Positions 1-64,000 of a DNA stretch of 64,000 bases are shown here, piece by piece. The first letter of the stretch is position 1. Each line of letters opens with the position of its first letter. The notes beneath the pieces were generated by a model. It was not told where the DNA came from and did no database searches. It worked only from the letters and a program-made list of their open reading frames with translations. The position numbers and the translations under genes are program-made. Source of the DNA: Leisingera caerulea DSM 24564. GTDB taxonomy: Bacteria > Pseudomonadota > Alphaproteobacteria > Rhodobacterales > Rhodobacteraceae. Location: positions 3,295,217 through 3,359,216 of the forward strand of contig NZ_KI421513.1 of NCBI RefSeq assembly GCF_000473325.1, in the 5' to 3' direction.

Positions 1-1
1 C

Positions 2-553
2 AAGGCCTCCTTGCGTGCGTCGATCACCGGTGAAATCGTGATGGACGGCGTTGAGGTAGGCGAAGAGGCGCTTCTGCCGCATGTTCAAGGGCTTAAAGGG
101 CCTTTCGGGTGTCTGAACCGCGCCCGTTACGGGATCAGCTGGGGTGCTATGGGCGCAGCAGAGGCGTGCTGGCACGCGGCGCGCCAGTATGGGTTGGACC
201 GCAGCCAGTTCGGCCGGCCGCTCGCCAACACCCAGCTGTTCCAGCTGAAGCTTGCCAACATGCAGACAGAGATCACCCTTGGCCTGCAGGCCTCTTTGCG
301 GGTCGGGCGTCTGATGGACGAGGCGAACGCGGCCCCTGAAATGATCTCGATAATCAAGCGCAACAACTGCGGCAAGGCGCTGGAGATTGCCCGGATGGCC
401 CGCGACATGCATGGCGGCAACGGCATCAGCCTGGAGTTCAACGTGATCCGCCACATGGTGAACCTGGAAACGGTGAACACCTATGAAGGTACCCATGATG
501 TGCACGCTCTGATCCTGGGCCGGGCACAAACTGGCTTGCAGGCTTTCTTCTGA
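2..553 (+). CDS. gcdH: Glutaryl-CoA dehydrogenase, C-terminal part (5' end outside window)
   Basis: Catalyses FAD-dependent oxidation and decarboxylation of glutaryl-CoA to crotonyl-CoA in lysine, tryptophan and aromatic acid catabolism. The 183 visible residues form the C-terminal acyl-CoA dehydrogenase helical domain. The segment reading [14 protein letters not shown], about 22 residues from the end, carries the catalytic-base glutamate and matches GCDH more closely than generic acyl-CoA dehydrogenases. The opening [12 protein letters not shown] also follows GCDH. The frame is open to the window edge, so the true start lies upstream. A strong hairpin terminator follows the stop. Confidence 0.93.
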
Positions 554-560
554 GGACTGC

Positions 561-602
561 GTGCAGCGCGGGGTAAGGCCTCGCGCTGCACTTTTGCATT
601 TT
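561..602 (+). terminator. Rho-independent terminator after gcdH
   Basis: A perfect 10-bp stem (GTGCAGCGCG at 561-570 with its complement at 582-591) encloses an 11-nt loop. It is followed by a T-rich stretch (TTTTGCATTTT). It lies 8 bp after the gcdH stop codon. Confidence 0.8.
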
Positions 603-1173
603 GATCTTGCGGATTTGCTGGCGGTGACCATCCTGCGGATTTCGCAAAGGATCCCGGCGCGGCGCGTTTGCGAATAACCGCACAATCGGATCCCAAAAAC
701 TTACCGCCAATTGCAAAGCAGGCCGGGGTTTTAAGGTTTTTCTGCTGTCTGGCAGTTTAACCGGTTAACGTCGCGCACCTTGCTTGCGCAGAACAGCAAC
801 CCTTCGAGGTCATTCCGAAGCTCCGACTTGCGTTTTTTCAGGCGATGACATCAGGCCTCTTTGATGCAAGTGTTTTGCATCCTTCAAGGGGTGCTGCTCT
901 GCCGAGGACGCCGGGCGCATTGTCATTTGCATTTTTGCAGGATGATATTGCGCAATTGCCCTGGCAAAATTACATGTCCTCCACTACCCGTGCTAAGAGT
1001 GGTTTGCAAGAAATCACGCCTTAACAAAAGGTTATCATTAATAATTCGGCTGCAAAAGCCAATTATTAGACTTCTAGAAGTTTCAGCCGCTGCGGCGCAG
1101 AAGCGGTAGGGCCAAGTAAGCGGGTTAGCGGATTGGCAGCGTTCCTGCCGTTGAAATGGCTGGCAGAGCGGCA
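603..1173. other. Intergenic region without a convincing gene
   Basis: No reading frame here has coding character. The G+C falls around 1010-1090. Two perfect palindromes stand out: TTAACCGGTTAA at 757-768 and CTTCTAGAAG at 1071-1080. At 1021-1035 there is a TTAA-N7-TTAT sequence, one base off the CtrA consensus. Both flanking genes end toward this gap (gcdH from the left, the MttB-like gene from the right), so neither needs a promoter here. The reason for such a long gap between convergent genes is not apparent. Confidence 0.5.
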
Positions 1174-1201
1174 CAAAAACGGGCCGGAGTGACCGGCCCG
1201 T
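1174..1201 (-). terminator. Rho-independent terminator of the MttB-like gene
   Basis: Read on the minus strand, an ACGGGCCGG stem, a short loop and CCGGCCCGT are followed by a run of five T (1175-1179). It begins about 20 bp past the stop codon of the methyltransferase gene. Confidence 0.85.
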
Positions 1202-1220
1202 CTGCAAGCGATTCGGGCGC

Positions 1221-2768
1221 TTATGCTGGCAGATGGATGTTGAATTTCTTCCGGATGGCCATGTCGGTGGCAGCGTCAAACCGGGCGGCGGAGCGCTGCG
1301 ACAGGATCTTTTCCTTTTTCGCAATCGCTTTCTCGATCAGGTCCGGCTTGTCGCGTTCCGCCCACTCCTTGGGCGAGGTCCGGTCCCCCAGGTCGGGATA
1401 GACATAGTCCATCTGCATCCGGCTGAGGGTCTGGTCGGTGCCGAGATAGTGGCCGGGCCCGCCGAGACAGGTGGCACGCATCTGGTCCAGGGCCAGAGTG
1501 TCTTCGTTCACTTCGATGCCGCGCACGCAGCGCTGCGCCTGGCCCAGCAGATCGTTGTCGAGGATCAGCGACTCATGGCAGAAGCCCAGCAGCGAGGCGT
1601 GCATGCCCGCGGCCTCGTAAGCCATATTCAGACCTGAGAGACCCGCCATGACGGCAGAACACATCTGCTCCCAGCCGGCCTGCATATCGGGCATTTTCGA
1701 ATCCGAGGCACCCGCAGCGGCACCGCCGGGCAAGTCATAGAATTTGTGCATCTGGGCGCAGCCAGCGGTCAGCAAGGCCTGTTCGCCGGAGCCCACGGAC
1801 ATCGCGCCGGTCCGCAGGTCCAAGCCAAAGGGCCAAGTCCCGAAAATCGCGGGTGCACCGGGCTTTACGGCGTTTACGTAAACCAGTCCGGCCAGGCATT
1901 CCGCAACTGCCTGGGCAATTGCGCCGGCAATGGTGGAAGGGGCGGTCGCGCCTGCCATGCCCGCCGACAGCAGCAGCACTGGCATACCGCCCTTGATGCA
2001 TTCCTCCATCACCTCGCAGGATTCCGTGGCAAATTTCAACGGCGGAACCACAAAGCAGTTGGAGTTCGAGACGAAGGGGCGCTCGCGCCATTTGTCCTCG
2101 CCGCCAGCAATCATGTGCAGCAGCTCCAGCCCGGGTTTCACGAAGCCCGGCTCAGTGAAGGAGACGCCCACATGTTTGGTGGTCCCGGCGGTGGTGGCGT
2201 AGATCGAGTTCAGATCCATCTCGCAGTTATCGGCGATGTCGCGGCACACCATCGGGCGCTGGACAAAGTGGATATTGTCAAGCTGGTCACAGATGCGCGC
2301 GGCGTCGTGCAGGTCCTGCACGGTGGAGTCGCGGTAGGTCTTGCCATGCACGTCCACCATGCTGACCGCGGCGCCGGCGGTGCCGTAATGGACCCGGCCG
2401 CCAGAGAGCTGCAGGTCGGTCTTGCCGTCCCGGCTGTAAAGGGTGACGGAGCGGTTTGCCTTGGCAATGGTGTCTTCGACCAGGGCGCGGGGGAAGCGGA
2501 TCCGGCCATCGTCGCCCAGAGTGCAGCCTGCCGCGGTGAGGTAGCCGATGCCGCTTTGAGGCGCATCGGCGAGGCCGATTTCTTCCAGTGCGGTCAGTGC
2601 GGTCTGATGGATCTTCTCCATGTCCTGCGGGCTGAGAACTTGGAGGGCTTTGGATTCCATTCCCGGACGTACGGGACGCAGATGATCGGGCAGTGCTGCA
2701 GCGCGGGCTGCACGGCGCGCGTTGCGTCCGCCGCTGCGGCCAGCGCGGGAGGAGGCTTGGTCGTTCAT
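1221..2768 (-). CDS. MttB-family (trimethylamine methyltransferase superfamily) protein, non-pyrrolysine
   Basis: The 515-residue TIM-barrel protein belongs to the MttB superfamily, which transfers a methyl group from a quaternary or tertiary amine to a corrinoid protein. True archaeal MttB reads an in-frame amber codon as pyrrolysine; this frame has no internal stop. It is therefore of the non-Pyl branch, whose characterised members include glycine betaine:corrinoid methyltransferases. The N-terminus is basic and Ala/Arg-rich (residues 1-30) and is followed by the conserved barrel. No corrinoid protein or reactivase gene adjoins it here. The likely folate-side partners lie at 41-43.3 kb. The actual substrate (glycine betaine, proline betaine, carnitine or another) cannot be told from sequence alone. 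Confidence 0.88.
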   Translation of the reverse strand: MNDQASSRAGRSGGRNARRAARAAALPDHLRPVRPGMESKALQVLSPQDMEKIHQTALTALEEIGLADAPQSGIGYLTAAGCTLGDDGRIRFPRALVEDTIAKANRSVTLYSRDGKTDLQLSGGRVHYGTAGAAVSMVDVHGKTYRDSTVQDLHDAARICDQLDNIHFVQRPMVCRDIADNCEMDLNSIYATTAGTTKHVGVSFTEPGFVKPGLELLHMIAGGEDKWRERPFVSNSNCFVVPPLKFATESCEVMEECIKGGMPVLLLSAGMAGATAPSTIAGAIAQAVAECLAGLVYVNAVKPGAPAIFGTWPFGLDLRTGAMSVGSGEQALLTAGCAQMHKFYDLPGGAAAGASDSKMPDMQAGWEQMCSAVMAGLSGLNMAYEAAGMHASLLGFCHESLILDNDLLGQAQRCVRGIEVNEDTLALDQMRATCLGGPGHYLGTDQTLSRMQMDYVYPDLGDRTSPKEWAERDKPDLIEKAIAKKEKILSQRSAARFDAATDMAIRKKFNIHLPA

Positions 2769-3207
2769 TACATTTAGCCTTTCAGTTGGATGAGCATAAA
2801 ATTCTGGAATTTCAGCTCAGAACGGCCGTCCTCTGGCCGCACGCCCGCGTGCCGCACCGATGGTGCGGAAGATCAGGCTGACAAGGCAGCGTTCACCCTG
2901 CATGCGGACTCCCTCTGGTTTGCTGAAGAGTGCCAGCCCTGGAAGGGGTTTCTAGCACAATTGCGACCAGTGTGAAAAAAACGACAAGAATTTCACCCGG
3001 GTTCAGAGGCGGCTTTGGACAGTCTTGAAGCAGTGGCTTTAAGTAAATGTTTTGACTTTTAATGGTGGGACTTCGATTTTTGACGCTATGCGGGGCGGGT
3101 GGATATTGGCAGGATGACCCTGGGAACCGAATATTAATCATTAACGGTGATACTGGGGCCCTGGGGATGGCGCGCTGACACGGCGCATTTCAAAGAGGCA
3201 GAGAGAC
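2769..3207. other. Intergenic region between divergent MttB-like gene and outer-membrane protein gene
   Basis: This 439-bp gap must hold the promoters of the two divergent genes. A perfect 7-bp inverted repeat with a 3-bp spacer (CCGCACC-GAT-GGTGCGG, 2852-2868) sits 84 bp upstream of the methyltransferase start and could be an operator or leader hairpin. The segment 2970-3150 is relatively A+T-rich, as expected of promoter DNA. I see no gene here and cannot assign -35/-10 boxes with confidence. Confidence 0.45.
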
Positions 3208-3723
3208 ATGCCGATGGTCAGGAAAACCGCACTTATCCATGCCTTTGCCGCGGGTGTCACGGTGGCGCTTACTTTTGGCCAGTCAAGTTCGGCAGAAGGG
3301 TGGGCGCGGCCGCTGTTCAACACCTCCGCTCGCGCCCCTTCCGGCGGCGGCAGCGCGGAGCCGCAGGCGTTCCAGCTGGCCTTTATCCGGGAGTTCGGCA
3401 GCATTATCTTCGGCGGCACTGTTGCGTCCAACCGGTCCGGCCTGCTGACGCGGGCAGTGCAAGCGGACGAAACCCACCAGCTGCGCCTGCATGCCGGCTA
3501 CGACTTTGGGCCGGCAACGGGTGTTGTCACGCTCGGCGGGCTGCAGGCCGAAACTTCAGGCGGCAAGCGTCAGGGGACGCTGTTCGGGTTGGGGATGCGC
3601 GTGTCCCTCAACCGGGCGCTGCAGCTGAGGGGTGAAGTGCTGCATCACGAAGCTGGGCCCAGGGACGGCAGCGGCCGCCCGCGCGGCGAGACTCTTTCTA
3701 TCAGCGCGGCCTTCCGGTTCTGA
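3208..3723 (+). CDS. Small outer-membrane beta-barrel-like protein
   Basis: The 171-residue protein begins with a signal-peptide-like segment (two basic residues, then a hydrophobic stretch ending near residue 29). It ends in an aromatic residue (..ISAAFRF), the usual sorting signal of outer-membrane barrels. Alternating hydrophobic strands (for example FQLAFIREFG, HQLRLHAGYDF, QGTLFGLGMRV, QLRGEVLHH) suggest about eight strands. It resembles the neighbouring protein at 3983-4564 in its final strands (GEVLHHE against GEVLEHE), so the two look like diverged tandem paralogues. No specific substrate or function can be assigned. Confidence 0.7.
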   Translation: MPMVRKTALIHAFAAGVTVALTFGQSSSAEGWARPLFNTSARAPSGGGSAEPQAFQLAFIREFGSIIFGGTVASNRSGLLTRAVQADETHQLRLHAGYDFGPATGVVTLGGLQAETSGGKRQGTLFGLGMRVSLNRALQLRGEVLHHEAGPRDGSGRPRGETLSISAAFRF

Positions 3724-3982
3724 CAGGCGTTGCCGCGTGGGCAGGCGTGAAGCAGCCGGGTAGACAGGCCTCCCGCTAGGTGCCCGCAATCATATTTCAA
3801 TGGCTTATCCGAATTCCGTCAGCCGCGGCCGGCGGAAAAGCGCACGCAGCAGGGGAATTTCGGCCAGTCATTGCCAGCTCAAGGGAACGTGAGCCGGAAA
3901 GACTGGAAGTTCGGGCACGGAGCCCTTTTGTAAGCTCCAACGGCGCACAACCTGCGCCGGGACTGCAAAAGGAGAAGTCTAA

Positions 3983-4564
3983 ATGACTCGTTTCGTAGCT
4001 ATGACAGCCATCGCAGCCGTAATGGGCAGTGCAGCATTTGCCGGCAACATCAGTGAGCCGGTGGTCGAACCCGCGCCGGCACCGGCACCCGTGCCGGTGG
4101 CCAATGATGGCGGCGACTGGACCGGTTTCTACCTGGGTGGCCAGATCGGCCAGCTGGACGTGGACGCAACCAACGGAGCCTCGGGTGACGATGCCGCTTA
4201 CGGTATCCACGCCGGTTACAACTATGATTTCGGCCGTTTCGTCCTGGGTGGCGAACTGGACTATGACACCACCGACGTGGACCTGGGCGGCGGCGCAACC
4301 GTGGATTCCGTCGCACGCGCCAAGGTGAAAGCCGGTTACGACTTCGGCAACGTTCTGGCCTATGTGACCGGCGGTGTGGCTGAGGCCGACAGCTCGCTGG
4401 GCAGCGAAACCGGTGAGTTCTACGGCGTCGGCCTGGCCTATCAGGTCACCGACCAGTGGCAGATCGGCGGCGAAGTGCTGGAGCATGAGTTCGACGATTT
4501 CGGCAACTCCGGTGTGGGCGCAGATGCCACCTCGGTTTCGCTGCGCGCGTCGTTCAAGTTCTAA
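3983..4564 (+). CDS. Outer-membrane beta-barrel protein (porin-family/OmpA-like barrel)
   Basis: The 193-residue protein has a clear signal peptide (MTRFVAMTAIAAVMGSAAFA), then a short Pro/Ala linker (PAPAPAPVPV). A barrel rich in Gly, Asp and aromatic residues follows and ends in SLRASFKF, with the terminal Phe typical of BamA substrates. Motifs such as GFYLGGQIGQ and GIHAGYNYDF are those of the small outer-membrane-protein beta-barrel domain found widely in alphaproteobacteria. A purine-rich AAAGGAGAAG ribosome-binding site precedes the ATG. The acidic composition suits a marine outer membrane. A paralogue lies upstream, and a double hairpin terminator follows. Confidence 0.85.
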   Translation: MTRFVAMTAIAAVMGSAAFAGNISEPVVEPAPAPAPVPVANDGGDWTGFYLGGQIGQLDVDATNGASGDDAAYGIHAGYNYDFGRFVLGGELDYDTTDVDLGGGATVDSVARAKVKAGYDFGNVLAYVTGGVAEADSSLGSETGEFYGVGLAYQVTDQWQIGGEVLEHEFDDFGNSGVGADATSVSLRASFKF

Positions 4565-4579
4565 TCTGACGCACACGCT

Positions 4580-4651
4580 GGCGCGGCGGCGCTTTTCCGC
4601 CGCGCCGCTGGCCGCCCGGTCTGTACCCAAGGCAGACGGGGCGGCCTTTTT
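4580..4651 (+). terminator. Tandem terminator hairpins after the outer-membrane protein gene
   Basis: Two hairpins follow the stop codon. The first has a perfect 10-bp stem (GGCGCGGCGG at 4580-4589 with 4597-4606). The second has a 14-bp stem with one mismatch (4610-4623 with 4633-4646) and is directly followed by TTTTT. The second is a canonical rho-independent terminator. Confidence 0.88.
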
Positions 4652-4865
4652 GCTATTTGGGGCAAAAGGCTTGGCGGGGCTGGCGGCCCATGCTAAGCAG
4701 CCCTTATGAACCAGAAATGCACCGCCATCATTTGCTGCATTACCTGCTGACATATCAGCGGGCTGGTTTCTGTCGTTTTCATTTCCCTGACAACTTGCTA
4801 AGCCCGCGCTGCGCGCAATGGGTTATGCCGGCCATCTGAGAGCTGGGCATGGGAAAGGAACGGGC

Positions 4866-6419
4866 ATGGGAACCAAGGACATAGTGATCAAGCTGCACAA
4901 CACAAAGACCCGCAAGAAAGAGGTCTTTGAGCCGATCGACGCCAGTAACGTGCGGATGTATGTCTGCGGGCCTACCGTCTATGACCGGGCGCATCTTGGC
5001 AATGCCCGGCCGGTGGTGGTGTTCGATGTGCTGTACCGGCTGCTGCGAGAAGTTTATGGCGCAGATCAAGTAACTTACGCCCGGAACTTCACCGACGTTG
5101 ACGACAAGATCAACGCCCGCGCCGCCGAAAGCGGACGCCCGATCGGCGACATCACCGCGGAGACCACACAGTGGTTTCTGGATGATATGGGCGAGCTTGG
5201 CGCGCTGCAGCCCAACCACATGCCGCGGGCAACGGAGTACATCCCGCAGATGGTGGCGATGATTGAGGACCTGATCGCCAAGGGCCACGCCTATGCCGCA
5301 GAGGGACATGTGCTGTTTGCTGTCGACAGCTGGAAGGACCGTTACGGCAATCTGTCAGGCCGGTCTGTTGATGACATGATCGCCGGCGCCCGGGTTGAGG
5401 TAGCGCCCTATAAAAAGAACCCGATGGATTTTGTGCTGTGGAAGCCCTCCACCGAGGATCTGCCGGGCTGGGACAGCCCCTGGGGCCGGGGGCGGCCGGG
5501 CTGGCATATCGAGTGCTCGGCAATGTCTTATGAGTTGCTTGGGGAGAACTTTGACATTCACGGCGGCGGCAACGACCTGATGTTCCCGCACCATGAGAAT
5601 GAAATTGCGCAAAGCTGCTGCGCCCATCCGGAGGGTGAGTTTGCACGTTTCTGGCTGCACAACGAGATGCTGCAGGTCGAAGGCAAGAAGATGTCCAAAT
5701 CGCTGGGCAACTTTTTCACCGTGCGCGATCTTCTGGATCAGGGTTACCCCGGCGAGGTGATCCGGCTGGTGTTTCTGCAAACCCACTACCGCAAGCCGAT
5801 GGACTGGACCGATAAGAAGGCCAAGGAGGCAGAGGCAACGCTGCGCAAGTGGCGGGCGCTGACCGCGGGCATCGAACCCGCGTCCAGCGCTGCTGCCGCG
5901 GTCCTGGAGGCGCTGGCGGATGACCTCAATTCCGCGGGCGCCATTGCCGAGCTGCACAAGCTGGCAGCGGCGGGCGATGCCGCGGGGCTGCTGGCCTCAG
6001 CCCGGATGCTGGGACTTCTGACGGACGAGATGGGGGCCTGGTACTTAGAAGGTGAACAATTGGACAAATCGTTCTTTAAGTCTGAAGTCGAAGCACTAAT
6101 GGCAGTGCGGGACTTGCTCAAAGTAAAAGGTAAGGCAAGCTTTAAGGCTGGCGACCGCGAAACAGGAAGTCAGTTCTTTAGTGACGCTGACGGAGCCCGA
6201 GATGCGCTCAATGACTTAGGATTTGAAGTAAAGGATCTTGCAGAAGGTTACGAGTGGGAACTTGGACCACGTCTACGTCATAAAGGAGCCGTTTCAACTA
6301 GTGTGGAAGGCGTCTCGGCATCTGAAATAACACGTCAAGATCGTTGGAGAAAAACTCTCAAAAAATTGAAGTCCTTTCGTCTTGGCCTCGAAAAAAGCAT
6401 GAAGGAACGTGGGTTGTGA
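4866..6419 (+). CDS. cysS: Cysteine--tRNA ligase with an atypical C-terminal segment
   Basis: Charges tRNA-Cys with cysteine in the cytoplasm. The class I signature HLGN is at residues 43-46, the zinc-ligand Cys34 is in MYVCGPT, and KMSKS is at 275-279. The ATG at 4866 is preferred over upstream ATGs because AAAGGAA precedes it and [13 protein letters not shown] matches the family start. Residues from about 394 (base 6045) to 517 differ sharply. By hand count G+C is 168/360 over 6061-6420 against 88/120 over 5881-6000, and rare codons such as TTA and CTA appear. The segment keeps a recognisable CysS tail motif ([16 protein letters not shown], about 437-452). It then adds a basic extension of roughly 60 residues. 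It looks like a recombinational replacement of the anticodon-side domain from a lower-G+C source. Confidence 0.93.
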
Positions 6420-6465
6420 GGATCGTGAGAACTTTTCAGAACCTCCTGTCGATGGAGGCGCTTTG

Positions 6466-8100
6466 ATGGCCAAGGAACGCCTCTATCTTTACGACACCAC
6501 GTTGCGCGACGGGCAGCAGACCCAAGGCGTTCAATTCTCCACCGCGGAAAAGAAGCAGATCGCGCGGGCGCTGGACGATCTTGGTATCGACTATATCGAG
6601 GGCGGCTGGCCCGGGGCGAATCCGACAGACAGCGCGTTTTTCAGCGAAGCGCCGGACACCCGTGCCACCATGACCGCCTTTGGCATGACCAAGCGGGCCG
6701 GGCGGTCGGCGGACAACGATGATGTGCTGGCGGCAGTGATGAATGCGGGCACCCAAGCGGTGTGTCTGGTCGGCAAAAGCCACGACTATCACGTGACCCA
6801 CGCGCTGGGGATCACGCTGGAGGAGAACCTCGACAACATCCGCGCCTCGGTCGCCCATATCGTGGCGCAGGGGCGCGAGGCGCTGTTTGACGCCGAGCAT
6901 TTTTTTGACGGCTACAAGGACAATCCGGACTATGCACTGGCGGCTTGCCGGGCCGCGCTGGAGGCCGGAGCGCGCTGGGTGGTGCTGTGCGACACCAATG
7001 GCGGCGCGCTGCCGGCCGAGGTGAGCCGCATCGTCACAGAGGTTGTTGGCGCCGGAATTCCGGGTGAGAAACTGGGTATACACACCCATAACGACACGGA
7101 AAATGCCGTGGCGTGCTCATTGGCTGCGGTAGACGCAGGGGCGCGGCAGATCCAAGGAACGCTGAATGGTTTGGGCGAACGCTGCGGGAATGCCAACCTG
7201 ACCGCGCTGATCCCGACACTGCTGCTGAAGGAGCCCTATGCCAGCCAGTTCGAGACCGGTGTGAGCCTGCAGGCGCTTGCCGGGCTGACCCGCATCAGCC
7301 GGATGCTGGATGATATCCTGAACCGGGTTCCGGTGCGGCAGGCAGCCTATGTGGGGGCGTCAGCCTTTGCCCATAAGGCGGGGCTGCATGCCAGCGCGAT
7401 CCTCAAGGATCCGTCGACCTATGAGCATATCGAGCCGGATAAGGTCGGCAATGCGCGCGTCATCCCGATGTCGAACCAGGCCGGGCAGTCGAACCTGCGC
7501 AAGCGTTTGACCGATGCGGGGCTGTCTGTTGATAAGGGCAACCCAGCGCTGGCGCGGATTCTGGAGCGGATCAAGGAGCGCGAGGCGGAAGGCTATTCCT
7601 ACGATACAGCGCAGGCTTCGTTCGAACTGCTGGCGCGCGATGAGCTGGACCAGCTGCCGGAGTTCTTTGAGGTCAAGCGCTACAAGGTCACCGTCGAGCG
7701 CCGCAAGAACAAGTACAACCGCATGGTGAGCCTGTCGGAGGCGGTTGTGGTGGTGAAGGTCGATGGCGAAAAACGGTTGTCTGTCAGTGAATCGCTGGAT
7801 GAAACCGGCAGCGACCGCGGCCCGGTGAACGCGCTGGCCCGGGCGCTGATCAAGGATCTTGGGCGCTACTCGTCACAGCTGGAGGACATGCGGCTGGTCG
7901 ACTTTAAAGTGCGGATCACCCAGGGCGGAACCGAAGCTGTTACCCGCGTCATCATCGACAGTGAGGACAGCCAGGGCCGCCGCTGGTCCACTGTTGGTGT
8001 CAGCCCGAACATCATAGACGCATCGTTTGAGGCGCTGCTGGATGCAATCCGCTGGAAGCTGGTGCATGACTGCGGAACCGGGCGGACGGATGCAGTTTGA
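6466..8100 (+). CDS. cimA: (R)-citramalate synthase
   Basis: Condenses pyruvate and acetyl-CoA to citramalate, giving a threonine-independent entry to isoleucine synthesis. The 544-residue protein has the HMGL/DRE-TIM barrel with TLRDGQQ at 12-18 and the metal-binding HTHND at 206-210. A LeuA-type allosteric dimer domain spans roughly residues 415-535. The family N-terminus (MAKERLYLYDTTLRDG) and the GGAGG ribosome-binding site place the start at 6466. CimA and 2-isopropylmalate synthases are related. The KERLYLYDTTLRDGQQ start and the overall length favour the CimA (LeuA_type3) group. It lies 46 bp after cysS, and its end overlaps the next gene by 11 bp. Confidence 0.92.
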   Translation: MAKERLYLYDTTLRDGQQTQGVQFSTAEKKQIARALDDLGIDYIEGGWPGANPTDSAFFSEAPDTRATMTAFGMTKRAGRSADNDDVLAAVMNAGTQAVCLVGKSHDYHVTHALGITLEENLDNIRASVAHIVAQGREALFDAEHFFDGYKDNPDYALAACRAALEAGARWVVLCDTNGGALPAEVSRIVTEVVGAGIPGEKLGIHTHNDTENAVACSLAAVDAGARQIQGTLNGLGERCGNANLTALIPTLLLKEPYASQFETGVSLQALAGLTRISRMLDDILNRVPVRQAAYVGASAFAHKAGLHASAILKDPSTYEHIEPDKVGNARVIPMSNQAGQSNLRKRLTDAGLSVDKGNPALARILERIKEREAEGYSYDTAQASFELLARDELDQLPEFFEVKRYKVTVERRKNKYNRMVSLSEAVVVVKVDGEKRLSVSESLDETGSDRGPVNALARALIKDLGRYSSQLEDMRLVDFKVRITQGGTEAVTRVIIDSEDSQGRRWSTVGVSPNIIDASFEALLDAIRWKLVHDCGTGRTDAV

Positions 8101-8866
8101 CGCGGACCTGACGGCCTGCGCCGACCTGGTGCAAAAGAGCGACCCGGACCGGTTTCTGGCCACGATGGCCGCGCCGGTTCAGGCGCGGCCGCTGCTGTTT
8201 GCGCTGTACGCCTTCAATATCGAGCTGGCGCGCGCACCCTGGGCCAGCCAGGAGAGCATGATTGCCGAAATGCGGGTGCAGTGGTGGCGCGACGTCGGGG
8301 CGGAGATCGCCGAAGGCAAGCCGGTCCGGCGCCACTATGTGGCGACACCCTTGGCGCAACTGCTCAAGCCGGAGCTTGCGGCCTGCATCGACGGCATGGC
8401 CGAGGCACGGCGCTGGGACATCTACAAAGACCCCTTTGAGGATGAGGCCGCTTTTGACAGCTATATCGACCGGACCAGCGGGTCGCTGATGTGGATGGCG
8501 GCCGCGTCCTTGGGTCGGGCGGATGAGGCTGCGGTGCGCGATTTTGCCTATGGCACTGGTGTCGCCAATTGGCTGCGCGCCATTCCGGAACTGGAGGCGC
8601 AAAAGCGGATACCTCTGTTGGACGGCACCCTGGAGGGTGTGCAAGCTTTGGCGCATAAGGGGTTGGAGAAAATACAAAACTCCCGCTCACGCGGCGGGAG
8701 GATTTCGAAGCAGTCGGGCGCTGCGCTGCTGGCGGGCTGGCAAGCGGAGGGCCTGCTGAAACAGGCCATCCGGCAGCCCGAACGGGTGGCGCAAGGCGCG
8801 CTTGGGCAGAGCGAGTTCCGGCGCAGGGCCGGTTTGATGTGGCGTACAGCCCTGGGGCGCTGGTAA
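8090..8866 (+). CDS. Squalene/phytoene-synthase-fold protein, NDUFAF6-like
   Basis: The 258-residue protein has the trans-isoprenyl diphosphate synthase fold (PF00494 type). The conserved N-terminal run ALYAFNIELARAP followed by MRVQWWRD resembles NDUFAF6, the mitochondrial complex I assembly factor, more than carotenoid enzymes. The two Asp-rich DxxxD substrate motifs of phytoene synthases are not evident, and no crt genes are nearby. It is translationally coupled to cimA, since its ATG lies inside the last codons of cimA. A role in respiratory complex assembly is an inference from family resemblance. An enzymatic prenyl-transfer role cannot be excluded. Confidence 0.8.
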   Translation: MQFDADLTACADLVQKSDPDRFLATMAAPVQARPLLFALYAFNIELARAPWASQESMIAEMRVQWWRDVGAEIAEGKPVRRHYVATPLAQLLKPELAACIDGMAEARRWDIYKDPFEDEAAFDSYIDRTSGSLMWMAAASLGRADEAAVRDFAYGTGVANWLRAIPELEAQKRIPLLDGTLEGVQALAHKGLEKIQNSRSRGGRISKQSGAALLAGWQAEGLLKQAIRQPERVAQGALGQSEFRRRAGLMWRTALGRW

Positions 8867-8876
8867 ACCCCTGCCA

Positions 8877-8911
8877 AAGAAAAAGGCGCCTCCCCGGGCG
8901 CCTTTCTTTTT
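8877..8911. terminator. Bidirectional terminator between convergent genes
   Basis: An AGGCGCC/GGCGCCT stem (8884-8903) has an A-rich stretch (AAAGAAAA) on its left and TTTCTTTTT on its right. It can therefore terminate transcription from both sides. It lies between the NDUFAF6-like gene and the MFS gene on the opposite strand. Confidence 0.88.
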
Positions 8912-8927
8912 GCCTGCCGCTAGGACA

Positions 8928-10145
8928 TCAGGCCTCTTTAGGGCGCAACACCAGCCACATCAGCGCGCCGCCCGCCAGCACCAGGAAGGGGGCCATGGCC
9001 ATGCTCACTGCGCTCCAGCCCTCCACCGGGTTGCCGCCCGAGCAGTTCATCAGCCCGCCAGATGCCAGCGAGGCCATGGTGACGCCGCCAAAGACCAGGA
9101 GGTCGTTCAGCCCCTGCATCCGGCCGCGCTCATAGCTTTCATGCGCGCCGGCCAGCATCGTGGTGGCGCCGATGAAACCAAAGTTCCAGCCGATGCCCAG
9201 CAGCACCAGCGCTATGAAGAAGTTCTCCAGATCAACGCCTTGCAGCGCGACGGCACCGGCACCTGCGAGGATCACCAAACCGGCGGCGACGATTTTTTCC
9301 ACGCCGAAACGGGCAATCAGGTGGCCCGTAAAGAAAGAGGGCACATACATCGCCAGTACATGCCAGGTGACCACATCCGCGGCGTTGCCCTCGGTATAGC
9401 CGCAGCCGACAACGGCCAGCGGGGTCGAGGTCATCACCAGGTTCATCAGCGCATAGGAAACCATCGCGCAAATAACTGCCACCGCGATCACCGGAGTCTT
9501 CAGCAGTTCCATCCGGCTGCGGCCCTTTGGGCTGTCCTCAGTGGGGGCAGGCGGTTTAGGAATTTCGAGAAACAGGAACAGCGCAGCGCCCAGGACGTTG
9601 ACCGCAATTACGGCCAGATAAGTGCCAAGGAATGGAATAACAAAAGCTTGGCTGGTGGCCTTCACAATCTGCGGCCCGATGATCGCCGCCGCCAGCCCGC
9701 CTGCCATAACGTAAGAGATCGCCTTGGGGCGGAAGGCTTCGGAGGCTGTATCGGCGGCGGCAAAGCGGTAAAACCCGTGCGCGCTCATGTAGACGCCGGT
9801 CAGCAGGCTGCCGAGCAGAAAGATGGGGAAGGAGCCCAGATACAGACCATAGGCGCCGACCAGCCCGCCAACAGCGCCAAAGGCGGCGCCGACAAAGAAA
9901 CCCGCCCGGCGGCCCCAGCGCTGCATGATTGCCGAAATTGGCGTGGCGGCCAGCATCGACCCGCCGACGATCAGCGAGATCGGCAGCGTTGCAAAACAGG
10001 GGTTCGACGCCAGCGACTGCCCCGCAAGGCCGCCGATGGTAAAGATCATCGGCATCTGCGCGCCGAGGATCGCTTGGGCCAGCACCAGGATGGCGACGTT
10101 TTTCTTGGCGACGGCGTCGCTGGGGGTGGTCATGCTCATGGTCAT
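8928..10145 (-). CDS. MFS transporter
   Basis: The 405-residue inner-membrane protein has about twelve hydrophobic helices. The central cytoplasmic loop between the two six-helix halves (near EIPKPPAPTEDSPKGRSRM) is charged. The RWGRRAGFF segment after the second helix is the typical MFS loop 2-3 signature. It has no periplasmic domain and no co-transcribed partner. The substrate is unknown; the subfamily may be drug or small-solute efflux, but no residue decides this. The gene ends at a shared bidirectional terminator. Confidence 0.85.
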   Translation of the reverse strand: MTMSMTTPSDAVAKKNVAILVLAQAILGAQMPMIFTIGGLAGQSLASNPCFATLPISLIVGGSMLAATPISAIMQRWGRRAGFFVGAAFGAVGGLVGAYGLYLGSFPIFLLGSLLTGVYMSAHGFYRFAAADTASEAFRPKAISYVMAGGLAAAIIGPQIVKATSQAFVIPFLGTYLAVIAVNVLGAALFLFLEIPKPPAPTEDSPKGRSRMELLKTPVIAVAVICAMVSYALMNLVMTSTPLAVVGCGYTEGNAADVVTWHVLAMYVPSFFTGHLIARFGVEKIVAAGLVILAGAGAVALQGVDLENFFIALVLLGIGWNFGFIGATTMLAGAHESYERGRMQGLNDLLVFGGVTMASLASGGLMNCSGGNPVEGWSAVSMAMAPFLVLAGGALMWLVLRPKEA

Positions 10146-10240
10146 ATGGGATGCGTAACGGTGAATATGTTGAGGAGCAAGCCAGCGGCATTGGCTTGCC
10201 GATCACGCTTTCTTTCAACAGCTGCCAATCAGGGGGTGAC

Positions 10241-10900
10241 GTGGCGTCAGAAGTGCAGACATTCCTGCCGGGTGTGGGCCGGATCATCCAGTGTGACGCC
10301 TGCGTGTCCGAAGGTGCCGCGTGGCTGGCGGCGCAGGACAGCCGGTTTGCCGGGGCGCTGGAACTGACCGGCGCGCTTCCGCTCAGGCGGAGGCCGGACG
10401 GGTTTGCGGAACTTCTGAGCGCGATTGTCAGCCAGCAGGTCAGCGTGGCTTCGGCCAACGCGATCTGGACGCGGATGAAAGAGACGGAACTCACCGGCCC
10501 ACGCAAAATCCTTGCCGCTACGGATGACGATTTGCGCGCCGCTGGCCTAAGCCGTCAGAAAATCCGCTATGCCCGCGCCCTGGCAGATGCACGTATTGAT
10601 TTCAAAGCCTTGCGCGATGCCCCTGACGCCGAGGTGATTGCAACGCTGGTTCAGGTTCCGGGTGTCGGCCTCTGGACGGCAGAGATATATGCGATGTTTT
10701 CGCTGGGCCGCGCGGATGTGTTTGCCCATGGTGATCTTGCCTTGCAGGAGGCGGCGCGGGTGCTGTTTGAGCTGCCCGCCCGGCCCAAGGAACGCGAAAT
10801 GCGGCAAATGGCCGAAGCCTGGTCCCCCTGGCGGTCGGTTGCGGCGCGCATTCTCTGGGCCTATTACCGGGTGGCGAAGGACAGGGAAGGGATCCGATGA
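10241..10900 (+). CDS. DNA-3-methyladenine glycosylase II (AlkA-type HhH-GPD)
   Basis: Removes alkylated bases from DNA, starting base excision repair. The HhH-GPD fold is clear: the hairpin segment LVQVPGVGLWTAEIYAMFSLGRADVF contains the HhH motif and the downstream catalytic Asp (FAHGDLALQEA). The N-terminal signature LLSAIVSQQVSVASA is typical. A GTG start at 10241, 5 bp after AGGGGG, gives 219 residues. A longer frame from 10151 is possible but its extra N-terminus looks non-conserved. The stop codon overlaps the start of the following esterase (ATGA). Confidence 0.85.
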   Translation: MASEVQTFLPGVGRIIQCDACVSEGAAWLAAQDSRFAGALELTGALPLRRRPDGFAELLSAIVSQQVSVASANAIWTRMKETELTGPRKILAATDDDLRAAGLSRQKIRYARALADARIDFKALRDAPDAEVIATLVQVPGVGLWTAEIYAMFSLGRADVFAHGDLALQEAARVLFELPARPKEREMRQMAEAWSPWRSVAARILWAYYRVAKDREGIR

Positions 10901-11562
10901 CTCGTGTACTGAATGCCGGCCGCAAAGAGCCGGTTTCCGGCAGCACCCGCTCGATTGTGGTGTTCCTGCATGGCTATGGCGCCAATGGAGCTGATTTGCT
11001 GGGGCTGGCCGATCCGCTGGGGGAGCATCTGCCGGATACGCTGTTTGTCGCTCCGGATGCGCCGGAGGCCTGCGCCGGCGCGCCTTTTGGCTTCCAGTGG
11101 TTTCCGATCCCCTGGATTGACGGCTCATCTGAGGAAGAGAGCATGCGCGGCATGCTGTCGGCAATTGAGGATCTGAACGCCTTCCTGGATGCGCTGATGG
11201 TGGACGAGGACGTGCTGCCGGAACAGGTCGTGCTGTTCGGCTTCAGCCAGGGCACCATGATGAGCCTGCATGTGGCACCGCGCCGCGAGGACGCAGTGGC
11301 AGGGATCGTTGCCTTCTCCGGCCGGCTGCTGGAGCCCGAACTGCTGAAGGATGAAGCGGTCTCAAAGATGCCAGTGCTGCTGGTGCATGGCGACCAGGAC
11401 GACGTGGTGCCGGTGCAGTCGCTGCCCGAGGCTGCCGAAGCGCTGCAGGAGGCGGGCTTCCAGGATGTTTTTGCCCATATCCAGAAGGGCACCGCGCATG
11501 GCATCGCGCCCGACGGGCTGAGCGTGGCCCTGGCGTTCATGCGCGACAAGCTTGGGCTGTAA
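10897..11562 (+). CDS. Phospholipase/carboxylesterase (alpha/beta hydrolase)
   Basis: The 221-residue cytosolic serine esterase belongs to the carboxylesterase/acyl-protein thioesterase family. It has an FLHGYGANG oxyanion segment near residue 23, a GFSQG nucleophile elbow near residue 114, a following Asp in VHGDQDDVVP and the catalytic His in KGTAHGI. It overlaps the AlkA-type gene by four bases, so the two are translationally coupled. The physiological ester is unknown, and its pairing with a DNA repair gene gives no clear clue. Confidence 0.85.
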   Translation: MTRVLNAGRKEPVSGSTRSIVVFLHGYGANGADLLGLADPLGEHLPDTLFVAPDAPEACAGAPFGFQWFPIPWIDGSSEEESMRGMLSAIEDLNAFLDALMVDEDVLPEQVVLFGFSQGTMMSLHVAPRREDAVAGIVAFSGRLLEPELLKDEAVSKMPVLLVHGDQDDVVPVQSLPEAAEALQEAGFQDVFAHIQKGTAHGIAPDGLSVALAFMRDKLGL

Positions 11563-11568
11563 CCTGCT

Positions 11569-11606
11569 GAAAAACCTGGCCTTCCGTTTGCGCGGAAGGT
11601 CAGGGT
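11569..11606 (-). terminator. Terminator of the VOC/pseudouridine-synthase unit
   Basis: On the minus strand a CCTGACCTTCCG...CGGAAGGCCAGG hairpin (11574-11606, one internal mismatch) runs into TTTTT (11569-11573). The stop codon of the VOC gene (11600-11602) lies within its first arm. Confidence 0.72.
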
Positions 11607-12022
11607 GCCCACAGATGCGGTTCGGCGATTTCAACTGAATTTCCGGCCGGATCGCGAAAATAGACGGACCGGGCGCCACTCGGCCAATCAAACTCAGCCT
11701 CTATCGCAACACCGGCTTTTTTGAGCCTGGCGCGCATCAAGAGCAATTCTTCCCTGGTCTGTGCAAAGCACACGTGCCCGGGCCCGCGGGCGCCGTGCGG
11801 CGGCACCGGCAGCCGCGGGTTGCCCGGTGGTTTCACGGTTTCCTCAGCGTTGAACAGCAGCAGGACGGAGGGTCCGCAGCGGAAAAAAACATGCCGGTTT
11901 GCCACCCTCTGAATACGTTCCAGCCCTAAGATACGGCCATAAAAGTCTTCGGCTGCGTCCAAGTCGTCAACATAGAGCGACGCTTCGAGAATGGCGATCG
12001 GGGCAGGGGCGTGCGGCAGCAT
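11600..12022 (-). CDS. VOC (glyoxalase/bleomycin-resistance) family protein
   Basis: The 140-residue protein has two beta-alpha-beta-beta-beta modules: ILEASLYVDDLDAAEDFYGRILGL at the N-terminus and VYFRDPAGNSVEIAEPHLW at the C-terminus. Metal-binding candidates include the Glu in the first strand, His in GPGHVCF and Glu in VEIAE. The family covers lactoylglutathione lyases, dioxygenases and fosfomycin-type resistance proteins, and the substrate cannot be decided here. It follows the pseudouridine synthase gene by 12 bp on the same strand and shares its terminator. Confidence 0.8.
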   Translation of the reverse strand: MLPHAPAPIAILEASLYVDDLDAAEDFYGRILGLERIQRVANRHVFFRCGPSVLLLFNAEETVKPPGNPRLPVPPHGARGPGHVCFAQTREELLLMRARLKKAGVAIEAEFDWPSGARSVYFRDPAGNSVEIAEPHLWAP

Positions 12023-12034
12023 GGCTGCAGGCTA

Positions 12035-12688
12035 TCAGCGGCGGCGGGGTCTGTCACCTTTTGCCGGGCGCGCCAAGGAAGCCTTGGGGCGGCGCGGCGG
12101 CTTTTGCGAAGGTTTCGGCGGTCCGAGAACCCGGGGCGGTTCCAGATCCTCCCATGTTCCTTGCGCGAGCCCGTCAAGCGTCCAGGCGCCGATGCTGTAG
12201 CGGATCAGGCGCAGCGTGGGATGCCCGACCGCCGCCGTCATCCGGCGCACCTGCCGGTTGCGGCCCTCGCGGATGGTAAGTTCGATCCAGCAATCGGGAA
12301 CGGTCTTGCGCATCCGGACCGGCGGCGTGCGCACCCACAGGCCCGGCGGTTCGGGCATCAGCCGGGCCTTGGCGGGCCTGGTTTTTCCGTCCTTTAGTTC
12401 GACACCTTCCGACAATGCTCTGAGAGCGTCCTGATCCGGAATTCCTTCGACTTGAACCCAATAGGTTTTGTCCATCTTATGCTTGGGGTCGGTGATCCAG
12501 GCTTGCAGACGGCCGTTGTCGGTCAGCAGCATCAGCCCTTCGCTGTCCCGGTCCAGGCGGCCGGCCGCATAGACGCCCGGGCAGTCGATATAATTGCTCA
12601 GCGTGGGCCGCGGGCTGTCCTGGCTGCCGCGGTCGGTGAACTGGGGCAGAACGTCATAGGGCTTGTTGAAACGGATCAGGCGGGTCAT
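12035..12688 (-). CDS. RluE-type 23S rRNA pseudouridine synthase
   Basis: Isomerises a uridine of 23S rRNA to pseudouridine. The 217-residue protein has no S4 domain. It starts directly with the catalytic fold ([19 protein letters not shown]), as in the RluE/RsuA branch. The catalytic Asp is in [10 protein letters not shown] near residue 50. Further family motifs are KTYWVQVEG and [11 protein letters not shown]. The C-terminus is a Pro/Lys/Arg-rich tail of about 30 residues. The start at 12688 fits the family. The adjacent intergenic DNA contains DnaA-box-like sites. Confidence 0.88.
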
Positions 12689-12744
12689 GGCACGGCAATA
12701 GGGGTCCCGGCGCCGCAGGGCAAGAGCCCCGGAGGCCAAGCCCC

Positions 12745-12809
12745 TGTGGATAAGTGTCACCGCGGTGTCACGGAATCAGCACAGATTGCTCCCGACATAT
12801 TGTGGATCA
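12745..12809. promoter_or_regulatory. Two DnaA-box-like 9-mers and a short direct repeat
   Basis: TGTGGATAA at 12745-12753 is a perfect DnaA box on the minus strand (TTATCCACA). TGTGGATCA at 12801-12809 differs from it by one base and has the same orientation. Between them GTGTCAC occurs twice, separated by CGCG (12755-12772). The sites lie in the 230-bp gap between the divergent pseudouridine synthase and HNH endonuclease genes. Whether DnaA binds is untested. Confidence 0.4.
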
Positions 12810-12918
12810 TCAGGGCTTGTCAGGCGCTAACCACGATATATAGTCAAAGTTAGGCTGGGGCGGGTTCCCCGCTCTGGTTCCGCAACACGGAAGATCAGGG
12901 CGAGGAAGACGTTCAAAA

Positions 12919-13503
12919 ATGGATGGCGATTTCAGAGCAGAGTTTGTCAGATCTCCGGGGGCGCTGAAGCAGCACCCGGCACTGGTGCTGAACGCGGACT
13001 ACCGGCCGCTCTCCTATTATCCTTTGTCTTTGTGGACCTGGCAGGATGCGGTCAAGGCCGCTTGGCTGGACCGGGTGGCCATTGTGGCCGAATACGACGA
13101 GGTGGTGCACAGTCCGAGTACCGAGATCCGAATACCGTCTGTGGTGGTTCTGAAAGATTATGTGAAACCTCAAAAGCGCGTGGCCTTCACGCGCTTTAAT
13201 TTGTTTCTGCGGGATGAATTCCGCTGCCAGTACTGCGGCAGCAAGGGTGAGCTGACCTTTGACCATGTGGTGCCGCGCGCGGCTGGCGGTGTGACCAGCT
13301 GGGAAAATGTCGTGGCGGCCTGCAGCCCCTGCAATCTGAAGAAAGGGTCCAAATCGCTGCACCGGGCCGGCATGTCGCTGCGCAAGCCGCCGCGGCGGCC
13401 GGGGGCGGAGGAGCTGCGCAACACAGGACGCAAGTTCCCGCCCAACCACCTGCACGAAAGCTGGATGGACTTCCTGTACTGGGATACTGAGCTGGACGCT
13501 TAA
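12919..13503 (+). CDS. HNH endonuclease family protein
   Basis: The 194-residue protein carries an HNH nuclease domain near residues 95-145. Cys pairs in CQYCGSKGELTFDHVVPRAAGG and CSPCNLKK bind structural zinc, and DHVVPR supplies the catalytic His. The N-terminal half (ALVLNADYRPLSYYPLSLWTWQDAVKAAW) is the conserved extension of a widespread bacterial housekeeping HNH group. That group has no linked methyltransferase and is probably not a restriction enzyme. Its biological role is not established. An A+T-rich stretch upstream (GATATATAGT near 12834) may hold the -10 element. Confidence 0.88.
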   Translation: MDGDFRAEFVRSPGALKQHPALVLNADYRPLSYYPLSLWTWQDAVKAAWLDRVAIVAEYDEVVHSPSTEIRIPSVVVLKDYVKPQKRVAFTRFNLFLRDEFRCQYCGSKGELTFDHVVPRAAGGVTSWENVVAACSPCNLKKGSKSLHRAGMSLRKPPRRPGAEELRNTGRKFPPNHLHESWMDFLYWDTELDA

Positions 13504-13575
13504 GCGAAACTGTCCATCTACTTGGAAGATAAGGGTTCCGGCCTCATTGCCTGAGTGCCTGCTCCCGGTGGGGCG

Positions 13576-13599
13576 ACTGCTCAGATCCCCATGAGCAGT
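13576..13599. other. Perfect 8-bp hairpin between convergent genes
   Basis: ACTGCTCA (13576-13583) and TGAGCAGT (13592-13599) flank an 8-nt loop. It lies between the converging HNH gene and ornithine cyclodeaminase gene. There is no T-run on either side, so it is not a standard terminator. Confidence 0.4.
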
Positions 13600-13701
13600 G
13601 CCGGCAGATGCCGCTGACTGCGGCGAACAGACAAGGAGGCCGGAGGTGCCGGCGGCCTCAGTTCAGCGGGCCGCCTTTGCAGGGTGTCAGGGCGCGGCGC
13701 T

Positions 13702-14748
13702 TCAGGGTTTGGCGCGCTGAAGCATACCGAACAGGTCGCGCGGATCGTCCGGATCAGCAAGCATGTCCAGGTCGATGAAGTAATCGGTCCCCTTGATGCG
13801 GTCGCGGATATAGCGCAGCGCCGAGAAGTCCTCGATGGCAAAGCCGACGCTGTCAAACAGCGTGATCTGGCGGTCACCGGTGCGGCCCTGTTTATTGCCC
13901 GCAATCACTTCCCACAATTCGGTCACGGCAAAATCATCCGGCATCTGCTGGATCTCGCCCTCGATCCGGGTTTGGGGCGGGTATTCGACAAAAACGTCGG
14001 ACCGGTTGAGGATGCCGGGCGCCAGTTCGGTCTTGCCGGGGCAGTCGCCACCGATCGCGTTAATGTGGACGCCGCTGCCCACCATGTTGTCGGTCAGAAT
14101 TGTGGCATACTGCTTGTCCGCGGTGCAGGTGGTGAGGATCTGCGCGCCTTCGATCGCCTCCTCCGGCGTCTTGCAGGACACGACCTCAATTCCCACCCCT
14201 TGCAGGTTGCGGGCGCATTTTTCGGTCGCGGCCGGGTCATTATCATACAGGCGCACGGATCTCAGGCCGATGATTGCCTTCATCGCCAGCGTCTGGAATT
14301 CAGACTGGGCCCCGTTGCCGATCATCGCCATCGTGGTCGACCCCTTTGGGGCCAGATACTTGGCGGCCATTGCTGAGGTCGCGGCGGTGCGCAGCGCGGT
14401 CAGCATGGTCATTTCGGTCAGCAGCACCGGGTAACCGGTGTAGACATCCGCCAGCAAGCCGAATGCGGTGACGGTTTGCAGCCCTTCGGATGTGTTCTTG
14501 GGGTGGCCGTTCACATACTTGAAGCCATAGGCCTCCCCATCGGAGGTCGGCATCAGCTCGATCACACCGACGTCGGAGTGGCTGGCGACGCGCGGGGTTT
14601 TGTCAAACAGCTCCCAGCGCTTGAAGTCTTCTTCCACATATTCGGCCAGATCGCGCATCATCTGCTCGATGCCGACGTGATGAATGAGGCGCATCATGTT
14701 GTCGACGCTGACAAAAGGCACCAGTGCCTTGTCCGAAGGCTGTGTCAT
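13702..14748 (-). CDS. Ornithine cyclodeaminase
   Basis: Converts L-ornithine to L-proline and ammonia using bound NAD. The 348-residue protein belongs to the OCD/mu-crystallin family. The Rossmann glycine-rich segment is MIGNGAQSEFQ near residue 140, and DCPGKTELAPGIL is a family motif. The substrate-side segments RTAATSAMAAKYLAPKGS and GFKYVNGHP are conserved. Its ATG overlaps the stop of ctlX by four bases. With arginase upstream it completes arginine to ornithine to proline in three adjacent genes. Confidence 0.92.
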   Translation of the reverse strand: MTQPSDKALVPFVSVDNMMRLIHHVGIEQMMRDLAEYVEEDFKRWELFDKTPRVASHSDVGVIELMPTSDGEAYGFKYVNGHPKNTSEGLQTVTAFGLLADVYTGYPVLLTEMTMLTALRTAATSAMAAKYLAPKGSTTMAMIGNGAQSEFQTLAMKAIIGLRSVRLYDNDPAATEKCARNLQGVGIEVVSCKTPEEAIEGAQILTTCTADKQYATILTDNMVGSGVHINAIGGDCPGKTELAPGILNRSDVFVEYPPQTRIEGEIQQMPDDFAVTELWEVIAGNKQGRTGDRQITLFDSVGFAIEDFSALRYIRDRIKGTDYFIDLDMLADPDDPRDLFGMLQRAKP

Positions 14749-15674
14749 GCGGATTTCCTTTCACGGGGGCTCAGGTGGATGCCTGCCAGCATGCAGCGCA
14801 CCGACCCGCCTGCGGTTTCGATGGTGGGAATGGTCAGCGGCAGCGGCTCTGCGCTCTGTTCAATGACTGAAATCTGATCCGGACGCAGCGCGTCCAACGC
14901 CTTGGCCGACAGAGCCAGAAGCCGTTTGCGGCCAGTAAGCTCCAGGGCGTTGCCTGCGAAACTGGCGATCTGATGGGGCGTGAGGTCAATTACCTGCCGG
15001 CCGGTTTCCTCCAGCCGTGCGGCAACCTCAACGCGGCGGGCGGGATCGGCAATCATGTCCAGGCAGATCAGCGCGTAACCGGTGCCGATCCCCATCAGAA
15101 CATTGGTGTGATACACGTCGCGGCCCGCTTCATCTTTGGCTTCGAACACCATGGGTTCAAAGTTGAAATGAGTACAGAAGCGCTCCAGCAGCACTGGGTC
15201 GGCGCGGTTGGACTTCACGGTGTAGGCAATGCGGCCGATGTGGTCCAGCACCATGGCACCGGTGCCTTCCAGCGACAGCCCGTCCTGTTCCAAGCCGGAA
15301 TAGTCGATCACGTCCTGAACCCGGTACTCCCGTTTCAGCAGCTCGATCACATCCCAGCGGCGCTCCTTGCGGCGGTTCTTCGCAAACATCGGATAAACCG
15401 CAACGTGGCCGCCTGCATGGGTAGAGAACCAGTTGTTTGGAAACACGCTGTCCGGGGTTTCGGTGGTGGTATCGTCGAACACATGCACCGAAACGCCCGC
15501 GCCGCGCAGGGCTTCAACGGCGCCATCGAATTCCGCCAGCGCCTGGGCCGCGGTTGCCGTGACCGAGGTATTTGCCAATGTTTGGAAAGCGTTGTCGCCC
15601 TTTGTTTCCGGGTTCGAGCGGAAATGATGCGGCCGGATCATTACCACCGCAGAGGGGGCTTGCAGGCTGGTCAC
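14745..15674 (-). CDS. ctlX: CtlX-type citrulline/arginine-modifying hydrolase (amidinotransferase fold)
   Basis: The 309-residue protein is of the guanidino-group-modifying pentein superfamily. Conserved elements are FPNNW (78-82), LEGTG with its acidic residue (135-139), the catalytic His189 in VYHTN, and Cys294 in the C-terminal VRCMLAGIH. The product name follows the CtlX family, proposed to act in citrulline utilisation. Arginine- or dimethylarginine-deiminase-like activity cannot be ruled out. It overlaps arginase and ornithine cyclodeaminase by four bases on each side, so the three are probably translated together. This context supports breakdown of citrulline or arginine toward ornithine. 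Confidence 0.85.
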   Translation of the reverse strand: MTSLQAPSAVVMIRPHHFRSNPETKGDNAFQTLANTSVTATAAQALAEFDGAVEALRGAGVSVHVFDDTTTETPDSVFPNNWFSTHAGGHVAVYPMFAKNRRKERRWDVIELLKREYRVQDVIDYSGLEQDGLSLEGTGAMVLDHIGRIAYTVKSNRADPVLLERFCTHFNFEPMVFEAKDEAGRDVYHTNVLMGIGTGYALICLDMIADPARRVEVAARLEETGRQVIDLTPHQIASFAGNALELTGRKRLLALSAKALDALRPDQISVIEQSAEPLPLTIPTIETAGGSVRCMLAGIHLSPRERKSA

Positions 15675-16597
15675 TGGTAGCTCCGTGTCGGGCGGTCGAA
15701 CACTCGGCGGCCCAGGGCGGAGGCGCAGAGGTCCACCATCAGATGCGCCGTGCGGCCGCGCTCATCCAGGAACGGGTTCAGCTCAACCAGATCCAGCGAG
15801 GTCATCAGGCCGGAGTCGTGCAGAATTTCGCAGACCAGGTGCGCCTCGCGCACGGTGGCGCCGCCGGGAACGGTGGTGCCGACAGCCGGCGCGACCGAGG
15901 GGTCGAGAAAGTCCACGTCCAGCGAGACGTGAAGCATGCCATTGGCCTGGGCGACCTGATCCAAGAACCGGTTCAACGGGCCGGCAATGCCGTTTTCATC
16001 AATATGGCGCATGTCATGGGTGCGGATGGAACTGTCTTCCAGCGCGAGCCGCTCCTGAGTGTCCACAGACCGCAGGCCGATCATGCAGACATTCTCCTCC
16101 GGAACCGGGTTCAGAACTTCAGGAAAGTCGTCGAACCCCCTGCGCCCGGTGAAATATCCAACCGGTGTGCCGTGCAGATTGCCGCTGTCCGATGTCTCCG
16201 GCGTGTGGAAATCCGTATGCGCGTCCAGCCAAAGCACAAACAGCGGCCGGCCTTCCTTTGCGGCAAAGTTTGCAGCCCCGGCCACGGATCCCAGCGACAG
16301 CGAGTGATCGCCGCCCAGGAACACCGGCAGGCCGCACTCCAGCGCGTCTTCGGCAGCCTGCGCGAGGCGCGAAGTCCAGCCGATGGTTTCGTTGCGGGCG
16401 TAGACGAGTCCGTCATTGGTGTCGGCAGGATGGGCCTCCGGCGCCAGGTTGCCAATATCTTCCACCGTGTGGCCAAGGCTTTCCAGGGCGGCGGCAATCC
16501 CAGCGGTCCGGTAGGCGTCCGGGCCCATCAGGCAGCCGGCCCGGCGCTTGCCGCTGTCGACCGGGGCTCCAATTAGAATGCAATGTTGCGACGTCAC
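15671..16597 (-). CDS. rocF: Arginase
   Basis: Hydrolyses L-arginine to ornithine and urea at a binuclear manganese site. The metal ligands sit in GGDH (95-98), DAHTD (125-129) and SLDVDFLDP (225-233). The 308-residue length is normal for bacterial arginase. The start is a GTG at 16597, with a GAGAG ribosome-binding site upstream. It is the first gene of the rocF-ctlX-ocd operon and is divergent from an Lrp/AsnC regulator 112 bp away. That regulator is the natural candidate for its control. Confidence 0.94.
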   Translation of the reverse strand: MTSQHCILIGAPVDSGKRRAGCLMGPDAYRTAGIAAALESLGHTVEDIGNLAPEAHPADTNDGLVYARNETIGWTSRLAQAAEDALECGLPVFLGGDHSLSLGSVAGAANFAAKEGRPLFVLWLDAHTDFHTPETSDSGNLHGTPVGYFTGRRGFDDFPEVLNPVPEENVCMIGLRSVDTQERLALEDSSIRTHDMRHIDENGIAGPLNRFLDQVAQANGMLHVSLDVDFLDPSVAPAVGTTVPGGATVREAHLVCEILHDSGLMTSLDLVELNPFLDERGRTAHLMVDLCASALGRRVFDRPTRSYQ

Positions 16598-16646
16598 GGT
16601 TTTGCTCTCTCAAAACGTTGGCTTTCTTCCTGTTAACTTCCGAAAT

Positions 16647-16667
16647 GTGATGGAATCCAGTCATCAC
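16647..16667. promoter_or_regulatory. Candidate Lrp/AsnC operator
   Basis: GTGATG (16647-16652) and CATCAC (16662-16667) form an inverted repeat with a 9-bp spacer. It is in the 112-bp region between arginase and the Lrp-type gene. A site there could control both. The assignment rests on position and symmetry only. Confidence 0.45.
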
Positions 16668-16709
16668 TTTGCGCATAATGGGAACTGATTGTTCAAATTG
16701 AGGTGGAGT

Positions 16710-17135
16710 ATGGACAAAACGGATGAGCGTCTGATCTCTGCGCTGCGCCACAATGCGCGGGCGTCTTTGTCAGACCTGGCGCTGGAACTGAACCTGTCGC
16801 GGACGACGGTGCGGGCCAGGATCGAGCGGCTGCAGGCGCGCGGCGACATTCTGGGGTTCACCGTGGTGCTGAAGGAGGATGTGCTGCGCGATCCGGTGCG
16901 CGGCCTGATGATGATCGGCATCGAGGGCCGCGGTACCAGCCGGATCACCCGGCAGCTGCAAGGGCTGCCGGAGGTGCGGGCGATTCACACAACCAACGGC
17001 CGCTGGGATTTGATCATCGAACTCGGGACCGAGACTTTGGAAACACTGGACGCAGCGCTGGCCAAGATCCGCACCTTTGAGGGGGTGGTGAGCAGCGAAA
17101 CAAATCTGCTGCTGGCCACGAAAAAGGACACCTGA
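16710..17135 (+). CDS. Lrp/AsnC family transcriptional regulator
   Basis: The 141-residue protein has an N-terminal winged helix-turn-helix (DERLISALRHNARASLSDLALELNLSRTTVRARIERL). A C-terminal RAM/AsnC ligand-binding domain follows (RAIHTTNGRWDLIIELG). The ATG at 16710 follows GGTGGAG. It is transcribed away from the arginase operon. In this family such an arrangement often means arginine- or ornithine-responsive activation, as with BkdR- or ArgP-like local regulators. The ligand is inferred from context only. Confidence 0.9.
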   Translation: MDKTDERLISALRHNARASLSDLALELNLSRTTVRARIERLQARGDILGFTVVLKEDVLRDPVRGLMMIGIEGRGTSRITRQLQGLPEVRAIHTTNGRWDLIIELGTETLETLDAALAKIRTFEGVVSSETNLLLATKKDT

Positions 17136-17195
17136 AGCCGGGACGGCCTAAACGCGATCAATGGGTTAGCGGCCTGGTTTCAGCTTACCGGACCG

Positions 17196-17663
17196 TTAAC
17201 CTTTCTTGCGGGCATGGTTGGCGGCGGCAATCCAGATCAGCGCCAGGCCAAAGGAGGCAATGGCATTCCAGCTGGCCATGGAGAGGGAAAACAGCTCCCA
17301 CGGGACCTCATCGCAGCGCACCAACGGCGCGGCCATGATCTGCTCCATCAGCTGATCGGGCGACAGCCCGCTCACCGGCCCGGAGGTGCAGGTGGAGGGG
17401 CCTTCCCACCAGCCGCGCTCAACACCGGTATGATAGACGCCGACCCCGGCAGTGGACAGCGCCGCCAGCGCCCCCAGATAAGGCAGCACCGCACTGGGAA
17501 TGATCAGTGCCAGAACGCCGATCCCGGCCGCCGCAGCATGCGGATAGCGCTGCCAGTAGCACAGTTTGCAGGGCGCCATCTCGCCAATGTACTGGAAGCC
17601 CAGCGCCCCAAGCAGCAGTGCGGCAGAGCCGGTGGCAGCGATGACAATCAATAAGCGGTGCAT
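17196..17663 (-). CDS. dsbB: Disulfide bond formation protein B
   Basis: Inner-membrane quinone reductase that reoxidises DsbA. The 155-residue protein has four hydrophobic helices. The first periplasmic Cys pair is CKLC at residues 32-35, followed by the quinone-site YWQRYPH. The second pair is Cys92 and Cys117 in the second periplasmic loop. All four redox cysteines are present, so it should be active. It lies 2 bp after the YqaA-type gene on the same strand. No dsbA is in view. Confidence 0.92.
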   Translation of the reverse strand: MHRLLIVIAATGSAALLLGALGFQYIGEMAPCKLCYWQRYPHAAAAGIGVLALIIPSAVLPYLGALAALSTAGVGVYHTGVERGWWEGPSTCTSGPVSGLSPDQLMEQIMAAPLVRCDEVPWELFSLSMASWNAIASFGLALIWIAAANHARKKG

Positions 17664-17665
17664 GA

Positions 17666-18244
17666 TCAGAGAAACCTCACCATCAGGAAGCCGCCGAACA
17701 GGACGACCATAAAGGCCGAGAAGACCAGCCCCAGGCGGCGTTCAATGAAGTCGCGGATCGGGGCCCCGAACTGCCAGAGCAGACCAGCCACGATGAAAAA
17801 ACGCAGTGCCCGCGCAAGGATAGAGGTGGCAATGAAGGTCCCAAGCGGCATGCCTGTCCAGCCCGACATGATAGTGATCACCTTGTAGGGGAACGGCGTG
17901 ATGCCGGCGCCGAGAACCGCCCAGAAGCCAAAGTCGTTGAAGCGGGCGTTGAATTCCGACATGGCGCCGCCTTTGCCCATCGCCTCCAGCACCGGCTGGC
18001 CAATGCTGTCATAGAAGAAGGCACCGATGGCATAGCCGAGCATTCCGCCTGCGACAGAGGCCGCCAAGGCCACCAGTGCAATCAGCCAGGCGCGGGACGG
18101 GCGGGCCAGGATCATCGGGATCATCAGCACGTCGGGCGGAATCGGAAATACCGAGCTTTCGACAAAGGCCACAGCGGCCAGACACCAGAGCGCCTTGGGG
18201 TGATCGGCCAAGGCCATCGTCCGGTCATATAACGGTTTCAGCAT
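17666..18244 (-). CDS. DedA/YqaA-family inner-membrane protein
   Basis: The 192-residue protein has about five membrane segments. The VTT/SNARE-associated domain is visible in ESSVFPIPPDVLMIP near residues 30-44 and GAGITPFPYKVITIMSG near 112-128. Members of this family act as undecaprenyl-phosphate or phospholipid scramblases or support membrane homeostasis, but the YqaA subgroup is uncharacterised. The start MLKPLYDR at 18244 is chosen because the upstream extension is non-hydrophobic and non-conserved in style. It is probably co-transcribed with dsbB. Confidence 0.87.
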   Translation of the reverse strand: MLKPLYDRTMALADHPKALWCLAAVAFVESSVFPIPPDVLMIPMILARPSRAWLIALVALAASVAGGMLGYAIGAFFYDSIGQPVLEAMGKGGAMSEFNARFNDFGFWAVLGAGITPFPYKVITIMSGWTGMPLGTFIATSILARALRFFIVAGLLWQFGAPIRDFIERRLGLVFSAFMVVLFGGFLMVRFL

Positions 18245-18408
18245 GCTGCGCCCTGCGTCCTCAACGGCGTTTGCAGAGGGACGTGGCACGTGCGCCGGCC
18301 TCCGTCAACCTTTGCTGCGGATGAAATTGCAACGGGGTGTGAATTCGGCGCAGAAGGGCCGTTTTGCCTCTGGACCTTGGCGGCAGGCTTGGCTAGGAAA
18401 AGGGCGTG

Positions 18409-18494
18409 GCCCAAGTGGCGGAATGGTAGACGCAGGGGATTCAAAATCCCCCGATGGCAACATCGTGAGAGTTCGAGTCTCTCCTTGGGCACCA
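18409..18494 (+). tRNA. tRNA-Leu (anticodon CAA)
   Basis: The acceptor arms GCCCAAG (18409-18415) and CTTGGGC (18484-18490) pair fully, followed by discriminator A and an encoded CCA (18492-18494). The anticodon stem GGGGA/TCCCC holds the loop TTCAAAA, giving anticodon CAA for UUG codons. The long variable arm (CGATGGCAACATCG) is the class II feature expected of leucine tRNA. Confidence 0.96.
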
Positions 18495-18611
18495 CAGATT
18501 TCCGCTAAATATCAAACACATCGGGAAAGTTCCGGAGCCAGTGCGGCAAGTTCGGTAGGGATTGCCTGCGGCGGGCGGCTCACCCCGGTTGTGCTTTGCG
18601 TCCGCGCAAAA

Positions 18612-19291
18612 TCAGCGGCTGTCTTTCAGGCCGTAATCAGCGAAGGCTGCGATCACCGCCGCCATCTCGTCTTCGCTCAGGATATGCGTTTTTCCCAAGG
18701 TCAGGCTGGTCGCATAACCCTTTGCCAGTGTTTCGAGTTCCGTCATCCTCCAGAGCGCGCGGGGAAGGCTTTCACCTGTGGCGACCGCGCCATGGTTGGC
18801 CATCAGGCAAGCACTGCGGTTCTGCAAAGCGCGGGTGATATTTTCCGACAGCTGGCGGCTGCCGAACAGGGCATAGTCCGCCACCGGCACGTCGCTGCCG
18901 CCAAAGGCCGCCACCATATAGTGGCAGGCGGGGATTGACTGCCGGTTCATCGCCAGCGCGCTGCAATAGACAGGATGAGCATGGACAACGGCGTTGACGG
19001 CAGGCTTGGCCTGCAGGATCGCCAAGTGAAACGGCCACTCGGTGGAGGGTTTCAGCTGACCCTCTGGCGCGGCACTGCCGTCCAGCGGCATACAAACCAG
19101 ATCCGCGGGGGTCATCTTTTCATAAGGCACGCCGGAGGGGGTGATCAGCATATGATCGCCCGCCCGAACGGAGATATTGCCGGATGTGCCCTGGTTGATC
19201 CCGGTGGCATTCATCTCAAGGCAGGCGTCGATCACCGCCTGCCGTAGCCCGGTGCAATCCTGGTAGGGCGGTTTCACCTCAGACGCCCCGG

Positions 19292-19295
<4 letters not shown>
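18612..19295 (-). CDS. ald2: Class II aldolase-family protein, probable 5-(methylthio)ribulose-1-phosphate / 5-deoxyribulose-1-phosphate aldolase
   Basis: The 227-residue zinc-dependent class II aldolase has metal-ligand candidates His105 and His107 (VVHAHP), His168 (ANHGAV) and Glu86 (STEWPFH). Alone it would be a fuculose-phosphate-aldolase-like protein. It overlaps mtnA by four bases, which points to the dihydroxyacetone phosphate shunt. In that shunt MtnA makes the ribulose 1-phosphate of methylthioribose or 5-deoxyribose, and Ald2 cleaves it to DHAP plus an aldehyde. The other reading, MtnB dehydratase of the full methionine salvage pathway, would need mtnC/mtnD, which are absent here. 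Confidence 0.78.
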
Positions 19296-20398
<1,103 letters not shown>

Positions 20399-20532
20399 CT
20401 GGCTGTCTCCCTAGTCCGGCGGCCATGGCGCGGCGCCGGAATCGATCCGGTTTCCGGCTCCGGCGTAGCGCTGCCTGTAAAGTTAGACAACCACCAACCC
20501 CAGCAGAATTCAATGGACCCGCAGCCGCTGGA

Positions 20533-21378
20533 TCAAAGCGAGTTGGCCGAGAAGGTGTCGCAGGTGTTGATATCCCCGCTCTCGTACCCGCGCGCAAACC
20601 AAGCCTGCCGCTGGGCGCTGGTGCCGTGCGAGAAGGTATGCGGCTGCGGCACTTGGCCCGCGTTGCGCTGCAGCGTGTCATCGCCGATCTGTTTGGCGGC
20701 GTTCATCGCTTCGCTGATGTCGCCCGGCTCCAGCGTGCCCAGCTGATCCCGGGCATAGCGCGCCCAGATGCCGGAGAAGCAATCGGCCTGCAGTTCGGTG
20801 CGCACGGAAATCGCGTTGGACTCAACCTCGCTGACCTGGGCGCGGATGCGCTGGGTCTGGCCCAGGATGCCAAGTTCGTTCTGGACATGATGGGCAACCT
20901 CATGCGCCACCACATAGGCGGCTGCGAAATCACCGCTGGCGCCCAGCCGCTGGCTGAGCGTGGTGAAAAAGGAGGTGTCGAGATAGACCTTCTCATCCAG
21001 CGGGCAATAAAACGGTCCGGTCGCGCCGGAGGCCCCGCCGCAGGGCGATTGCGTGACGCCCTTGTAAAGCACCAGAACAGCAGGATCGTAGGCCCGGCCC
21101 AGCTGCTGGTCGAAAATCGTCGACCACACATCCTCAGTATCGGCCAGGGCGACGCTGACGAATTCGGCCGCGGCCTGGTCGGCTTCGGTGACCGGCGCGG
21201 ACTGGCTGCTTTGCGGTGCCGTGCCTTGCAGCAGAGGCGTCAGGTCCACACCCAGAAAGGCGCCGACCACAATAATCAGAATCGCCCCCGCGCCGCCGAC
21301 TCCGGCGGTTCTGCCGGTGAAACCCCGGCCCCGCCGGTCCTCAATGTTGCTGCTTCCGCGGCGTCCTCTCCAACGCAT
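20533..21378 (-). CDS. ypfJ: YpfJ-type neutral zinc metallopeptidase
   Basis: The 281-residue protein has a basic cytoplasmic N-terminus (MRWRGRRGSSNIEDRRG) and one membrane helix at about 27-45. A periplasmic peptidase domain follows with HEVAH at 159-163 and a downstream Glu in TELQADCFSGIWA. Cys113 and Cys125 may form a disulfide. The family is annotated as a neutral zinc metallopeptidase (PF04228); its substrates are unknown. The ATG at 21378 is preceded by GGAGGATA, and the longer upstream frame is not plausible. Confidence 0.88.
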   Translation of the reverse strand: MRWRGRRGSSNIEDRRGRGFTGRTAGVGGAGAILIIVVGAFLGVDLTPLLQGTAPQSSQSAPVTEADQAAAEFVSVALADTEDVWSTIFDQQLGRAYDPAVLVLYKGVTQSPCGGASGATGPFYCPLDEKVYLDTSFFTTLSQRLGASGDFAAAYVVAHEVAHHVQNELGILGQTQRIRAQVSEVESNAISVRTELQADCFSGIWARYARDQLGTLEPGDISEAMNAAKQIGDDTLQRNAGQVPQPHTFSHGTSAQRQAWFARGYESGDINTCDTFSANSL

Positions 21379-21727
21379 GGTATCCTCCTGGCATTCTGGC
21401 CTGCCGGCATCTGCGGGATCAGATAGCGGCGCGGCGGCAGCTATCAACGGGGCCCGCCCGGCCGGCCTGTCCGTCGGGCTCCCGTGTTGATAACCCCTGG
21501 CCGCCGCCTGGGGTTCCCGCCTGGCGGTGATTGAGCAGCGCGCCGGGGGAAAATGGTGCGGTTGTCCGGGCCAAGCAGCAAGAGAAACGCCCAAGACGTA
21601 ACAACGGCTCTTGCGGTTAAGGTTAGCAAATTATTGAATGGAGGAAATTTCGTTTCCGCAAAAGCGGCTGCCACAGCCGTTGCTGCAATCATTCCTAATA
21701 CACTTCCAATATTCGAAAGGGCACAGC
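21379..21727. other. Intergenic region upstream of the RND efflux operon
   Basis: This 349-bp gap separates the divergent ypfJ and RND genes. No TetR- or LysR-type regulator gene is encoded in it or beside it, which is unusual for an RND operon. A+T content rises near 21615-21720. I see no clear operator palindrome or -35/-10 pair. Confidence 0.4.
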
Positions 21728-22876
21728 ATGGCACGATTTTGGACTGCAGGCCTGTCTGGTGGAACCGGTCTTGCGATGGTTGCAGCTGCAGGGCTGATGC
21801 TTGCGGGGCCTGCAGCCGCCCAGCAGGGCTCGGCGCCGAAGGTGTCGGTTGCGCCGGCTGTCGTGAAGCCGATCAAGGACACGGCCACGTTCATCGGCCG
21901 GGGCGAGGCGATTGACAAGGCCGACATCATGGCCCGTGTCAGCGGTTATCTGGAGGAGGTGCTGGTGGAAGACGGCGCCGAGGTGGAGCGGGGGGATGTG
22001 CTGTTCCGCATTGAGCGCAGCGCCTATGAAGCCGTGCTGGAAAGCCGCCGGGCGGAACTGGCGCAGGCGGAAGCCAACCTGGAGCTGGCCTCGCTGGATC
22101 TGGCCCGCAAGCAGGAACTGTTCGAGCGCGGTTCGGTGCCGGAGGCGGACCGTGACACCGCCCGCGCCAATGAGCTGGTGGCCGAAGCCCAGGTGCGGGC
22201 CGCCAAGGCTGCCATCCAGCAGGCTGAACTGGACCTGAGCTACACAGAAGTCAGCGCGCCGTTTTCCGGCCGCCTCGGCCGGGTCGAGGTCAGCATTGGC
22301 GACGTGGTAAGCCCCAGCGGCTCCCCCTTGGTGAACATCGTGCGGGAGGCTCCGGTCTATGTCTCCTTCTCGCTGAATGAAAAGCAGTTCGTCGAGATCC
22401 TGCAAGAGCTGGAGGCCAAAGGCCGCGACCGCGCAAATCCCGAAACCGCACCGGAAGTGTTCGTCGTGCTGCCGAACGGTGAAGAACTGGAGGAGAAGGG
22501 CCGGATCGCCTTTGCCGGCAACCGGGTTGACCCGGACACCGGCGCCGTCACCGTGCGGGCGAAATTCGACAACAGCAACCGGTTGATCCTCGACGGTGCT
22601 TTTCTGACCGTCGGCCTGCAGTCGCAGGAGGCCATTGACCGGATCATCATCAGTCAGGCCGCGGTTCAGCGCGATCAGCAGGGACCGTTTGTATTAGTTG
22701 TCGACGGCCAGAACCAGGTCCAGCAGCGCTATATCGTGACCGGGGATGTGCAGGGCACCGGCATTGTCGTGCTGGACGGGCTGACGCAGGGTGAAACCGT
22801 TGTGGTCCAGGGCCTGCAAAAGATCCGCCCCGGCGTCGAGGTGGACCCGGTCCCGGCGGCGCAGGCTGGAGAGTAA
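21728..22876 (+). CDS. RND efflux transporter, periplasmic adaptor subunit
   Basis: Bridges the inner-membrane pump and an outer-membrane channel. The 382-residue protein starts with a signal peptide (about 1-31, ending AAAQQ). The biotinyl-lipoyl half-motifs are at about 60-90 and 175-205 and flank an alpha-hairpin rich in Glu/Ala/Leu (RAELAQAEANLELASLDLARKQELFERG). Beta-barrel and membrane-proximal domains follow (FAGNRVDPDTGAVTVRAKF). It is MexE/AcrA-like. The start at 21728 is chosen because the signal peptide begins there. The pump gene follows after 3 bp. No outer-membrane factor gene is adjacent. Confidence 0.92.
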   Translation: MARFWTAGLSGGTGLAMVAAAGLMLAGPAAAQQGSAPKVSVAPAVVKPIKDTATFIGRGEAIDKADIMARVSGYLEEVLVEDGAEVERGDVLFRIERSAYEAVLESRRAELAQAEANLELASLDLARKQELFERGSVPEADRDTARANELVAEAQVRAAKAAIQQAELDLSYTEVSAPFSGRLGRVEVSIGDVVSPSGSPLVNIVREAPVYVSFSLNEKQFVEILQELEAKGRDRANPETAPEVFVVLPNGEELEEKGRIAFAGNRVDPDTGAVTVRAKFDNSNRLILDGAFLTVGLQSQEAIDRIIISQAAVQRDQQGPFVLVVDGQNQVQQRYIVTGDVQGTGIVVLDGLTQGETVVVQGLQKIRPGVEVDPVPAAQAGE

Positions 22877-22879
22877 GCG

Positions 22880-25800
22880 ATGTTTTCCTCTCTCTTTATC
22901 TCACGCCCTAAATTCGCAATTGTCATTTCCCTGGTTCTGACGGTCATGGGGATGATCGGTTATTTCGTTCTGCCTGTTGCACAGTTCCCGGAAATCACTC
23001 CGCCGGTGGTGAACGTCACCGCCAGCTACCCGGGCGCCAACGCGGAAACCGTTGAAAAAAGCGTCGCCGCGCCGATCGAGGCGCAGGTGAATGGGGTGGA
23101 CGGGATGCTCTATATGTCCTCAAACTCCGCCGACAACGGCAGCTATTCGCTGTCGGTGACCTTTGAGGTCGGCACCGACCCTGACATCGCCTCCGTCAAC
23201 GTGCAGAACCGGGTGGCGCAAGCGGTTGCGGCGCTGCCCGCCGAAGTCACGGCCAACGGTGTGGTGACGCAGAAAAGCTCCTCCAACATGCTGCTGGTGA
23301 CGGCGCTCACCTCACCCGAGGGGACCTATGACAGCGTGTTCCTGTCGAACTATGCCGCTATCAACATCAAGGATGCGCTGGCGAGAGTGGCCGGCGTCGG
23401 CAAGGCGGACATCCTGACAAATTTTGAATACGCCATGCGCGTCTGGCTCGACCCCAACAAGATGGCCGGTCTCGGCATTTCGCCCGGCGACGTGATCAAC
23501 GCGGTGCGGGAGCAGAATATCGAGGTCTCGGCGGGGCAGGTGGGTGCACCGCCGGTGCCCGGCGACCAGGTGTTCCAGTACACCATCAAATCCAAGGGCC
23601 GCCTGACCGAGGTCAGCGAGTTCGAGGACATCGTGATCCGCACCGGCAACGGCGGCAGCACCGTGCGGCTGAGCGATATCGCGCGGGTGGAACTGGGCGC
23701 CTCCAACTACAGCGCCTCGGGCTTTTACGATGGCGTGCCGGCCACCATCCTGGCGGTCTATCAGGCCCCTGGCGCCAATGCGCTGGCCGTTTCCGAAGCG
23801 GTGCTGGCCGAGCTGGAGAGGCTGTCGCAGGATTTCCCTGCAGACGTCGCCTATTCCGTGCCCTTCAACACCACCGATTTTGTGGAGCAATCGCTGAACG
23901 ACGTGATCACCACCCTGATGATGACCTTTGTGCTGGTGATATCGGTGGTGTTTATCTTCCTCGGCTCGCTGCGGGCGACCGTTATTCCGGCGGTGGCAAT
24001 CCCGGTGTCGCTGATCGGGACCTTTGCGTTTTTGCTGGCCCTTGGCATGTCACTCAACACCATCTCGCTGTTTGCGCTGGTGCTGGCGATCGGCATCGTG
24101 GTCGATGACGCCATCGTGGTGGTGGAGAACGTCGAACGGATCATCGCCGAGGAGGGTCTGCCCCCGGTGGAGGCCACCCGCAAGGCGATGGGTCAGATCA
24201 CCGGACCGGTTATCGCGACCACGCTGGTGCTGCTGGCGGTGTTTGTGCCGGTCACCTTCATGCCCGGGATCACCGGCAAGCTGTTCTCCCAGTTTGCCGT
24301 GACCATTTCGGTTGCGGTTGTGATCTCCTCGATCAATGCACTGACCCTGTCGCCCGCGCTTTGCGCCATGGTGCTGAAACCCCGGTCAGGCCCGCCCAAG
24401 GGGCTGCTGGCCCTGTTTGAGAACATGATCGGCGGTGTGCGCAACGGCTACCTGGGCATTGTCACGCGCCTGCTGCGCCTGCCGGTGATCGGGCTGGCGA
24501 TTATCGCGGCTTTTGCCTTCGGCACCGGATCGGTATTTACGGCGACATCAAAAGGCTTCCTCCCGTCCGAGGACAACGGGTACCTGTTTGTCGATGTGCA
24601 GCTGCCCGATGCGGCGGCCTTGGGGCGGACCGAAACGGTGACCAGCCGGATTGACGAACAGATCCGCCAGATCCCCGGCGTCCAGGGCACAGTCCTGGTC
24701 AATGGCTTCAGCCTGCTGAACGGCGCCAGCGCCAATGGCGCGATGATCATCGCCAACCTGGCTCCGTGGGATGAGCGGCAGAGCGAACCCCTGCAGCCAA
24801 ACGCTATCCTCGGCCAGATCTACGGGATCGCCAACGCCGAGGCCGCGGCCAGCATCGTTGCCTTCAACCCGCCGCCGATCTCCGGACTGGGCATGTCGGC
24901 CGGTGTAGAGATGGCGGTCCAGCAAACCGCGGGCGGCACTCCGCAGGATCTGGCTCAGTCGGTGGGATCGCTGGTCTATTCTGCCAATCAGCGGCCCGAG
25001 ATCGCCCAGTCCTACACCACCTTCCGGGCCAACGTGCCGCAGGTATTTGTCGATCTGGACCGGGAGAAGGCCAAGACGCTGAACGTGCCGATTGCCGAGG
25101 TGTTCCAGACCATGCAGACGCATCTGGGCTCTTACTATGTCAACGATTTCAACCTGTTCGGTCGCGTCTACAAGGTGATGCTGCAGGCTGAGGGCTCCTA
25201 TCGCGACAAGATCGAGGACATTGGCGGGCTTTATGTGCGGGCGCAGACCGGCGAGATGGTGCCGCTGTCGACCCTCATAGATGTGGAGAACGTGCTGGGG
25301 CCGGTGCTCCTTAAGCGGCACAATATCTTCCGCTCAGCCACTGTGACGGCAGTGCCCGGGCCCGGGCTGTCAACCGGGGATGCCATCCAGGTGATGCAGG
25401 AGGAGGCCGCCACGGCGCTGCCGCCGGGCTATGCCTTTGAGTGGACCGGCACCGCGCAGCAGCAGCTGGATTCCGCGGGGCTGGTGACGGTGATCCTGGC
25501 GATGGCGGTGCTGTTCGGCTACCTGTTCCTGGTGGCGCAATACGAAAGCTGGACCATGCCGGTTGCGATCCTCCTGTCTGTTATCGTTGCCTTGTTCGGC
25601 GCCGTCGCGGCGGTAGCCATCGCAGGCAATGACATCAACCTCTACACCCAGATCGGGATGATCATGCTGATTGGCCTTGCGTCCAAGAACGCCATCCTCA
25701 TCGTTGAATTTGCGATGGAGCAGCGCGCGGCCGGCCTAAGTATCCGGGACGCCGCGCAAGAGGCCGCCAAGCAGCGGTTCCGCGCCGTGATGATGACGGC

Positions 25801-26005
25801 GCTGTCCTTCCTGCTGGGGGTGGTGCCGCTGATGGCGGCCTCCGGCGCAGGGGCTTCCAGCCAGCGCGCCATCGGTATCGCGGTCTTTGGCGGCATGCTG
25901 GCAGCGACGGTTGTCGGGGTGATCGTGGTGCCGGTGCTTTATGCAATGATGCAAGGCATGCGCGAACGCATCAAGGGCACGCCCGCAGCCAGCCCGGCAG
26001 AATAA
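22880..26005 (+). CDS. RND efflux transporter, inner-membrane pump (HAE1 family)
   Basis: The 1041-residue proton-driven pump is of the AcrB/MexF type. It has twelve membrane segments and two large periplasmic loops. The N-terminus ([37 protein letters not shown]) is diagnostic. The proton-relay Asp pair is in the fourth helix ([15 protein letters not shown], about residue 408). The second family repeat ends with [22 protein letters not shown]. The substrate range is broad for this family and cannot be predicted. It is co-transcribed with the adaptor gene. Confidence 0.95.
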
Positions 26006-26075
26006 CGATGCGGCCCCCGCGAGCCTGCGGGCTGGCGGGGCCGTCCGTGCGTGCCGAAGCTTGGATGCAGCGTAT

Positions 26076-26387
26076 TCAGCCCTGGCGTGCCCGCAGGCCG
26101 CGTTCATGGGCCGCCGACAGGATCAGATCCCATTTCCGCGGCGTGCAGCGGAACTCCGGTTCCACATCGCAGGTCAGCGGCGCACTGGTCTCCTGCGGTA
26201 TCTTGCGGGCCTCGGCGGAGACGCAGCGCTCCAAAGCCCAGAAATCCGTCAGCGACGGGTTGTCGTGAATTACTTGGCTCAGCAGCATTGCCGCAAGCTC
26301 CCTGACTTCCTGCCCGCAGTTTCGGTTCTTGAACCGCGGATCAATTTTTGTGTGACGCTTATTAGCGCCATCTGCCGGATTTGTCAC
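26076..26387 (-). CDS. Hypothetical protein, about 103 residues
   Basis: I do not recognise a named family. The C-terminal 80 residues have real-protein composition (CGQEVRELAAMLLSQVIHDNPSLTDFWALERCVSAEARKI, then CDVEPEFRCTPRKWDLILSAAHERG), with conserved-looking Cys, Trp and Arg. No signal peptide or membrane segment is seen. A GTG at 26387, about 9 bp after GGGGGA, is the best start; longer frames reach 26468. It lies in the gap between the RND pump and the TRAP transporter, on the opposite strand to both. No function is proposed. Confidence 0.45.
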   Translation of the reverse strand: MTNPADGANKRHTKIDPRFKNRNCGQEVRELAAMLLSQVIHDNPSLTDFWALERCVSAEARKIPQETSAPLTCDVEPEFRCTPRKWDLILSAAHERGLRARQG

Positions 26388-26794
26388 CAGGGCAATCCCC
26401 CAACCAACAGCAAACAAGCGCAAAAAGCGGTGGCAGACCCCGCCCGGCACGTGACAGCCCAACCGCAATTGCCGTAGCGCAAGAATCGCCGGCCCGCAGA
26501 TTTCCCTTGCAATTAAATTCTTTGTATGCCGGTACCTGGAAGCCAGGGAAAACTGACGGGGAAATTTACCTAACTGTCGTCATGGCAGAGAAAAATGCTG
26601 TTTTCAGGGGTGCGTCAATAGATAGCACCCTTGACTTGGGAAGGTCCCGGTGAAACCCTTGCGGGCGTGCAAAAAAAATCCGCACACGCCTTGCTTGGGG
26701 GCCAAATTCTCTGGCCGTGCGATAAGCAAAACACCGCTTTCGCTAAGCCCCGGGCCGGGCTGAAAATCATAAGACAAGTGGGAGAGACTTGATC
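26388..26794. other. Upstream region of the TAXI-TRAP operon with several inverted repeats
   Basis: Three short inverted repeats occur. GGGTGC/GCACCC is at 26608-26630, GGCGTG/CACGCC lies around an A-octamer near 26663-26687, and GGCCA/TGGCC is near 26700-26717. Any could be part of an operator for the transporter. No regulator gene adjoins. No clear gene was found between 26470 and 26794. Confidence 0.4.
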
Positions 26795-27760
26795 ATGAAA
26801 CACACCAAGCTGGCGATCGGTGCTTTGGTGACCGCGGCCTTTATGGCTCCGGCAGCATCTGCGCAGGAATTCATCACCATCGGCACCGGCGGCGTGACCG
26901 GCGTGTATTATCCGACCGGCGGCGCCATTTGCCGTCTGGTGAACAAGGGCCGCAAGGAGCACGGCTTCAAGTGCGCCGTCGAATCCACCGGCGGTTCGGT
27001 CTACAACATCAACACCATCCGCGAGGGCGAGCTGCAATTCGGCGTCGCCCAGTCGGACTGGCAGTACCACGCCTACAACGGCTCCTCCAAGTTTGAGGAA
27101 GCGGGCCCGTTCGAAGGCCTGCGCGCCGTGTTCTCGGTGCATCCGGAGCCGTTCACCGTGGTGGCCCGCGCCGATGCCGGCATTTCCACCTTTGACGACC
27201 TCAAGGGCAAGCGCGTCAACATCGGCAACCCGGGCTCCGGCCAGCGCGGCACCATGGAAGTACTGATGGACGCCAAGGGCTGGGGCATGGAAGATTTCGC
27301 CCTGGCAACCGAGCTGAAGGCGGCGGAACAGTCCGCGGCGCTGTGCGACAACCAGATCGACGCGATGATCTATACCGTCGGCCACCCGTCCGGCTCCATC
27401 CAGGAAGCCACCACTGCCTGTGACTCTGTTCTGGTCACCGTGGACGGCGAAGCGGTTGAGAAACTGGTTGGCGACAACTCCTTTTACCGCACAGCCACCA
27501 TTCCCGGCGGCATGTACCGCGGCACCGACGAGGACGTGAAGACCTTTGGTGTGGGCGCGACCTTCGTGACCTCGGCAGACGTGTCCGAGGATGCGGTTTA
27601 TGCGGTCGTCAGCTCGGTATTCGAAAACTTCGAAGCCTTCCAGAAGCTGCACCCGGCCTTCGCCAACCTGAAGCCGGAAGAGATGATTGCGGACGGCCTG
27701 TCGGCTCCGCTGCATCCTGGCGCGGCCAAGTACTATAAGGAAAAAGGCTGGATCGAGTAA
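26795..27760 (+). CDS. TAXI-family TRAP transporter solute-binding protein
   Basis: Periplasmic receptor that delivers solute to the downstream TRAP permease. The 321-residue protein has a signal peptide (about 1-24, ending ASAQE). The TAXI signature follows ([21 protein letters not shown], about 25-45). Further conserved parts are [22 protein letters not shown] and [14 protein letters not shown]. Two Cys (in GGAICRLV and GFKCAVE) could form a disulfide. Ligands of TAXI proteins are mostly unknown; glutamate and other carboxylates are reported for a few. The high predicted export and the hairpin after it suggest it is made in excess over the permease. Confidence 0.93.
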
Positions 27761-27777
27761 TCCGCCTGAGCACTGGG

Positions 27778-27803
27778 ACGGGGCGCATCAGCGCCCCGTT
27801 TCT
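27778..27803 (+). terminator. Partial terminator between TRAP receptor and permease
   Basis: A perfect 9-bp stem with an ATCA loop (ACGGGGCGC at 27778-27786 with 27791-27799) is followed by only a short TTC. It lies 17 bp after the receptor stop. It may attenuate read-through or protect the receptor mRNA. Confidence 0.6.
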
Positions 27804-27869
27804 GCCCCCGGATCGGGGGATGAAATTTGAGGCCGAGCCGCTCCGCGCCGGCCCTAGGGGAGATTATCC

Positions 27870-30479
27870 ATGACATCCGATGCTCAGGGAAATCGACCGC
27901 TCAGCGAAGAAGAGCTTCAGGAACTTGTCGCGTCCTCTGACGCCGGCGCCCGCAACCCGGTGGGAAGCGTGGGGCTGTTTCTGGCAATCGTCGCAGTCAT
28001 CTGGTCGGTTTTCCAAGTCATTCTGGCTTCACCAGTTTCCAACTTGCTGCTGCCTGGCAGCGTGGTGAACAATTCGCGGCAAATCCATTTGGCCTTTGCC
28101 ATTTTCCTGGCCTATGCCGCCTATCCCGCATTAAAAAGCAGCCCGCGCGGATACATTCCGATACAGGACTGGATCTTTGCCATCGCCGGGACCGGCATCG
28201 CGCTCTATGGCTATATTTTCTATCAGAAAATCGTCGACTCTGGCGGCCTTGCCGATGACATGGACAAGTGGTTTGCCCTGGCCGGCCTGATCCTGCTGTT
28301 CGAAGCCGCACGCCGCGCTTTGGGGCCGGCAATGGCGATCATTGCGACAATTTTCCTTCTCTATGTTTTCTTCGGCTCTTCGGAATACGTGCCCGAAGTC
28401 ATCCGCTGGAAAGGGGCCAGCCTGAAAAAGGCGATGAGCCACATGTGGATCACGTCTGAGGGCGTGTTCGGCATTGCCCTGGGTGTGTCCACCAAATTCG
28501 TGTTCCTGTTTGTGCTGTTCGGCGCGCTGCTGGATAAGGCAGGCGCCGGCAATTACTTCATCAAGATGGCCTTTGGCGCGCTTGGCCACCTGCGCGGCGG
28601 CCCGGCCAAAGCGGCGGTTGTGGGCTCTGCCGCGACCGGCCTGATCTCCGGCTCCTCGATTGCCAACGTGGTCACCACCGGCACCTTCACCATCCCGCTG
28701 ATGAAACGCGTGGGCTTCACGTCAGAACAGGCGGGCTCGGTTGAGGTTGCGTCCTCCGTGAACGGCCAGATCATGCCGCCTGTGATGGGCGCTGCGGCCT
28801 TCCTGATGGTGGAATATGTGGGCATCTCCTATGTCGAGGTGATCACCCACGCCTTCCTGCCGGCTGCGATTTCCTACATCGCGCTGGTCTATATCGTGCA
28901 CCTGGAAGCGGTGAAGCGGAACATGCCGACGCTGGGCAACCGCGTGGTGTCCATGGGCCGTACTATTGGCGGTATGGCGCTGTTCTTTGCCGGCTTCGCA
29001 GCGCTTTGCTATGGCGTGCAGTACCCGGTGAAATGGATCGTTGCAGCCATGCCGGACGCGTCCGGGCTGACGCTGTCAGCCTTGGTTGTGACCGCCTATA
29101 TCGCACTGCTGTGGCTGGCCGCCGGCGTTGATGATCTGGTGCCGGATGACCCCAATGCCGCAGAGGTCGAACTGCCTGTTGTGGCAGAAATCTATAAGGC
29201 GGGACTGCATTACCTGCTGCCGATCATCGTGCTGGTCTACTTCCTGATGATCGAGCAGAAGTCGCCCGGTCTTTCCGCCTTCTGGGCCACGGCGCTGCTG
29301 TTCGTGATCCTGGTGACCCAAAAACCGCTCAAGGCCATTTTCCGCGGCCAGAGCGATATGGCCAATGCCTTCATGGAAGGCGTTAGCGACCTGTGGCACG
29401 GGCTGATCGACGGCGCCCGCAACATGATCGGCATCGCGCTGGCAACCGCCACCGCCGGTGTGATCGTGGGCACCGTCACCCTCACCGGTGTGGGGCAGGT
29501 GATGTCAGAGCTGGTTGAGTTCATCTCGGGCGGCAACCTGATCCTGATGCTGGTTATGGTCGGCATACTGTCTCTGGTTCTGGGCATGGGTCTTCCGACC
29601 ACCGCCAACTACATCGTCGTCAGCTCGCTGATGGCCGGTGTCGTGGTGGAACTGGGTGCCCAGTCGGGCCTTATCGTGCCGCTGATCGCGGTGCACCTGT
29701 TCGTGTTCTACTTCGGGATCATGGCCGACGTGACGCCGCCAGTCGGGCTTGCCAGCTTTGCCGCGGCCGCTGTGTCTGGCGGCGATGCCATCCGCACCGG
29801 TTTCACCGCATTCTTCTACAGCCTGCGGACCGTGGCGCTGCCGTTCGTGTTCATCTTCAACACCGATCTCCTGCTGATTGATGTGAACTGGATACAGGGG
29901 ATACTGGTTGCCATATCGGCTACCATCGCGATCCTGGTCTTTACCGCCGGCACAATGGGCTATTTCATCAGCCGCAACCGGATCTATGAAAGCATCCTGC
30001 TGATCTTTGCCGCCTTTGCGCTGTTCCGGCCGGACTTTTTCATGGACCGGATTATGCCACCCTATGCGCAGGTTCCGCCGGCGCAGCTGGTGCAGGCGAT
30101 GGATGAGGCAGAGCCGGGCGCTGAGCTGCGGATCACTGTGGAAGGCCCTGATTTCGACACGTCCGAAATCAAAAGCACGACGATGCTCCTGACCGCCGAT
30201 GGCACTGGCGGCCAGCAGGCTGTGGATGCCTATGGCCTGCTGCTGCTGGAAGAGGACGGCGTGGTGAAACTGGAGGAGCCGATGTTCGGCACCCCGGCGG
30301 CGCCCAATCTGGAAAGCTTTGACTTCTACGCCGACGAACCGGTGCGGATCATTGCAATCCAGGCCCCGGCCAGCCAGCTGCCCAAGGAACTGATCTTCAT
30401 CCCGGCGCTGCTGCTGGTGGCGCTGATTGCGTTTCTGCAGCGCGGACGCGCGCGTGAACAGGAAGGAGTACCGGCATGA
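27870..30479 (+). CDS. TRAP transporter fused permease (4TM/12TM) with C-terminal DUF3394-like domain
   Basis: Ion-driven uptake permease. The 869-residue protein fuses the small (DctQ, about residues 25-190) and large (DctM, about 200-690) membrane subunits, as is usual for TAXI systems. Large-subunit motifs include GGPAKAAVVGSAATGLISGSS, NGQIMPPVMGAAAF and LGMGLPTTANYIV. After the last helices a soluble C-terminal segment (about 715-840) resembles DUF3394 and is followed by one more hydrophobic helix. It overlaps the next gene, a UspA protein, by four bases. Confidence 0.93.
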   Translation: MTSDAQGNRPLSEEELQELVASSDAGARNPVGSVGLFLAIVAVIWSVFQVILASPVSNLLLPGSVVNNSRQIHLAFAIFLAYAAYPALKSSPRGYIPIQDWIFAIAGTGIALYGYIFYQKIVDSGGLADDMDKWFALAGLILLFEAARRALGPAMAIIATIFLLYVFFGSSEYVPEVIRWKGASLKKAMSHMWITSEGVFGIALGVSTKFVFLFVLFGALLDKAGAGNYFIKMAFGALGHLRGGPAKAAVVGSAATGLISGSSIANVVTTGTFTIPLMKRVGFTSEQAGSVEVASSVNGQIMPPVMGAAAFLMVEYVGISYVEVITHAFLPAAISYIALVYIVHLEAVKRNMPTLGNRVVSMGRTIGGMALFFAGFAALCYGVQYPVKWIVAAMPDASGLTLSALVVTAYIALLWLAAGVDDLVPDDPNAAEVELPVVAEIYKAGLHYLLPIIVLVYFLMIEQKSPGLSAFWATALLFVILVTQKPLKAIFRGQSDMANAFMEGVSDLWHGLIDGARNMIGIALATATAGVIVGTVTLTGVGQVMSELVEFISGGNLILMLVMVGILSLVLGMGLPTTANYIVVSSLMAGVVVELGAQSGLIVPLIAVHLFVFYFGIMADVTPPVGLASFAAAAVSGGDAIRTGFTAFFYSLRTVALPFVFIFNTDLLLIDVNWIQGILVAISATIAILVFTAGTMGYFISRNRIYESILLIFAAFALFRPDFFMDRIMPPYAQVPPAQLVQAMDEAEPGAELRITVEGPDFDTSEIKSTTMLLTADGTGGQQAVDAYGLLLLEEDGVVKLEEPMFGTPAAPNLESFDFYADEPVRIIAIQAPASQLPKELIFIPALLLVALIAFLQRGRAREQEGVPA

Positions 30480-30907
30480 GCAAACCCGTTCTTTGCGCCC
30501 TGGAGCTGAGCGACCGCGCCTTGGACGAAAAGGTCCTGACCGAGGCCGCCAGGCTGGCGGATCTTGACGGCGCCCAGCTGGACGTGGTCAACGTCCTGCC
30601 CAACTTCGGCGAGACCTGGGTGTCCGGCTTTTTCGAGGAACACCACCACGAAAAGGCAGTAGAGGACGCCACCAAGCGGCTTCAGGACCTGTGCAGCAAG
30701 CTGCTGGGGGAAGAGCGCAATGCAAAGGTGCGCCATCTGGTGGCCACCGGCACAGCCTATCAGGAGATCCTGAAAGTGGCCGAAACGGCGGGCAGCGGGC
30801 TGATCGTGATCGGCGCGCACAAGCCGGATCTGAAAGACTACCTGCTCGGGCCCAATGCGGCCCGGGTGATCCGGCACTCGGATTGCTCGGTCTTTGTGGT
30901 CCGCTGA
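30476..30907 (+). CDS. Universal stress protein (UspA family), TRAP-linked
   Basis: The 143-residue cytosolic protein has the UspA fold. The nucleotide-binding stretch near the C-terminus reads VIGAHKPDLKDYLLGPNAARVIRHSDCSVFVVR, where G-x2-G-x9-G is only partly kept. It is translationally coupled to the TRAP permease. In the ectoine TRAP system TeaABC the linked UspA protein TeaD binds ATP and lowers uptake, so a regulatory role is the best inference here. Confidence 0.9.
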   Translation: MSKPVLCALELSDRALDEKVLTEAARLADLDGAQLDVVNVLPNFGETWVSGFFEEHHHEKAVEDATKRLQDLCSKLLGEERNAKVRHLVATGTAYQEILKVAETAGSGLIVIGAHKPDLKDYLLGPNAARVIRHSDCSVFVVR

Positions 30908-30916
30908 ACATCTTAG

Positions 30917-30939
30917 GGGCGCCTTCGGGCGCCCTTATT
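30917..30939 (+). terminator. Terminator of the TRAP operon
   Basis: A GGGCGCC stem, UUCG tetraloop and GGCGCCC (30917-30934) are followed by TTATT. A TTCG loop on a 7-bp G+C stem is unusually stable. The stop codon of the convergent AttH-like gene lies at its right edge. Confidence 0.8.
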
Positions 30940-31984
30940 CGTACCCGGTCATCTCAAGATAGCCCGTGCCGCTGTGGCTGCCGGTGACTGTGACCGGCCC
31001 TTCCCAATACGAGAATGTGGTGCCCATCCAGCTTTGCGGGTTAAGTGCCTGGACTTCAACGGAAACAGCTTTCTCCGGCAGGCGCGCGCTCCAGCGTGTC
31101 GGGATCCTGCGGCCCTGCACCTCGCTGTATTCCAAGGGCTCGGCTTGGAAGGTCCCCGGCTCCAGCGGCTCCGCCGTGCCATCTGCCGAAATCCAGGTGC
31201 CGGAGGTGAAATCGCCGCTTTCTGCCCGTAGGACAAAGCCCATCAGCTTGGCGCCGTTCTCGAAGCTGAGCGAGAACCAGTCCCAGCCGCTTTGATCCTC
31301 AGCCAGCGGCTGGCTGGACCATTCCCTGTCCAGCCAGCCGTGGCCCGTGACCTCAACCGCGCTCTGGGGAAACGACACGGTGCCGGTGACCTCGTAATGC
31401 GGCTGCGAATAGTAATAACTCGCCTGGCCGCTGGCGGATTTCACGGAATACCCGTCTTCTCCATGCAGCACTAAGGGGCCAGACGCGGTGAGTTGCAGAT
31501 CATAGGAAAAAGTTACGCCCGCAGCGGTAAGCTTCAGGTTTTCAAGTCCATGTTGGGACGACGCCATCTGCCAGTTGTCGATCCAGGCCGCGAAGGGCTG
31601 CGCTGTGACGCCTGCCTGGCCGATGCCGCCGCGGGCGATACGCTCGGCAAAAAGGTGCTGATCCGGTGCGGTCACTGCCGCATGGGCCATCCATATCTGC
31701 GGATTCTGCCAGCCGGCCCCGTCGCCTGGCGCCAGGGCCGAGCGGAACAGCGTCCATTGGACGCCGTAATCCCGGCCATCCGCGCCTTCAAGATTGGCGG
31801 TCAAGTACCACCACTCAATACGGAAGTCCGGGTGCGGGCCATGATCCGCGGGGAAGTCCAGCTGATAGCCGCGCTGCGGTATGGCAAAGCCTTCGGCCTC
31901 TGAGCCCAGACCGGCAAACCCTTGCGGCAGCGCGGGCGAAGCCCACCCGGCAACAACAAGCGCGAGGACAGTTCTAGCGTTCAT
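30935..31984 (-). CDS. Secreted lipocalin-like protein (AttH/CrtC family)
   Basis: The 349-residue protein has a signal peptide (MNARTVLALVVAGWASPALP) and then the AttH/hydroxyneurosporene-synthase-type double beta-barrel. Family motifs are PDFRIEWWYLTANL, WMAHAAVT, GHGWLDREWSSQPL and DWFSLSFENG. Carotenoid 1,2-hydratases share this fold, but no carotenoid genes are near. The company of an ABC ATPase and an FtsX-type permease instead matches the attEFGH/LolCDE-like arrangement. Its start overlaps the permease stop by 11 bp. A role in transport or envelope modification is inferred. Confidence 0.85.
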   Translation of the reverse strand: MNARTVLALVVAGWASPALPQGFAGLGSEAEGFAIPQRGYQLDFPADHGPHPDFRIEWWYLTANLEGADGRDYGVQWTLFRSALAPGDGAGWQNPQIWMAHAAVTAPDQHLFAERIARGGIGQAGVTAQPFAAWIDNWQMASSQHGLENLKLTAAGVTFSYDLQLTASGPLVLHGEDGYSVKSASGQASYYYSQPHYEVTGTVSFPQSAVEVTGHGWLDREWSSQPLAEDQSGWDWFSLSFENGAKLMGFVLRAESGDFTSGTWISADGTAEPLEPGTFQAEPLEYSEVQGRRIPTRWSARLPEKAVSVEVQALNPQSWMGTTFSYWEGPVTVTGSHSGTGYLEMTGYE

Positions 31985-34391
31985 TGGCAAACACCTTGAG
32001 CAGTTCGGACGGATCGAGCCGGCTGAGCCGGCGCGCGGGCAGGGCGGCAGCCACCATGGCGGCCAGCAGCGCCAGCAGAAACAGCCGCAGCCAGTCGCCC
32101 GGGAAGACATGCATGGGCAGCTTCCAGCCAAAAGCTTCGACATTGATCACCGCAAGCAGCGCCCAGGCCAGGATCAGCCCCAGCGGCAGCGCCAGCACCG
32201 CGGTGATCGCGGCGAGCAGGACACTGCGCAGCACCTCGGTTGCGGCAAGCTGGCGGCGGCTGAGCCCCATCGCCCAGACCGGCGCCAGCTGCGGCAGGCG
32301 CTGGCTCCACAAGGTCAGCAGGCTGGTCAGCATGGCAAAGGCGGCCACCCCGAGGGTCAGCAGGTTCAGCGCGGCGGTAACGACAAAGGTCCGGTCGAAC
32401 ACCGCCAGCGAGCGCGCCTTGAGGCTCGCCTGATCAACGATGTTTTCCCGTGGTATTTCAAAACTCTCCCGGATGGTGCTGATGAGGTCAGGAACCTGAT
32501 CCGGCGGCAATCGCAGGCCGAACTGCCGGTTGGGTATGCCGGGCGCGCGGGCCAGCAGTTGGTGCAGCGCGGCAATCGCCTGGCCGTTGGGGTTGCCGTA
32601 GTCGGAATAGATCCCGGCAATCGTCAGCGACCATCCGGGTTCAAGCTGGAGCTTTCCGCCAGGCGCCAGGCCGTGGCGGCGGGCTAGCTGCTCGTTTATC
32701 AGCACGGCCTCTCCGGCAGCGACGCGATCCCAGACCCGCGGCAAGGCCTGTAGCAACGGCCAATGCTCCCGGTAGGTCGGATCGTCCACCACCCCATAGA
32801 TCCGAAGCGGCGCCCCTTTGAACCGCAGATCGCTTCGGCGGATCGGCAGCACGGTTACCCCTTGGCCGTCGAGCCAATCGGCAAGCGCTGCGCCTTGCGC
32901 GTCAGTTCCTGCGGTCACATAGACCTCAGCCGCCAGGCGCTGGTCCAGCCAGCCCACAAACGTGAGCCTGAAACTGGAAACCATCGTTCCCACGCCAATA
33001 TTCGTCGCCAGCGCCAGCAGCAGCGCCATCAGGGCAAGCGACATGCCCGGCAGCTGCGCCCGGGTGTCAGCCCAAAGCCATTCCGCATATGGCCGCCGGG
33101 CCAGCCGCGCGCCGAGCCGGAGGCCGCCTGAAATCAGCAAGGGCAGCATCAAAGCGGCGCCCAGCATCAGGCCGCCAAGAAAGACAAACCCGGAAACAAG
33201 CCCCTGAAATAAATTAATAACGTAAATCCCTGCCAGGATGCAGACGCCCCCCGCAGCGGCAGATAGCAGATGCGTCCGGCCAGCCTGCTGGCCGCGGGCG
33301 CGGGTTGCTGGTGCCGCCAGGAGCGGCATCCGCCACATCGCAAAAAGCGCCTGTGCCCCGGCCAGGAATGTACCGCCAAGCGCCATTGCAAGCCCGGACA
33401 AGACCCAGCCAGGGCGCAGGGACAGGCTGCCATCCACCGGCGCCCCGTAGAGCCCGGCCAATGTGGCACTGACATCCGGCAGCAGCGCCGCAGCAACCAG
33501 GTAACCGCCTGCCAGCCCAGCCGCACCCGCAATCAATGCTGCAATCGCCAGTTCTGCGGCGAACAGGCCGGTCAGGACTTGCATCGGCACCCCAAGCCCG
33601 CGCAGCGTCCGGATCAGGCCGCGGCGCTGCTCCAGGCTGAGGGTGATTGTCCCCTGGACAATGAACAGCCCCACAGCGAAGGACAGCAGCCCAAAGGCGG
33701 TCAGATTGAGGTGAAAACTGTCGGTGAGCCGCGCGGTGTCTGCTGCTGCGCTTTGGGCGGCAACGCGGGTCAGCGCGGGGGCGAGTTCCGCCAGCGGTGT
33801 CAGGCCCGGAATCTGGCCGGGCAGGACCAGAAGATAGCTCAGCGCCTCCGGTTGCTTCAGCAGACGGCTGGCGAGGCTCAAATCAGCCACCAGCACACCG
33901 CGGGGCAAGGCGCTGGTGCGGGTGACCGGGTGCTGCTGCTGCGCGGCTGCAAGCTCTGCTGCAGTGTCCGGATGCGCAAAGAAGCGGCCCGGCGCCAGCA
34001 GCGCGTCCAGCGGCGGCGCGCCATCCTGTTCCGCTGCTTCGGCCATGTCCGCCACCAGCGGATGGCTGAGCAGGTCAACGCCCATAATATCAAAGCTTTG
34101 CCGCCCGAACCTGACAGTGCCTTCCAGCACCGGCGCCAGCTTCCAGCCCGCCCGGCGCAGGGCTGCATACTGGCGCAATGCGATACCGCCGCTATCCGGC
34201 ACCAGCCGGTCAGCACCTGCGGTGCCCAGCTGCTGCGCCGCCCGGGCATAGCTGGCGCGGGCCTCGCCATTGATCGCCTGCACTGCCGACCACAGGCCGG
34301 TGGCCAACGCCAGCCCGGCAATCAGTGTCGCCAGCTGCAGCGGATGGCGCCGCCAGTGGGACAGGATGGATCCCAGGGCGGCGCGGATCAT
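31974..34391 (-). CDS. ABC transporter permease (FtsX/MacB type, large)
   Basis: The 805-residue membrane protein contains two FtsX-like permease modules separated by a periplasmic domain. The first core has helices near 260-420 and the second near 680-790. An N-terminal helix precedes the first periplasmic domain. The fused, duplicated form replaces the two separate permeases of the att-type operons. It overlaps the ATPase gene by four bases (ATGA) and the secreted AttH-like gene by 11. Such mechanotransmission transporters usually extrude lipids, peptides or lipoproteins; the cargo here is unknown. Confidence 0.9.
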   Translation of the reverse strand: MIRAALGSILSHWRRHPLQLATLIAGLALATGLWSAVQAINGEARASYARAAQQLGTAGADRLVPDSGGIALRQYAALRRAGWKLAPVLEGTVRFGRQSFDIMGVDLLSHPLVADMAEAAEQDGAPPLDALLAPGRFFAHPDTAAELAAAQQQHPVTRTSALPRGVLVADLSLASRLLKQPEALSYLLVLPGQIPGLTPLAELAPALTRVAAQSAAADTARLTDSFHLNLTAFGLLSFAVGLFIVQGTITLSLEQRRGLIRTLRGLGVPMQVLTGLFAAELAIAALIAGAAGLAGGYLVAAALLPDVSATLAGLYGAPVDGSLSLRPGWVLSGLAMALGGTFLAGAQALFAMWRMPLLAAPATRARGQQAGRTHLLSAAAGGVCILAGIYVINLFQGLVSGFVFLGGLMLGAALMLPLLISGGLRLGARLARRPYAEWLWADTRAQLPGMSLALMALLLALATNIGVGTMVSSFRLTFVGWLDQRLAAEVYVTAGTDAQGAALADWLDGQGVTVLPIRRSDLRFKGAPLRIYGVVDDPTYREHWPLLQALPRVWDRVAAGEAVLINEQLARRHGLAPGGKLQLEPGWSLTIAGIYSDYGNPNGQAIAALHQLLARAPGIPNRQFGLRLPPDQVPDLISTIRESFEIPRENIVDQASLKARSLAVFDRTFVVTAALNLLTLGVAAFAMLTSLLTLWSQRLPQLAPVWAMGLSRRQLAATEVLRSVLLAAITAVLALPLGLILAWALLAVINVEAFGWKLPMHVFPGDWLRLFLLALLAAMVAAALPARRLSRLDPSELLKVFANER

Positions 34392-35044
34392 GCGGCCTTG
34401 CCGTGCTTGAGGTGCAGCTGCCGGTCCAGCATCTGTGCGATTGCGGCGGAATGTGTGACCAGAAACAGCGCCGCACCGCTTTCCCGCACCAGTTCCAGCA
34501 TCAGCTCCATCACCGCGGCGCTGGCGGTCTCATCCAGGTTTCCGGTCGGCTCATCCGCCAGCAGCAGTTTGGGACGCAGGGCAAGGGCGCGCGCGATGGC
34601 AACCCGTTGCTGCTGGCCGCCCGACAGCTGCTCCGGGTAGCGGTCAAGCAGCCCGGACAGGCCAAGGCGGTCCGCCAGCTGCTGGCCCCAAACCGCGTCC
34701 CAGCGGCCGCCAAGCCGCGCGTGCAGCGAGATGTTTTTCCGGACCGTGAGTGAAGGGATGAGATTAAATTGCTGGAAAACCAGAGAAACCTCTTTCCTGC
34801 GAAGCGCTGCGCGATGGCGGTCGCCAAGACCGGAAAGCCGGGTGGCTCCAATCTCGATCTCGCCGCTGTCAAAGTGATCCAGCGCTCCGGCCAAGTGCAG
34901 CAGGGTGCTTTTGCCGGAACCGCTGTCACCCGTCAGCGCCAGGCTGGTACCCGCAGCAAGGTCAAGCGACACCCCCCGCAGCACGGCGGTTTCCGAGGTC
35001 TGGCCGGGATAAGCCTTGGTCACGTTGCGGATCTTCAGAACCAT
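34388..35044 (-). CDS. ABC transporter ATP-binding protein (LolD/MacB-like)
   Basis: The 218-residue ATPase has Walker A GDSGSGKST at 39-47, the Q-loop in VFQQFNLIPSLTV, the signature LSGGQQQR near 138-145, Walker B LLLADEP and the H-loop in LVTHSA. The VFQQFNLIPSLTV and DEPTGNLD segments are those of the MacB/LolD group. The ATG at 35044 gives MVLKIRNVTK, the standard start. It is the first gene of the three-gene minus-strand operon. Confidence 0.94.
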   Translation of the reverse strand: MVLKIRNVTKAYPGQTSETAVLRGVSLDLAAGTSLALTGDSGSGKSTLLHLAGALDHFDSGEIEIGATRLSGLGDRHRAALRRKEVSLVFQQFNLIPSLTVRKNISLHARLGGRWDAVWGQQLADRLGLSGLLDRYPEQLSGGQQQRVAIARALALRPKLLLADEPTGNLDETASAAVMELMLELVRESGAALFLVTHSAAIAQMLDRQLHLKHGKAA

Positions 35045-35236
35045 TCTACGGCACCTCCGGCGTTTGGCCGTCCATTCCTGCAAATGCACTCAATACCTCT
35101 GGCTCTTGGAAGTCCAGTGCGGCAGAAAGACAGGGCCGGATGCCTGCTGCTGGCGATCCTCGGCTTAAGTGGTTAAGAACAGAAACCAATTAGGCGGCCG
35201 GGAGAGGCCAAGCCACCGACGAAGACGAGGGCAGGA

Positions 35237-35686
35237 ATGACACTGTGGAACCAGCTGCTGTGGGGCTCGATCTATCTGAGCGTCTGCCTGATCCTGGAGA
35301 TCTCGGTTCTGGTCTGGTGCGCGTCGGTGCTGAACAAGCTGTCTGCCCGGTTTCCCAAACCGTACCGCCGATGGCAAATCGGACTGATGCTGGTCGCGGC
35401 GATTTTCATCATCCTCGGCGGCCACACCGCACAAGTCTGGATCTGGTCCTCGGCCTTTGTCCTGGTCGGCGCGATTGAGGACTGGAACACTTCCGTCTAT
35501 TTCTCGCTCGCGACCTACACCACGCTGGGCTATGGCGACGTGGTGCTGGGGCCGGCGCTGCGGATCTTTGCCGCTTTTGCCGCCGTGACCGGGCTGTTCG
35601 GGTTCGGCATCAGCACTGCCTTCCTGGTCAGCGCGATGGGGCGCCTGTTCTCTCTGAACGGCCAGCCGTATGACGGCCAGGATTAA
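35237..35686 (+). CDS. Two-helix potassium channel family protein
   Basis: The 149-residue membrane protein carries the K+ selectivity filter TTLGYGD at residues 95-101, preceded by a pore helix (TSVYFSLATYT). There are hydrophobic helices near 8-30, 48-70 and 108-135. There is no cytoplasmic RCK/TrkA-N domain, so gating is unclear. An AGGGCAGG ribosome-binding site precedes the ATG. Its last four bases overlap the stop of the convergent cardiolipin synthase gene. Confidence 0.9.
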   Translation: MTLWNQLLWGSIYLSVCLILEISVLVWCASVLNKLSARFPKPYRRWQIGLMLVAAIFIILGGHTAQVWIWSSAFVLVGAIEDWNTSVYFSLATYTTLGYGDVVLGPALRIFAAFAAVTGLFGFGISTAFLVSAMGRLFSLNGQPYDGQD

Positions 35687-37098
35687 AGCACCGGCGCCAG
35701 CAGCCGGGCTACCGGGGCCAGCAGCCGGATGCTGAGCCTCTGCTGGTCCAGCGGCAGGCTAAGCTCGGTCGCACGCTGAAAATCCTGGGCCAGCATGTCT
35801 GCAATTTCCCCGGCGGAGCCGCGGTCGAAGAACAGCGCCATTGTCTCGAAATTCAATCGGAACGAGCGGTTGTCGAGATTGGCGGTGCCGACGCCGGAAA
35901 TCGTGTCGTCAATGACAAAACATTTCTGATGCATAAAGCCGCCCTGGTAGCGCAGGATGCGCACGCCCGCGCCGCGCAGTTCGTCAAAATAGGCAAAGGC
36001 CGCAAGCCAGGGCAGCACGTGGTCGGCGTGTTCCGGCAGCAGGATCCGGACATCAAGCCCGCGCAGGGCTGCGTGCTTAAGCACTGCAAACACATCCTGG
36101 TCCGGCACGAAATAGGGGGAGGCCAGCCACACTCTCTCCTGCGCCGCGGAAATAGCAGAGAAATACAGCATCGAGCCGTTGCCAGTGGTGTCGCCGGGTC
36201 CGGTGGAGGCAATCAGCGCCGGGCGGTCCTGCGGCGAAGCCTCAGCTTCCCAGTTCAGCAGGTCCAGAACAGGTTCCTGGGTTCGCCAATGCCAGTCTTC
36301 CGCGAAGGACAGCTGAAGCTGCTGAACAACCGGGCCGGTGAGACGCACATGCGTGTCGCGCCACGGCCCGAATGCCGGGTCCAGCCCCATGTACTCATCC
36401 CCGACGTTCAGGCCGCCGGTGAATCCGACGCGGCCGTCCACAACAACTGTCTTGCGGTGATTGCGGAAGTTGATCCGCAGCCGGTGCCAGGGCGCCCTCT
36501 GAACCGCCGGGTCAATTAGGTTGACACCGGCGGCTTCCAGCGCGCTGGTGTACGCACGGGGCAGTTTGCGGCTTCCGATGCTGTCGGTCATGAACCAGAT
36601 GGTTACCCCGCGCTCAGCCGCAGCGATCAGCCGTTTCTGAAGCGCGTGCCCGAGGTCGTCCGCATGCAGAATGTAATACTGCACAAGGATGTATTCCTGC
36701 GCATTTTCAAAAGCCTCGAAGATGGCATTGAAGGTATCCTGACCATTGATCAGAAGCGTCATGCCGTTCCCGCGGCACACATTCATGCCGGCAATCGCTT
36801 CAAACGGGCTGGGGTTGACCGGCAATTCCTGCGCGTCCTCGGATTGGGCACTGGTATAATTACGGGTGGCGATCACTGCCTGTTCCGCGCCACGGCGGGC
36901 CTTCCAGTAGCCTCTGAATCTGTGATGCCCGAAGATCATATAGGCGGGCAGGGCAATCACCGGCGCCGACAGCAGGAACACCACCCAGCCGATCGCCCCT
37001 TGGGGGGTCCGGGCTGTGCGGGCCGCACTTAGGGCAGCCAGCCCGGCAGCCGCCCAGGTTGCGGCGATCGCGCCCGTGCTGATAATTAACCAGAACAT
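35683..37098 (-). CDS. cls: Cardiolipin synthase (phospholipase D type)
   Basis: Makes cardiolipin by phosphatidyl transfer at the inner membrane. The 471-residue protein has two N-terminal membrane helices (about 3-25 and 37-58) and two HKD motifs. The first is H214-K216-D221 in NHRKTVVVDGRVGFTGG. The second is near 394 in HQKCFVIDDTISGVGTANLDNRS. Both are intact, so activity is expected. The neighbouring genes on both sides are on the other strand, so it is probably transcribed alone. Confidence 0.93.
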   Translation of the reverse strand: MFWLIISTGAIAATWAAAGLAALSAARTARTPQGAIGWVVFLLSAPVIALPAYMIFGHHRFRGYWKARRGAEQAVIATRNYTSAQSEDAQELPVNPSPFEAIAGMNVCRGNGMTLLINGQDTFNAIFEAFENAQEYILVQYYILHADDLGHALQKRLIAAAERGVTIWFMTDSIGSRKLPRAYTSALEAAGVNLIDPAVQRAPWHRLRINFRNHRKTVVVDGRVGFTGGLNVGDEYMGLDPAFGPWRDTHVRLTGPVVQQLQLSFAEDWHWRTQEPVLDLLNWEAEASPQDRPALIASTGPGDTTGNGSMLYFSAISAAQERVWLASPYFVPDQDVFAVLKHAALRGLDVRILLPEHADHVLPWLAAFAYFDELRGAGVRILRYQGGFMHQKCFVIDDTISGVGTANLDNRSFRLNFETMALFFDRGSAGEIADMLAQDFQRATELSLPLDQQRLSIRLLAPVARLLAPVL

Positions 37099-37244
37099 TC
37101 CGCAGTCCCGAATTTGAACCTTTGCACTTACCTAATATGCGCATCGCCCGCACACCATAGGCGGTTATGCTACAGGCAACGCTAAAACCGCATAAAGGGC
37201 CATTGCTACTGGATATTTGCGGGCGCCTGTGGAACCTTGCCTGC

Positions 37245-38111
37245 ATGCCGATCCTGCCCCCTCTGAGCCGCTGGCCCGCAGCCCTTCTGACCGCCGCCCG
37301 CCGGTTCAACCGGAAGAACGGCTGGGTCATGAGCAGCCACATCGCGATGTCGATGATGCTGGCGCTGTTCCCGTTTGTTCTGTTCACGGTTGCGCTGGCC
37401 GGCACCGTGGCCAGCCTGCTGTCGCAAGAGGTGGAAATGGACCTGATGACCGAGCAGGTTTTCAGCGTCTGGCCGGACGCCGTGGCGCGGCCGATTCTGA
37501 CTGAGATGAAGGCAGTGCTGCAGACGTCGAACACCCAGCTCGTGACCCTGGGCGGGCTGTTTGCGCTGTATTTCGCGTCCAACGGGGTTGATGCGGTGCG
37601 GGTGGCGATGGTGCAGGCCTACCACGATACCGACACCAGACCGTTCTGGCGCGCCCGCGCGCTGTGCATCGGGCTCGTCATCATGGGCGGAGCGGGCATT
37701 CTGGCGGTCGCCTTTTTTGAGGTGTTTCTGCCGCTCTACGTGCGCCACATCACCAAGCTTCTGCCGTTTGCCAGCGTTCCGCAGGGCTGGGAGCAGGGGC
37801 TCAGCGGCCTTCTGGCACTGGCGCTGCCCATCGGAGCGGTGCTGGCCTTTCACATCCTGCTGCCGGGGCGGATCCACCGGTTCCGACGGATTTTGCCGGG
37901 GGCAGTGCTGACCCTGCTCCTTTGGCTGGCCTGCGGCAGCGGGTTTGCGGTCTACGTCGGCTCATTCGCCCGGTACTCCGCCACATATGCCGGTCTTGCC
38001 GGGGCGATGGCGGCTATGATCTTCCTCTATCTGAATTCCGCGATCCTGATCCTTGGTGCGGAATTCAACGGCGCCTTAAGCGACATGGCAGACGGGATGG
38101 GGCGGACGTGA
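37245..38111 (+). CDS. YihY/virulence factor BrkB family membrane protein
   Basis: The protein, 288 residues from the ATG at 37245 (or 314 from 37167), has about six hydrophobic helices. Family motifs include MSSHIAMSMMLALFPFVLF, TLGGLFALYFASNGVDAVRVAMVQAYH and a C-terminal LNSAILILGAEFNGAL. The old BrkB 'serum resistance' and RNase BN names for this family are not supported biochemically. A function in envelope or transport is likely but unknown. The choice of start is uncertain because neither candidate has a strong ribosome-binding site. Confidence 0.85.
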   Translation: MPILPPLSRWPAALLTAARRFNRKNGWVMSSHIAMSMMLALFPFVLFTVALAGTVASLLSQEVEMDLMTEQVFSVWPDAVARPILTEMKAVLQTSNTQLVTLGGLFALYFASNGVDAVRVAMVQAYHDTDTRPFWRARALCIGLVIMGGAGILAVAFFEVFLPLYVRHITKLLPFASVPQGWEQGLSGLLALALPIGAVLAFHILLPGRIHRFRRILPGAVLTLLLWLACGSGFAVYVGSFARYSATYAGLAGAMAAMIFLYLNSAILILGAEFNGALSDMADGMGRT

Positions 38112-38240
38112 CGGCTGCGGCTTTCGTGCAACTGTTTCCGTTTTTGCAACAATAAGGCAGCCCTGCCACAATTGAGCCCCGCTTGCGGCCTAATCCCCAT
38201 CTAAGCCTGCAACAAAGCAGCGGAACCAGAAGGGGCCATC

Positions 38241-38429
38241 ATGACAAAACTGCAAAACAAACTGCGCCACATGCGGCTGTTCGAACTGATGCGCCAGCGC
38301 GATATGGCCAGCCATGTCAGCCGCAAGCTGCGGGTGTCCCGGCTGACCGATGACGATGGTGAGGAGGCGATCCTGCTGCGCACCCTAGCAAGCCGGTCGC
38401 TGACAACCCCGCATAACCGGCCGGTCTGA
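38241..38429 (+). CDS. Small hypothetical protein (62 residues)
   Basis: I do not recognise a family. The protein is basic and helical in character (MTKLQNKLRHMRLFELMRQRDMASHVSRKLRVSRLTDDDGEEA). It has no membrane segment and no cysteine. A good ribosome-binding site (AGAAGGGG) stands about 6 bp before the ATG, and the third-base G+C is high, both arguing for a real gene. It ends 6 bp before the stop codon of the convergent rlmE gene. Confidence 0.55.
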   Translation: MTKLQNKLRHMRLFELMRQRDMASHVSRKLRVSRLTDDDGEEAILLRTLASRSLTTPHNRPV

Positions 38430-38435
38430 TCCCGC

Positions 38436-39152
38436 TCAGCCGCGGAACCCCGTGGCAACGACAAATTTTTCGGAGCTGTCCGACCGCGAGGAGGGCGGCT
38501 TCATGTTCATCACCTTGGTGAACTTCTGTTTCAGCAGTTTCTGAAGCTCTCCCTCGGCGCCGCCGGCCAGAACCTTGGCCACAAAGGTGCCGCCCTCTTC
38601 CAATACGTCAAAGGCGAAATAGGCCGCGGTTTCGCACAGCGAGATAATCCGCAAGTGGTCAGTCTGCTTGTGGCCGGAACTGGCCGCCGCCATGTCGGAC
38701 ATCACAACATCTGCCTTGCCGCCCAGCCATTCCTTGACCTTGTCGTCGGCCCCGTCATCCATGAAGTCGAGCTGGTGGAACTCGGCGCCCGCCAGCGGCT
38801 CCACTTCCTGCAAGTCAATGCCGATGATGCGGCCCACGGCCTTGCCTGGTTTCTCCCCCAGGGCATTGATGCGCTTCACTGCAACCTGCGCCCAGCCGCC
38901 CGGCGCGCAGCCCAAGTCGACAACCCGGGCACCGTTGACCAGGAACCGGAATTTGTCGTCCAGCTCCATGATCTTATAGGCGGCTCGGCCGCGATACCCC
39001 TCAGCCTGGGCGCGTTTCACATAAGGGTCGTTCAGTTGCCGCTGCAGCCAGCGGGTCGAGCTCAGCTTGCGGCCGCGCGCCGATTTCACCTTGACCTTCA
39101 GGTCGCGCTGCCCGCGCCCGGAAGTGTTTTTCCCAGTGGGGGTCTTTGCCAT
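38436..39152 (-). CDS. rlmE: 23S rRNA (uridine-2'-O-)-methyltransferase RlmE (FtsJ/RrmJ)
   Basis: Methylates the 2'-OH of a conserved uridine of the 23S rRNA A loop using SAM. The 238-residue protein has the SAM motif [15 protein letters not shown] near 79-93. The K-D-K-E tetrad is represented by Lys in AAYKIMELD, Asp in MSDMAA, Lys in [10 protein letters not shown] and Glu near [11 protein letters not shown] basic N-terminal extension of about 35 residues ([22 protein letters not shown]) precedes the fold. A small DUF2007-like gene separates it from ppx on the same strand. Confidence 0.93.
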
Positions 39153-39204
39153 AAGCGTATTCTCCGAAAGTAAGGGCTGCAGATAACCTCTTGCTCCAGC
39201 CGGA

Positions 39205-39585
39205 TCAAGGCGATGCTTTCTCCCCGGACAATGCTAGCTCGGGCCAGGGAGCGGATACGCTGCAAAGGACATATCCTAGAATGTTTGCAGCCTTGTCCCG
39301 AAGGCGCTTTTTCTCTAGCGGCGCGGGAAGGGTATCAGCTTCGCACCCTTCTGTTTCCAGAGGGCTGATAGTCCCGCTGTGAACTGCTTTGAGAAACTCA
39401 GAGGCCTCGGCTGCAGTTTTGGGCGGAACAGCGATCGGAACGCCGCCAAATGCCAGGCTGTAATGGGGCAGCAGCGTCATGGTGTTGATCCACGGGCAAA
39501 ATACCTTGAACCCCGCTGCCTCCAACGCGGAAACCGTTACTGAAACGGTGCTTAGCCGGTAAGCTATGGCAATGGTCGTATACAT
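39205..39585 (-). CDS. Small protein with DUF2007-like N-terminal half
   Basis: The first 60 residues of this 126-residue protein ([22 protein letters not shown] and [20 protein letters not shown]) follow the pattern of DUF2007, a small ACT-like fold described as a putative signal transducer. The second half is unfamiliar and more hydrophilic. Codon usage and G+C are lower than in the flanking ppx and rlmE genes, which may mean later arrival. A GAAGG ribosome-binding site precedes the ATG. The function is unknown, and the domain call is inference from sequence style. Confidence 0.6.
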
Positions 39586-39614
39586 GAACAGGACCTTCAG
39601 ACGATGCTGAGCTG

Positions 39615-40727
39615 TTAGTAGGGGCCGTCCTCCAGAACGCCATCCGCACTCATCTGCGCATAGAGCAGGCCCTCGCGCAGCCCGCGGTCGGCAACCGACA
39701 GCCGGTCGGTCGGCCAGCAGCGCAGCAGCGCCTGCAGGATTGCGGATCCGGACATGATCAGCGCCTGCCGGTCCTCGCCGATGCGGGGGTCGCGGCGGCG
39801 GCCCTGGGGCCCGAGTTCCAGATAACCCCGGATCACTTTGTCAATCTGATCGCTGGTCATCCGCAGCCCGTCCACTTTGGTCCGGTCATAGCGCTTGAGC
39901 CCGAGGTGCGACGCGGCAACGGTTGTCACGGTGCCGGAGGTGCCAACGATCTGGAAGCCTGCGCGCGCCTGCTCATCTTTGTAGGGGGCAAAATCCGCCA
40001 GGTTCTCCTCAAAGAACCAGCTCATCAGCGCAAAGCGGGCGGCATCATCCTCCACATCGTTGAACTGATCGCGCAAAGTGGCGACCCCCAGCGGCACGGA
40101 AATCCAATCCACCACCTTAGCAGCGGGGAAGGGGCTTTCGGTCGAGTGGAACCCGTTGTGCAGCCGCATGATGGCGGATGGGCGGTCGCGCCGCGGCACG
40201 GAGGAAATGTCGATCCACACCAGCTCTGTCGAGCCGCCGCCGATATCAACCACCAGAAGCTGTTCCGTCTTGGTCGAAACCAAAGGTGCGCAGGAAATGA
40301 CCGCCAGACGCGCCTCTTCCTCCGGCTGGATGATTTCCAGCGTCAGGCCTGTCTCGCGCTTGACCTGGCGGATGAAGTCGCGGGCGTTTTTGGCGCGGCG
40401 GCAAGCCTCAGTCGCGACCAGCCGCATCCGGCGCACGCGGTTGCGCTTGAGTTTCTGCTGACAGATCCGCAGCGCCTGAATGGTGCGCGCCATCGAGGAC
40501 CGCGACAGCCGTCCGGTCCGCTCCAGCCCGGCGCCCAACTGCACCGACTTGGAGAAACTGTCCACCACATGAATGCCGCTGCCCTTGGGCTGGGCAATCA
40601 GCATACGGCAGCTATTTGTTCCCAAATCCAAAGCGGCATAGAGCGCATCTGGATCGGGACGGGCCGGTGCAGGGGTCTCAACCGCTTTGGGAAACGCGCC
40701 CGCACCTTTCGAGCGCCTGGGCGCCAT
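39615..40727 (-). CDS. Ppx/GppA family phosphatase (exopolyphosphatase-like)
   Basis: Degrades polyphosphate or (p)ppGpp-type pentaphosphate. The 370-residue protein has the ASKHA fold: phosphate-1 loop YAALDLGTNSCRMLI near 29-43, phosphate-2 loop LLVVDIGGGSTELVWI near 159-174, and GTSGTVTTVAA near 266. The N-terminal 25 residues are basic and Pro-rich and lie outside the fold. Short single-module versions like this lack the HD domain of long Ppx proteins. The exact substrate cannot be decided. Confidence 0.9.
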   Translation of the reverse strand: MAPRRSKGAGAFPKAVETPAPARPDPDALYAALDLGTNSCRMLIAQPKGSGIHVVDSFSKSVQLGAGLERTGRLSRSSMARTIQALRICQQKLKRNRVRRMRLVATEACRRAKNARDFIRQVKRETGLTLEIIQPEEEARLAVISCAPLVSTKTEQLLVVDIGGGSTELVWIDISSVPRRDRPSAIMRLHNGFHSTESPFPAAKVVDWISVPLGVATLRDQFNDVEDDAARFALMSWFFEENLADFAPYKDEQARAGFQIVGTSGTVTTVAASHLGLKRYDRTKVDGLRMTSDQIDKVIRGYLELGPQGRRRDPRIGEDRQALIMSGSAILQALLRCWPTDRLSVADRGLREGLLYAQMSADGVLEDGPY

Positions 40728-40934
40728 GATTCACGCCCTCCGATTATCGTGTTAACATTGACAATAGGTGCGCAGCTGCGGCGGCGCAAGCTCTGGCCGC
40801 CAGAAGCGGAGCAATTTCCGCTGCCTAGCGGGCTCCTCATAATCCACATGAATATTTTGGCGGAAAACCCCTGTGGCATTCGAATGTGCACAAAGCTAGT
40901 GTCGCGGCAGCAAAACGTCGCTCAATCCCATCGT

Positions 40935-40954
40935 GTTGTCGAAATTCGACCAAC
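40935..40954. promoter_or_regulatory. Near-perfect palindrome upstream of the one-carbon operon
   Basis: GTTG-TCGAA-A-TTCGA-C-CAAC forms a 9-bp inverted repeat with one unpaired base. It lies 58 bp upstream of the first ATG of the 41-43 kb operon, a position suited to an operator. No matching regulator is in the window. Confidence 0.45.
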
Positions 40955-41011
40955 TTGCCGAGCGCCACCGCTCTAGAACGTGGTCTATCCAGGCTAGGAG
41001 GAAAACAGGGC

Positions 41012-41308
41012 ATGCCCGACGTTACGATCGTTTACTGGCGCGATATCCCCGCGCAGGTCATCGTTGGCAAAGGCCGCCGCGGCGCCAAGCGCCAGCTCGA
41101 GGAACGGTTCGAGCAGGCCATCGACCGCGCGGCCATGAAGGTGAACGCAAAGGACGCGGACGCCTATCTTGCCGAGTGGCGCAAGGCGGCACCGTTTTCC
41201 GCTGAGGGCGAAGCAGCCGATGTTGCCGAAGCCGAGGCCAAACGCCTGGAAGCTGAGTATGATCAGGACCGCCTGAAGGCCCTGATTGCAAATGACGGAT
41301 GGGCATGA
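41012..41308 (+). CDS. Small 'virulence factor' family protein of a one-carbon operon
   Basis: The 98-residue protein begins MPDVTIVYWRDIPAQVIVGKGRRGAKRQL, the signature of the PF13769-type family named after staphylococcal CvfC. The second half is charged and helical (EAEAKRLEAEYDQDRLKAL). In Rhodobacteraceae this protein recurrently precedes the MTHFR-like and corrinoid methyltransferase genes, as it does here 27 bp ahead. It is more likely part of C1 metabolism than of virulence. An AGGAGG site precedes the ATG. Confidence 0.85.
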   Translation: MPDVTIVYWRDIPAQVIVGKGRRGAKRQLEERFEQAIDRAAMKVNAKDADAYLAEWRKAAPFSAEGEAADVAEAEAKRLEAEYDQDRLKALIANDGWA

Positions 41309-41335
41309 CCCGTAGACCATTCTTGGGAGGCCGTG

Positions 41336-42262
41336 ATGGCTTTGCTGAACTTTAAAAAACGTGACACTGGCGCCGCTCAGACCGTCAACCCGCAGGTCGA
41401 GGCCTTCTTGCAGGACTACTCGATCGAGGTCATGCCGCGCACCGCCGAAAAGGTCGCCGACTTCCGCGACCTGCTGCCCGCGGGCACCCGCGTTTATATC
41501 GCGCACATCGAAGGCACCCCGATCGAAGATATGGTCGCCACTGCCAAACGCCTGAACGCCGAAGGCTTCCCGGTGATGCCGCACTTCCCGGCGCGGATCA
41601 TCAAGGACGAGGCCACGCTGGCTGACTGGATCGCCCGCTACCAGGGCGAAGCGGACGTCAAGCAGGCGCTGATGCTGGCGGGCGGTGTTGCCAAGCCGCA
41701 TGGCGACTTCCACAGCTCCATGCAGCTGTTGGAAACCGGCCTGTTCGACAAGGCGGGCTTCACCAGCCTGCACGTTGCCGGCCACCCGGAAGGCAACAAG
41801 GACATCGACCCGGACGGCTCCACCAAGAATGTCTCCGAAGCGCTTCAGTGGAAGCAGAAGTTCTCCGAGCGCACCGACGCCAAAATGGCGCTGGCCACCC
41901 AGTTCGCCTTTGAGGCCAAGCCGATCATCGAATGGGCCAACGGCCTCAAAGCTGCGGGTGTCGACCTGCCGATCCACATCGGCATCGCCGGCCCGGCCAA
42001 ACTGCAGACCCTGATCAAATTCGCCATCGCCTGCGGGGTTGGCCCGTCGCTGAAGGTTCTGCAAAAGCGCGCGATGGACGTGTCCAAGCTGTTGCTGCCC
42101 TATGAGCCGACCGATGTTGTGGCTGAACTGGCCGCCTACAAGGCGGAGAACCCGGACTTCAACATCACCAATGTCCACTTCTTCCCGCTGGGCGGCATCA
42201 AGACCAATGCCACCTGGGCCATCAACAACGGCGGCGCCTCGGCGAAGCCGGTCAACTCCTAA
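41336..42262 (+). CDS. Divergent methylenetetrahydrofolate reductase-type protein
   Basis: The 308-residue protein is a TIM-barrel of the MTHFR family. It lacks the canonical EFFPPK start of MetF and instead opens with QDYSIEVMPRTAEKVADFRDLLPAGTRVYIAHIEGT. The later parts (VAGHPEGNKDI, ALATQFAFEAKPIIEWANGLKAAGVDLPIHIGIAGPAKL) match MTHFR strands and the folate-site region. Its place between the CvfC-like and methyltransferase genes suggests it interconverts methyl- and methylene-tetrahydrofolate in methylated-amine demethylation. The oxidising direction is inferred. Confidence 0.87.
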   Translation: MALLNFKKRDTGAAQTVNPQVEAFLQDYSIEVMPRTAEKVADFRDLLPAGTRVYIAHIEGTPIEDMVATAKRLNAEGFPVMPHFPARIIKDEATLADWIARYQGEADVKQALMLAGGVAKPHGDFHSSMQLLETGLFDKAGFTSLHVAGHPEGNKDIDPDGSTKNVSEALQWKQKFSERTDAKMALATQFAFEAKPIIEWANGLKAAGVDLPIHIGIAGPAKLQTLIKFAIACGVGPSLKVLQKRAMDVSKLLLPYEPTDVVAELAAYKAENPDFNITNVHFFPLGGIKTNATWAINNGGASAKPVNS

Positions 42263-42271
42263 GGATCAACA

Positions 42272-43333
42272 ATGACCCGTACAGTCGTAGAATCAAAAAC
42301 AAAAACCGCGGTCCTGGGCTTTGATGAGCCGTTCTGCGTGATTGGTGAGCGGATCAACCCGACCGGCCGCAAGAAACTGGCGGCCGAGCTGGAAGCCGGC
42401 GATTTCTCCACCGTTGAGAAAGACGCTGTGGCCCAGGTTCTGGCCGGTGCAACCGTGCTCGATATCAACGCGGGCGTGGTGTACAACTCCAACCCGAACC
42501 CCAACGAGACCGAGCCGCCGCTGATGCGGAAGATCGTCGAGCTGGTGCAGGGCCTGGTCGATGTGCCGCTGTGCATCGACTCTTCGGTTCCCGGCGCGCT
42601 CGAAGCCGGTCTGGAAGTCTGCGAAGGCCGCCCGCTGCTGAACTCTGTCACCGGCGAAGAAGAGCGCCTGGAGCAGATCCTGCCGCTGGTCAAAAAGTAC
42701 AACGTGCCGGTTGTGGCGATCTCCAACGACGACACCGGCATCTCTGAAGACCCCGATGTGCGTTTTGCCGTGGCCAAGAAAATCGTTGAGCGCGCTGCCG
42801 ATTTCGGCATCCCGGCGCATGACATCGTGGTTGACCCGCTGGTGATGCCGGTTGGCGCCATGGCAACTGCCGGCCTGCAGGTGTTTGCCCTGGTCCGCCG
42901 CCTGCGCGAAGAACTGGGCGTGAACACCACGTGCGGCGCCTCCAACATCTCCTTTGGCCTGCCGAACCGTCACGGCATCAACAACGCCTTCCTGCCGATG
43001 GCAATGGGCGCGGGCATGACCTCTGCGATCATGAACCCGGTGGCGCTGCCGGTGACCCAGAAGGCGATTGCCGAGAAGAAGGCCGCGGTCGAAGCCGCTG
43101 GCATCATTCTGCCGGAAGGCATGGACGACGAAGCGTTTGTCACCATGTTCGGCCTCGGCTCCACAAAGCCGCGCGCAGGCAAGGAGATGGAAGCCATCCG
43201 CGCCGCCAACTTCCTGACCAACAACGACCCGCATGGCGGCGACTGGATCAAGTTCAACAAGGCACCGGCAGCCGAAGGCGAAGAAGGCCGCGGCCGTGGC
43301 GGCCGCGCCGGCGGGCGCCGCCGCCGCGCCTGA
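42272..43333 (+). CDS. Methyltetrahydrofolate:corrinoid methyltransferase (MtgA/AcsE-like)
   Basis: The 353-residue pterin-binding TIM barrel moves a methyl group between a corrinoid protein and tetrahydrofolate. Family motifs are VIGERINPTGRKKL (about 23-36), TVLDINAGV, LCIDSSVPGALEAGL, NSVTGEEERL and GASNISFGLPNRHGIN. The protein ends with an 18-residue Gly/Arg-rich tail (EEGRGRGGRAGGRRRRA) not needed for the barrel. It lies 9 bp after the MTHFR-like gene. It probably accepts methyl groups delivered by an MttB-family enzyme such as the one at 1.2-2.8 kb. Confidence 0.9.
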   Translation: MTRTVVESKTKTAVLGFDEPFCVIGERINPTGRKKLAAELEAGDFSTVEKDAVAQVLAGATVLDINAGVVYNSNPNPNETEPPLMRKIVELVQGLVDVPLCIDSSVPGALEAGLEVCEGRPLLNSVTGEEERLEQILPLVKKYNVPVVAISNDDTGISEDPDVRFAVAKKIVERAADFGIPAHDIVVDPLVMPVGAMATAGLQVFALVRRLREELGVNTTCGASNISFGLPNRHGINNAFLPMAMGAGMTSAIMNPVALPVTQKAIAEKKAAVEAAGIILPEGMDDEAFVTMFGLGSTKPRAGKEMEAIRAANFLTNNDPHGGDWIKFNKAPAAEGEEGRGRGGRAGGRRRRA

Positions 43334-43355
43334 TCCGCGCAGTCCAGAACACAAG

Positions 43356-43385
43356 AGGCCGGGCAGAAATGTCCGGCCTTTTTTG
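43356..43385 (+). terminator. Terminator of the one-carbon operon
   Basis: An AGGCCGG/CCGGCCT stem (43356-43362 with 43373-43379) is followed by a T run. It begins 22 bp after the methyltransferase stop. Confidence 0.88.
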
Positions 43386-43538
43386 TTGTATGACAGGCTG
43401 TTGCAGCGTTTTCTTTGAGTGAATGGCTGGAGGGCGTTCAGACAGATCAAAACACAGCGAAGCAGCCAATCCGAAGATTGCCTCGTTGCTGTGGCGCAGG
43501 CTGGGCGGCTTGTCCGGGAAGCGGTCTGTAAGGGAAAA

Positions 43539-43628
43539 TGGCGGAGAGACAGGGATTCGAACCCTGGGTGGGCTTGCACCCACAACGGTTTTCGAGACCG
43601 CCCCGTTCGACCACTCCGGCACCTCTCC
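43539..43628 (-). tRNA. tRNA-Ser (anticodon CGA)
   Basis: On the minus strand the acceptor arm starts GGAGAGG (43628 downward) and pairs with TCTCTCC, followed by G and an encoded CCA. The anticodon loop CTCGAAA gives CGA for UCG codons. The long variable arm (TGTGGGTGCAAGCCCACC) is typical of serine tRNA. Confidence 0.96.
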
Positions 43629-43747
43629 GCGGGGGGTGAGGCGCGGTTTAATGTTGATTCCGGACCGGCGCAAGGGGCGAAATGCGGCTTTGACAAAAAA
43701 AGCCGGAAATCCGTTGCCAGCCAAAGGTTTTTGCCTAGATTTGCCCT

Positions 43748-44599
43748 ATGCAGATGATCACCCCAATCCCCGCTGTGCTTGTGCGTTTTCTTTCGGTGCT
43801 GTGTCTCGCCTTCGCCGCCTGGCCGCTGCCGGCCCTGGCGGCCGACCGGGAGCGGGTGGAGGCGTTTCTGGAAGTGACCGGATTTGATGTGGCGCTCGAC
43901 AGCATCGCGCTGTCCGCCTCAAGCGCGCCGGAAATGCTGGGCGTCGACACCGGCGCCTTCGGCAGCCAGTGGACCGAATTGTCGGAGGACGTTTTCGACA
44001 CCCGCGAAATGCGCGGGCTTGCCGTGGAGATTCTGGAAAACACACTGGATGACGAGGCGCTGGATCACGCCGCAGCCTTTTATGCCAGCGATCTGGGCAA
44101 GCGGCTGGTGCGGGCGGAAAACGCCTCTCATATGGTCGAGGATGATGAGGTAAAGCAACTGGCCGGCAACCGGATCATTTCCGATCTGGTCAAGGAGGGC
44201 AGTGAGCGCGTCGCCATGTACCAGCGGATGGGGTCTGCCATTGATGCGGCCGGCACCGGCGTGCGGGCGCTGCAGCAAATCCAGTTCCGCTTTCTGATGG
44301 CCGCTGCCGCCGCGGGCGTGATTGAACTGGAGCTGGACGCCGAGGGCTTGCGGGCGCTGATGAAGGAGCAGGAGAGCGACTTGCGCCTCAGCCTGCAGGC
44401 GTCCAGCCTGGCGGCCTCTGCCTATACCTATCAGGAGTTCACCGACGCCGAGGTCCAGACCTATGTCGAGGCGCTGGAGGAAGCGCCGATGCAGCGGGTT
44501 TACGAGCTGTTGAATGCGGTGCAGTATGAAATCACCGCCAACCGTTTTGAGGAACTGGCGCACCGCATGGCTGACCTGACACCGGGGCAGGACATCTGA
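43748..44599 (+). CDS. DUF2059 domain protein, exported
   Basis: The 283-residue protein has a hydrophobic signal sequence (about 8-32, ending ALAAD), so it is likely periplasmic. The mature part is helical. The region RIISDLVKEGSERVAMYQRM and the C-terminal SAYTYQEFTDAEVQTYVEALEEAPMQRVYELLNAV resemble DUF2059, a domain of unknown function. The gene stands alone between tRNA-Ser and rplU. Confidence 0.75.
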   Translation: MQMITPIPAVLVRFLSVLCLAFAAWPLPALAADRERVEAFLEVTGFDVALDSIALSASSAPEMLGVDTGAFGSQWTELSEDVFDTREMRGLAVEILENTLDDEALDHAAAFYASDLGKRLVRAENASHMVEDDEVKQLAGNRIISDLVKEGSERVAMYQRMGSAIDAAGTGVRALQQIQFRFLMAAAAAGVIELELDAEGLRALMKEQESDLRLSLQASSLAASAYTYQEFTDAEVQTYVEALEEAPMQRVYELLNAVQYEITANRFEELAHRMADLTPGQDI

Positions 44600-44635
44600 G
44601 CCCGCCAACCGTTTGGCGCGGCCTGTGGAAAACGG

Positions 44636-44664
44636 TTGACAGCCCTGGCATTCCGAACCATAAG
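44636..44664 (+). promoter_or_regulatory. Sigma-70-type promoter for rplU-rpmA
   Basis: TTGACA (44636-44641), a 17-bp spacer and CATAAG (44659-44664) give a strong housekeeping-type promoter. Transcription would start near 44671, leaving a leader of about 130 nt before rplU. A small hairpin (GAATCC/GGATTC, 44681-44700) lies in that leader. Confidence 0.7.
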
Positions 44665-44801
44665 CCCGCATCCCGGCCCGGAATCCGCGTGCCGGGATTC
44701 ACTTGTAATCCGCCCTTTGAATGGGCGCGCTGTCCGAGGCGGCATCAGCCGGAACACCCGCAAGGGGGCCGTAGGACGCGGTAAGAAAAGGAAAGACGCA
44801 T

Positions 44802-45356
44802 ATGTTTGCGGTCCTCAAGACTGGCGGCAAGCAGTACAAGGTTCAGGCGGGCGACGTGCTCCGCGTTGAAAAACTTGCTGCAGATGCTGGCGATACCATC
44901 CAGTTCGACGAAGTTCTGATGCTTGGCGGCGACGCACCCGTTGTGGGCGCTCCGCTGGTGGAAGGCGCTGCCGTGAAGGCAGAAGTGATCGACCAGATCA
45001 AAGGCGAAAAGCTGATCAACTTTGTGAAGCGCCGCCGGAAGCACTCCTCCAAGCGCACCAAAGGCCACCGTCAGAAACTGACCCTGGTCCGGATCACCGA
45101 GATCCTGGCATCGGGTGCAACCAAATCCGCTCCGAAAGCTGCTGCCAAAGCTGCCCCGGCCGCTGACGCTGCTTCTTCGGACGACCTGACCCAGCTGACC
45201 GGCGTCGGCCCCGCAGCTGCCAAGAAACTGGCAGAAGCAGGCCTCACCAGCTTTGCCCAGATCGCAGCCTTGTCCGAAGACGACATTGCTGGTATCGAAG
45301 CAATCAAAGTGAAGCCCGAGTGGGTTGAGCAGGCCAAAGAGCTGGCTAAAGGCTAA
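44802..45356 (+). CDS. rplU: 50S ribosomal protein L21 with C-terminal helix-hairpin-helix extension
   Basis: The first roughly 105 residues are a normal L21 ([18 protein letters not shown] to [18 protein letters not shown]). An Ala/Lys linker ([19 protein letters not shown]) follows, then a module of about 60 residues ([39 protein letters not shown]). That module is a helix-hairpin-helix of the kind found in DNA-binding and polymerase-associated proteins. Typical L21 has about 103 residues; this one has 184. The reading frame is continuous and rpmA follows after 11 bp, so it is a genuine fusion. The role of the extension is unknown. Confidence 0.95.
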
Positions 45357-45367
45357 GGAGAGAGAGA

Positions 45368-45637
45368 ATGGCACATAAAAAAGCTGGCGGTTCCTCCCGT
45401 AACGGCCGCGACTCTGCCGGTCGCCGCCTTGGCGTGAAACTCTACGGTGGCCAGGCGGCCATCGCAGGCAACATCATCGTGCGTCAGCGCGGCACCAAGT
45501 TTTGGCCGGGCGAAGGCGTGGGCATTGGCAAGGACCACACTCTGTTTGCCACTGCTAACGGTGCTGTGACCTTCCGCAAAGGCCTGAAAGGCCGCACCTT
45601 TGTATCGGTTCTCCCAGTGGCGGAGGCCGCTGAGTAA
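45368..45637 (+). CDS. rpmA: 50S ribosomal protein L27
   Basis: The 89-residue protein has the classic N-terminus [24 protein letters not shown], which reaches toward the peptidyl-transferase centre. There is no cleavable N-terminal extension like that of Firmicutes. It is co-transcribed with rplU and followed by a terminator. The AGGAGAGAGA sequence before the ATG is a strong ribosome-binding site. Confidence 0.97.
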
Positions 45638-45667
45638 GCCGACCCGAAGGGTAAAGAAATCTTTAGG

Positions 45668-45704
45668 GGGATCGGCTATAAGGCCGGTCCCTCTTTCTGT
45701 TTTT
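45668..45704 (+). terminator. Terminator after rpmA
   Basis: A 9-bp stem with one G-T pair (GGGATCGGC at 45668-45676 with 45683-45691) encloses a 6-nt loop. It is followed by the T-rich TCTTTCTGTTTTT. Confidence 0.85.
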
Positions 45705-45921
45705 GAGTATGCGAGTGAATGATGATTTTCCCAGCACAGGCCAAGCCCCCCAGTGCAGCGCCGCCGCTCCCGGGTTTTCACGCCCGGCCTACGGGAAGTT
45801 TTGCGCAATTTGAACAGCGCGTATCTTGCCGTTGGGGCAGGACGTGCACATCTGAATTTGGCCGCCACAATAAACAGGGCCCTGTCCGCCCGGAGAAAGA
45901 CGGCAGAGGAGGAGCACATCC

Positions 45922-46458
45922 ATGAATCTGGATCAAATCGTGTGCCAGCAGGTCATTGAAACCGAGCGTTTCATTCTGCGCCCGGTGCGAAAATCTGATG
46001 CCGGGCTGATTGAGCATTATGTCAGCGACGAGCGCGTTGCGCGCATGACCCGGTCGATCCCGCACCCGCTGCCGCCCGGCGCGGCTGAGGCTTTTGTGGC
46101 GCGCGCCATGGCGGACGAACGCGACGAGGATGTCTGGGTGATTGACGGCACTGCTGATGGCGATGCCGAGCTGAAGGGTGTGATCGGCCTGAAACGAATG
46201 GACCGCAACCAGTCGGAAGTGTCTTACTGGACCGCGCCGCCGTTCTGGAATACCGGGCTTGCCTCTGCGGCGCTCAAGGCGCTGGTGGACGCAAACCCGC
46301 AAAACAACGCGGCGATGTTTGCCTGCGTGTTCCAGGATAACCCGGCCTCTGCGCGGGTGCTGATCCATTGCGGCTTTGATTATCTGGGCGACGCCGAGAG
46401 CTTTTCGGTCGCGCGCGACGCCACCGTTCCAACTTGGACCTACAGCCGAAAACTGTGA
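45922..46458 (+). CDS. GNAT family N-acetyltransferase (RimJ-like)
   Basis: The 178-residue protein starts ETERFILRPVRKSDAGLIEHYVSDERVARM, the pattern of the RimJ/RimL type that acetylates protein N-termini or small amines. The acetyl-CoA loop is around SYWTAPPFWNTGLASAALKALVD, and the C-terminal part is NPASARVLIHCGFDYLG. The substrate is not decidable. It has its own GAGGAGG ribosome-binding site and sits between rpmA and obgE, where alphaproteobacteria often carry a GNAT gene. Confidence 0.87.
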   Translation: MNLDQIVCQQVIETERFILRPVRKSDAGLIEHYVSDERVARMTRSIPHPLPPGAAEAFVARAMADERDEDVWVIDGTADGDAELKGVIGLKRMDRNQSEVSYWTAPPFWNTGLASAALKALVDANPQNNAAMFACVFQDNPASARVLIHCGFDYLGDAESFSVARDATVPTWTYSRKL

Positions 46459-46570
46459 TTGGCGCGGCGCGCGCTTTGCGGTAAGGCAAACCAAACATTC
46501 CTGCCACAGCCCAGGGCCTTGGCGGGACACTTGTACTGCGCGGGCAGGCCGCAAGATCCTGCCGCATTAA

Positions 46571-48708
<2,138 letters not shown>

Positions 48709-48783
48709 TCAGACCACCTGATAGTTTATTCCAGCCGGCAAGCACGGAAGTGCCAGACAGGGACCGGCAAGGGCGCGAGACAC

Positions 48784-50049
48784 ATGAAAGACAATGAGAA
48801 CATTCCCGCAGTGATGGCGGAGCTTGGCAAACGTGCAAAGCAAGCGGCACAAATCCTGGCAACAGCCAGCGCGGAGCGCAAAGAGGCGGCCCTGATCGCT
48901 GCCGCAAACGCCGTTTGGAGCCGCCGGGCCGAGATCATTGCAGCCAATGCCAAGGACTTGGAGTTCGGCCGCAACAAGGGCCTGTCGGACGCGATGATGG
49001 ACCGGCTGATGCTGGACGAGGCCCGCATCCAAGGCATCGTTGACGGCCTGCGTGCTGTGGCCGGCCAGCGCGATCCCGTTGGCGAGGTGATGGAGGAGTG
49101 GGAGCAGCCCACCGGCCTGAAAATCCAGCGCGTGCGCACCCCGCTGGGGGTGATCGGCGTGATCTATGAAAGCCGCCCCAATGTGACCGCCGATGCCGGC
49201 GCGCTGTGCCTGAAATCGGGCAATGCGGTCATTCTGCGCGGCGGCTCCGAAAGCTTTCATTCGTCGCAGGCCATCCACACCTGTCTGGCGGAGGGCCTTG
49301 AAACCGCCGGCCTGCCCGAGGACGCCGTGCAGCTGGTGCCGACCCGCGACCGGGCGGCGGTGCAGGAACTGCTGACCATGACAGAATATGTCGATGTCAT
49401 CGTGCCCCGCGGCGGCAAGGGCCTGGTCGGCTTGGTCCAGCGCGAGGCGCGGGTGCCAGTCTTTGCCCACCTCGAAGGCATCGTGCACATCTACCTCGAC
49501 AAATCCGCCGATCCGCAAAAGGCGCTGGACGTGGTGCTGAACGCCAAGACCCGCCGCACCGGGATCTGCGGCGCCGCGGAATGCCTGCTGATTCACCAGG
49601 ACATTGCGCCGTCGCTGGGCAAGGCGGTTTTGGAAGCTCTGGCCGCAGCCGGCGTTGAAATCCGCGCCGAAGCAGGGCTGCCCGGACCGGACGGCATGAC
49701 CGCAGCGCAGGACGAGGACTGGGGCAAGGAGTATCTGGATTCCATCATTGCCGCCAAGCAAGTAGCGGACATAGATGAAGCAATCCAGCACATCCGCGCG
49801 CACCATTCCCAGCACACCGATTGCATCATCACTGAGGATGAGGACGCGGTGAAGACGTTCTTTGCCGAGCTTGACAGTGCCATCCTGATGCACAATGCCT
49901 CGACCCAGTTCGCCGATGGCGGTGAATTCGGGATGGGGGCGGAGATCGGTATTGCCACCGGCAAGATGCATGCCCGCGGACCGGTCGGTGCCACGCAGCT
50001 CACCAGCTTCAAATACCTGGTGCGTGGCGACGGCACCACCCGCGCCTAA
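48784..50049 (+). CDS. proA: Gamma-glutamyl phosphate reductase
   Basis: Second step of proline synthesis, giving glutamate-5-semialdehyde. The 421-residue aldehyde-dehydrogenase-fold protein has [14 protein letters not shown] near 123-136, the NADP-side [12 protein letters not shown] and the catalytic-Cys region [14 protein letters not shown] near 257-270. The gene is 75 bp after proB in the obgE-proB-proA unit. A strong bidirectional terminator follows. Confidence 0.96.
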
Positions 50050-50063
50050 CCCTCACAAACGCA

Positions 50064-50094
50064 AAACGCCGGGCGCATCGCCCGGCGTTTCTTT
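50064..50094. terminator. Bidirectional terminator between proA and chpT
   Basis: A perfect 12-bp stem with a 3-nt loop (AAACGCCGGGCG at 50064-50075, complement at 50079-50090) has an A-rich left flank and a TTTCTTT right flank. It serves both converging genes. Confidence 0.87.
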
Positions 50095-50111
50095 GTGCAA
50101 GTGCTGCTAGA

Positions 50112-50708
50112 TCAGAACTGCAGCGTGATCTTTTCCAGGTTCTGCTCCAGGCGGACGGTGCGGTTTGCTTCCTTGGCCGCCTCGGGCAGCAGCGCGAACT
50201 GGACCAGCGCGGGGGTGATTTCAGCGTTGGATGTGCCGCCGCTGACACGGGCCCACAACTCGTCATCCACATTCAGCTTGCTGCCTTCGCCCATCACGGT
50301 CCACTTGCCGTCGGCGCAGAAAATCTTGACCGTGCCGCCATAGGGCAGCGCGGATTCAAGGCACAGCGCCGCCAGCAGCGCCAGGCGTGCCTCGCTGCGG
50401 GTGCATCCCTCCAGCGGCGACCACTGGTACTTGATCCGGCCGGATTTGCTGATGTCTTCCAGCACCGAGACCACCTCGGCGCGGCCAATTTGCTGGTCGC
50501 CGGCCGCTCCGAACGCGATCCGGAAGAACCGGATGCGGGCATTGGCGTTGGCAACGCTGTCGGAGATCAGCTCCAGCTCCGGGCCCGACATGCTGCCGGC
50601 CATGCCCAGCAGCTCCAGACCGTTATTGATGGCGCCGACCGGGCTGATCAGATCATGGCAGATCCGGGACCCTACCAATGCTGCCAGATTGGCGTTATCT
50701 ACACCCAT
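50112..50708 (-). CDS. chpT: Histidine phosphotransferase ChpT
   Basis: Passes phosphate from the hybrid kinase CckA to CtrA and CpdR in alphaproteobacterial cell-cycle and motility control. The 198-residue protein has an N-terminal four-helix dimer domain with the phosphorylated His18 in RICHDLISPVGAINNGLELL. A degenerate ATPase-like C-terminal domain follows. The ATG at 50708 follows GGAGGAAG and leaves 34 bp to the divergent DUF3553 gene. In Rhodobacteraceae this relay mostly controls motility, gene transfer agent and quorum-linked traits. Confidence 0.93.
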   Translation of the reverse strand: MGVDNANLAALVGSRICHDLISPVGAINNGLELLGMAGSMSGPELELISDSVANANARIRFFRIAFGAAGDQQIGRAEVVSVLEDISKSGRIKYQWSPLEGCTRSEARLALLAALCLESALPYGGTVKIFCADGKWTVMGEGSKLNVDDELWARVSGGTSNAEITPALVQFALLPEAAKEANRTVRLEQNLEKITLQF

Positions 50709-50742
50709 AACTTCTACTTCCTCCGAACTGGGCCACCTGCAA

Positions 50743-50925
50743 ATGAATGACCTCAACGCTATTTTAGCCCCCGGCATGTTCGTCCGGCACCCGGATCACC
50801 CCGAATGGGGGGTCGGTCAAGTGCAGTCGAACGCCGGCGGCAAGATCACCGTGAATTTTCCCGATCAAGGAAAGCTCGTGATTGACGGAGCGCGCGTCTC
50901 CCTTATCCCCGTCTTTGAGCCATAA
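50743..50925 (+). CDS. DUF3553 small protein
   Basis: The 60-residue protein starts MNDLNAILAPGMFVRHPDHPEWGVGQVQS, a compact SH3/CarD-like beta fold assigned to DUF3553. Similar modules occur at the end of UvrD/PcrA helicases and in RNA-polymerase-interacting proteins, so nucleic-acid or polymerase contact is possible. It is divergent from chpT with only 34 bp between the starts. The function is unknown. Confidence 0.85.
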   Translation: MNDLNAILAPGMFVRHPDHPEWGVGQVQSNAGGKITVNFPDQGKLVIDGARVSLIPVFEP

Positions 50926-51031
50926 CGGTTTATGAAGGGTTAATGAACTCCCTCAAATTAGCCTGAAATGATGCGCACTCTTTGCCTCAATGGCAGGCGG
51001 CGCTCAAGCCCGAAACATGCAAGGAAACCGA

Positions 51032-51793
51032 ATGCAGGACAGCGTTCCGGAGTTTTCCGTGAAAATCGCCGCCACCGAGGAAGAGCTGCGGGCCGCGCAG
51101 GCCTTGCGGTATGACGTGTTCGTCCGGGAATTGGGCGGCGGCGGGGCCATGGTCGACCATGACGCCGGACTGGAGCAGGACCGGTTCGACCCGTTTTTCG
51201 ACCACATGCTGGTGACCGATACCGCCAAGGGCATGGTCGTGGGCGTCTACCGGCTGCTGCGCGACGATCAGGCGGCCAAGGCCGGGCAATTCTATTCCGA
51301 GGATGAATACGATCTTAGTGTTCTCAAAGCCTCCGGCCGCAGGCTGCTGGAGCTGGGGCGGTCCTGCCTGCACCCCGACTACCGCGGCGGGATGGCGATG
51401 TTCCACCTTTGGTCGGGGCTGGCGCAGTATGTCGAGAAGCACGGCATAGAGGTGCTGTTCGGGGTGGCCAGCTTTCATGGGACCGATCCGCAGCAGCTGG
51501 CCAGCCCCCTGGCGATGCTGCACCACAACCATTTGGCACCGCCTGAACTTCGCGTCCGGTCAAAATCTCTTCAACCCATGGACTTGGTGGCCAAAGCTGA
51601 CCTGGACCGCAAACGCGCGATGCTGGAAACCCCCGCGCTGATCAAGGCCTACCTGCGGCTTGGCGGATTTGTTGGCGAGGGTGCCTATATCGACCATGCA
51701 TTCAACACCACCGATGTCTGCCTGATCCTGGACACCGCCCGGATGAATGAACGCCAGCGCAAGATTTATGCAGGAGGCCGCGGTCACGCATGA
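51032..51793 (+). CDS. olsB: L-ornithine N-alpha-acyltransferase
   Basis: First step of ornithine-lipid synthesis: moves a 3-hydroxyacyl chain from ACP to ornithine. The 253-residue protein has the acetyltransferase-like fold with ALRYDVFVRELGGGG, LLELGRSCLHPDYRGG and VEVLFGVASFHGTDP-type motifs. The ATG at 51032 follows AAGGAA; two upstream ATGs (50990, 51017) have no ribosome-binding site. It overlaps olsA by four bases. Ornithine lipids often replace phospholipids under phosphate limitation, but no PHO box was found upstream. Confidence 0.92.
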   Translation: MQDSVPEFSVKIAATEEELRAAQALRYDVFVRELGGGGAMVDHDAGLEQDRFDPFFDHMLVTDTAKGMVVGVYRLLRDDQAAKAGQFYSEDEYDLSVLKASGRRLLELGRSCLHPDYRGGMAMFHLWSGLAQYVEKHGIEVLFGVASFHGTDPQQLASPLAMLHHNHLAPPELRVRSKSLQPMDLVAKADLDRKRAMLETPALIKAYLRLGGFVGEGAYIDHAFNTTDVCLILDTARMNERQRKIYAGGRGHA

Positions 51794-52620
51794 GCATCAG
51801 CTGGCAAAGTGAGGACGCCCCCGATCCGGTCCGGATCAATGCATTGGGCTGGTGTCTGGCGGTGCTGCGGGGCGTGCCGCTGGCGCTGCTGGTGTTTGGC
51901 GGGTTGCTGGTTCTGTTGACCGTCCGCCTGGCGGAGCGGCCGCTGTTCGGGCTGCAGCGGCCGGTCACGCCGTTCATCACCCAGTTTGTCTGCCGCAATG
52001 CGTTCCGGCTTATGGGGATCCGGTACAAAACCCGCGGCTCGCTGATGCGGCAGCGCGGCCCGGTTGTTGCCAACCATTCCTCCTGGCTGGACATCTTTGC
52101 CCTGAACGCGCGCAAGCGGATCTATTTCGTTTCCAAGGCAGAGGTTGCAAAATGGCCAGGCATCGGCTGGCTGGCGCGCGCCACCGGCACCGTGTTCATC
52201 GAGCGCAATCCCAAGAAGGCCAGGGAGCAGGCAGATCTGTTCGAGCAGCGGTTGCGCGCCGGGCAAAAACTGCTGTTTTTCCCGGAAGGCACCTCAACCG
52301 ATGGATTGCGGGTTTTGCGTTTCAAAACAACCCTCTTTGCCGCGTTTTTCAATGAGCATCTGCGCAACGGCCTGCACGTTCAGCCGGTTTCGGTGGTGTA
52401 TCATGCGCCCAAGGGGGCGCCCGACCGATTTTACGGCTGGTGGGGAGACATGGACTTTGGGCCGCATTTGCTGAAGGTTTTGGCCGCCCCGCGCCAAGGC
52501 GCGGTAGAGCTGATCTATCATCCGCCGTTAAAGGTGGCCGACTTCCCGGACCGTAAGGCACTGGCCGCCCGGGCAGAGGAGATGGTGCGCAGCGGCCATC
52601 AAACCGCCTTGAAGGCATGA
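51790..52620 (+). CDS. olsA: Lyso-ornithine lipid O-acyltransferase
   Basis: Second step of ornithine-lipid synthesis. The 276-residue membrane-bound acyltransferase has one N-terminal hydrophobic helix (about 28-46). The HX4D motif is NHSSWLD at 95-101, and LLFFPEGTSTDGLRVL is the second block. In some roseobacters OlsA also supports phosphatidic acid synthesis. It is translationally coupled to olsB. Confidence 0.92.
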   Translation: MSISWQSEDAPDPVRINALGWCLAVLRGVPLALLVFGGLLVLLTVRLAERPLFGLQRPVTPFITQFVCRNAFRLMGIRYKTRGSLMRQRGPVVANHSSWLDIFALNARKRIYFVSKAEVAKWPGIGWLARATGTVFIERNPKKAREQADLFEQRLRAGQKLLFFPEGTSTDGLRVLRFKTTLFAAFFNEHLRNGLHVQPVSVVYHAPKGAPDRFYGWWGDMDFGPHLLKVLAAPRQGAVELIYHPPLKVADFPDRKALAARAEEMVRSGHQTALKA

Positions 52621-52656
52621 ATTGGGGGCAGGGCGCTGATTTCTGCGGGACAGCTA

Positions 52657-52685
52657 TTGCCAGCTGACAATATCTGATCTATAGG
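52657..52685 (+). promoter_or_regulatory. Promoter of rpsB-tsf
   Basis: TTGCCA (52657-52662), a 17-bp spacer and TATAGG (52680-52685) form a good sigma-70-type promoter. Transcription would begin near 52692, just ahead of the folded leader at 52704-52777. Confidence 0.72.
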
Positions 52686-52703
52686 CGCGGCTACGAACCC
52701 GCA

Positions 52704-52777
52704 GGCGGGGTTTGGCCTGGTCAGGGGAGACATCCCTGACGGACCCCCGGTTGGAGCATCTGCTCTGAACCCCCGCC
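52704..52777 (+). ncRNA. Structured rpsB leader (candidate S2 autoregulatory RNA)
   Basis: An outer helix pairs GGCGGGGTT (52704-52712) with AACCCCCGCC (52768-52777, one bulged C). It encloses two hairpins: GTCAGGG/CCCTGAC (52720-52726 with 52734-52740) and GAGC/GCTC (52754-52765). This makes a three-way junction about 30 nt ahead of the rpsB start. In E. coli the rpsB leader mediates repression by S2; similar control is inferred here. Confidence 0.6.
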
Positions 52778-52807
52778 GAGGATAGAAACCGGAAAGGAAA
52801 GAATAGC

Positions 52808-53581
52808 ATGGCTCTTCCCGAGTTCACCATGCGTCAGCTGCTGGAAGCTGGCGTTCACTTCGGTCACCAGACTCAGCGCTGGAACCCGCGCATGTCGCCC
52901 TTCATCTACGGCGCGCGCAACGGCATCCACATCATGGACCTGACCCAGACTGTTCCGATGCTGGACCAGGCGCTGCAGGTTGTCCGTGACACCGTCGCCA
53001 AAGGCGGCCGCGTGCTGTTTGTCGGCACCAAGCGCCAGGCAGCCGGCCCGATCGCCGAAGCAGCCGAGAAGTCCGCTCAGTACTACATGAACCACCGCTG
53101 GCTGGGCGGCACCCTGACCAACTGGAAAACCGTTTCCCAGTCGATCAACCGCCTGAAGGAAATCGACGAGAAGATGTCCTCCGGCGCCGAAGGCCTGACC
53201 AAGAAAGAGCGTCTGGGCATGGAACGCGACCAGGAGAAGCTGCAGGCCTCCCTGGGCGGCATCCGCGAAATGGGCGGCGTGCCGGACCTGCTGTTCGTCA
53301 TCGACGTGAAAAAAGAAGCGCTGGCCATCGCCGAAGCCAAGAAACTGGGCATCCCGGTTGTGGCTGTTGTCGACACCAACTGCTCGCCCGACGGCGTGGA
53401 CTTCATCATCCCGGGCAACGACGACGCATCGCGCGCCATCTCGCTGTACTGCGACCTGGTTGCCCGCGCGGCGCTGGACGGCATGTCCGCTCAGCTGGGC
53501 GCAGCAGGCGTTGACCTGGGCGCGCTGGAAGAGGCACCGGCTGAAGAAGCCGTGGCTGAAGAAGCCGCCGCCGAAGCCTGA
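52808..53581 (+). CDS. rpsB: 30S ribosomal protein S2
   Basis: The 257-residue protein starts [29 protein letters not shown] and contains the S2 motifs [14 protein letters not shown] and [24 protein letters not shown]. It ends with an acidic Ala/Glu tail. The gene stands ahead of tsf, the standard order, and behind a promoter and folded leader. Confidence 0.97.
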
Positions 53582-53659
53582 TCCGTCCTGTCACGGAATT
53601 GACATGCGGGGCAGGGTATCTCCTGCCCCAAATCCGTTTTTGAATTGAGGGAGCCTAAC

Positions 53660-54535
53660 ATGGCAATCACTGCAGCAATGGTGAAAGAACTGCGCGAATC
53701 CACCGGCGCAGGCATGATGGACGCGAAGAAAGCACTGGTCGAAAACAACGGCGACATGGAAGCCGCTGTCGACTGGCTGCGCACCAAGGGCCTGGCGAAA
53801 GCCGCCAAGAAATCCGGCCGTACCGCTGCTGAAGGCCTGGTCGCTGTGGTCGTCGATGGCGGCAAAGGCGTTGCGGTTGAAGTGAACTCCGAAACCGACT
53901 TCGTTGCCAAGAACGGCGAATTCCAGGAAATGGTCGCTGGCATCGCCAAGGCCGCTCTGACCGCCGACGGCGTCGAAGAGCTGAAAGCAGCCGACCTGGG
54001 CGGCAAGACCGTCGAAGCGACCCTGACCGACAAAATCGCCACCATCGGCGAGAACATGTCGCTGCGCCGCATGGAGAAGCTGGAAGGCGAGACCGTCGTC
54101 TCCTACGTCCACAACGCGGCCACCGCCGGCATGGGCAAGATCGGCGTTCTGGTTGCCATGAACGGCGGCGACGAAGCGATCGGCAAGCAGGTTGCGATGC
54201 ACATCGCAGCCGTGAACCCGGCCGCGCTGTCCGAAGCTGAGCTGGATGCGTCCGTGGTCGAGAAGGAAAAGCAGGTCCAGATGGACATCGCCCGCGAATC
54301 CGGCAAGCCGGAGCAGGTGATCGAGAAGATGATCGAAGGCCGCATGAAGAAATTCGTGGCTGAATCGACCCTGCTGAACCAGCAGTTCGTGGTGAACCCG
54401 GACCTGACCGTGGAAGCCGCTGCCAAGGAAGCTGGCGCCACCATCACCGGCTTTGTCCGCGTGGAAGTCGGCGAAGGCATCGAAGTCGAGAAAGAAGACT
54501 TCGCAGCAGAAGTGGCAAAGGCCGCTCAGGGCTGA
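53660..54535 (+). CDS. tsf: Elongation factor Ts
   Basis: Nucleotide exchange factor for EF-Tu. The 291-residue protein has the N-terminal UBA domain ([38 protein letters not shown]) and the EF-Tu contact motif [10 protein letters not shown] near 77-86. The ATG at 53660 follows GAGGGAG. It is co-transcribed with rpsB and closed by a very strong terminator. Confidence 0.97.
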
Positions 54536-54562
54536 TCAGCACCGCTGACAGTTTGTGAATTG

Positions 54563-54599
54563 ACCGGCGGGTGGAAACTTCCACCCGCCGGTTTTTTTT
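54563..54599 (+). terminator. Strong terminator after tsf
   Basis: A perfect 14-bp stem with a 2-nt apex (ACCGGCGGGTGGAA at 54563-54576, complement at 54579-54592) runs into eight T residues. Confidence 0.93.
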
Positions 54600-55004
54600 G
54601 TGCCGTCACACGTCCACGGCCTGCGGCACACGCAGAACGCGGCCGGGCAGGCGGTCTTGAAAGTCTGGGAACATTGCGGGGGAAGGTTGAGGGGCCCCAC
54701 TGATGGGGATGGATGGAGCCCCTCTGGTATCCGGGATAGACGCGGACCAATACGCGCCTATACCCGACCAGGTAGGAGAGCCTTGAAATCGCAAGGGGTC
54801 GTTACCCAAAGTTCCTTGGCCAAAGCCACCACTCACGGAACACGTGCAACATGCAGTGAATTACCCTATAACGGTAGTACTGAATTCCATACTTTTGGTC
54901 GCTAATGGGCGTCTGGCCTTTGCGCAGCGGACAATTCCCCAATCCGCGCGGCAGGCCGCGTGGATCTGGAAAACCAAAATATTTCAGACGTCTGGGCGGC
55001 CCTC
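54600..55004. other. Intergenic region after tsf with a possible decayed gene
   Basis: No convincing gene is present in these 405 bp. On the minus strand a 76-residue frame (54606-54836) ends FPDFQDRLPGRVLRVPQAVDV. Its last 25 codons have G+C-rich third positions and natural composition, while its first part does not. It may be the remnant of a lost gene. The stretch 54840-54920 is A+T-rich. No lux-box-like palindrome for the adjacent LuxR protein was found. Confidence 0.4.
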
Positions 55005-55760
55005 TCAGGCGTCAATGACATACATCTGATTGTGCAGCGCGGCCTTCAGAACGGCCTGTGCCGTGGTCTCAACCGCCAGGGACTCCCGTGCAAGCCGCAG
55101 GTGTTTTTCAATCGTAGCGGGAGTGAGCCCCATCAGCAGGGCAATATCCTGCGTGGTTTTGCCGTCGCCGACCCATTGCAGAACTTCCCGCTGCCGCTTG
55201 GTGAGGCTTCGGTTTGGCGCGGCATAGGGCAGGCTGAGGATCTTCAAGTGCGCCACATTGTTCATCAGAATGATGTCCTCGCCGCACTCCGCCCAGAGCG
55301 CGTCCACGTCATCCTGGGACATGCCCGGTTTGGCCGCCAAGGAGATCGCGCCCTTGTACCTGTTGGACACCGAATGAAAGCTGATCGTATACCCGGCCGT
55401 CATGTCCAGCTTCTGGTTGAATTCCTGCACCTTTCTGGCCTCTGGCGTCAGCGAGCCGGTGGCGGCCATGTCCTCGACAATGCGCCAGCTGCCGGCGCCT
55501 TCGTTCTCCAGCGCCCAGCGAAGCATCGGTGCCGACAGGTACAGGCCCTCCTTCAGAAACCCGTTCAGGTATTCGTTCGGATGGTTGGACAGGATGACAA
55601 AATCTTCGGGATCGCCCAGCGACGTCTCCGTCCTGAAGCGGGTGTGCCCGTAGATCAGCCGATCAAATCCGAAAGAGGACATTTGCTTCACATGTTCGCA
55701 CCACAGCTCCTCAGTGCTTTGGGCGCCGCACAGGAAATTGAGATAGTCCTTTAAATTCAT
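55005..55760 (-). CDS. LuxR-family transcriptional regulator with autoinducer-binding-type domain (LuxR solo)
   Basis: The 251-residue protein has an N-terminal autoinducer-binding-like domain (about 10-170). The C-terminal LuxR helix-turn-helix is at about 184-235 (LTKRQREVLQWVGDGKTTQDIALLMGLTPATIEKHL). No luxI homologue is in the window, so it is a solo here. It may sense its own or other bacteria's acyl-homoserine lactones, or another ligand. The start codon overlaps the stop codon of aroQ, so both come from one message. Confidence 0.9.
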   Translation of the reverse strand: MNLKDYLNFLCGAQSTEELWCEHVKQMSSFGFDRLIYGHTRFRTETSLGDPEDFVILSNHPNEYLNGFLKEGLYLSAPMLRWALENEGAGSWRIVEDMAATGSLTPEARKVQEFNQKLDMTAGYTISFHSVSNRYKGAISLAAKPGMSQDDVDALWAECGEDIILMNNVAHLKILSLPYAAPNRSLTKRQREVLQWVGDGKTTQDIALLMGLTPATIEKHLRLARESLAVETTAQAVLKAALHNQMYVIDA

Positions 55761-56206
55761 GATGGTGCAGCCTCAGCCAGATGTGCCGCCAAGGCATCCA
55801 GCGCCAGCAGGTACCCCTTGGCGCCGAAGCCGCAGATCTGACCCAGCGCAGCCTTGGCGATATAGGACGTGTGGCGGAAAGGCTCGCGGGCGTGGATGTT
55901 TGAAAGATGCACCTCAACTGCCGGGATTTCCACGGAAATCAAGGCGTCCATCAGCGCGATGGAGGTATGGGTGTAGGCCCCGGCATTCAGGATGATCCCC
56001 TGGTGCTTGCCCTTGGCGGCGTGAATGGCGTCAATCAGCGCGCCCTCGTGGTTGGACTGCAGGCATTCAACATCAAAGCCCAGCGTTGTGCCATGCGCTT
56101 TGCAGTCCTGCTCCACCATCGCCAAAGTGACAGAGCCGTAGACCTCAGGCTGCCGGGTGCCGAGCAGGTTCAAATTGGGGCCGTTCAAAACCAGAATACT
56201 CTTCAT
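55757..56206 (-). CDS. aroQ: 3-dehydroquinate dehydratase, type II
   Basis: Third step of the shikimate pathway. The 149-residue protein has NGPNLNLLGTRQPEVYG at 8-24 with catalytic Tyr23, the NAGAYTHTS motif and the catalytic His in VHLSNIHAREPFRHTS. The type II dodecamer fold is indicated by length and motifs. The usual partners accB-accC are not adjacent; a luxR gene overlaps its 3' end instead. Confidence 0.95.
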   Translation of the reverse strand: MKSILVLNGPNLNLLGTRQPEVYGSVTLAMVEQDCKAHGTTLGFDVECLQSNHEGALIDAIHAAKGKHQGIILNAGAYTHTSIALMDALISVEIPAVEVHLSNIHAREPFRHTSYIAKAALGQICGFGAKGYLLALDALAAHLAEAAPS

Positions 56207-56288
56207 CAGATGTAATTCCTTGCTGTCCTTCTTCTTGAACTTCTAAGACAATTTCCTTTGGAATGCGAATACACAAAAGGATGCGAAT

Positions 56289-56354
56289 ATGAAAAACATC
56301 GCGCCGGACAATTGCCCGGATCCCGGTCAGGATTGCGCGGATTACTGGCAATAG
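56289..56354 (+). CDS. Possible 21-residue peptide
   Basis: An ATG preceded by AAAGGA at about 8 bp opens a 21-codon frame ending in Asp/Pro/Cys-rich sequence (IAPDNCPDPGQDCADYWQ). It lies in the 274-bp gap between the divergent aroQ and serine hydrolase genes. It could be a leader or small secreted peptide, but such short frames also arise by chance. Confidence 0.2.
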   Translation: MKNIAPDNCPDPGQDCADYWQ

Positions 56355-56480
56355 AGCTGTTTCATTTCACCTCTTGCCAAGGCATGCCTCCTTGCGCGAC
56401 TTTCACCCGGCCGGGCGGCCACAAGGGCCCAACGGTCGCGCGCGATCTGACGGCAACTAGCACAAATTAGGAGAGCTGCA

Positions 56481-57692
56481 ATGCAATCTGACCGGCTCGG
56501 CAGGATCAAAACCTGGCAGCAACGCTATGTGGAGGAACGGAAATATCCCGGAAGCGCGCTGCTGATAAACCGCGGCGGCGATGAGGTGTTCTTTCACGCG
56601 GCCGGGCTGCGCAACATAGAGGAACAGCTGCCGTTCAGCCGCGATACGCTGGTGCGGCTCTATTCGATGACCAAGCCGGTCACATCGCTGGCGATGATGA
56701 TCCTGCTGGAGCGGGGCCTGTTTCACCTGGACGCGCCCGTCAGTGATTTTCTTCCGGAATTCAGCAACATGCAGGCTTTGATTGAAGGAGCTTCCGCGAT
56801 CAGCCAGACAGAACCATGCCCGGCTCCAACGCTGCAACAGCTTCTGACCCATACCAGCGGGCTGAGTTACTCCTTCAATCCCGGCCTTCTGCCGCAGGCG
56901 ATGGAGGCCGCGGATCTGCTGTTCAAACCCGATCAGGGCAACCTGGCCCCGATGGTGTCGCGTCTGGCTAAGCTGCCGCTGGCGTTCCAGCCCGGAACCC
57001 GGTGGGAATACTCGGTGGCCACCGATGTACTGGGCCGTGTCATTGAAGCTGTCTCCGGCAAGACCCTGGGCGACTTCTTTGCCGAGGAAATCTTTGCACC
57101 GCTCGGCATGCACGAAACCGGATTTCAAGTGCCGGCCGGGGCAGGGAACCGCTTTGCCTCTCTCTACACACCGCTGGCGGGCGATGCCATGGCGCTGAAT
57201 TCAGCCGAAACAGGCGCAGAAAGCTTGCGTTTGACCGACAGCTGGCAGTCCTCGCCGTTTCAGCGGGCGGAACTGCAGTCCGGCGGTGGCGGCCTGGTCG
57301 GAACGCTTGATGACTACATGAAGTTCGCCGAGATGCTGCGGCGCCGCGGGCGCTGCGGTGACGGCTTTATTATCAGCCCGCAAACCGCTGATTTCATGAT
57401 GCAAAACCACCTTCCGGGTGAGATTGCCTCGATGGGTCCGCAAAGCTTTGCGGAACAGCCGATGGAGGGCATGGGCTTCGGGCTCGGTGGTGCCGTGGTG
57501 CTGGATCCGGCCCGCGCGCGCTGCCCGGGATCGGTCGGCGATTTCAGCTGGGGCGGCATTGCCTCGACATTCTTCTGGATCGACCGGAAACAGGATCTGT
57601 CAGTGGTCTTCCTGACCCAACTGGCGCCATCCAGTTCGTATCCGTCGCGGCCGGAGCTTAAGGCGCTTGTGCATGGCACGCTGACAGCGTGA
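56481..57692 (+). CDS. Serine hydrolase of the beta-lactamase/class C-like family
   Basis: The 403-residue protein has the nucleophile motif SMTK (S62, K65), a YSV motif in place of the usual YxN near residue 178, and a C-terminal WGG segment (FSWGGIASTFFWID). This pattern fits EstB-type esterases and D-aminopeptidase-like proteins more than true beta-lactamases. No signal peptide is evident, so it is probably cytoplasmic. An AGGAGAG site precedes the ATG. Confidence 0.87.
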   Translation: MQSDRLGRIKTWQQRYVEERKYPGSALLINRGGDEVFFHAAGLRNIEEQLPFSRDTLVRLYSMTKPVTSLAMMILLERGLFHLDAPVSDFLPEFSNMQALIEGASAISQTEPCPAPTLQQLLTHTSGLSYSFNPGLLPQAMEAADLLFKPDQGNLAPMVSRLAKLPLAFQPGTRWEYSVATDVLGRVIEAVSGKTLGDFFAEEIFAPLGMHETGFQVPAGAGNRFASLYTPLAGDAMALNSAETGAESLRLTDSWQSSPFQRAELQSGGGGLVGTLDDYMKFAEMLRRRGRCGDGFIISPQTADFMMQNHLPGEIASMGPQSFAEQPMEGMGFGLGGAVVLDPARARCPGSVGDFSWGGIASTFFWIDRKQDLSVVFLTQLAPSSSYPSRPELKALVHGTLTA

Positions 57693-57761
57693 CTTCCCCG
57701 CGCTGCGTTTCCGGGTATGATGATGAGCCTGTAAGAGACCTGACCATAGAAAGCGCTTCTT

Positions 57762-58625
57762 ATGACCGATACCGCCAAGGTGCTTCTCGATCTGCTGGAT
57801 CTGGAGACATTGGACACCAATCTTTACCGCGGCTCCGGGTCCGGCGGTGAAACCCCGCTGCGCATCTACGGCGGTCAGGTGATCGCGCAGGCGCTGGCGG
57901 CGGCTTATGCGTCTGTTTCCGGACGGTTGTGCCATTCGCTTCATGCGTATTTCATCCGCCCGGGCGATCCATCCAGGCCGGTCATTTATGAGGTCGATCC
58001 GGCCCGCGATGGCCGCAGTTTCACGACCCGCCGGGTTGTCGCGATGCAGAACGGCAAGCAGATCCTGAACCTGGCGGCGTCATTCCATGCCCAGGAAGAC
58101 GGCTGGCAGCACCAGCATCCGATGCCGGAGGTTACCGGGCCCGAGGGCTTGGAGCCGCGCCACGAGATCCTGCTGCGCAATGCATTCCGGGTGGACCCGG
58201 CCAAGCGCGGCGAGTTCACGCGGCCGCGGCCGTTTGAGATCCGCGAGGTCGCGCCGCGCGATCCGCTGGCGCCCGAAGAAACCAGTGACGTCAACCATAT
58301 GTGGATCCGAATGGAGGCCGCCAAAGACGCCGGACCGGAACTGCAGCATATCCTGATGGCCTATGCGTCGGACTTTGGTCTGCTGGGGTCGTCGATGCGG
58401 CCGCACGGGCTGACATTTCACAAACCCGGCGCCATGACCGCCAGCCTGGACCACGCCATGTGGTTCCACGCGCCGGTGCATTTTGAGAACTGGCATCTTT
58501 ACACCATGGACGCGCCATTCACCGGCAACGGCCGCGGTTTCAACCGGGGTGCCATTTATACAGAGGACGGCCAACTCGTTGCCAGCGTTGCGCAGGAAGG
58601 CTTGCTTCGACCGCTAAAACAGTGA
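57762..58625 (+). CDS. tesB: Acyl-CoA thioesterase II
   Basis: Hydrolyses medium- and long-chain acyl-CoA. The 287-residue protein is a double hotdog. Conserved parts are NLYRGSGSGGETPLRIYGGQVIAQALAAAYASV (about 19-51), HSLHAYFIRPGDP, the C-terminal SLDHAMWFHAPVHFENWHLY with the catalytic Asp, and GFNRGAIYTEDGQLVASVAQEGL. It lies 69 bp after the serine hydrolase gene on the same strand, so co-transcription is possible. Confidence 0.93.
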   Translation: MTDTAKVLLDLLDLETLDTNLYRGSGSGGETPLRIYGGQVIAQALAAAYASVSGRLCHSLHAYFIRPGDPSRPVIYEVDPARDGRSFTTRRVVAMQNGKQILNLAASFHAQEDGWQHQHPMPEVTGPEGLEPRHEILLRNAFRVDPAKRGEFTRPRPFEIREVAPRDPLAPEETSDVNHMWIRMEAAKDAGPELQHILMAYASDFGLLGSSMRPHGLTFHKPGAMTASLDHAMWFHAPVHFENWHLYTMDAPFTGNGRGFNRGAIYTEDGQLVASVAQEGLLRPLKQ

Positions 58626-58953
58626 TCTTGCAACGGCTTAGGGCGATACTTTAGCCTCTGGGCTGCGTAACGCACATCCGCAATTAACATAATTCTGATT
58701 ATAAGACACGCATACGGCTCACATCCGCCTTCTGCATCAGGCAAAGAAAAAGGCTTCCTCTGCGACAGAGGAAGCCAGTTATCACCGGTCAGGCTCCTTC
58801 ATTGACTGCCCGAAAGTATTTTCTTACCTGGGCCATCCCGGTGTTCAGAACGGGCGCACCCGTTCCTGATCCTGTGCACAGCAGGTTCGTCCTGCTTGCG
58901 GTTACTTGTTTGCGGCGCCGTCGGGGGTATGCCGGCGCCGCAGGCAGAGGTCC
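58626..58953. other. Intergenic region between tesB and nrdJ with terminator hairpins
   Basis: No gene is seen in these 328 bp. The strong nrdJ-side terminator lies at 58743-58776. A second perfect 10-bp hairpin (TGCGGCGCCG at 58911-58920 with 58933-58942) is directly after the nrdJ stop but has no T run. Confidence 0.6.
58743..58776 (-). terminator. Terminator of nrdJ (minus strand)
   Basis: A perfect 11-bp stem with a 3-nt loop (58752-58762 with 58766-58776) is followed, on the minus strand, by TTTTTCTTT. It lies about 180 bp beyond the nrdJ stop. Confidence 0.85.
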
Positions 58954-61900
58954 TCAGCTGCAGCCGGAGGTGCCCCCGCAGGTGTTGCATTTCATGCAGG
59001 TGCCGTTGCGCACCAGCGTGTAGTTGCCGCATTCGCCGCAGGCTTCGCCCTCGTAGCCTTGCATTTTTGCCTTGGTGCGTGCGTCCATGCCGCCAGTGGT
59101 TTGCGCCGGTGCGTCCGTGGTCTCCGGTACCAGTGACTGCAGCGCGGCAACCGGATCAGCTCCGGTGCCCACGGTGCCGGTTTCGGTCTGGCCGCCCTGC
59201 AGCACCACCAGTTCCTGCGGCAACCGCTTGCGCAGATAGCCGGTCGAGGAAATCTGCTTCAGCACCTCCAGCGACCGCGATGCGGCGCTTTCGCTCAGCT
59301 CCGTAACGTTGGAGACGCCTTCTTCCTCACCGCGGCCCAGATCGTCAAAGGTCGCGCCCTCGGGCTTAACATGCGCCAGATCGGTGCGGTCCAGATAGCT
59401 GACCGCCAGCTCGCGGAACACGTAGTCGAGGATCGAGGTTGCGTTCTTGATCGAGTCGTTGCCCTGGACCATGCCAGCGGGTTCGAACTTGGTGAAGGTG
59501 AAGGCGTCGACAAATTCCTCCAGCGGCACGCCGTACTGCAGGCCGACCGACACCGCGATGGCAAAGTTGTTCATCATTGCCCGGAAGCCCGCGCCTTCCT
59601 TGTGCATGTCGATGAAGATTTCGCCCAGGGTGCCGTCGGAATACTCGCCGGTGCGCAGGTACACCTTGTGGCCGCCGACAACCGCCTTCTGGGTATAGCC
59701 CTTGCGGCGCTGCGGCATCTTCTCGCGGTGGCTGCGGACCAGTTCCTTGACCACAACTTTCTCGACGATCTTCTCCGCCAGAACCGCGGCCTTTTCCTGG
59801 GTCGAACCGCTTTCCAGAATCTCCGCCGCGTCGTCGTCATCCTCGACTAGTGCCGCCGCCAGCGGCTGGCTCAGCTTGGAGCCGTCGCGGTACAGTGCGT
59901 TGGCCTTCACCCCCAGGCTCCAGCTCAGCTCATAAGCCTTCTGGCAGTCCTCGATGGTGGCCGAATTCGGCATATTGATGGTCTTGGAAATCGCACCGGA
60001 GATAAAGCTCTGGGCTGCCGCCATCATGTAAATGTGGCTATCAACACTCAGGAAACGCTTACCTTTTTTGCCGCACGGGTTCGCGCAGTCAAAGATGGCG
60101 TAATGCTCTTCCTTCAGATGCGGCGCGCCTTCCAGGGTCATGGTGCCGCAGACATGGTCATTGGCCGCGTCGATGTCCGCCTTGGTGAATCCCAGATGGC
60201 GCAGCAGGTCGAAGGTCGGATCGTTCAGCTTGGGCGCCGGGATGCCCAGCACGCCGGTGCAGAAATCTTCGCCCAGGGTCCACTGGTTGAAGACAAAGCG
60301 GATGTCAAAGGCCGATTCCAGCGCCGCGTCCACCTTGGCGAGCTCATTGGGGCCAAAGCCGTGACCGGCCAGCGACGTGTGGTTAATGCCCGGGGCATTG
60401 CCGATGGAGCCGTGGCCCACCGCATAGGAGACAATCTCCTCAATCTGGGCAGAGCTGTAGCCAAGCCCCTCCAGCGCCGACGGCACCGAGCGGTTGATGA
60501 TCTTGAAATAACCGCCGCCCGCCAGCTTCTTGAACTTCACCAGGGCAAAGTCCGGCTCGATCCCGGTGGTGTCGCAGTCCATCACCAGGCCGATGGTGCC
60601 GGTCGGTGCAATCACCGTGGTCTGCGCGTTGCGGTAGCCGTGCTTCTGACCCAGCTCCAGCGCCTCGTCCCAGGCGCTTGCGGCCAGATCGGTCAGCAGC
60701 GCATCCGGGCAGTTTGCGATGTCCAGCGGCACCGGTGTGACCGACAGTGCTTCATAACCCTCGGTGTTGCCCTTTGCAGCGTTGCGATGGTTGCGGATCA
60801 CCCGCAGCATATGGTCTGCGTTTTTCGCATAGCCCGGGAAGGCACCCAGTTCCGAGGCAATCTCGGCCGAGGTGGCATAGGCAACACCGGTCATCAGCGC
60901 GGTCAGCGCACCGCAAAGCGCCCTGCCCTCATCCGAGTCGTAACCGTAGCCCATGTTCATCAGCAGCCCGCCGATGTTGGCATAACCCAGGCCCAAGGTG
61001 CGGAAGTCATAGGAGCGCTGCGCGATTTCCTTGGACGGGAACTGCGCCATCATCACCGAGATTTCCAGCGTCAGCGTCCACAGGCGGCAGGAATGCATGA
61101 AATCATCCGCCTGGAACAGCCCGTCTTTCAGGAAGCTCAACAGGTTCAGCGACGCCAGGTTGCAGGCGGTGTCGTCCAGGAACATGTATTCCGAACAAGG
61201 GTTTGAACCGCGAATCTCACCGTCTTCCGGGCAGGTATGCCATTCGTTGACGGTGTCGTGGAACTGGATGCCCGGATCGGCGCAGGCCCAAGCCGCATGG
61301 CCGACCTTCTCCCACAGGTCGCGGGCCTTGACGGTTTTGGCGACCTTGCCGTCGGTGCGGTTGATCAGCTGCCAGTCGGCGTCCTTTTCCACCGCGTGCA
61401 GGAAGGCGTTGGTCACCCGGATCGAGTTGTTGGAGTTCTGCCCGGAGACAGAGCTGTAGGCCTCAGAGTCCCAGTCGGTGTCATAGGTCGGGAACTCGAT
61501 CGAGGTGTGGCCCTGCTTGGCGTAATCCAGCACCCGCTTGATGTAGGTTTCCGGGATCGCCACCTTCTTGGCTTGGCGGATGGCCGATTTCAGCCCGCCG
61601 TTGACCGCCGGGTCATAGGCGTCAGCCTCTGCCCCGTCCCAGCTGCGGATTGCCTCAAAAAGACCGTTCAGCATCTTTTCGTGCATCTTGGAGCCGGCCA
61701 CGATCGAGGCAACCTTCTGCTCTTCGATCACCTTCCACTGGATGAAGTCTTCGATATCCGGGTGATCGGCGTCGACGATCACCATTTTTGCTGCCCGACG
61801 GGTTGTGCCGCCTGATTTGATGGCGCCCGCCGCGCGGTCGCCGATTTTGAGGAAACCCATCAGGCCCGAGGATTTGCCGCCGCCCGACAGCGGCTCGCCT

Positions 61901-62598
61901 TCGGCGCGCAGATGGGAGAAATTGGTGCCGGTGCCGGAGCCGTATTTGAACAGCCGCGCCTCGCGCACCCACAGATCCATGATGCCGCCGTCCTTGACCA
62001 GATCGTCCGAGACAGACTGGATGAAGCAGGCATGCGGCTGCGGGTGCTCATAAGCGCTGTCCGATTTGGTCAGCTTGCCGGTCTTGTAATCGACATAGTG
62101 ATGGCCCTGCGCCGGGCCGTCGATGCCATAGGCCCAGTGCAGGCCGGTGTTGAACCACTGGGGCGAGTTCGGCGCCGAGCGCTGGGTCGCCAGCATATAG
62201 CGCATCTCGTCGTAATAGGCGCGCGCGTCCTCCTCGGAGGAGAAATAGCCGCCCTTCCAGCCCCAATAGGCCCAGGCGCCCGCCAAACGGTCGAACACCT
62301 GCTTGGAGGAGGATTCACCGCCCAGCTCCGCGCCCTTTTCCGGGACCGAACGCCACAGGAATTCCGGCACGCCCTTTTCGCGGACCTTCTTCAGGCGGGA
62401 CGGCACGCCGGCCTTGCGGAAGTACTTTTGCGCGATGACGTCGCTGGCCACCTGGCTCCAGGACGCGGGGATTTCGATGTTGTCGAGACGGAAAACGATG
62501 GTCCCGTCCGGGTTGCGGATTTCCGACGTGGCCGAGACAAAGGCCAGATCGGCATAGGCATCCTGTCCGGGTTTGGTGAATTTCCGTTCGATCTTCAT
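58954..62598 (-). CDS. nrdJ: Vitamin B12-dependent ribonucleotide reductase (class II)
   Basis: Reduces ribonucleotides to deoxyribonucleotides using adenosylcobalamin, with or without oxygen. The 1214-residue protein starts [20 protein letters not shown]. It includes the substrate/active-site region [19 protein letters not shown] and the radical-site region NPCSEY. The thiyl-radical loop ATGTIGL is here [16 protein letters not shown]. The C-terminal end is Cys-rich ([31 protein letters not shown]). The long alpha/beta form is usual in alphaproteobacteria. It depends on a B12 supply. No cobalamin riboswitch was found upstream. Confidence 0.96.
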
Positions 62599-62843
62599 GC
62601 TTTGCCCCTTCTCAAGCACTCGTCGTTCATGTGTCGCGGTGCCCCCGCACCATCCAGCCCCGGCTGCAGAACACACGAACAATCCTGCGTCCGCCGCATT
62701 TGGCGCACCCGAGGCCCTCGCCGGCCATTCTCCCAGGACTGTGTGCTGTTTTTCAGCGTTGTTGCTGCGGCTCTGAAACCCACCAGATTTAGTGCCACCA
62801 CAACCGGTGAACACAATTTGGCGTATTCTGACACAAGGGGTCA

Positions 62844-62858
62844 ACGTAAAATTTACGT
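62844..62858. promoter_or_regulatory. Perfect palindrome upstream of nrdJ
   Basis: ACGTAAA-A-TTTACGT is a perfect 7-bp inverted repeat around a central A. It lies about 246 bp upstream of the nrdJ start, next to a TTGACC element (minus strand), and could be an operator. Confidence 0.45.
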
Positions 62859-63079
62859 CTTGGAAAGGATCTTTGCTGTTGACGCTTTCTGCGGTTTGCA
62901 GGGTCCGGCGAACCGCTTCGATTCATCCACAGGCCGTCTCTGTTTCTGCTGCGTCAGGCGGTCTTTGGAGGACCCCGAATTTCTATTGTCAGGCGAGTGA
63001 CTTGCCGACTTGAAAGCGAAACCTGGCACCCGGGAATGCCGGGCTGTGACAGGATTCCGTCAACATATGCGGGGATGGA

Positions 63080-63123
63080 AACGCCGAAGGGCGTTAACGG
63101 TTGGATTACCGTGCGGTAACGCC
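63080..63123. other. Two mutually exclusive hairpins
   Basis: GGCGTT at 63090-63095 can pair with AACGCC just before it (63080-63085, GAAG loop). It can instead pair, as part of a 12-bp stem, with ACCGT (63108-63112) and TAACGCC (63117-63123). Such competing pairings are typical of attenuators, but the transcript and its direction are unknown. Confidence 0.4.
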
Positions 63124-63182
63124 GCTACCCCAGCGGCACCTGCGCCGCAATTAACCTTTTGATGCGCCTCCGCGACAAGTCA

Positions 63183-63219
63183 TTAAAGAAGCCTTAACAG
63201 AGTGTTAAGAAAGCATTAA
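63183..63219. promoter_or_regulatory. Phased array of four TTAA sites (candidate tandem CtrA operator)
   Basis: TTAA occurs at 63183, 63194, 63205 and 63216. Each is separated from the next by exactly 7 bp, making three overlapping copies of the TTAA-N7-TTAA CtrA consensus. The 11-bp period places all sites on one face of the helix. It lies between nrdJ and tRNA-Pro. Confidence 0.6.
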
Positions 63220-63322
63220 CACCATAGATTGCATCAATGGAAAATCGCTCGCGCAATGCGAGAAACGATTCTCGCAGCAGTGCCTGATCAGCAAAGAGCC
63301 ACCGCGAGTTATGAGAGTGGAG

Positions 63323-63399
63323 TGGTCGGGGCGGCGAGATTCGAACTCACGACCCCCTGTACCCAAAACAGGTGCGCTACCAGACTGCGCCACGCCCCG
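63323..63399 (-). tRNA. tRNA-Pro (anticodon TGG)
   Basis: On the minus strand acceptor CGGGGCG pairs with CGCCCCG, followed by A and encoded CCA (63323-63325). The anticodon loop TTTGGGT between CCTGT and ACAGG gives UGG. The 77-nt length and the GTTCGAATC T arm are standard. Confidence 0.96.
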
Positions 63400-63442
63400 G
63401 ACCGTGCGCCTTCCTATCTCCGGCGGATGGATTTGAAAACCC

Positions 63443-63919
63443 CTAACAGGGCCAAACTGCGCCACTGCGCGAAAAAATTTGGTGCCGCATCTGAGTGCCC
63501 GCCGAAATGCCGTAACGGCGGGCCAGCCCGCCGTTTATTTCCAGCACCGCAAACACCCGGTTGCCGCCGGGGATCGGGGTCAGATCCCCAGGCACAGCGT
63601 TTTCGTGAACCGATGTCACCCGGCCCAGCTCATCCAGGAATATGATGTCCAAGGGGATAAGTGTGTTTTTCATCCAGAAGGCGGCCGGCTGGGGCTGATC
63701 GTACACAAACAGCATCCCTGCCCCGCGCGGCAGCTCCTCGCGGAACATAAGGCCCTGCGCCCGTTCTGCTTCGCTGTCGGCGATTTCCACCTCAAATGCG
63801 GCCTGCCCCCAGGCACCGCGCAGGTCGACCCGGTCCGGCGCGCAGTCCGCTGCCAGGGCCGGGGCGGCCCAAAAGGTCAAGGCGGCGCACCAGCTCAGCG
63901 GAACCAGGCGCCGTTCCAT
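63443..63919 (-). CDS. DUF192 family exported protein
   Basis: The 158-residue protein has a signal peptide (about 1-24, ending ALAAD) and then the DUF192 fold. Motifs are FEVEIADSEAERAQGLMFREELPRGAGMLFVYDQPQPAAFWMKNTLIPLDIIFLDELGRV. The trio of MF, WMKNT and PLDIIF is diagnostic. The function of DUF192 is unknown. It follows the cold-shock protein gene by 4 bp, a conserved pair in this family of bacteria. Confidence 0.92.
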   Translation of the reverse strand: MERRLVPLSWCAALTFWAAPALAADCAPDRVDLRGAWGQAAFEVEIADSEAERAQGLMFREELPRGAGMLFVYDQPQPAAFWMKNTLIPLDIIFLDELGRVTSVHENAVPGDLTPIPGGNRVFAVLEINGGLARRYGISAGTQMRHQIFSRSGAVWPC

Positions 63920-63923
63920 TGTA

Positions 63924-64000
63924 TCAGTCCGTGCCGCCGGACATCAGCGCGGCTTCCCAGGCCAGCACTTCCACCGCCATGCGGCCGCGTTTGCCGTCGA
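63924..64000 (-). CDS. Two-domain cold-shock protein, C-terminal end (rest outside window)
   Basis: Only the last 25 codons are present: DGKRGRMAVEVLAWEAALMSGGTD. This matches the end of the roughly 180-residue double cold-shock-domain protein that precedes DUF192 genes in Rhodobacteraceae. The CSD motifs themselves are outside the window, so the call rests on the tail and on the neighbour. Confidence 0.6.
   Translation of the reverse strand, partial: DGKRGRMAVEVLAWEAALMSGGTD

Follow-up and report, generated by a model that had tools for sequence, protein, structure and literature searches.

CtrA is a response regulator of the OmpR type, a family in which tandem sites spaced by 10-11 bp are a general habit. 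Its described signature is a pair of TTAA half-sites seven nucleotides apart (N7), a spacing of N6 being also reported (PMC7232146, PMC6180460, PMC7200025) and accepted (PMC6180460, PMC11264516), and the motif of Rhodobacterales reads TTAAC-N5-GTTAAC (PMC7232146). Activating CtrA sites are described near -35 and repressing half-sites at -10 (PMC6180460). In Rhodobacterales, CtrA sites have been reported at cckA, divL and flagellar genes (PMC4046655, PMC2877005, PMC6473078), and the genes of the CtrA relay are terminus-proximal (PMC8116508). Tandem CtrA half-sites are also a known kind of arrangement, as at the Agrobacterium ctp promoter with its six half-sites (PMC11264516). In Caulobacter pilA, additional CtrA sites farther upstream increase affinity, yet expression becomes lower and later; activity was lowest with three artificial copies at a packing of 6 bp (PMC11264516).

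The locus described here, four TTAA upstream of nrdJ in Leisingera caerulea, shares half-site and spacing with the full CtrA sites of Caulobacter (TTAA-N7-TTAA) and Rhodobacterales (TTAAC-N5-GTTAAC), and CtrA and ChpT are encoded in the genome. As a putative operator it differs from them by four contiguous half-sites in phase, which form three overlapping full sites far from the start codon. The Caulobacter chromosomal origin, which is bound by CtrA and DnaA and has an IHF site, also combines CtrA-type, IHF-like and DnaA-type sites in one gap; our gap, in contrast, lies in the terminus region, has one DnaA-like word, and its TTAA pairs follow nrdJ. Caulobacter nrdA and nrdB encode a class I ribonucleotide reductase (RNR), whereas nrdJ is of class II and has a CtrA-type array in addition. 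DnaA, GANTC and NrdR inputs, predicted in the case of nrdJ, are common to these RNR genes: Caulobacter nrdB is under direct DnaA control (PMC3193534); nrdA expression drops in a ccrM mutant, and the gene is assigned to the DnaA regulon but not to that of CtrA (PMC3973325 Table 1); and NrdR is described as the repressor of RNR in that species (PMC12186491). The pilA and ctp promoters are similar in having several CtrA half-sites upstream of one gene; here, however, the spacing is exactly 11 bp, unlike the irregular one of pilA, the target would be an RNR gene, and the array is farther from it (PMC11264516).

We found no report of nrdJ as a CtrA target in the open-access literature searched. Term searches of the main texts of CtrA papers (PMC4046655, PMC7232146, PMC4433202, PMC2877005, PMC6473078, PMC7200025) returned no nrd gene, and those in PMC12363192 and PMC4433202 gave no match. 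What appears to be new is that a genus has retained four contiguous half-sites in exact phase upstream of an RNR gene, in company with DnaA-type, GANTC and NrdR elements.

The TTAA array and its neighbours in the nrdJ gap

The window, the whole stretch of 64,000 nucleotides that was analysed, holds TTAA at 63183, 63194, 63205 and 63216, that is, three overlapping TTAA-N7-TTAA sites within 37 bp, and a fifth TTAA nearby (63151-63154). A gap of 724 bp separates tRNA-Pro from nrdJ, and the array sits in it at 585-621 bp from the nrdJ start codon; both genes are read leftwards, which places it downstream of tRNA-Pro and upstream of nrdJ (Table 1). No other TTAA-N7-TTAA site occurs in the 64 kb, and 100 dinucleotide shuffles of the window gave 0.09 sites on average and one at most, three being reached in 0/100. 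From the 49 TTAA of the 64 kb, about 2e-8 such arrays would be expected in the window, assuming independent TTAA positions. Over the whole genome (5,344,419 bases), runs of at least three TTAA-N7 units were found at the array only, and the reversed-pattern control gave none. A sequence-only reading of this DNA had described the four phased half-sites as an uncommon tandem CtrA operator with chpT in the same window; the coordinates and chpT are both borne out. As a side observation, one of the remaining N7 sites in the genome, at C7:2745468-2745482 (L114), repeats the central 15-mer of the array, TTAACAGAGTGTTAA on the plus strand; it precedes one reading frame and follows another that is cvpA-like (gene name from reading).

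Table 1. Coordinates of the features at and around the nrdJ gap, in window positions.
Feature	Position	Strand	Basis
chpT (HPTransfase domain), CtrA-relay phosphotransferase	50139..50480	-	97.2 bits
dif-like 28-mer GTGTCTTATAATCAGAATTATGTTAATT, just past the nrdJ 3' end	58682-58709	-	unique in genome, allowing up to 1 mismatch to core pattern
nrdJ, vitamin B12-dependent (class II) ribonucleotide reductase	58954..62598	-	NF005736, 2215.5 bits, cut-off 1737
NrdR-box-like sequence 2, GCACTAAATCTGGTGG	62780..62795	-	NrdR consensus; NrdR-like boxes enriched in the family
NrdR-box-like sequence 1 (weaker)	62811..62826	-	NrdR consensus
Predicted nrdJ promoter GTTGACC-N17-CCAAAT	62816..62845	-	conservation and overlap with NrdR-like boxes
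Invariant word CTGTGGATGAATC: DnaA-box-like TGTGGATGA overlapping CcrM-type GANTC	62920..62932	-	20/20 genus genomes
Conserved block after the array (nrdJ sense), C-R-T-C-A-N5-TTA, holding the fifth TTAA	63151..63168	-	18/20 genus genomes
Four-TTAA array, exact 11-bp spacing	63183..63219	-	nrdJ sense: half-site 1 = 63216-63219, half-site 4 = 63183-63186
Central pair TTAAC-N5-GTTAA of the array	63194..63208	-	Rhodobacterales CtrA motif TTAAC-N5-GTTAAC minus a match at the last base
tRNA-Pro (TGG), upstream neighbour, same direction	63323..63399	-	

Several conserved elements separate the array from nrdJ. The block that follows the array was compared with the IHF consensus, WATCARNNNNTTR: the strict consensus was found in 0/20 genus genomes and the relaxed CRTCA-N5-TTA in 18/20, with C in place of W at the first consensus base in all 18, so that the block may be called weakly IHF-like. 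Upstream of nrdJ in the family, the IHF consensus is weakly enriched at best (6 matches versus 1.8-2.7). Some 250 bp further on, CTGTGGATGAATC is identical in the 20 aligned genomes, and its core TGTGGATGAATC is also present in G005. The DnaA-box-like TGTGGATGA, one mismatch away from the DnaA 9-mer TGTGGATAA, occurs in 21/21 genus genomes and is the one DnaA-like word found in the gap; a putative DnaA box, as sought at an RNR promoter, is present upstream of nrdJ. The two NrdR-box-like sequences, called with the NrdR consensus, form the pair sought at the predicted promoter. We infer that the conserved TTGACC and these boxes mark the main nrdJ promoter; a sigma-70 consensus scan reported neither this promoter nor a terminator-like site. 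The array lies about 340 bp upstream of this predicted NrdR-controlled promoter.

Other structures of the gap are recorded here in their own right. The nrdJ leader (62599-62800, minus strand) is highly conserved in the genus, with a consensus fold of -64 kcal/mol over 19 sequences (5/61 pairs double-changed) and, in the hairpin at 62638-62651, a U-A to C-G exchange in 3/19 sequences; it had no Rfam match. An inverted repeat at 63257-63283 (minus strand), between tRNA-Pro and the array, is a possible tRNA 3' element, yet the scan reported no terminator-like site; around it most genus genomes have two GANTC words about 30 bp apart. A plus-strand sigma-70-like match overlapping the array (63216-63245; 9/12, shuffles mean 0.4) was set aside because most of its length covers DNA of low conservation (mean identity 0.53 next to the array).

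Conservation in the genus and in the family

The genus set comprised 21 Leisingera-like genomes. At the nrdJ gap, all four half-sites are retained in 15 of them, three perfect ones in five (G002, G003, G007, G019 and G020) and one in G005, whose 723-bp gap, reached by a search with nrdJ, has half-site 4 as its only half-site but still contains the block after it and the DnaA-like/GANTC word. Each of the 15 genomes has exactly one perfect four-unit array in its whole sequence, always within a tRNA-Pro/nrdJ gap of 722-726 bp; the reversed pattern was found in none of the 21. With G005 excluded, TTAA is intact at half-sites 1-4 in 17, 19, 19 and 20 of the 20 aligned genomes, for which mean pairwise identity is 0.957 in the half-sites, 0.562 in the spacers and 0.480 in variable gap DNA. 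Among placements of four 11-bp-spaced tetramers in the first 400 columns of the gap, the array is the best conserved. The half-sites have been kept by selection while spacers and surrounding DNA drifted, and this is the footprint left by a protein that contacts TTAA at each 11-bp turn. The sequence-only reading had counted a lack of conservation in close relatives among the findings that would refute it; this does not apply, as at least three half-sites are kept in 20/21 genomes, G005 having only one. The loss in G005 indicates that the array is not indispensable; G005 is a natural loss variant, and the five genomes with three half-sites are natural variants of a milder kind.

Within the best 80 of 597 loci, which were fetched, Leisingera sp. 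ANG-M7 (L072), a member of the genus of the window, has the nrdJ closest to ours (95%). Its gap is also 724 bp long, with TTAA at the same five offsets and most of the intervening sequence different, and its array is identical to that of G018. A DNA-level search with the gap matched 6/61 relatives, all six within the 21 genus genomes, since the gap diverges fast.

To place the array in the family Rhodobacteraceae, we used these best 80 of 597 confirmed nrdJ loci, one of which (L037) has only 546 bp upstream of nrdJ. Words were counted in the 500 bp upstream of nrdJ (40 kb) and, for comparison, in 234 further gaps that these loci contain (59 kb, of similar GC); the Leisingera array, more than 500 bp upstream of nrdJ, falls outside these density counts. 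Perfect DnaA 9-mers number 23 in 22 of the best 80 loci (shuffles mean 0.2), a density of 0.575/kb versus 0 in the other gaps. NrdR-like boxes in their strict pattern are present in 46 of the best 80 (shuffles 0.0), with 1.2/kb versus 0. GANTC has 160 matches in 79 of the best 80 (4.0/kb versus 1.3/kb), a modest excess over the mean of 129.6 and the maximum of 156 obtained when this upstream DNA is dinucleotide-shuffled. TTAA pairs follow the same trend, with 10 matches (0.250/kb) versus 2 (0.034/kb) for N7 and 6 (0.150/kb) versus 1 (0.017/kb) for N6, whereas the control spacings N5 (1 versus 2), N8 (1 versus 0) and N9 (1 versus 1) stay at or below 0.034/kb on either side and the control word CTNAG reaches 1.8/kb versus 2.2/kb.

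Of the best 80 of 597 loci, 12 have an N6 or N7 pair within 700 bp upstream of nrdJ, and 11 of these 12 belong to other genera than the window. The CtrA input, if real, would be lineage-specific, since the other 68 of these best 80 loci have no such pair within that distance. Under strict definitions, NrdR box, DnaA core and GANTC at -270 to -380 occur jointly in 25 of the best 80, and jointly with a TTAA pair in five. DnaA, GANTC and NrdR inputs thus appear widespread at nrdJ and a CtrA-type input present in some lineages, this last input seeming most elaborate in the Leisingera genus among the loci seen (best 80 of 597). At least five of 20 sequences inspected (window and 19 loci) have a distal second NrdR-like box at about -390 to -490.

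Four-unit TTAA-N7 arrays were found in 7/394 family genomes, including our own, and the reversed pattern in 5, in DNA where AATT is 2.6 times as frequent as TTAA. Such arrays are not exclusive to nrdJ, since the six others adjoin genes that are not nrdJ. In three other genera (L158, L161 and L163) the neighbouring gene is of the MshEN type, although its L158 match scores under the Pfam cut-off, and in L161 and L163 it also has a glycosyltransferase domain; it is perhaps another recurrent tandem CtrA-type target. In another genus (L162) the array stands just downstream of a lytic transglycosylase (SLT) gene, and our own genome (L129) has a single TTAA-N7-TTAA at the corresponding place. G002 and G005 (L127 and L119) have a three-unit array with C-rich spacers at another shared locus, the 3' end of a formyltransferase-like frame (gene name from reading).

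Candidate readers and competing explanations

CtrA is encoded in the genome (NF045991, 433.7 bits for a cut-off of 350), where 42 response-regulator-like stretches match the CtrA model, one of them above the cut-off. Its relay is also present, with ChpT and a gene for a CckA-type kinase, a 501-aa fragment that best matches CckA models and is below their full-length cut-offs. N7 is the favoured TTAA spacing genome-wide, with 25 of the 72 pairs from N4 to N11 (three in the array) versus 23/206 for AATT. We inspected the reading frames next to each of the 22 N7 sites that lie elsewhere than in the array. Such sites immediately precede motB (MotB plug domain) and the CckA-type kinase gene; a third is upstream of a PAS protein gene, possibly divL, and a fourth adjoins a gene for a lytic transglycosylase. 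Few were recognised as likely CtrA targets, and most of the others had no obvious CtrA link by reading. The solved structures listed as matches to E 1e-20 include the CtrA receiver domain (4qpj), and none of those listed is labelled as a CtrA-DNA complex. Because CtrA and ChpT are encoded, N7 is favoured genome-wide and TTAA pairs recur upstream of nrdJ, CtrA is, on these sequence grounds, the best candidate reader of the array.

The array is probably a remote operator for phosphorylated CtrA within the nrdJ control region, and nrdJ is its likely target. Of the sequence-only reading, the conserved CtrA-type half-sites, the encoded CtrA and ChpT and the association with nrdJ held up, but not a promoter-proximal location: with respect to the -35/-10 rule, the array is far from any recognised promoter, and the scan showed no minus-strand promoter beside it. 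The same reading had proposed control of something near nrdJ or tRNA-Pro, or of an undetected small transcript. We rejected tRNA-Pro as a target, since this gene points toward the array and its 3' end lies 103 bp short of it. A conserved structured RNA after the array was also rejected: only the tRNA was above the Rfam gathering score in 62000-64000, and the sequence from the array to the DnaA-like word has no conserved fold (-2.2 kcal/mol, 1/12 pairs double-changed, 19 sequences) and no covariation.

CtrA on half-sites 3-4 could instead activate a distal promoter just past the array, whose product would be either another, longer nrdJ transcript or a small RNA without structure. Even G005, where half-sites 1-3 are lost, has retained the last half-site and the block behind it, and activating CtrA sites are described near -35 (PMC6180460). 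Such a promoter is nevertheless unlikely, with no convincing -10-like hexamer at the right distance, no minus-strand promoter in the scan of 62500-63500, the 150-200 bp past the block among the most variable DNA of the gap and, as given above, no conserved RNA structure there. That a different TTAA-reading regulator, such as another OmpR-family response regulator, occupies the array seems distinctly improbable, even if the 42 matches to the CtrA model, one above the cut-off, provide candidates and tandem 10-11-bp spacing is general in the OmpR family: TTAA-N7 is the described signature of CtrA (PMC7232146, PMC6180460, PMC7200025), and N7 sites of the genome stand at the CckA-type kinase gene and motB.

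The surroundings of nrdJ also raise the question of a chromosome-terminus element, acting in segregation or nucleoid organisation instead of transcription. Sampled at 19 stretches of contig C7, GC skew is on the whole positive between 1.4 and 3.165 Mb and otherwise negative (except at 0.2 Mb, positive, and 2.8 Mb, slightly negative). It becomes positive at about 1.2-1.4 Mb and switches back to negative between 3.165 and 3.36 Mb, the interval that contains the window. Within the window, which belongs to the terminus region, cumulative GC skew peaks at 56-58 kb. A replication origin was rejected by position, as the skew turns negative at the locus and dnaA is at 1.13 Mb. The location at the skew sign change, the single four-unit copy per genome in 15/21 genus genomes and the dif-like site at the nrdJ 3' side, 4.5 kb from the array, in 15/18 genus genomes examined (all but G007, G009 and G015) would suit such an element. 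However, TTAA pairs upstream of nrdJ outside the genus have no dif-like site nearby: apart from L072, the threshold was reached at none of the family loci (79 examined, with about 5 kb of DNA on either side and less at contig ends). We hold a terminus element to be highly improbable because the array follows nrdJ, not dif. Chance, that is, a functionless cluster of AT-rich words, is favoured by TTAA being commoner in AT-rich gaps than in coding DNA; it was rejected, with a negligible probability, from the shuffles and the minute expectation in the window, the uniqueness in the genome, the footprint and the retention of at least three half-sites in nearly all genus genomes despite diverged spacers.

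Proposed control of nrdJ and its meaning

Under the preferred CtrA operator, CtrA would load one subunit per 11-bp turn, four subunits lying on one face of the helix, and this loading would give a steep, high-affinity occupancy at high CtrA~P. The IHF-like block may help to bend the DNA, so that the complex could reach the nrdJ promoter about 340 bp downstream, where the DnaA-box/GANTC element and the NrdR boxes would also act. CtrA binding, oligomer loading, looping and the choice of target promoter are what we infer here. Expression of nrdJ would be kept low or postponed in cells with high CtrA~P until replication is licensed, and the resulting dNTP supply would follow the cell cycle. Given a CtrA operator, we lean slightly toward a repressing or delaying effect; activation by CtrA at nrdJ, or a distal promoter, is possible. 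In Caulobacter, G1 is reported to become longer when dNTP levels are raised, through a CtrA-independent route (PMC12186491), and a CtrA strip damping nrdJ in CtrA~P-high cells would fit this dNTP/G1 logic.

More tentatively, and with rather less than even confidence, we suggest that nrdJ of Rhodobacteraceae is a cell-cycle integrator on which CtrA, DnaA, CcrM and NrdR converge, and that in Leisingera-like genomes a four-subunit CtrA strip acting over about 340 bp may make dNTP supply a direct output of the CtrA phosphorelay. The nrdJ control region is compact and conserved. CtrA is known in Rhodobacterales for motility, gene transfer agents, quorum sensing and SOS links; if the proposal is true, a direct line from CtrA to an RNR gene would tie it to DNA precursor supply as well.
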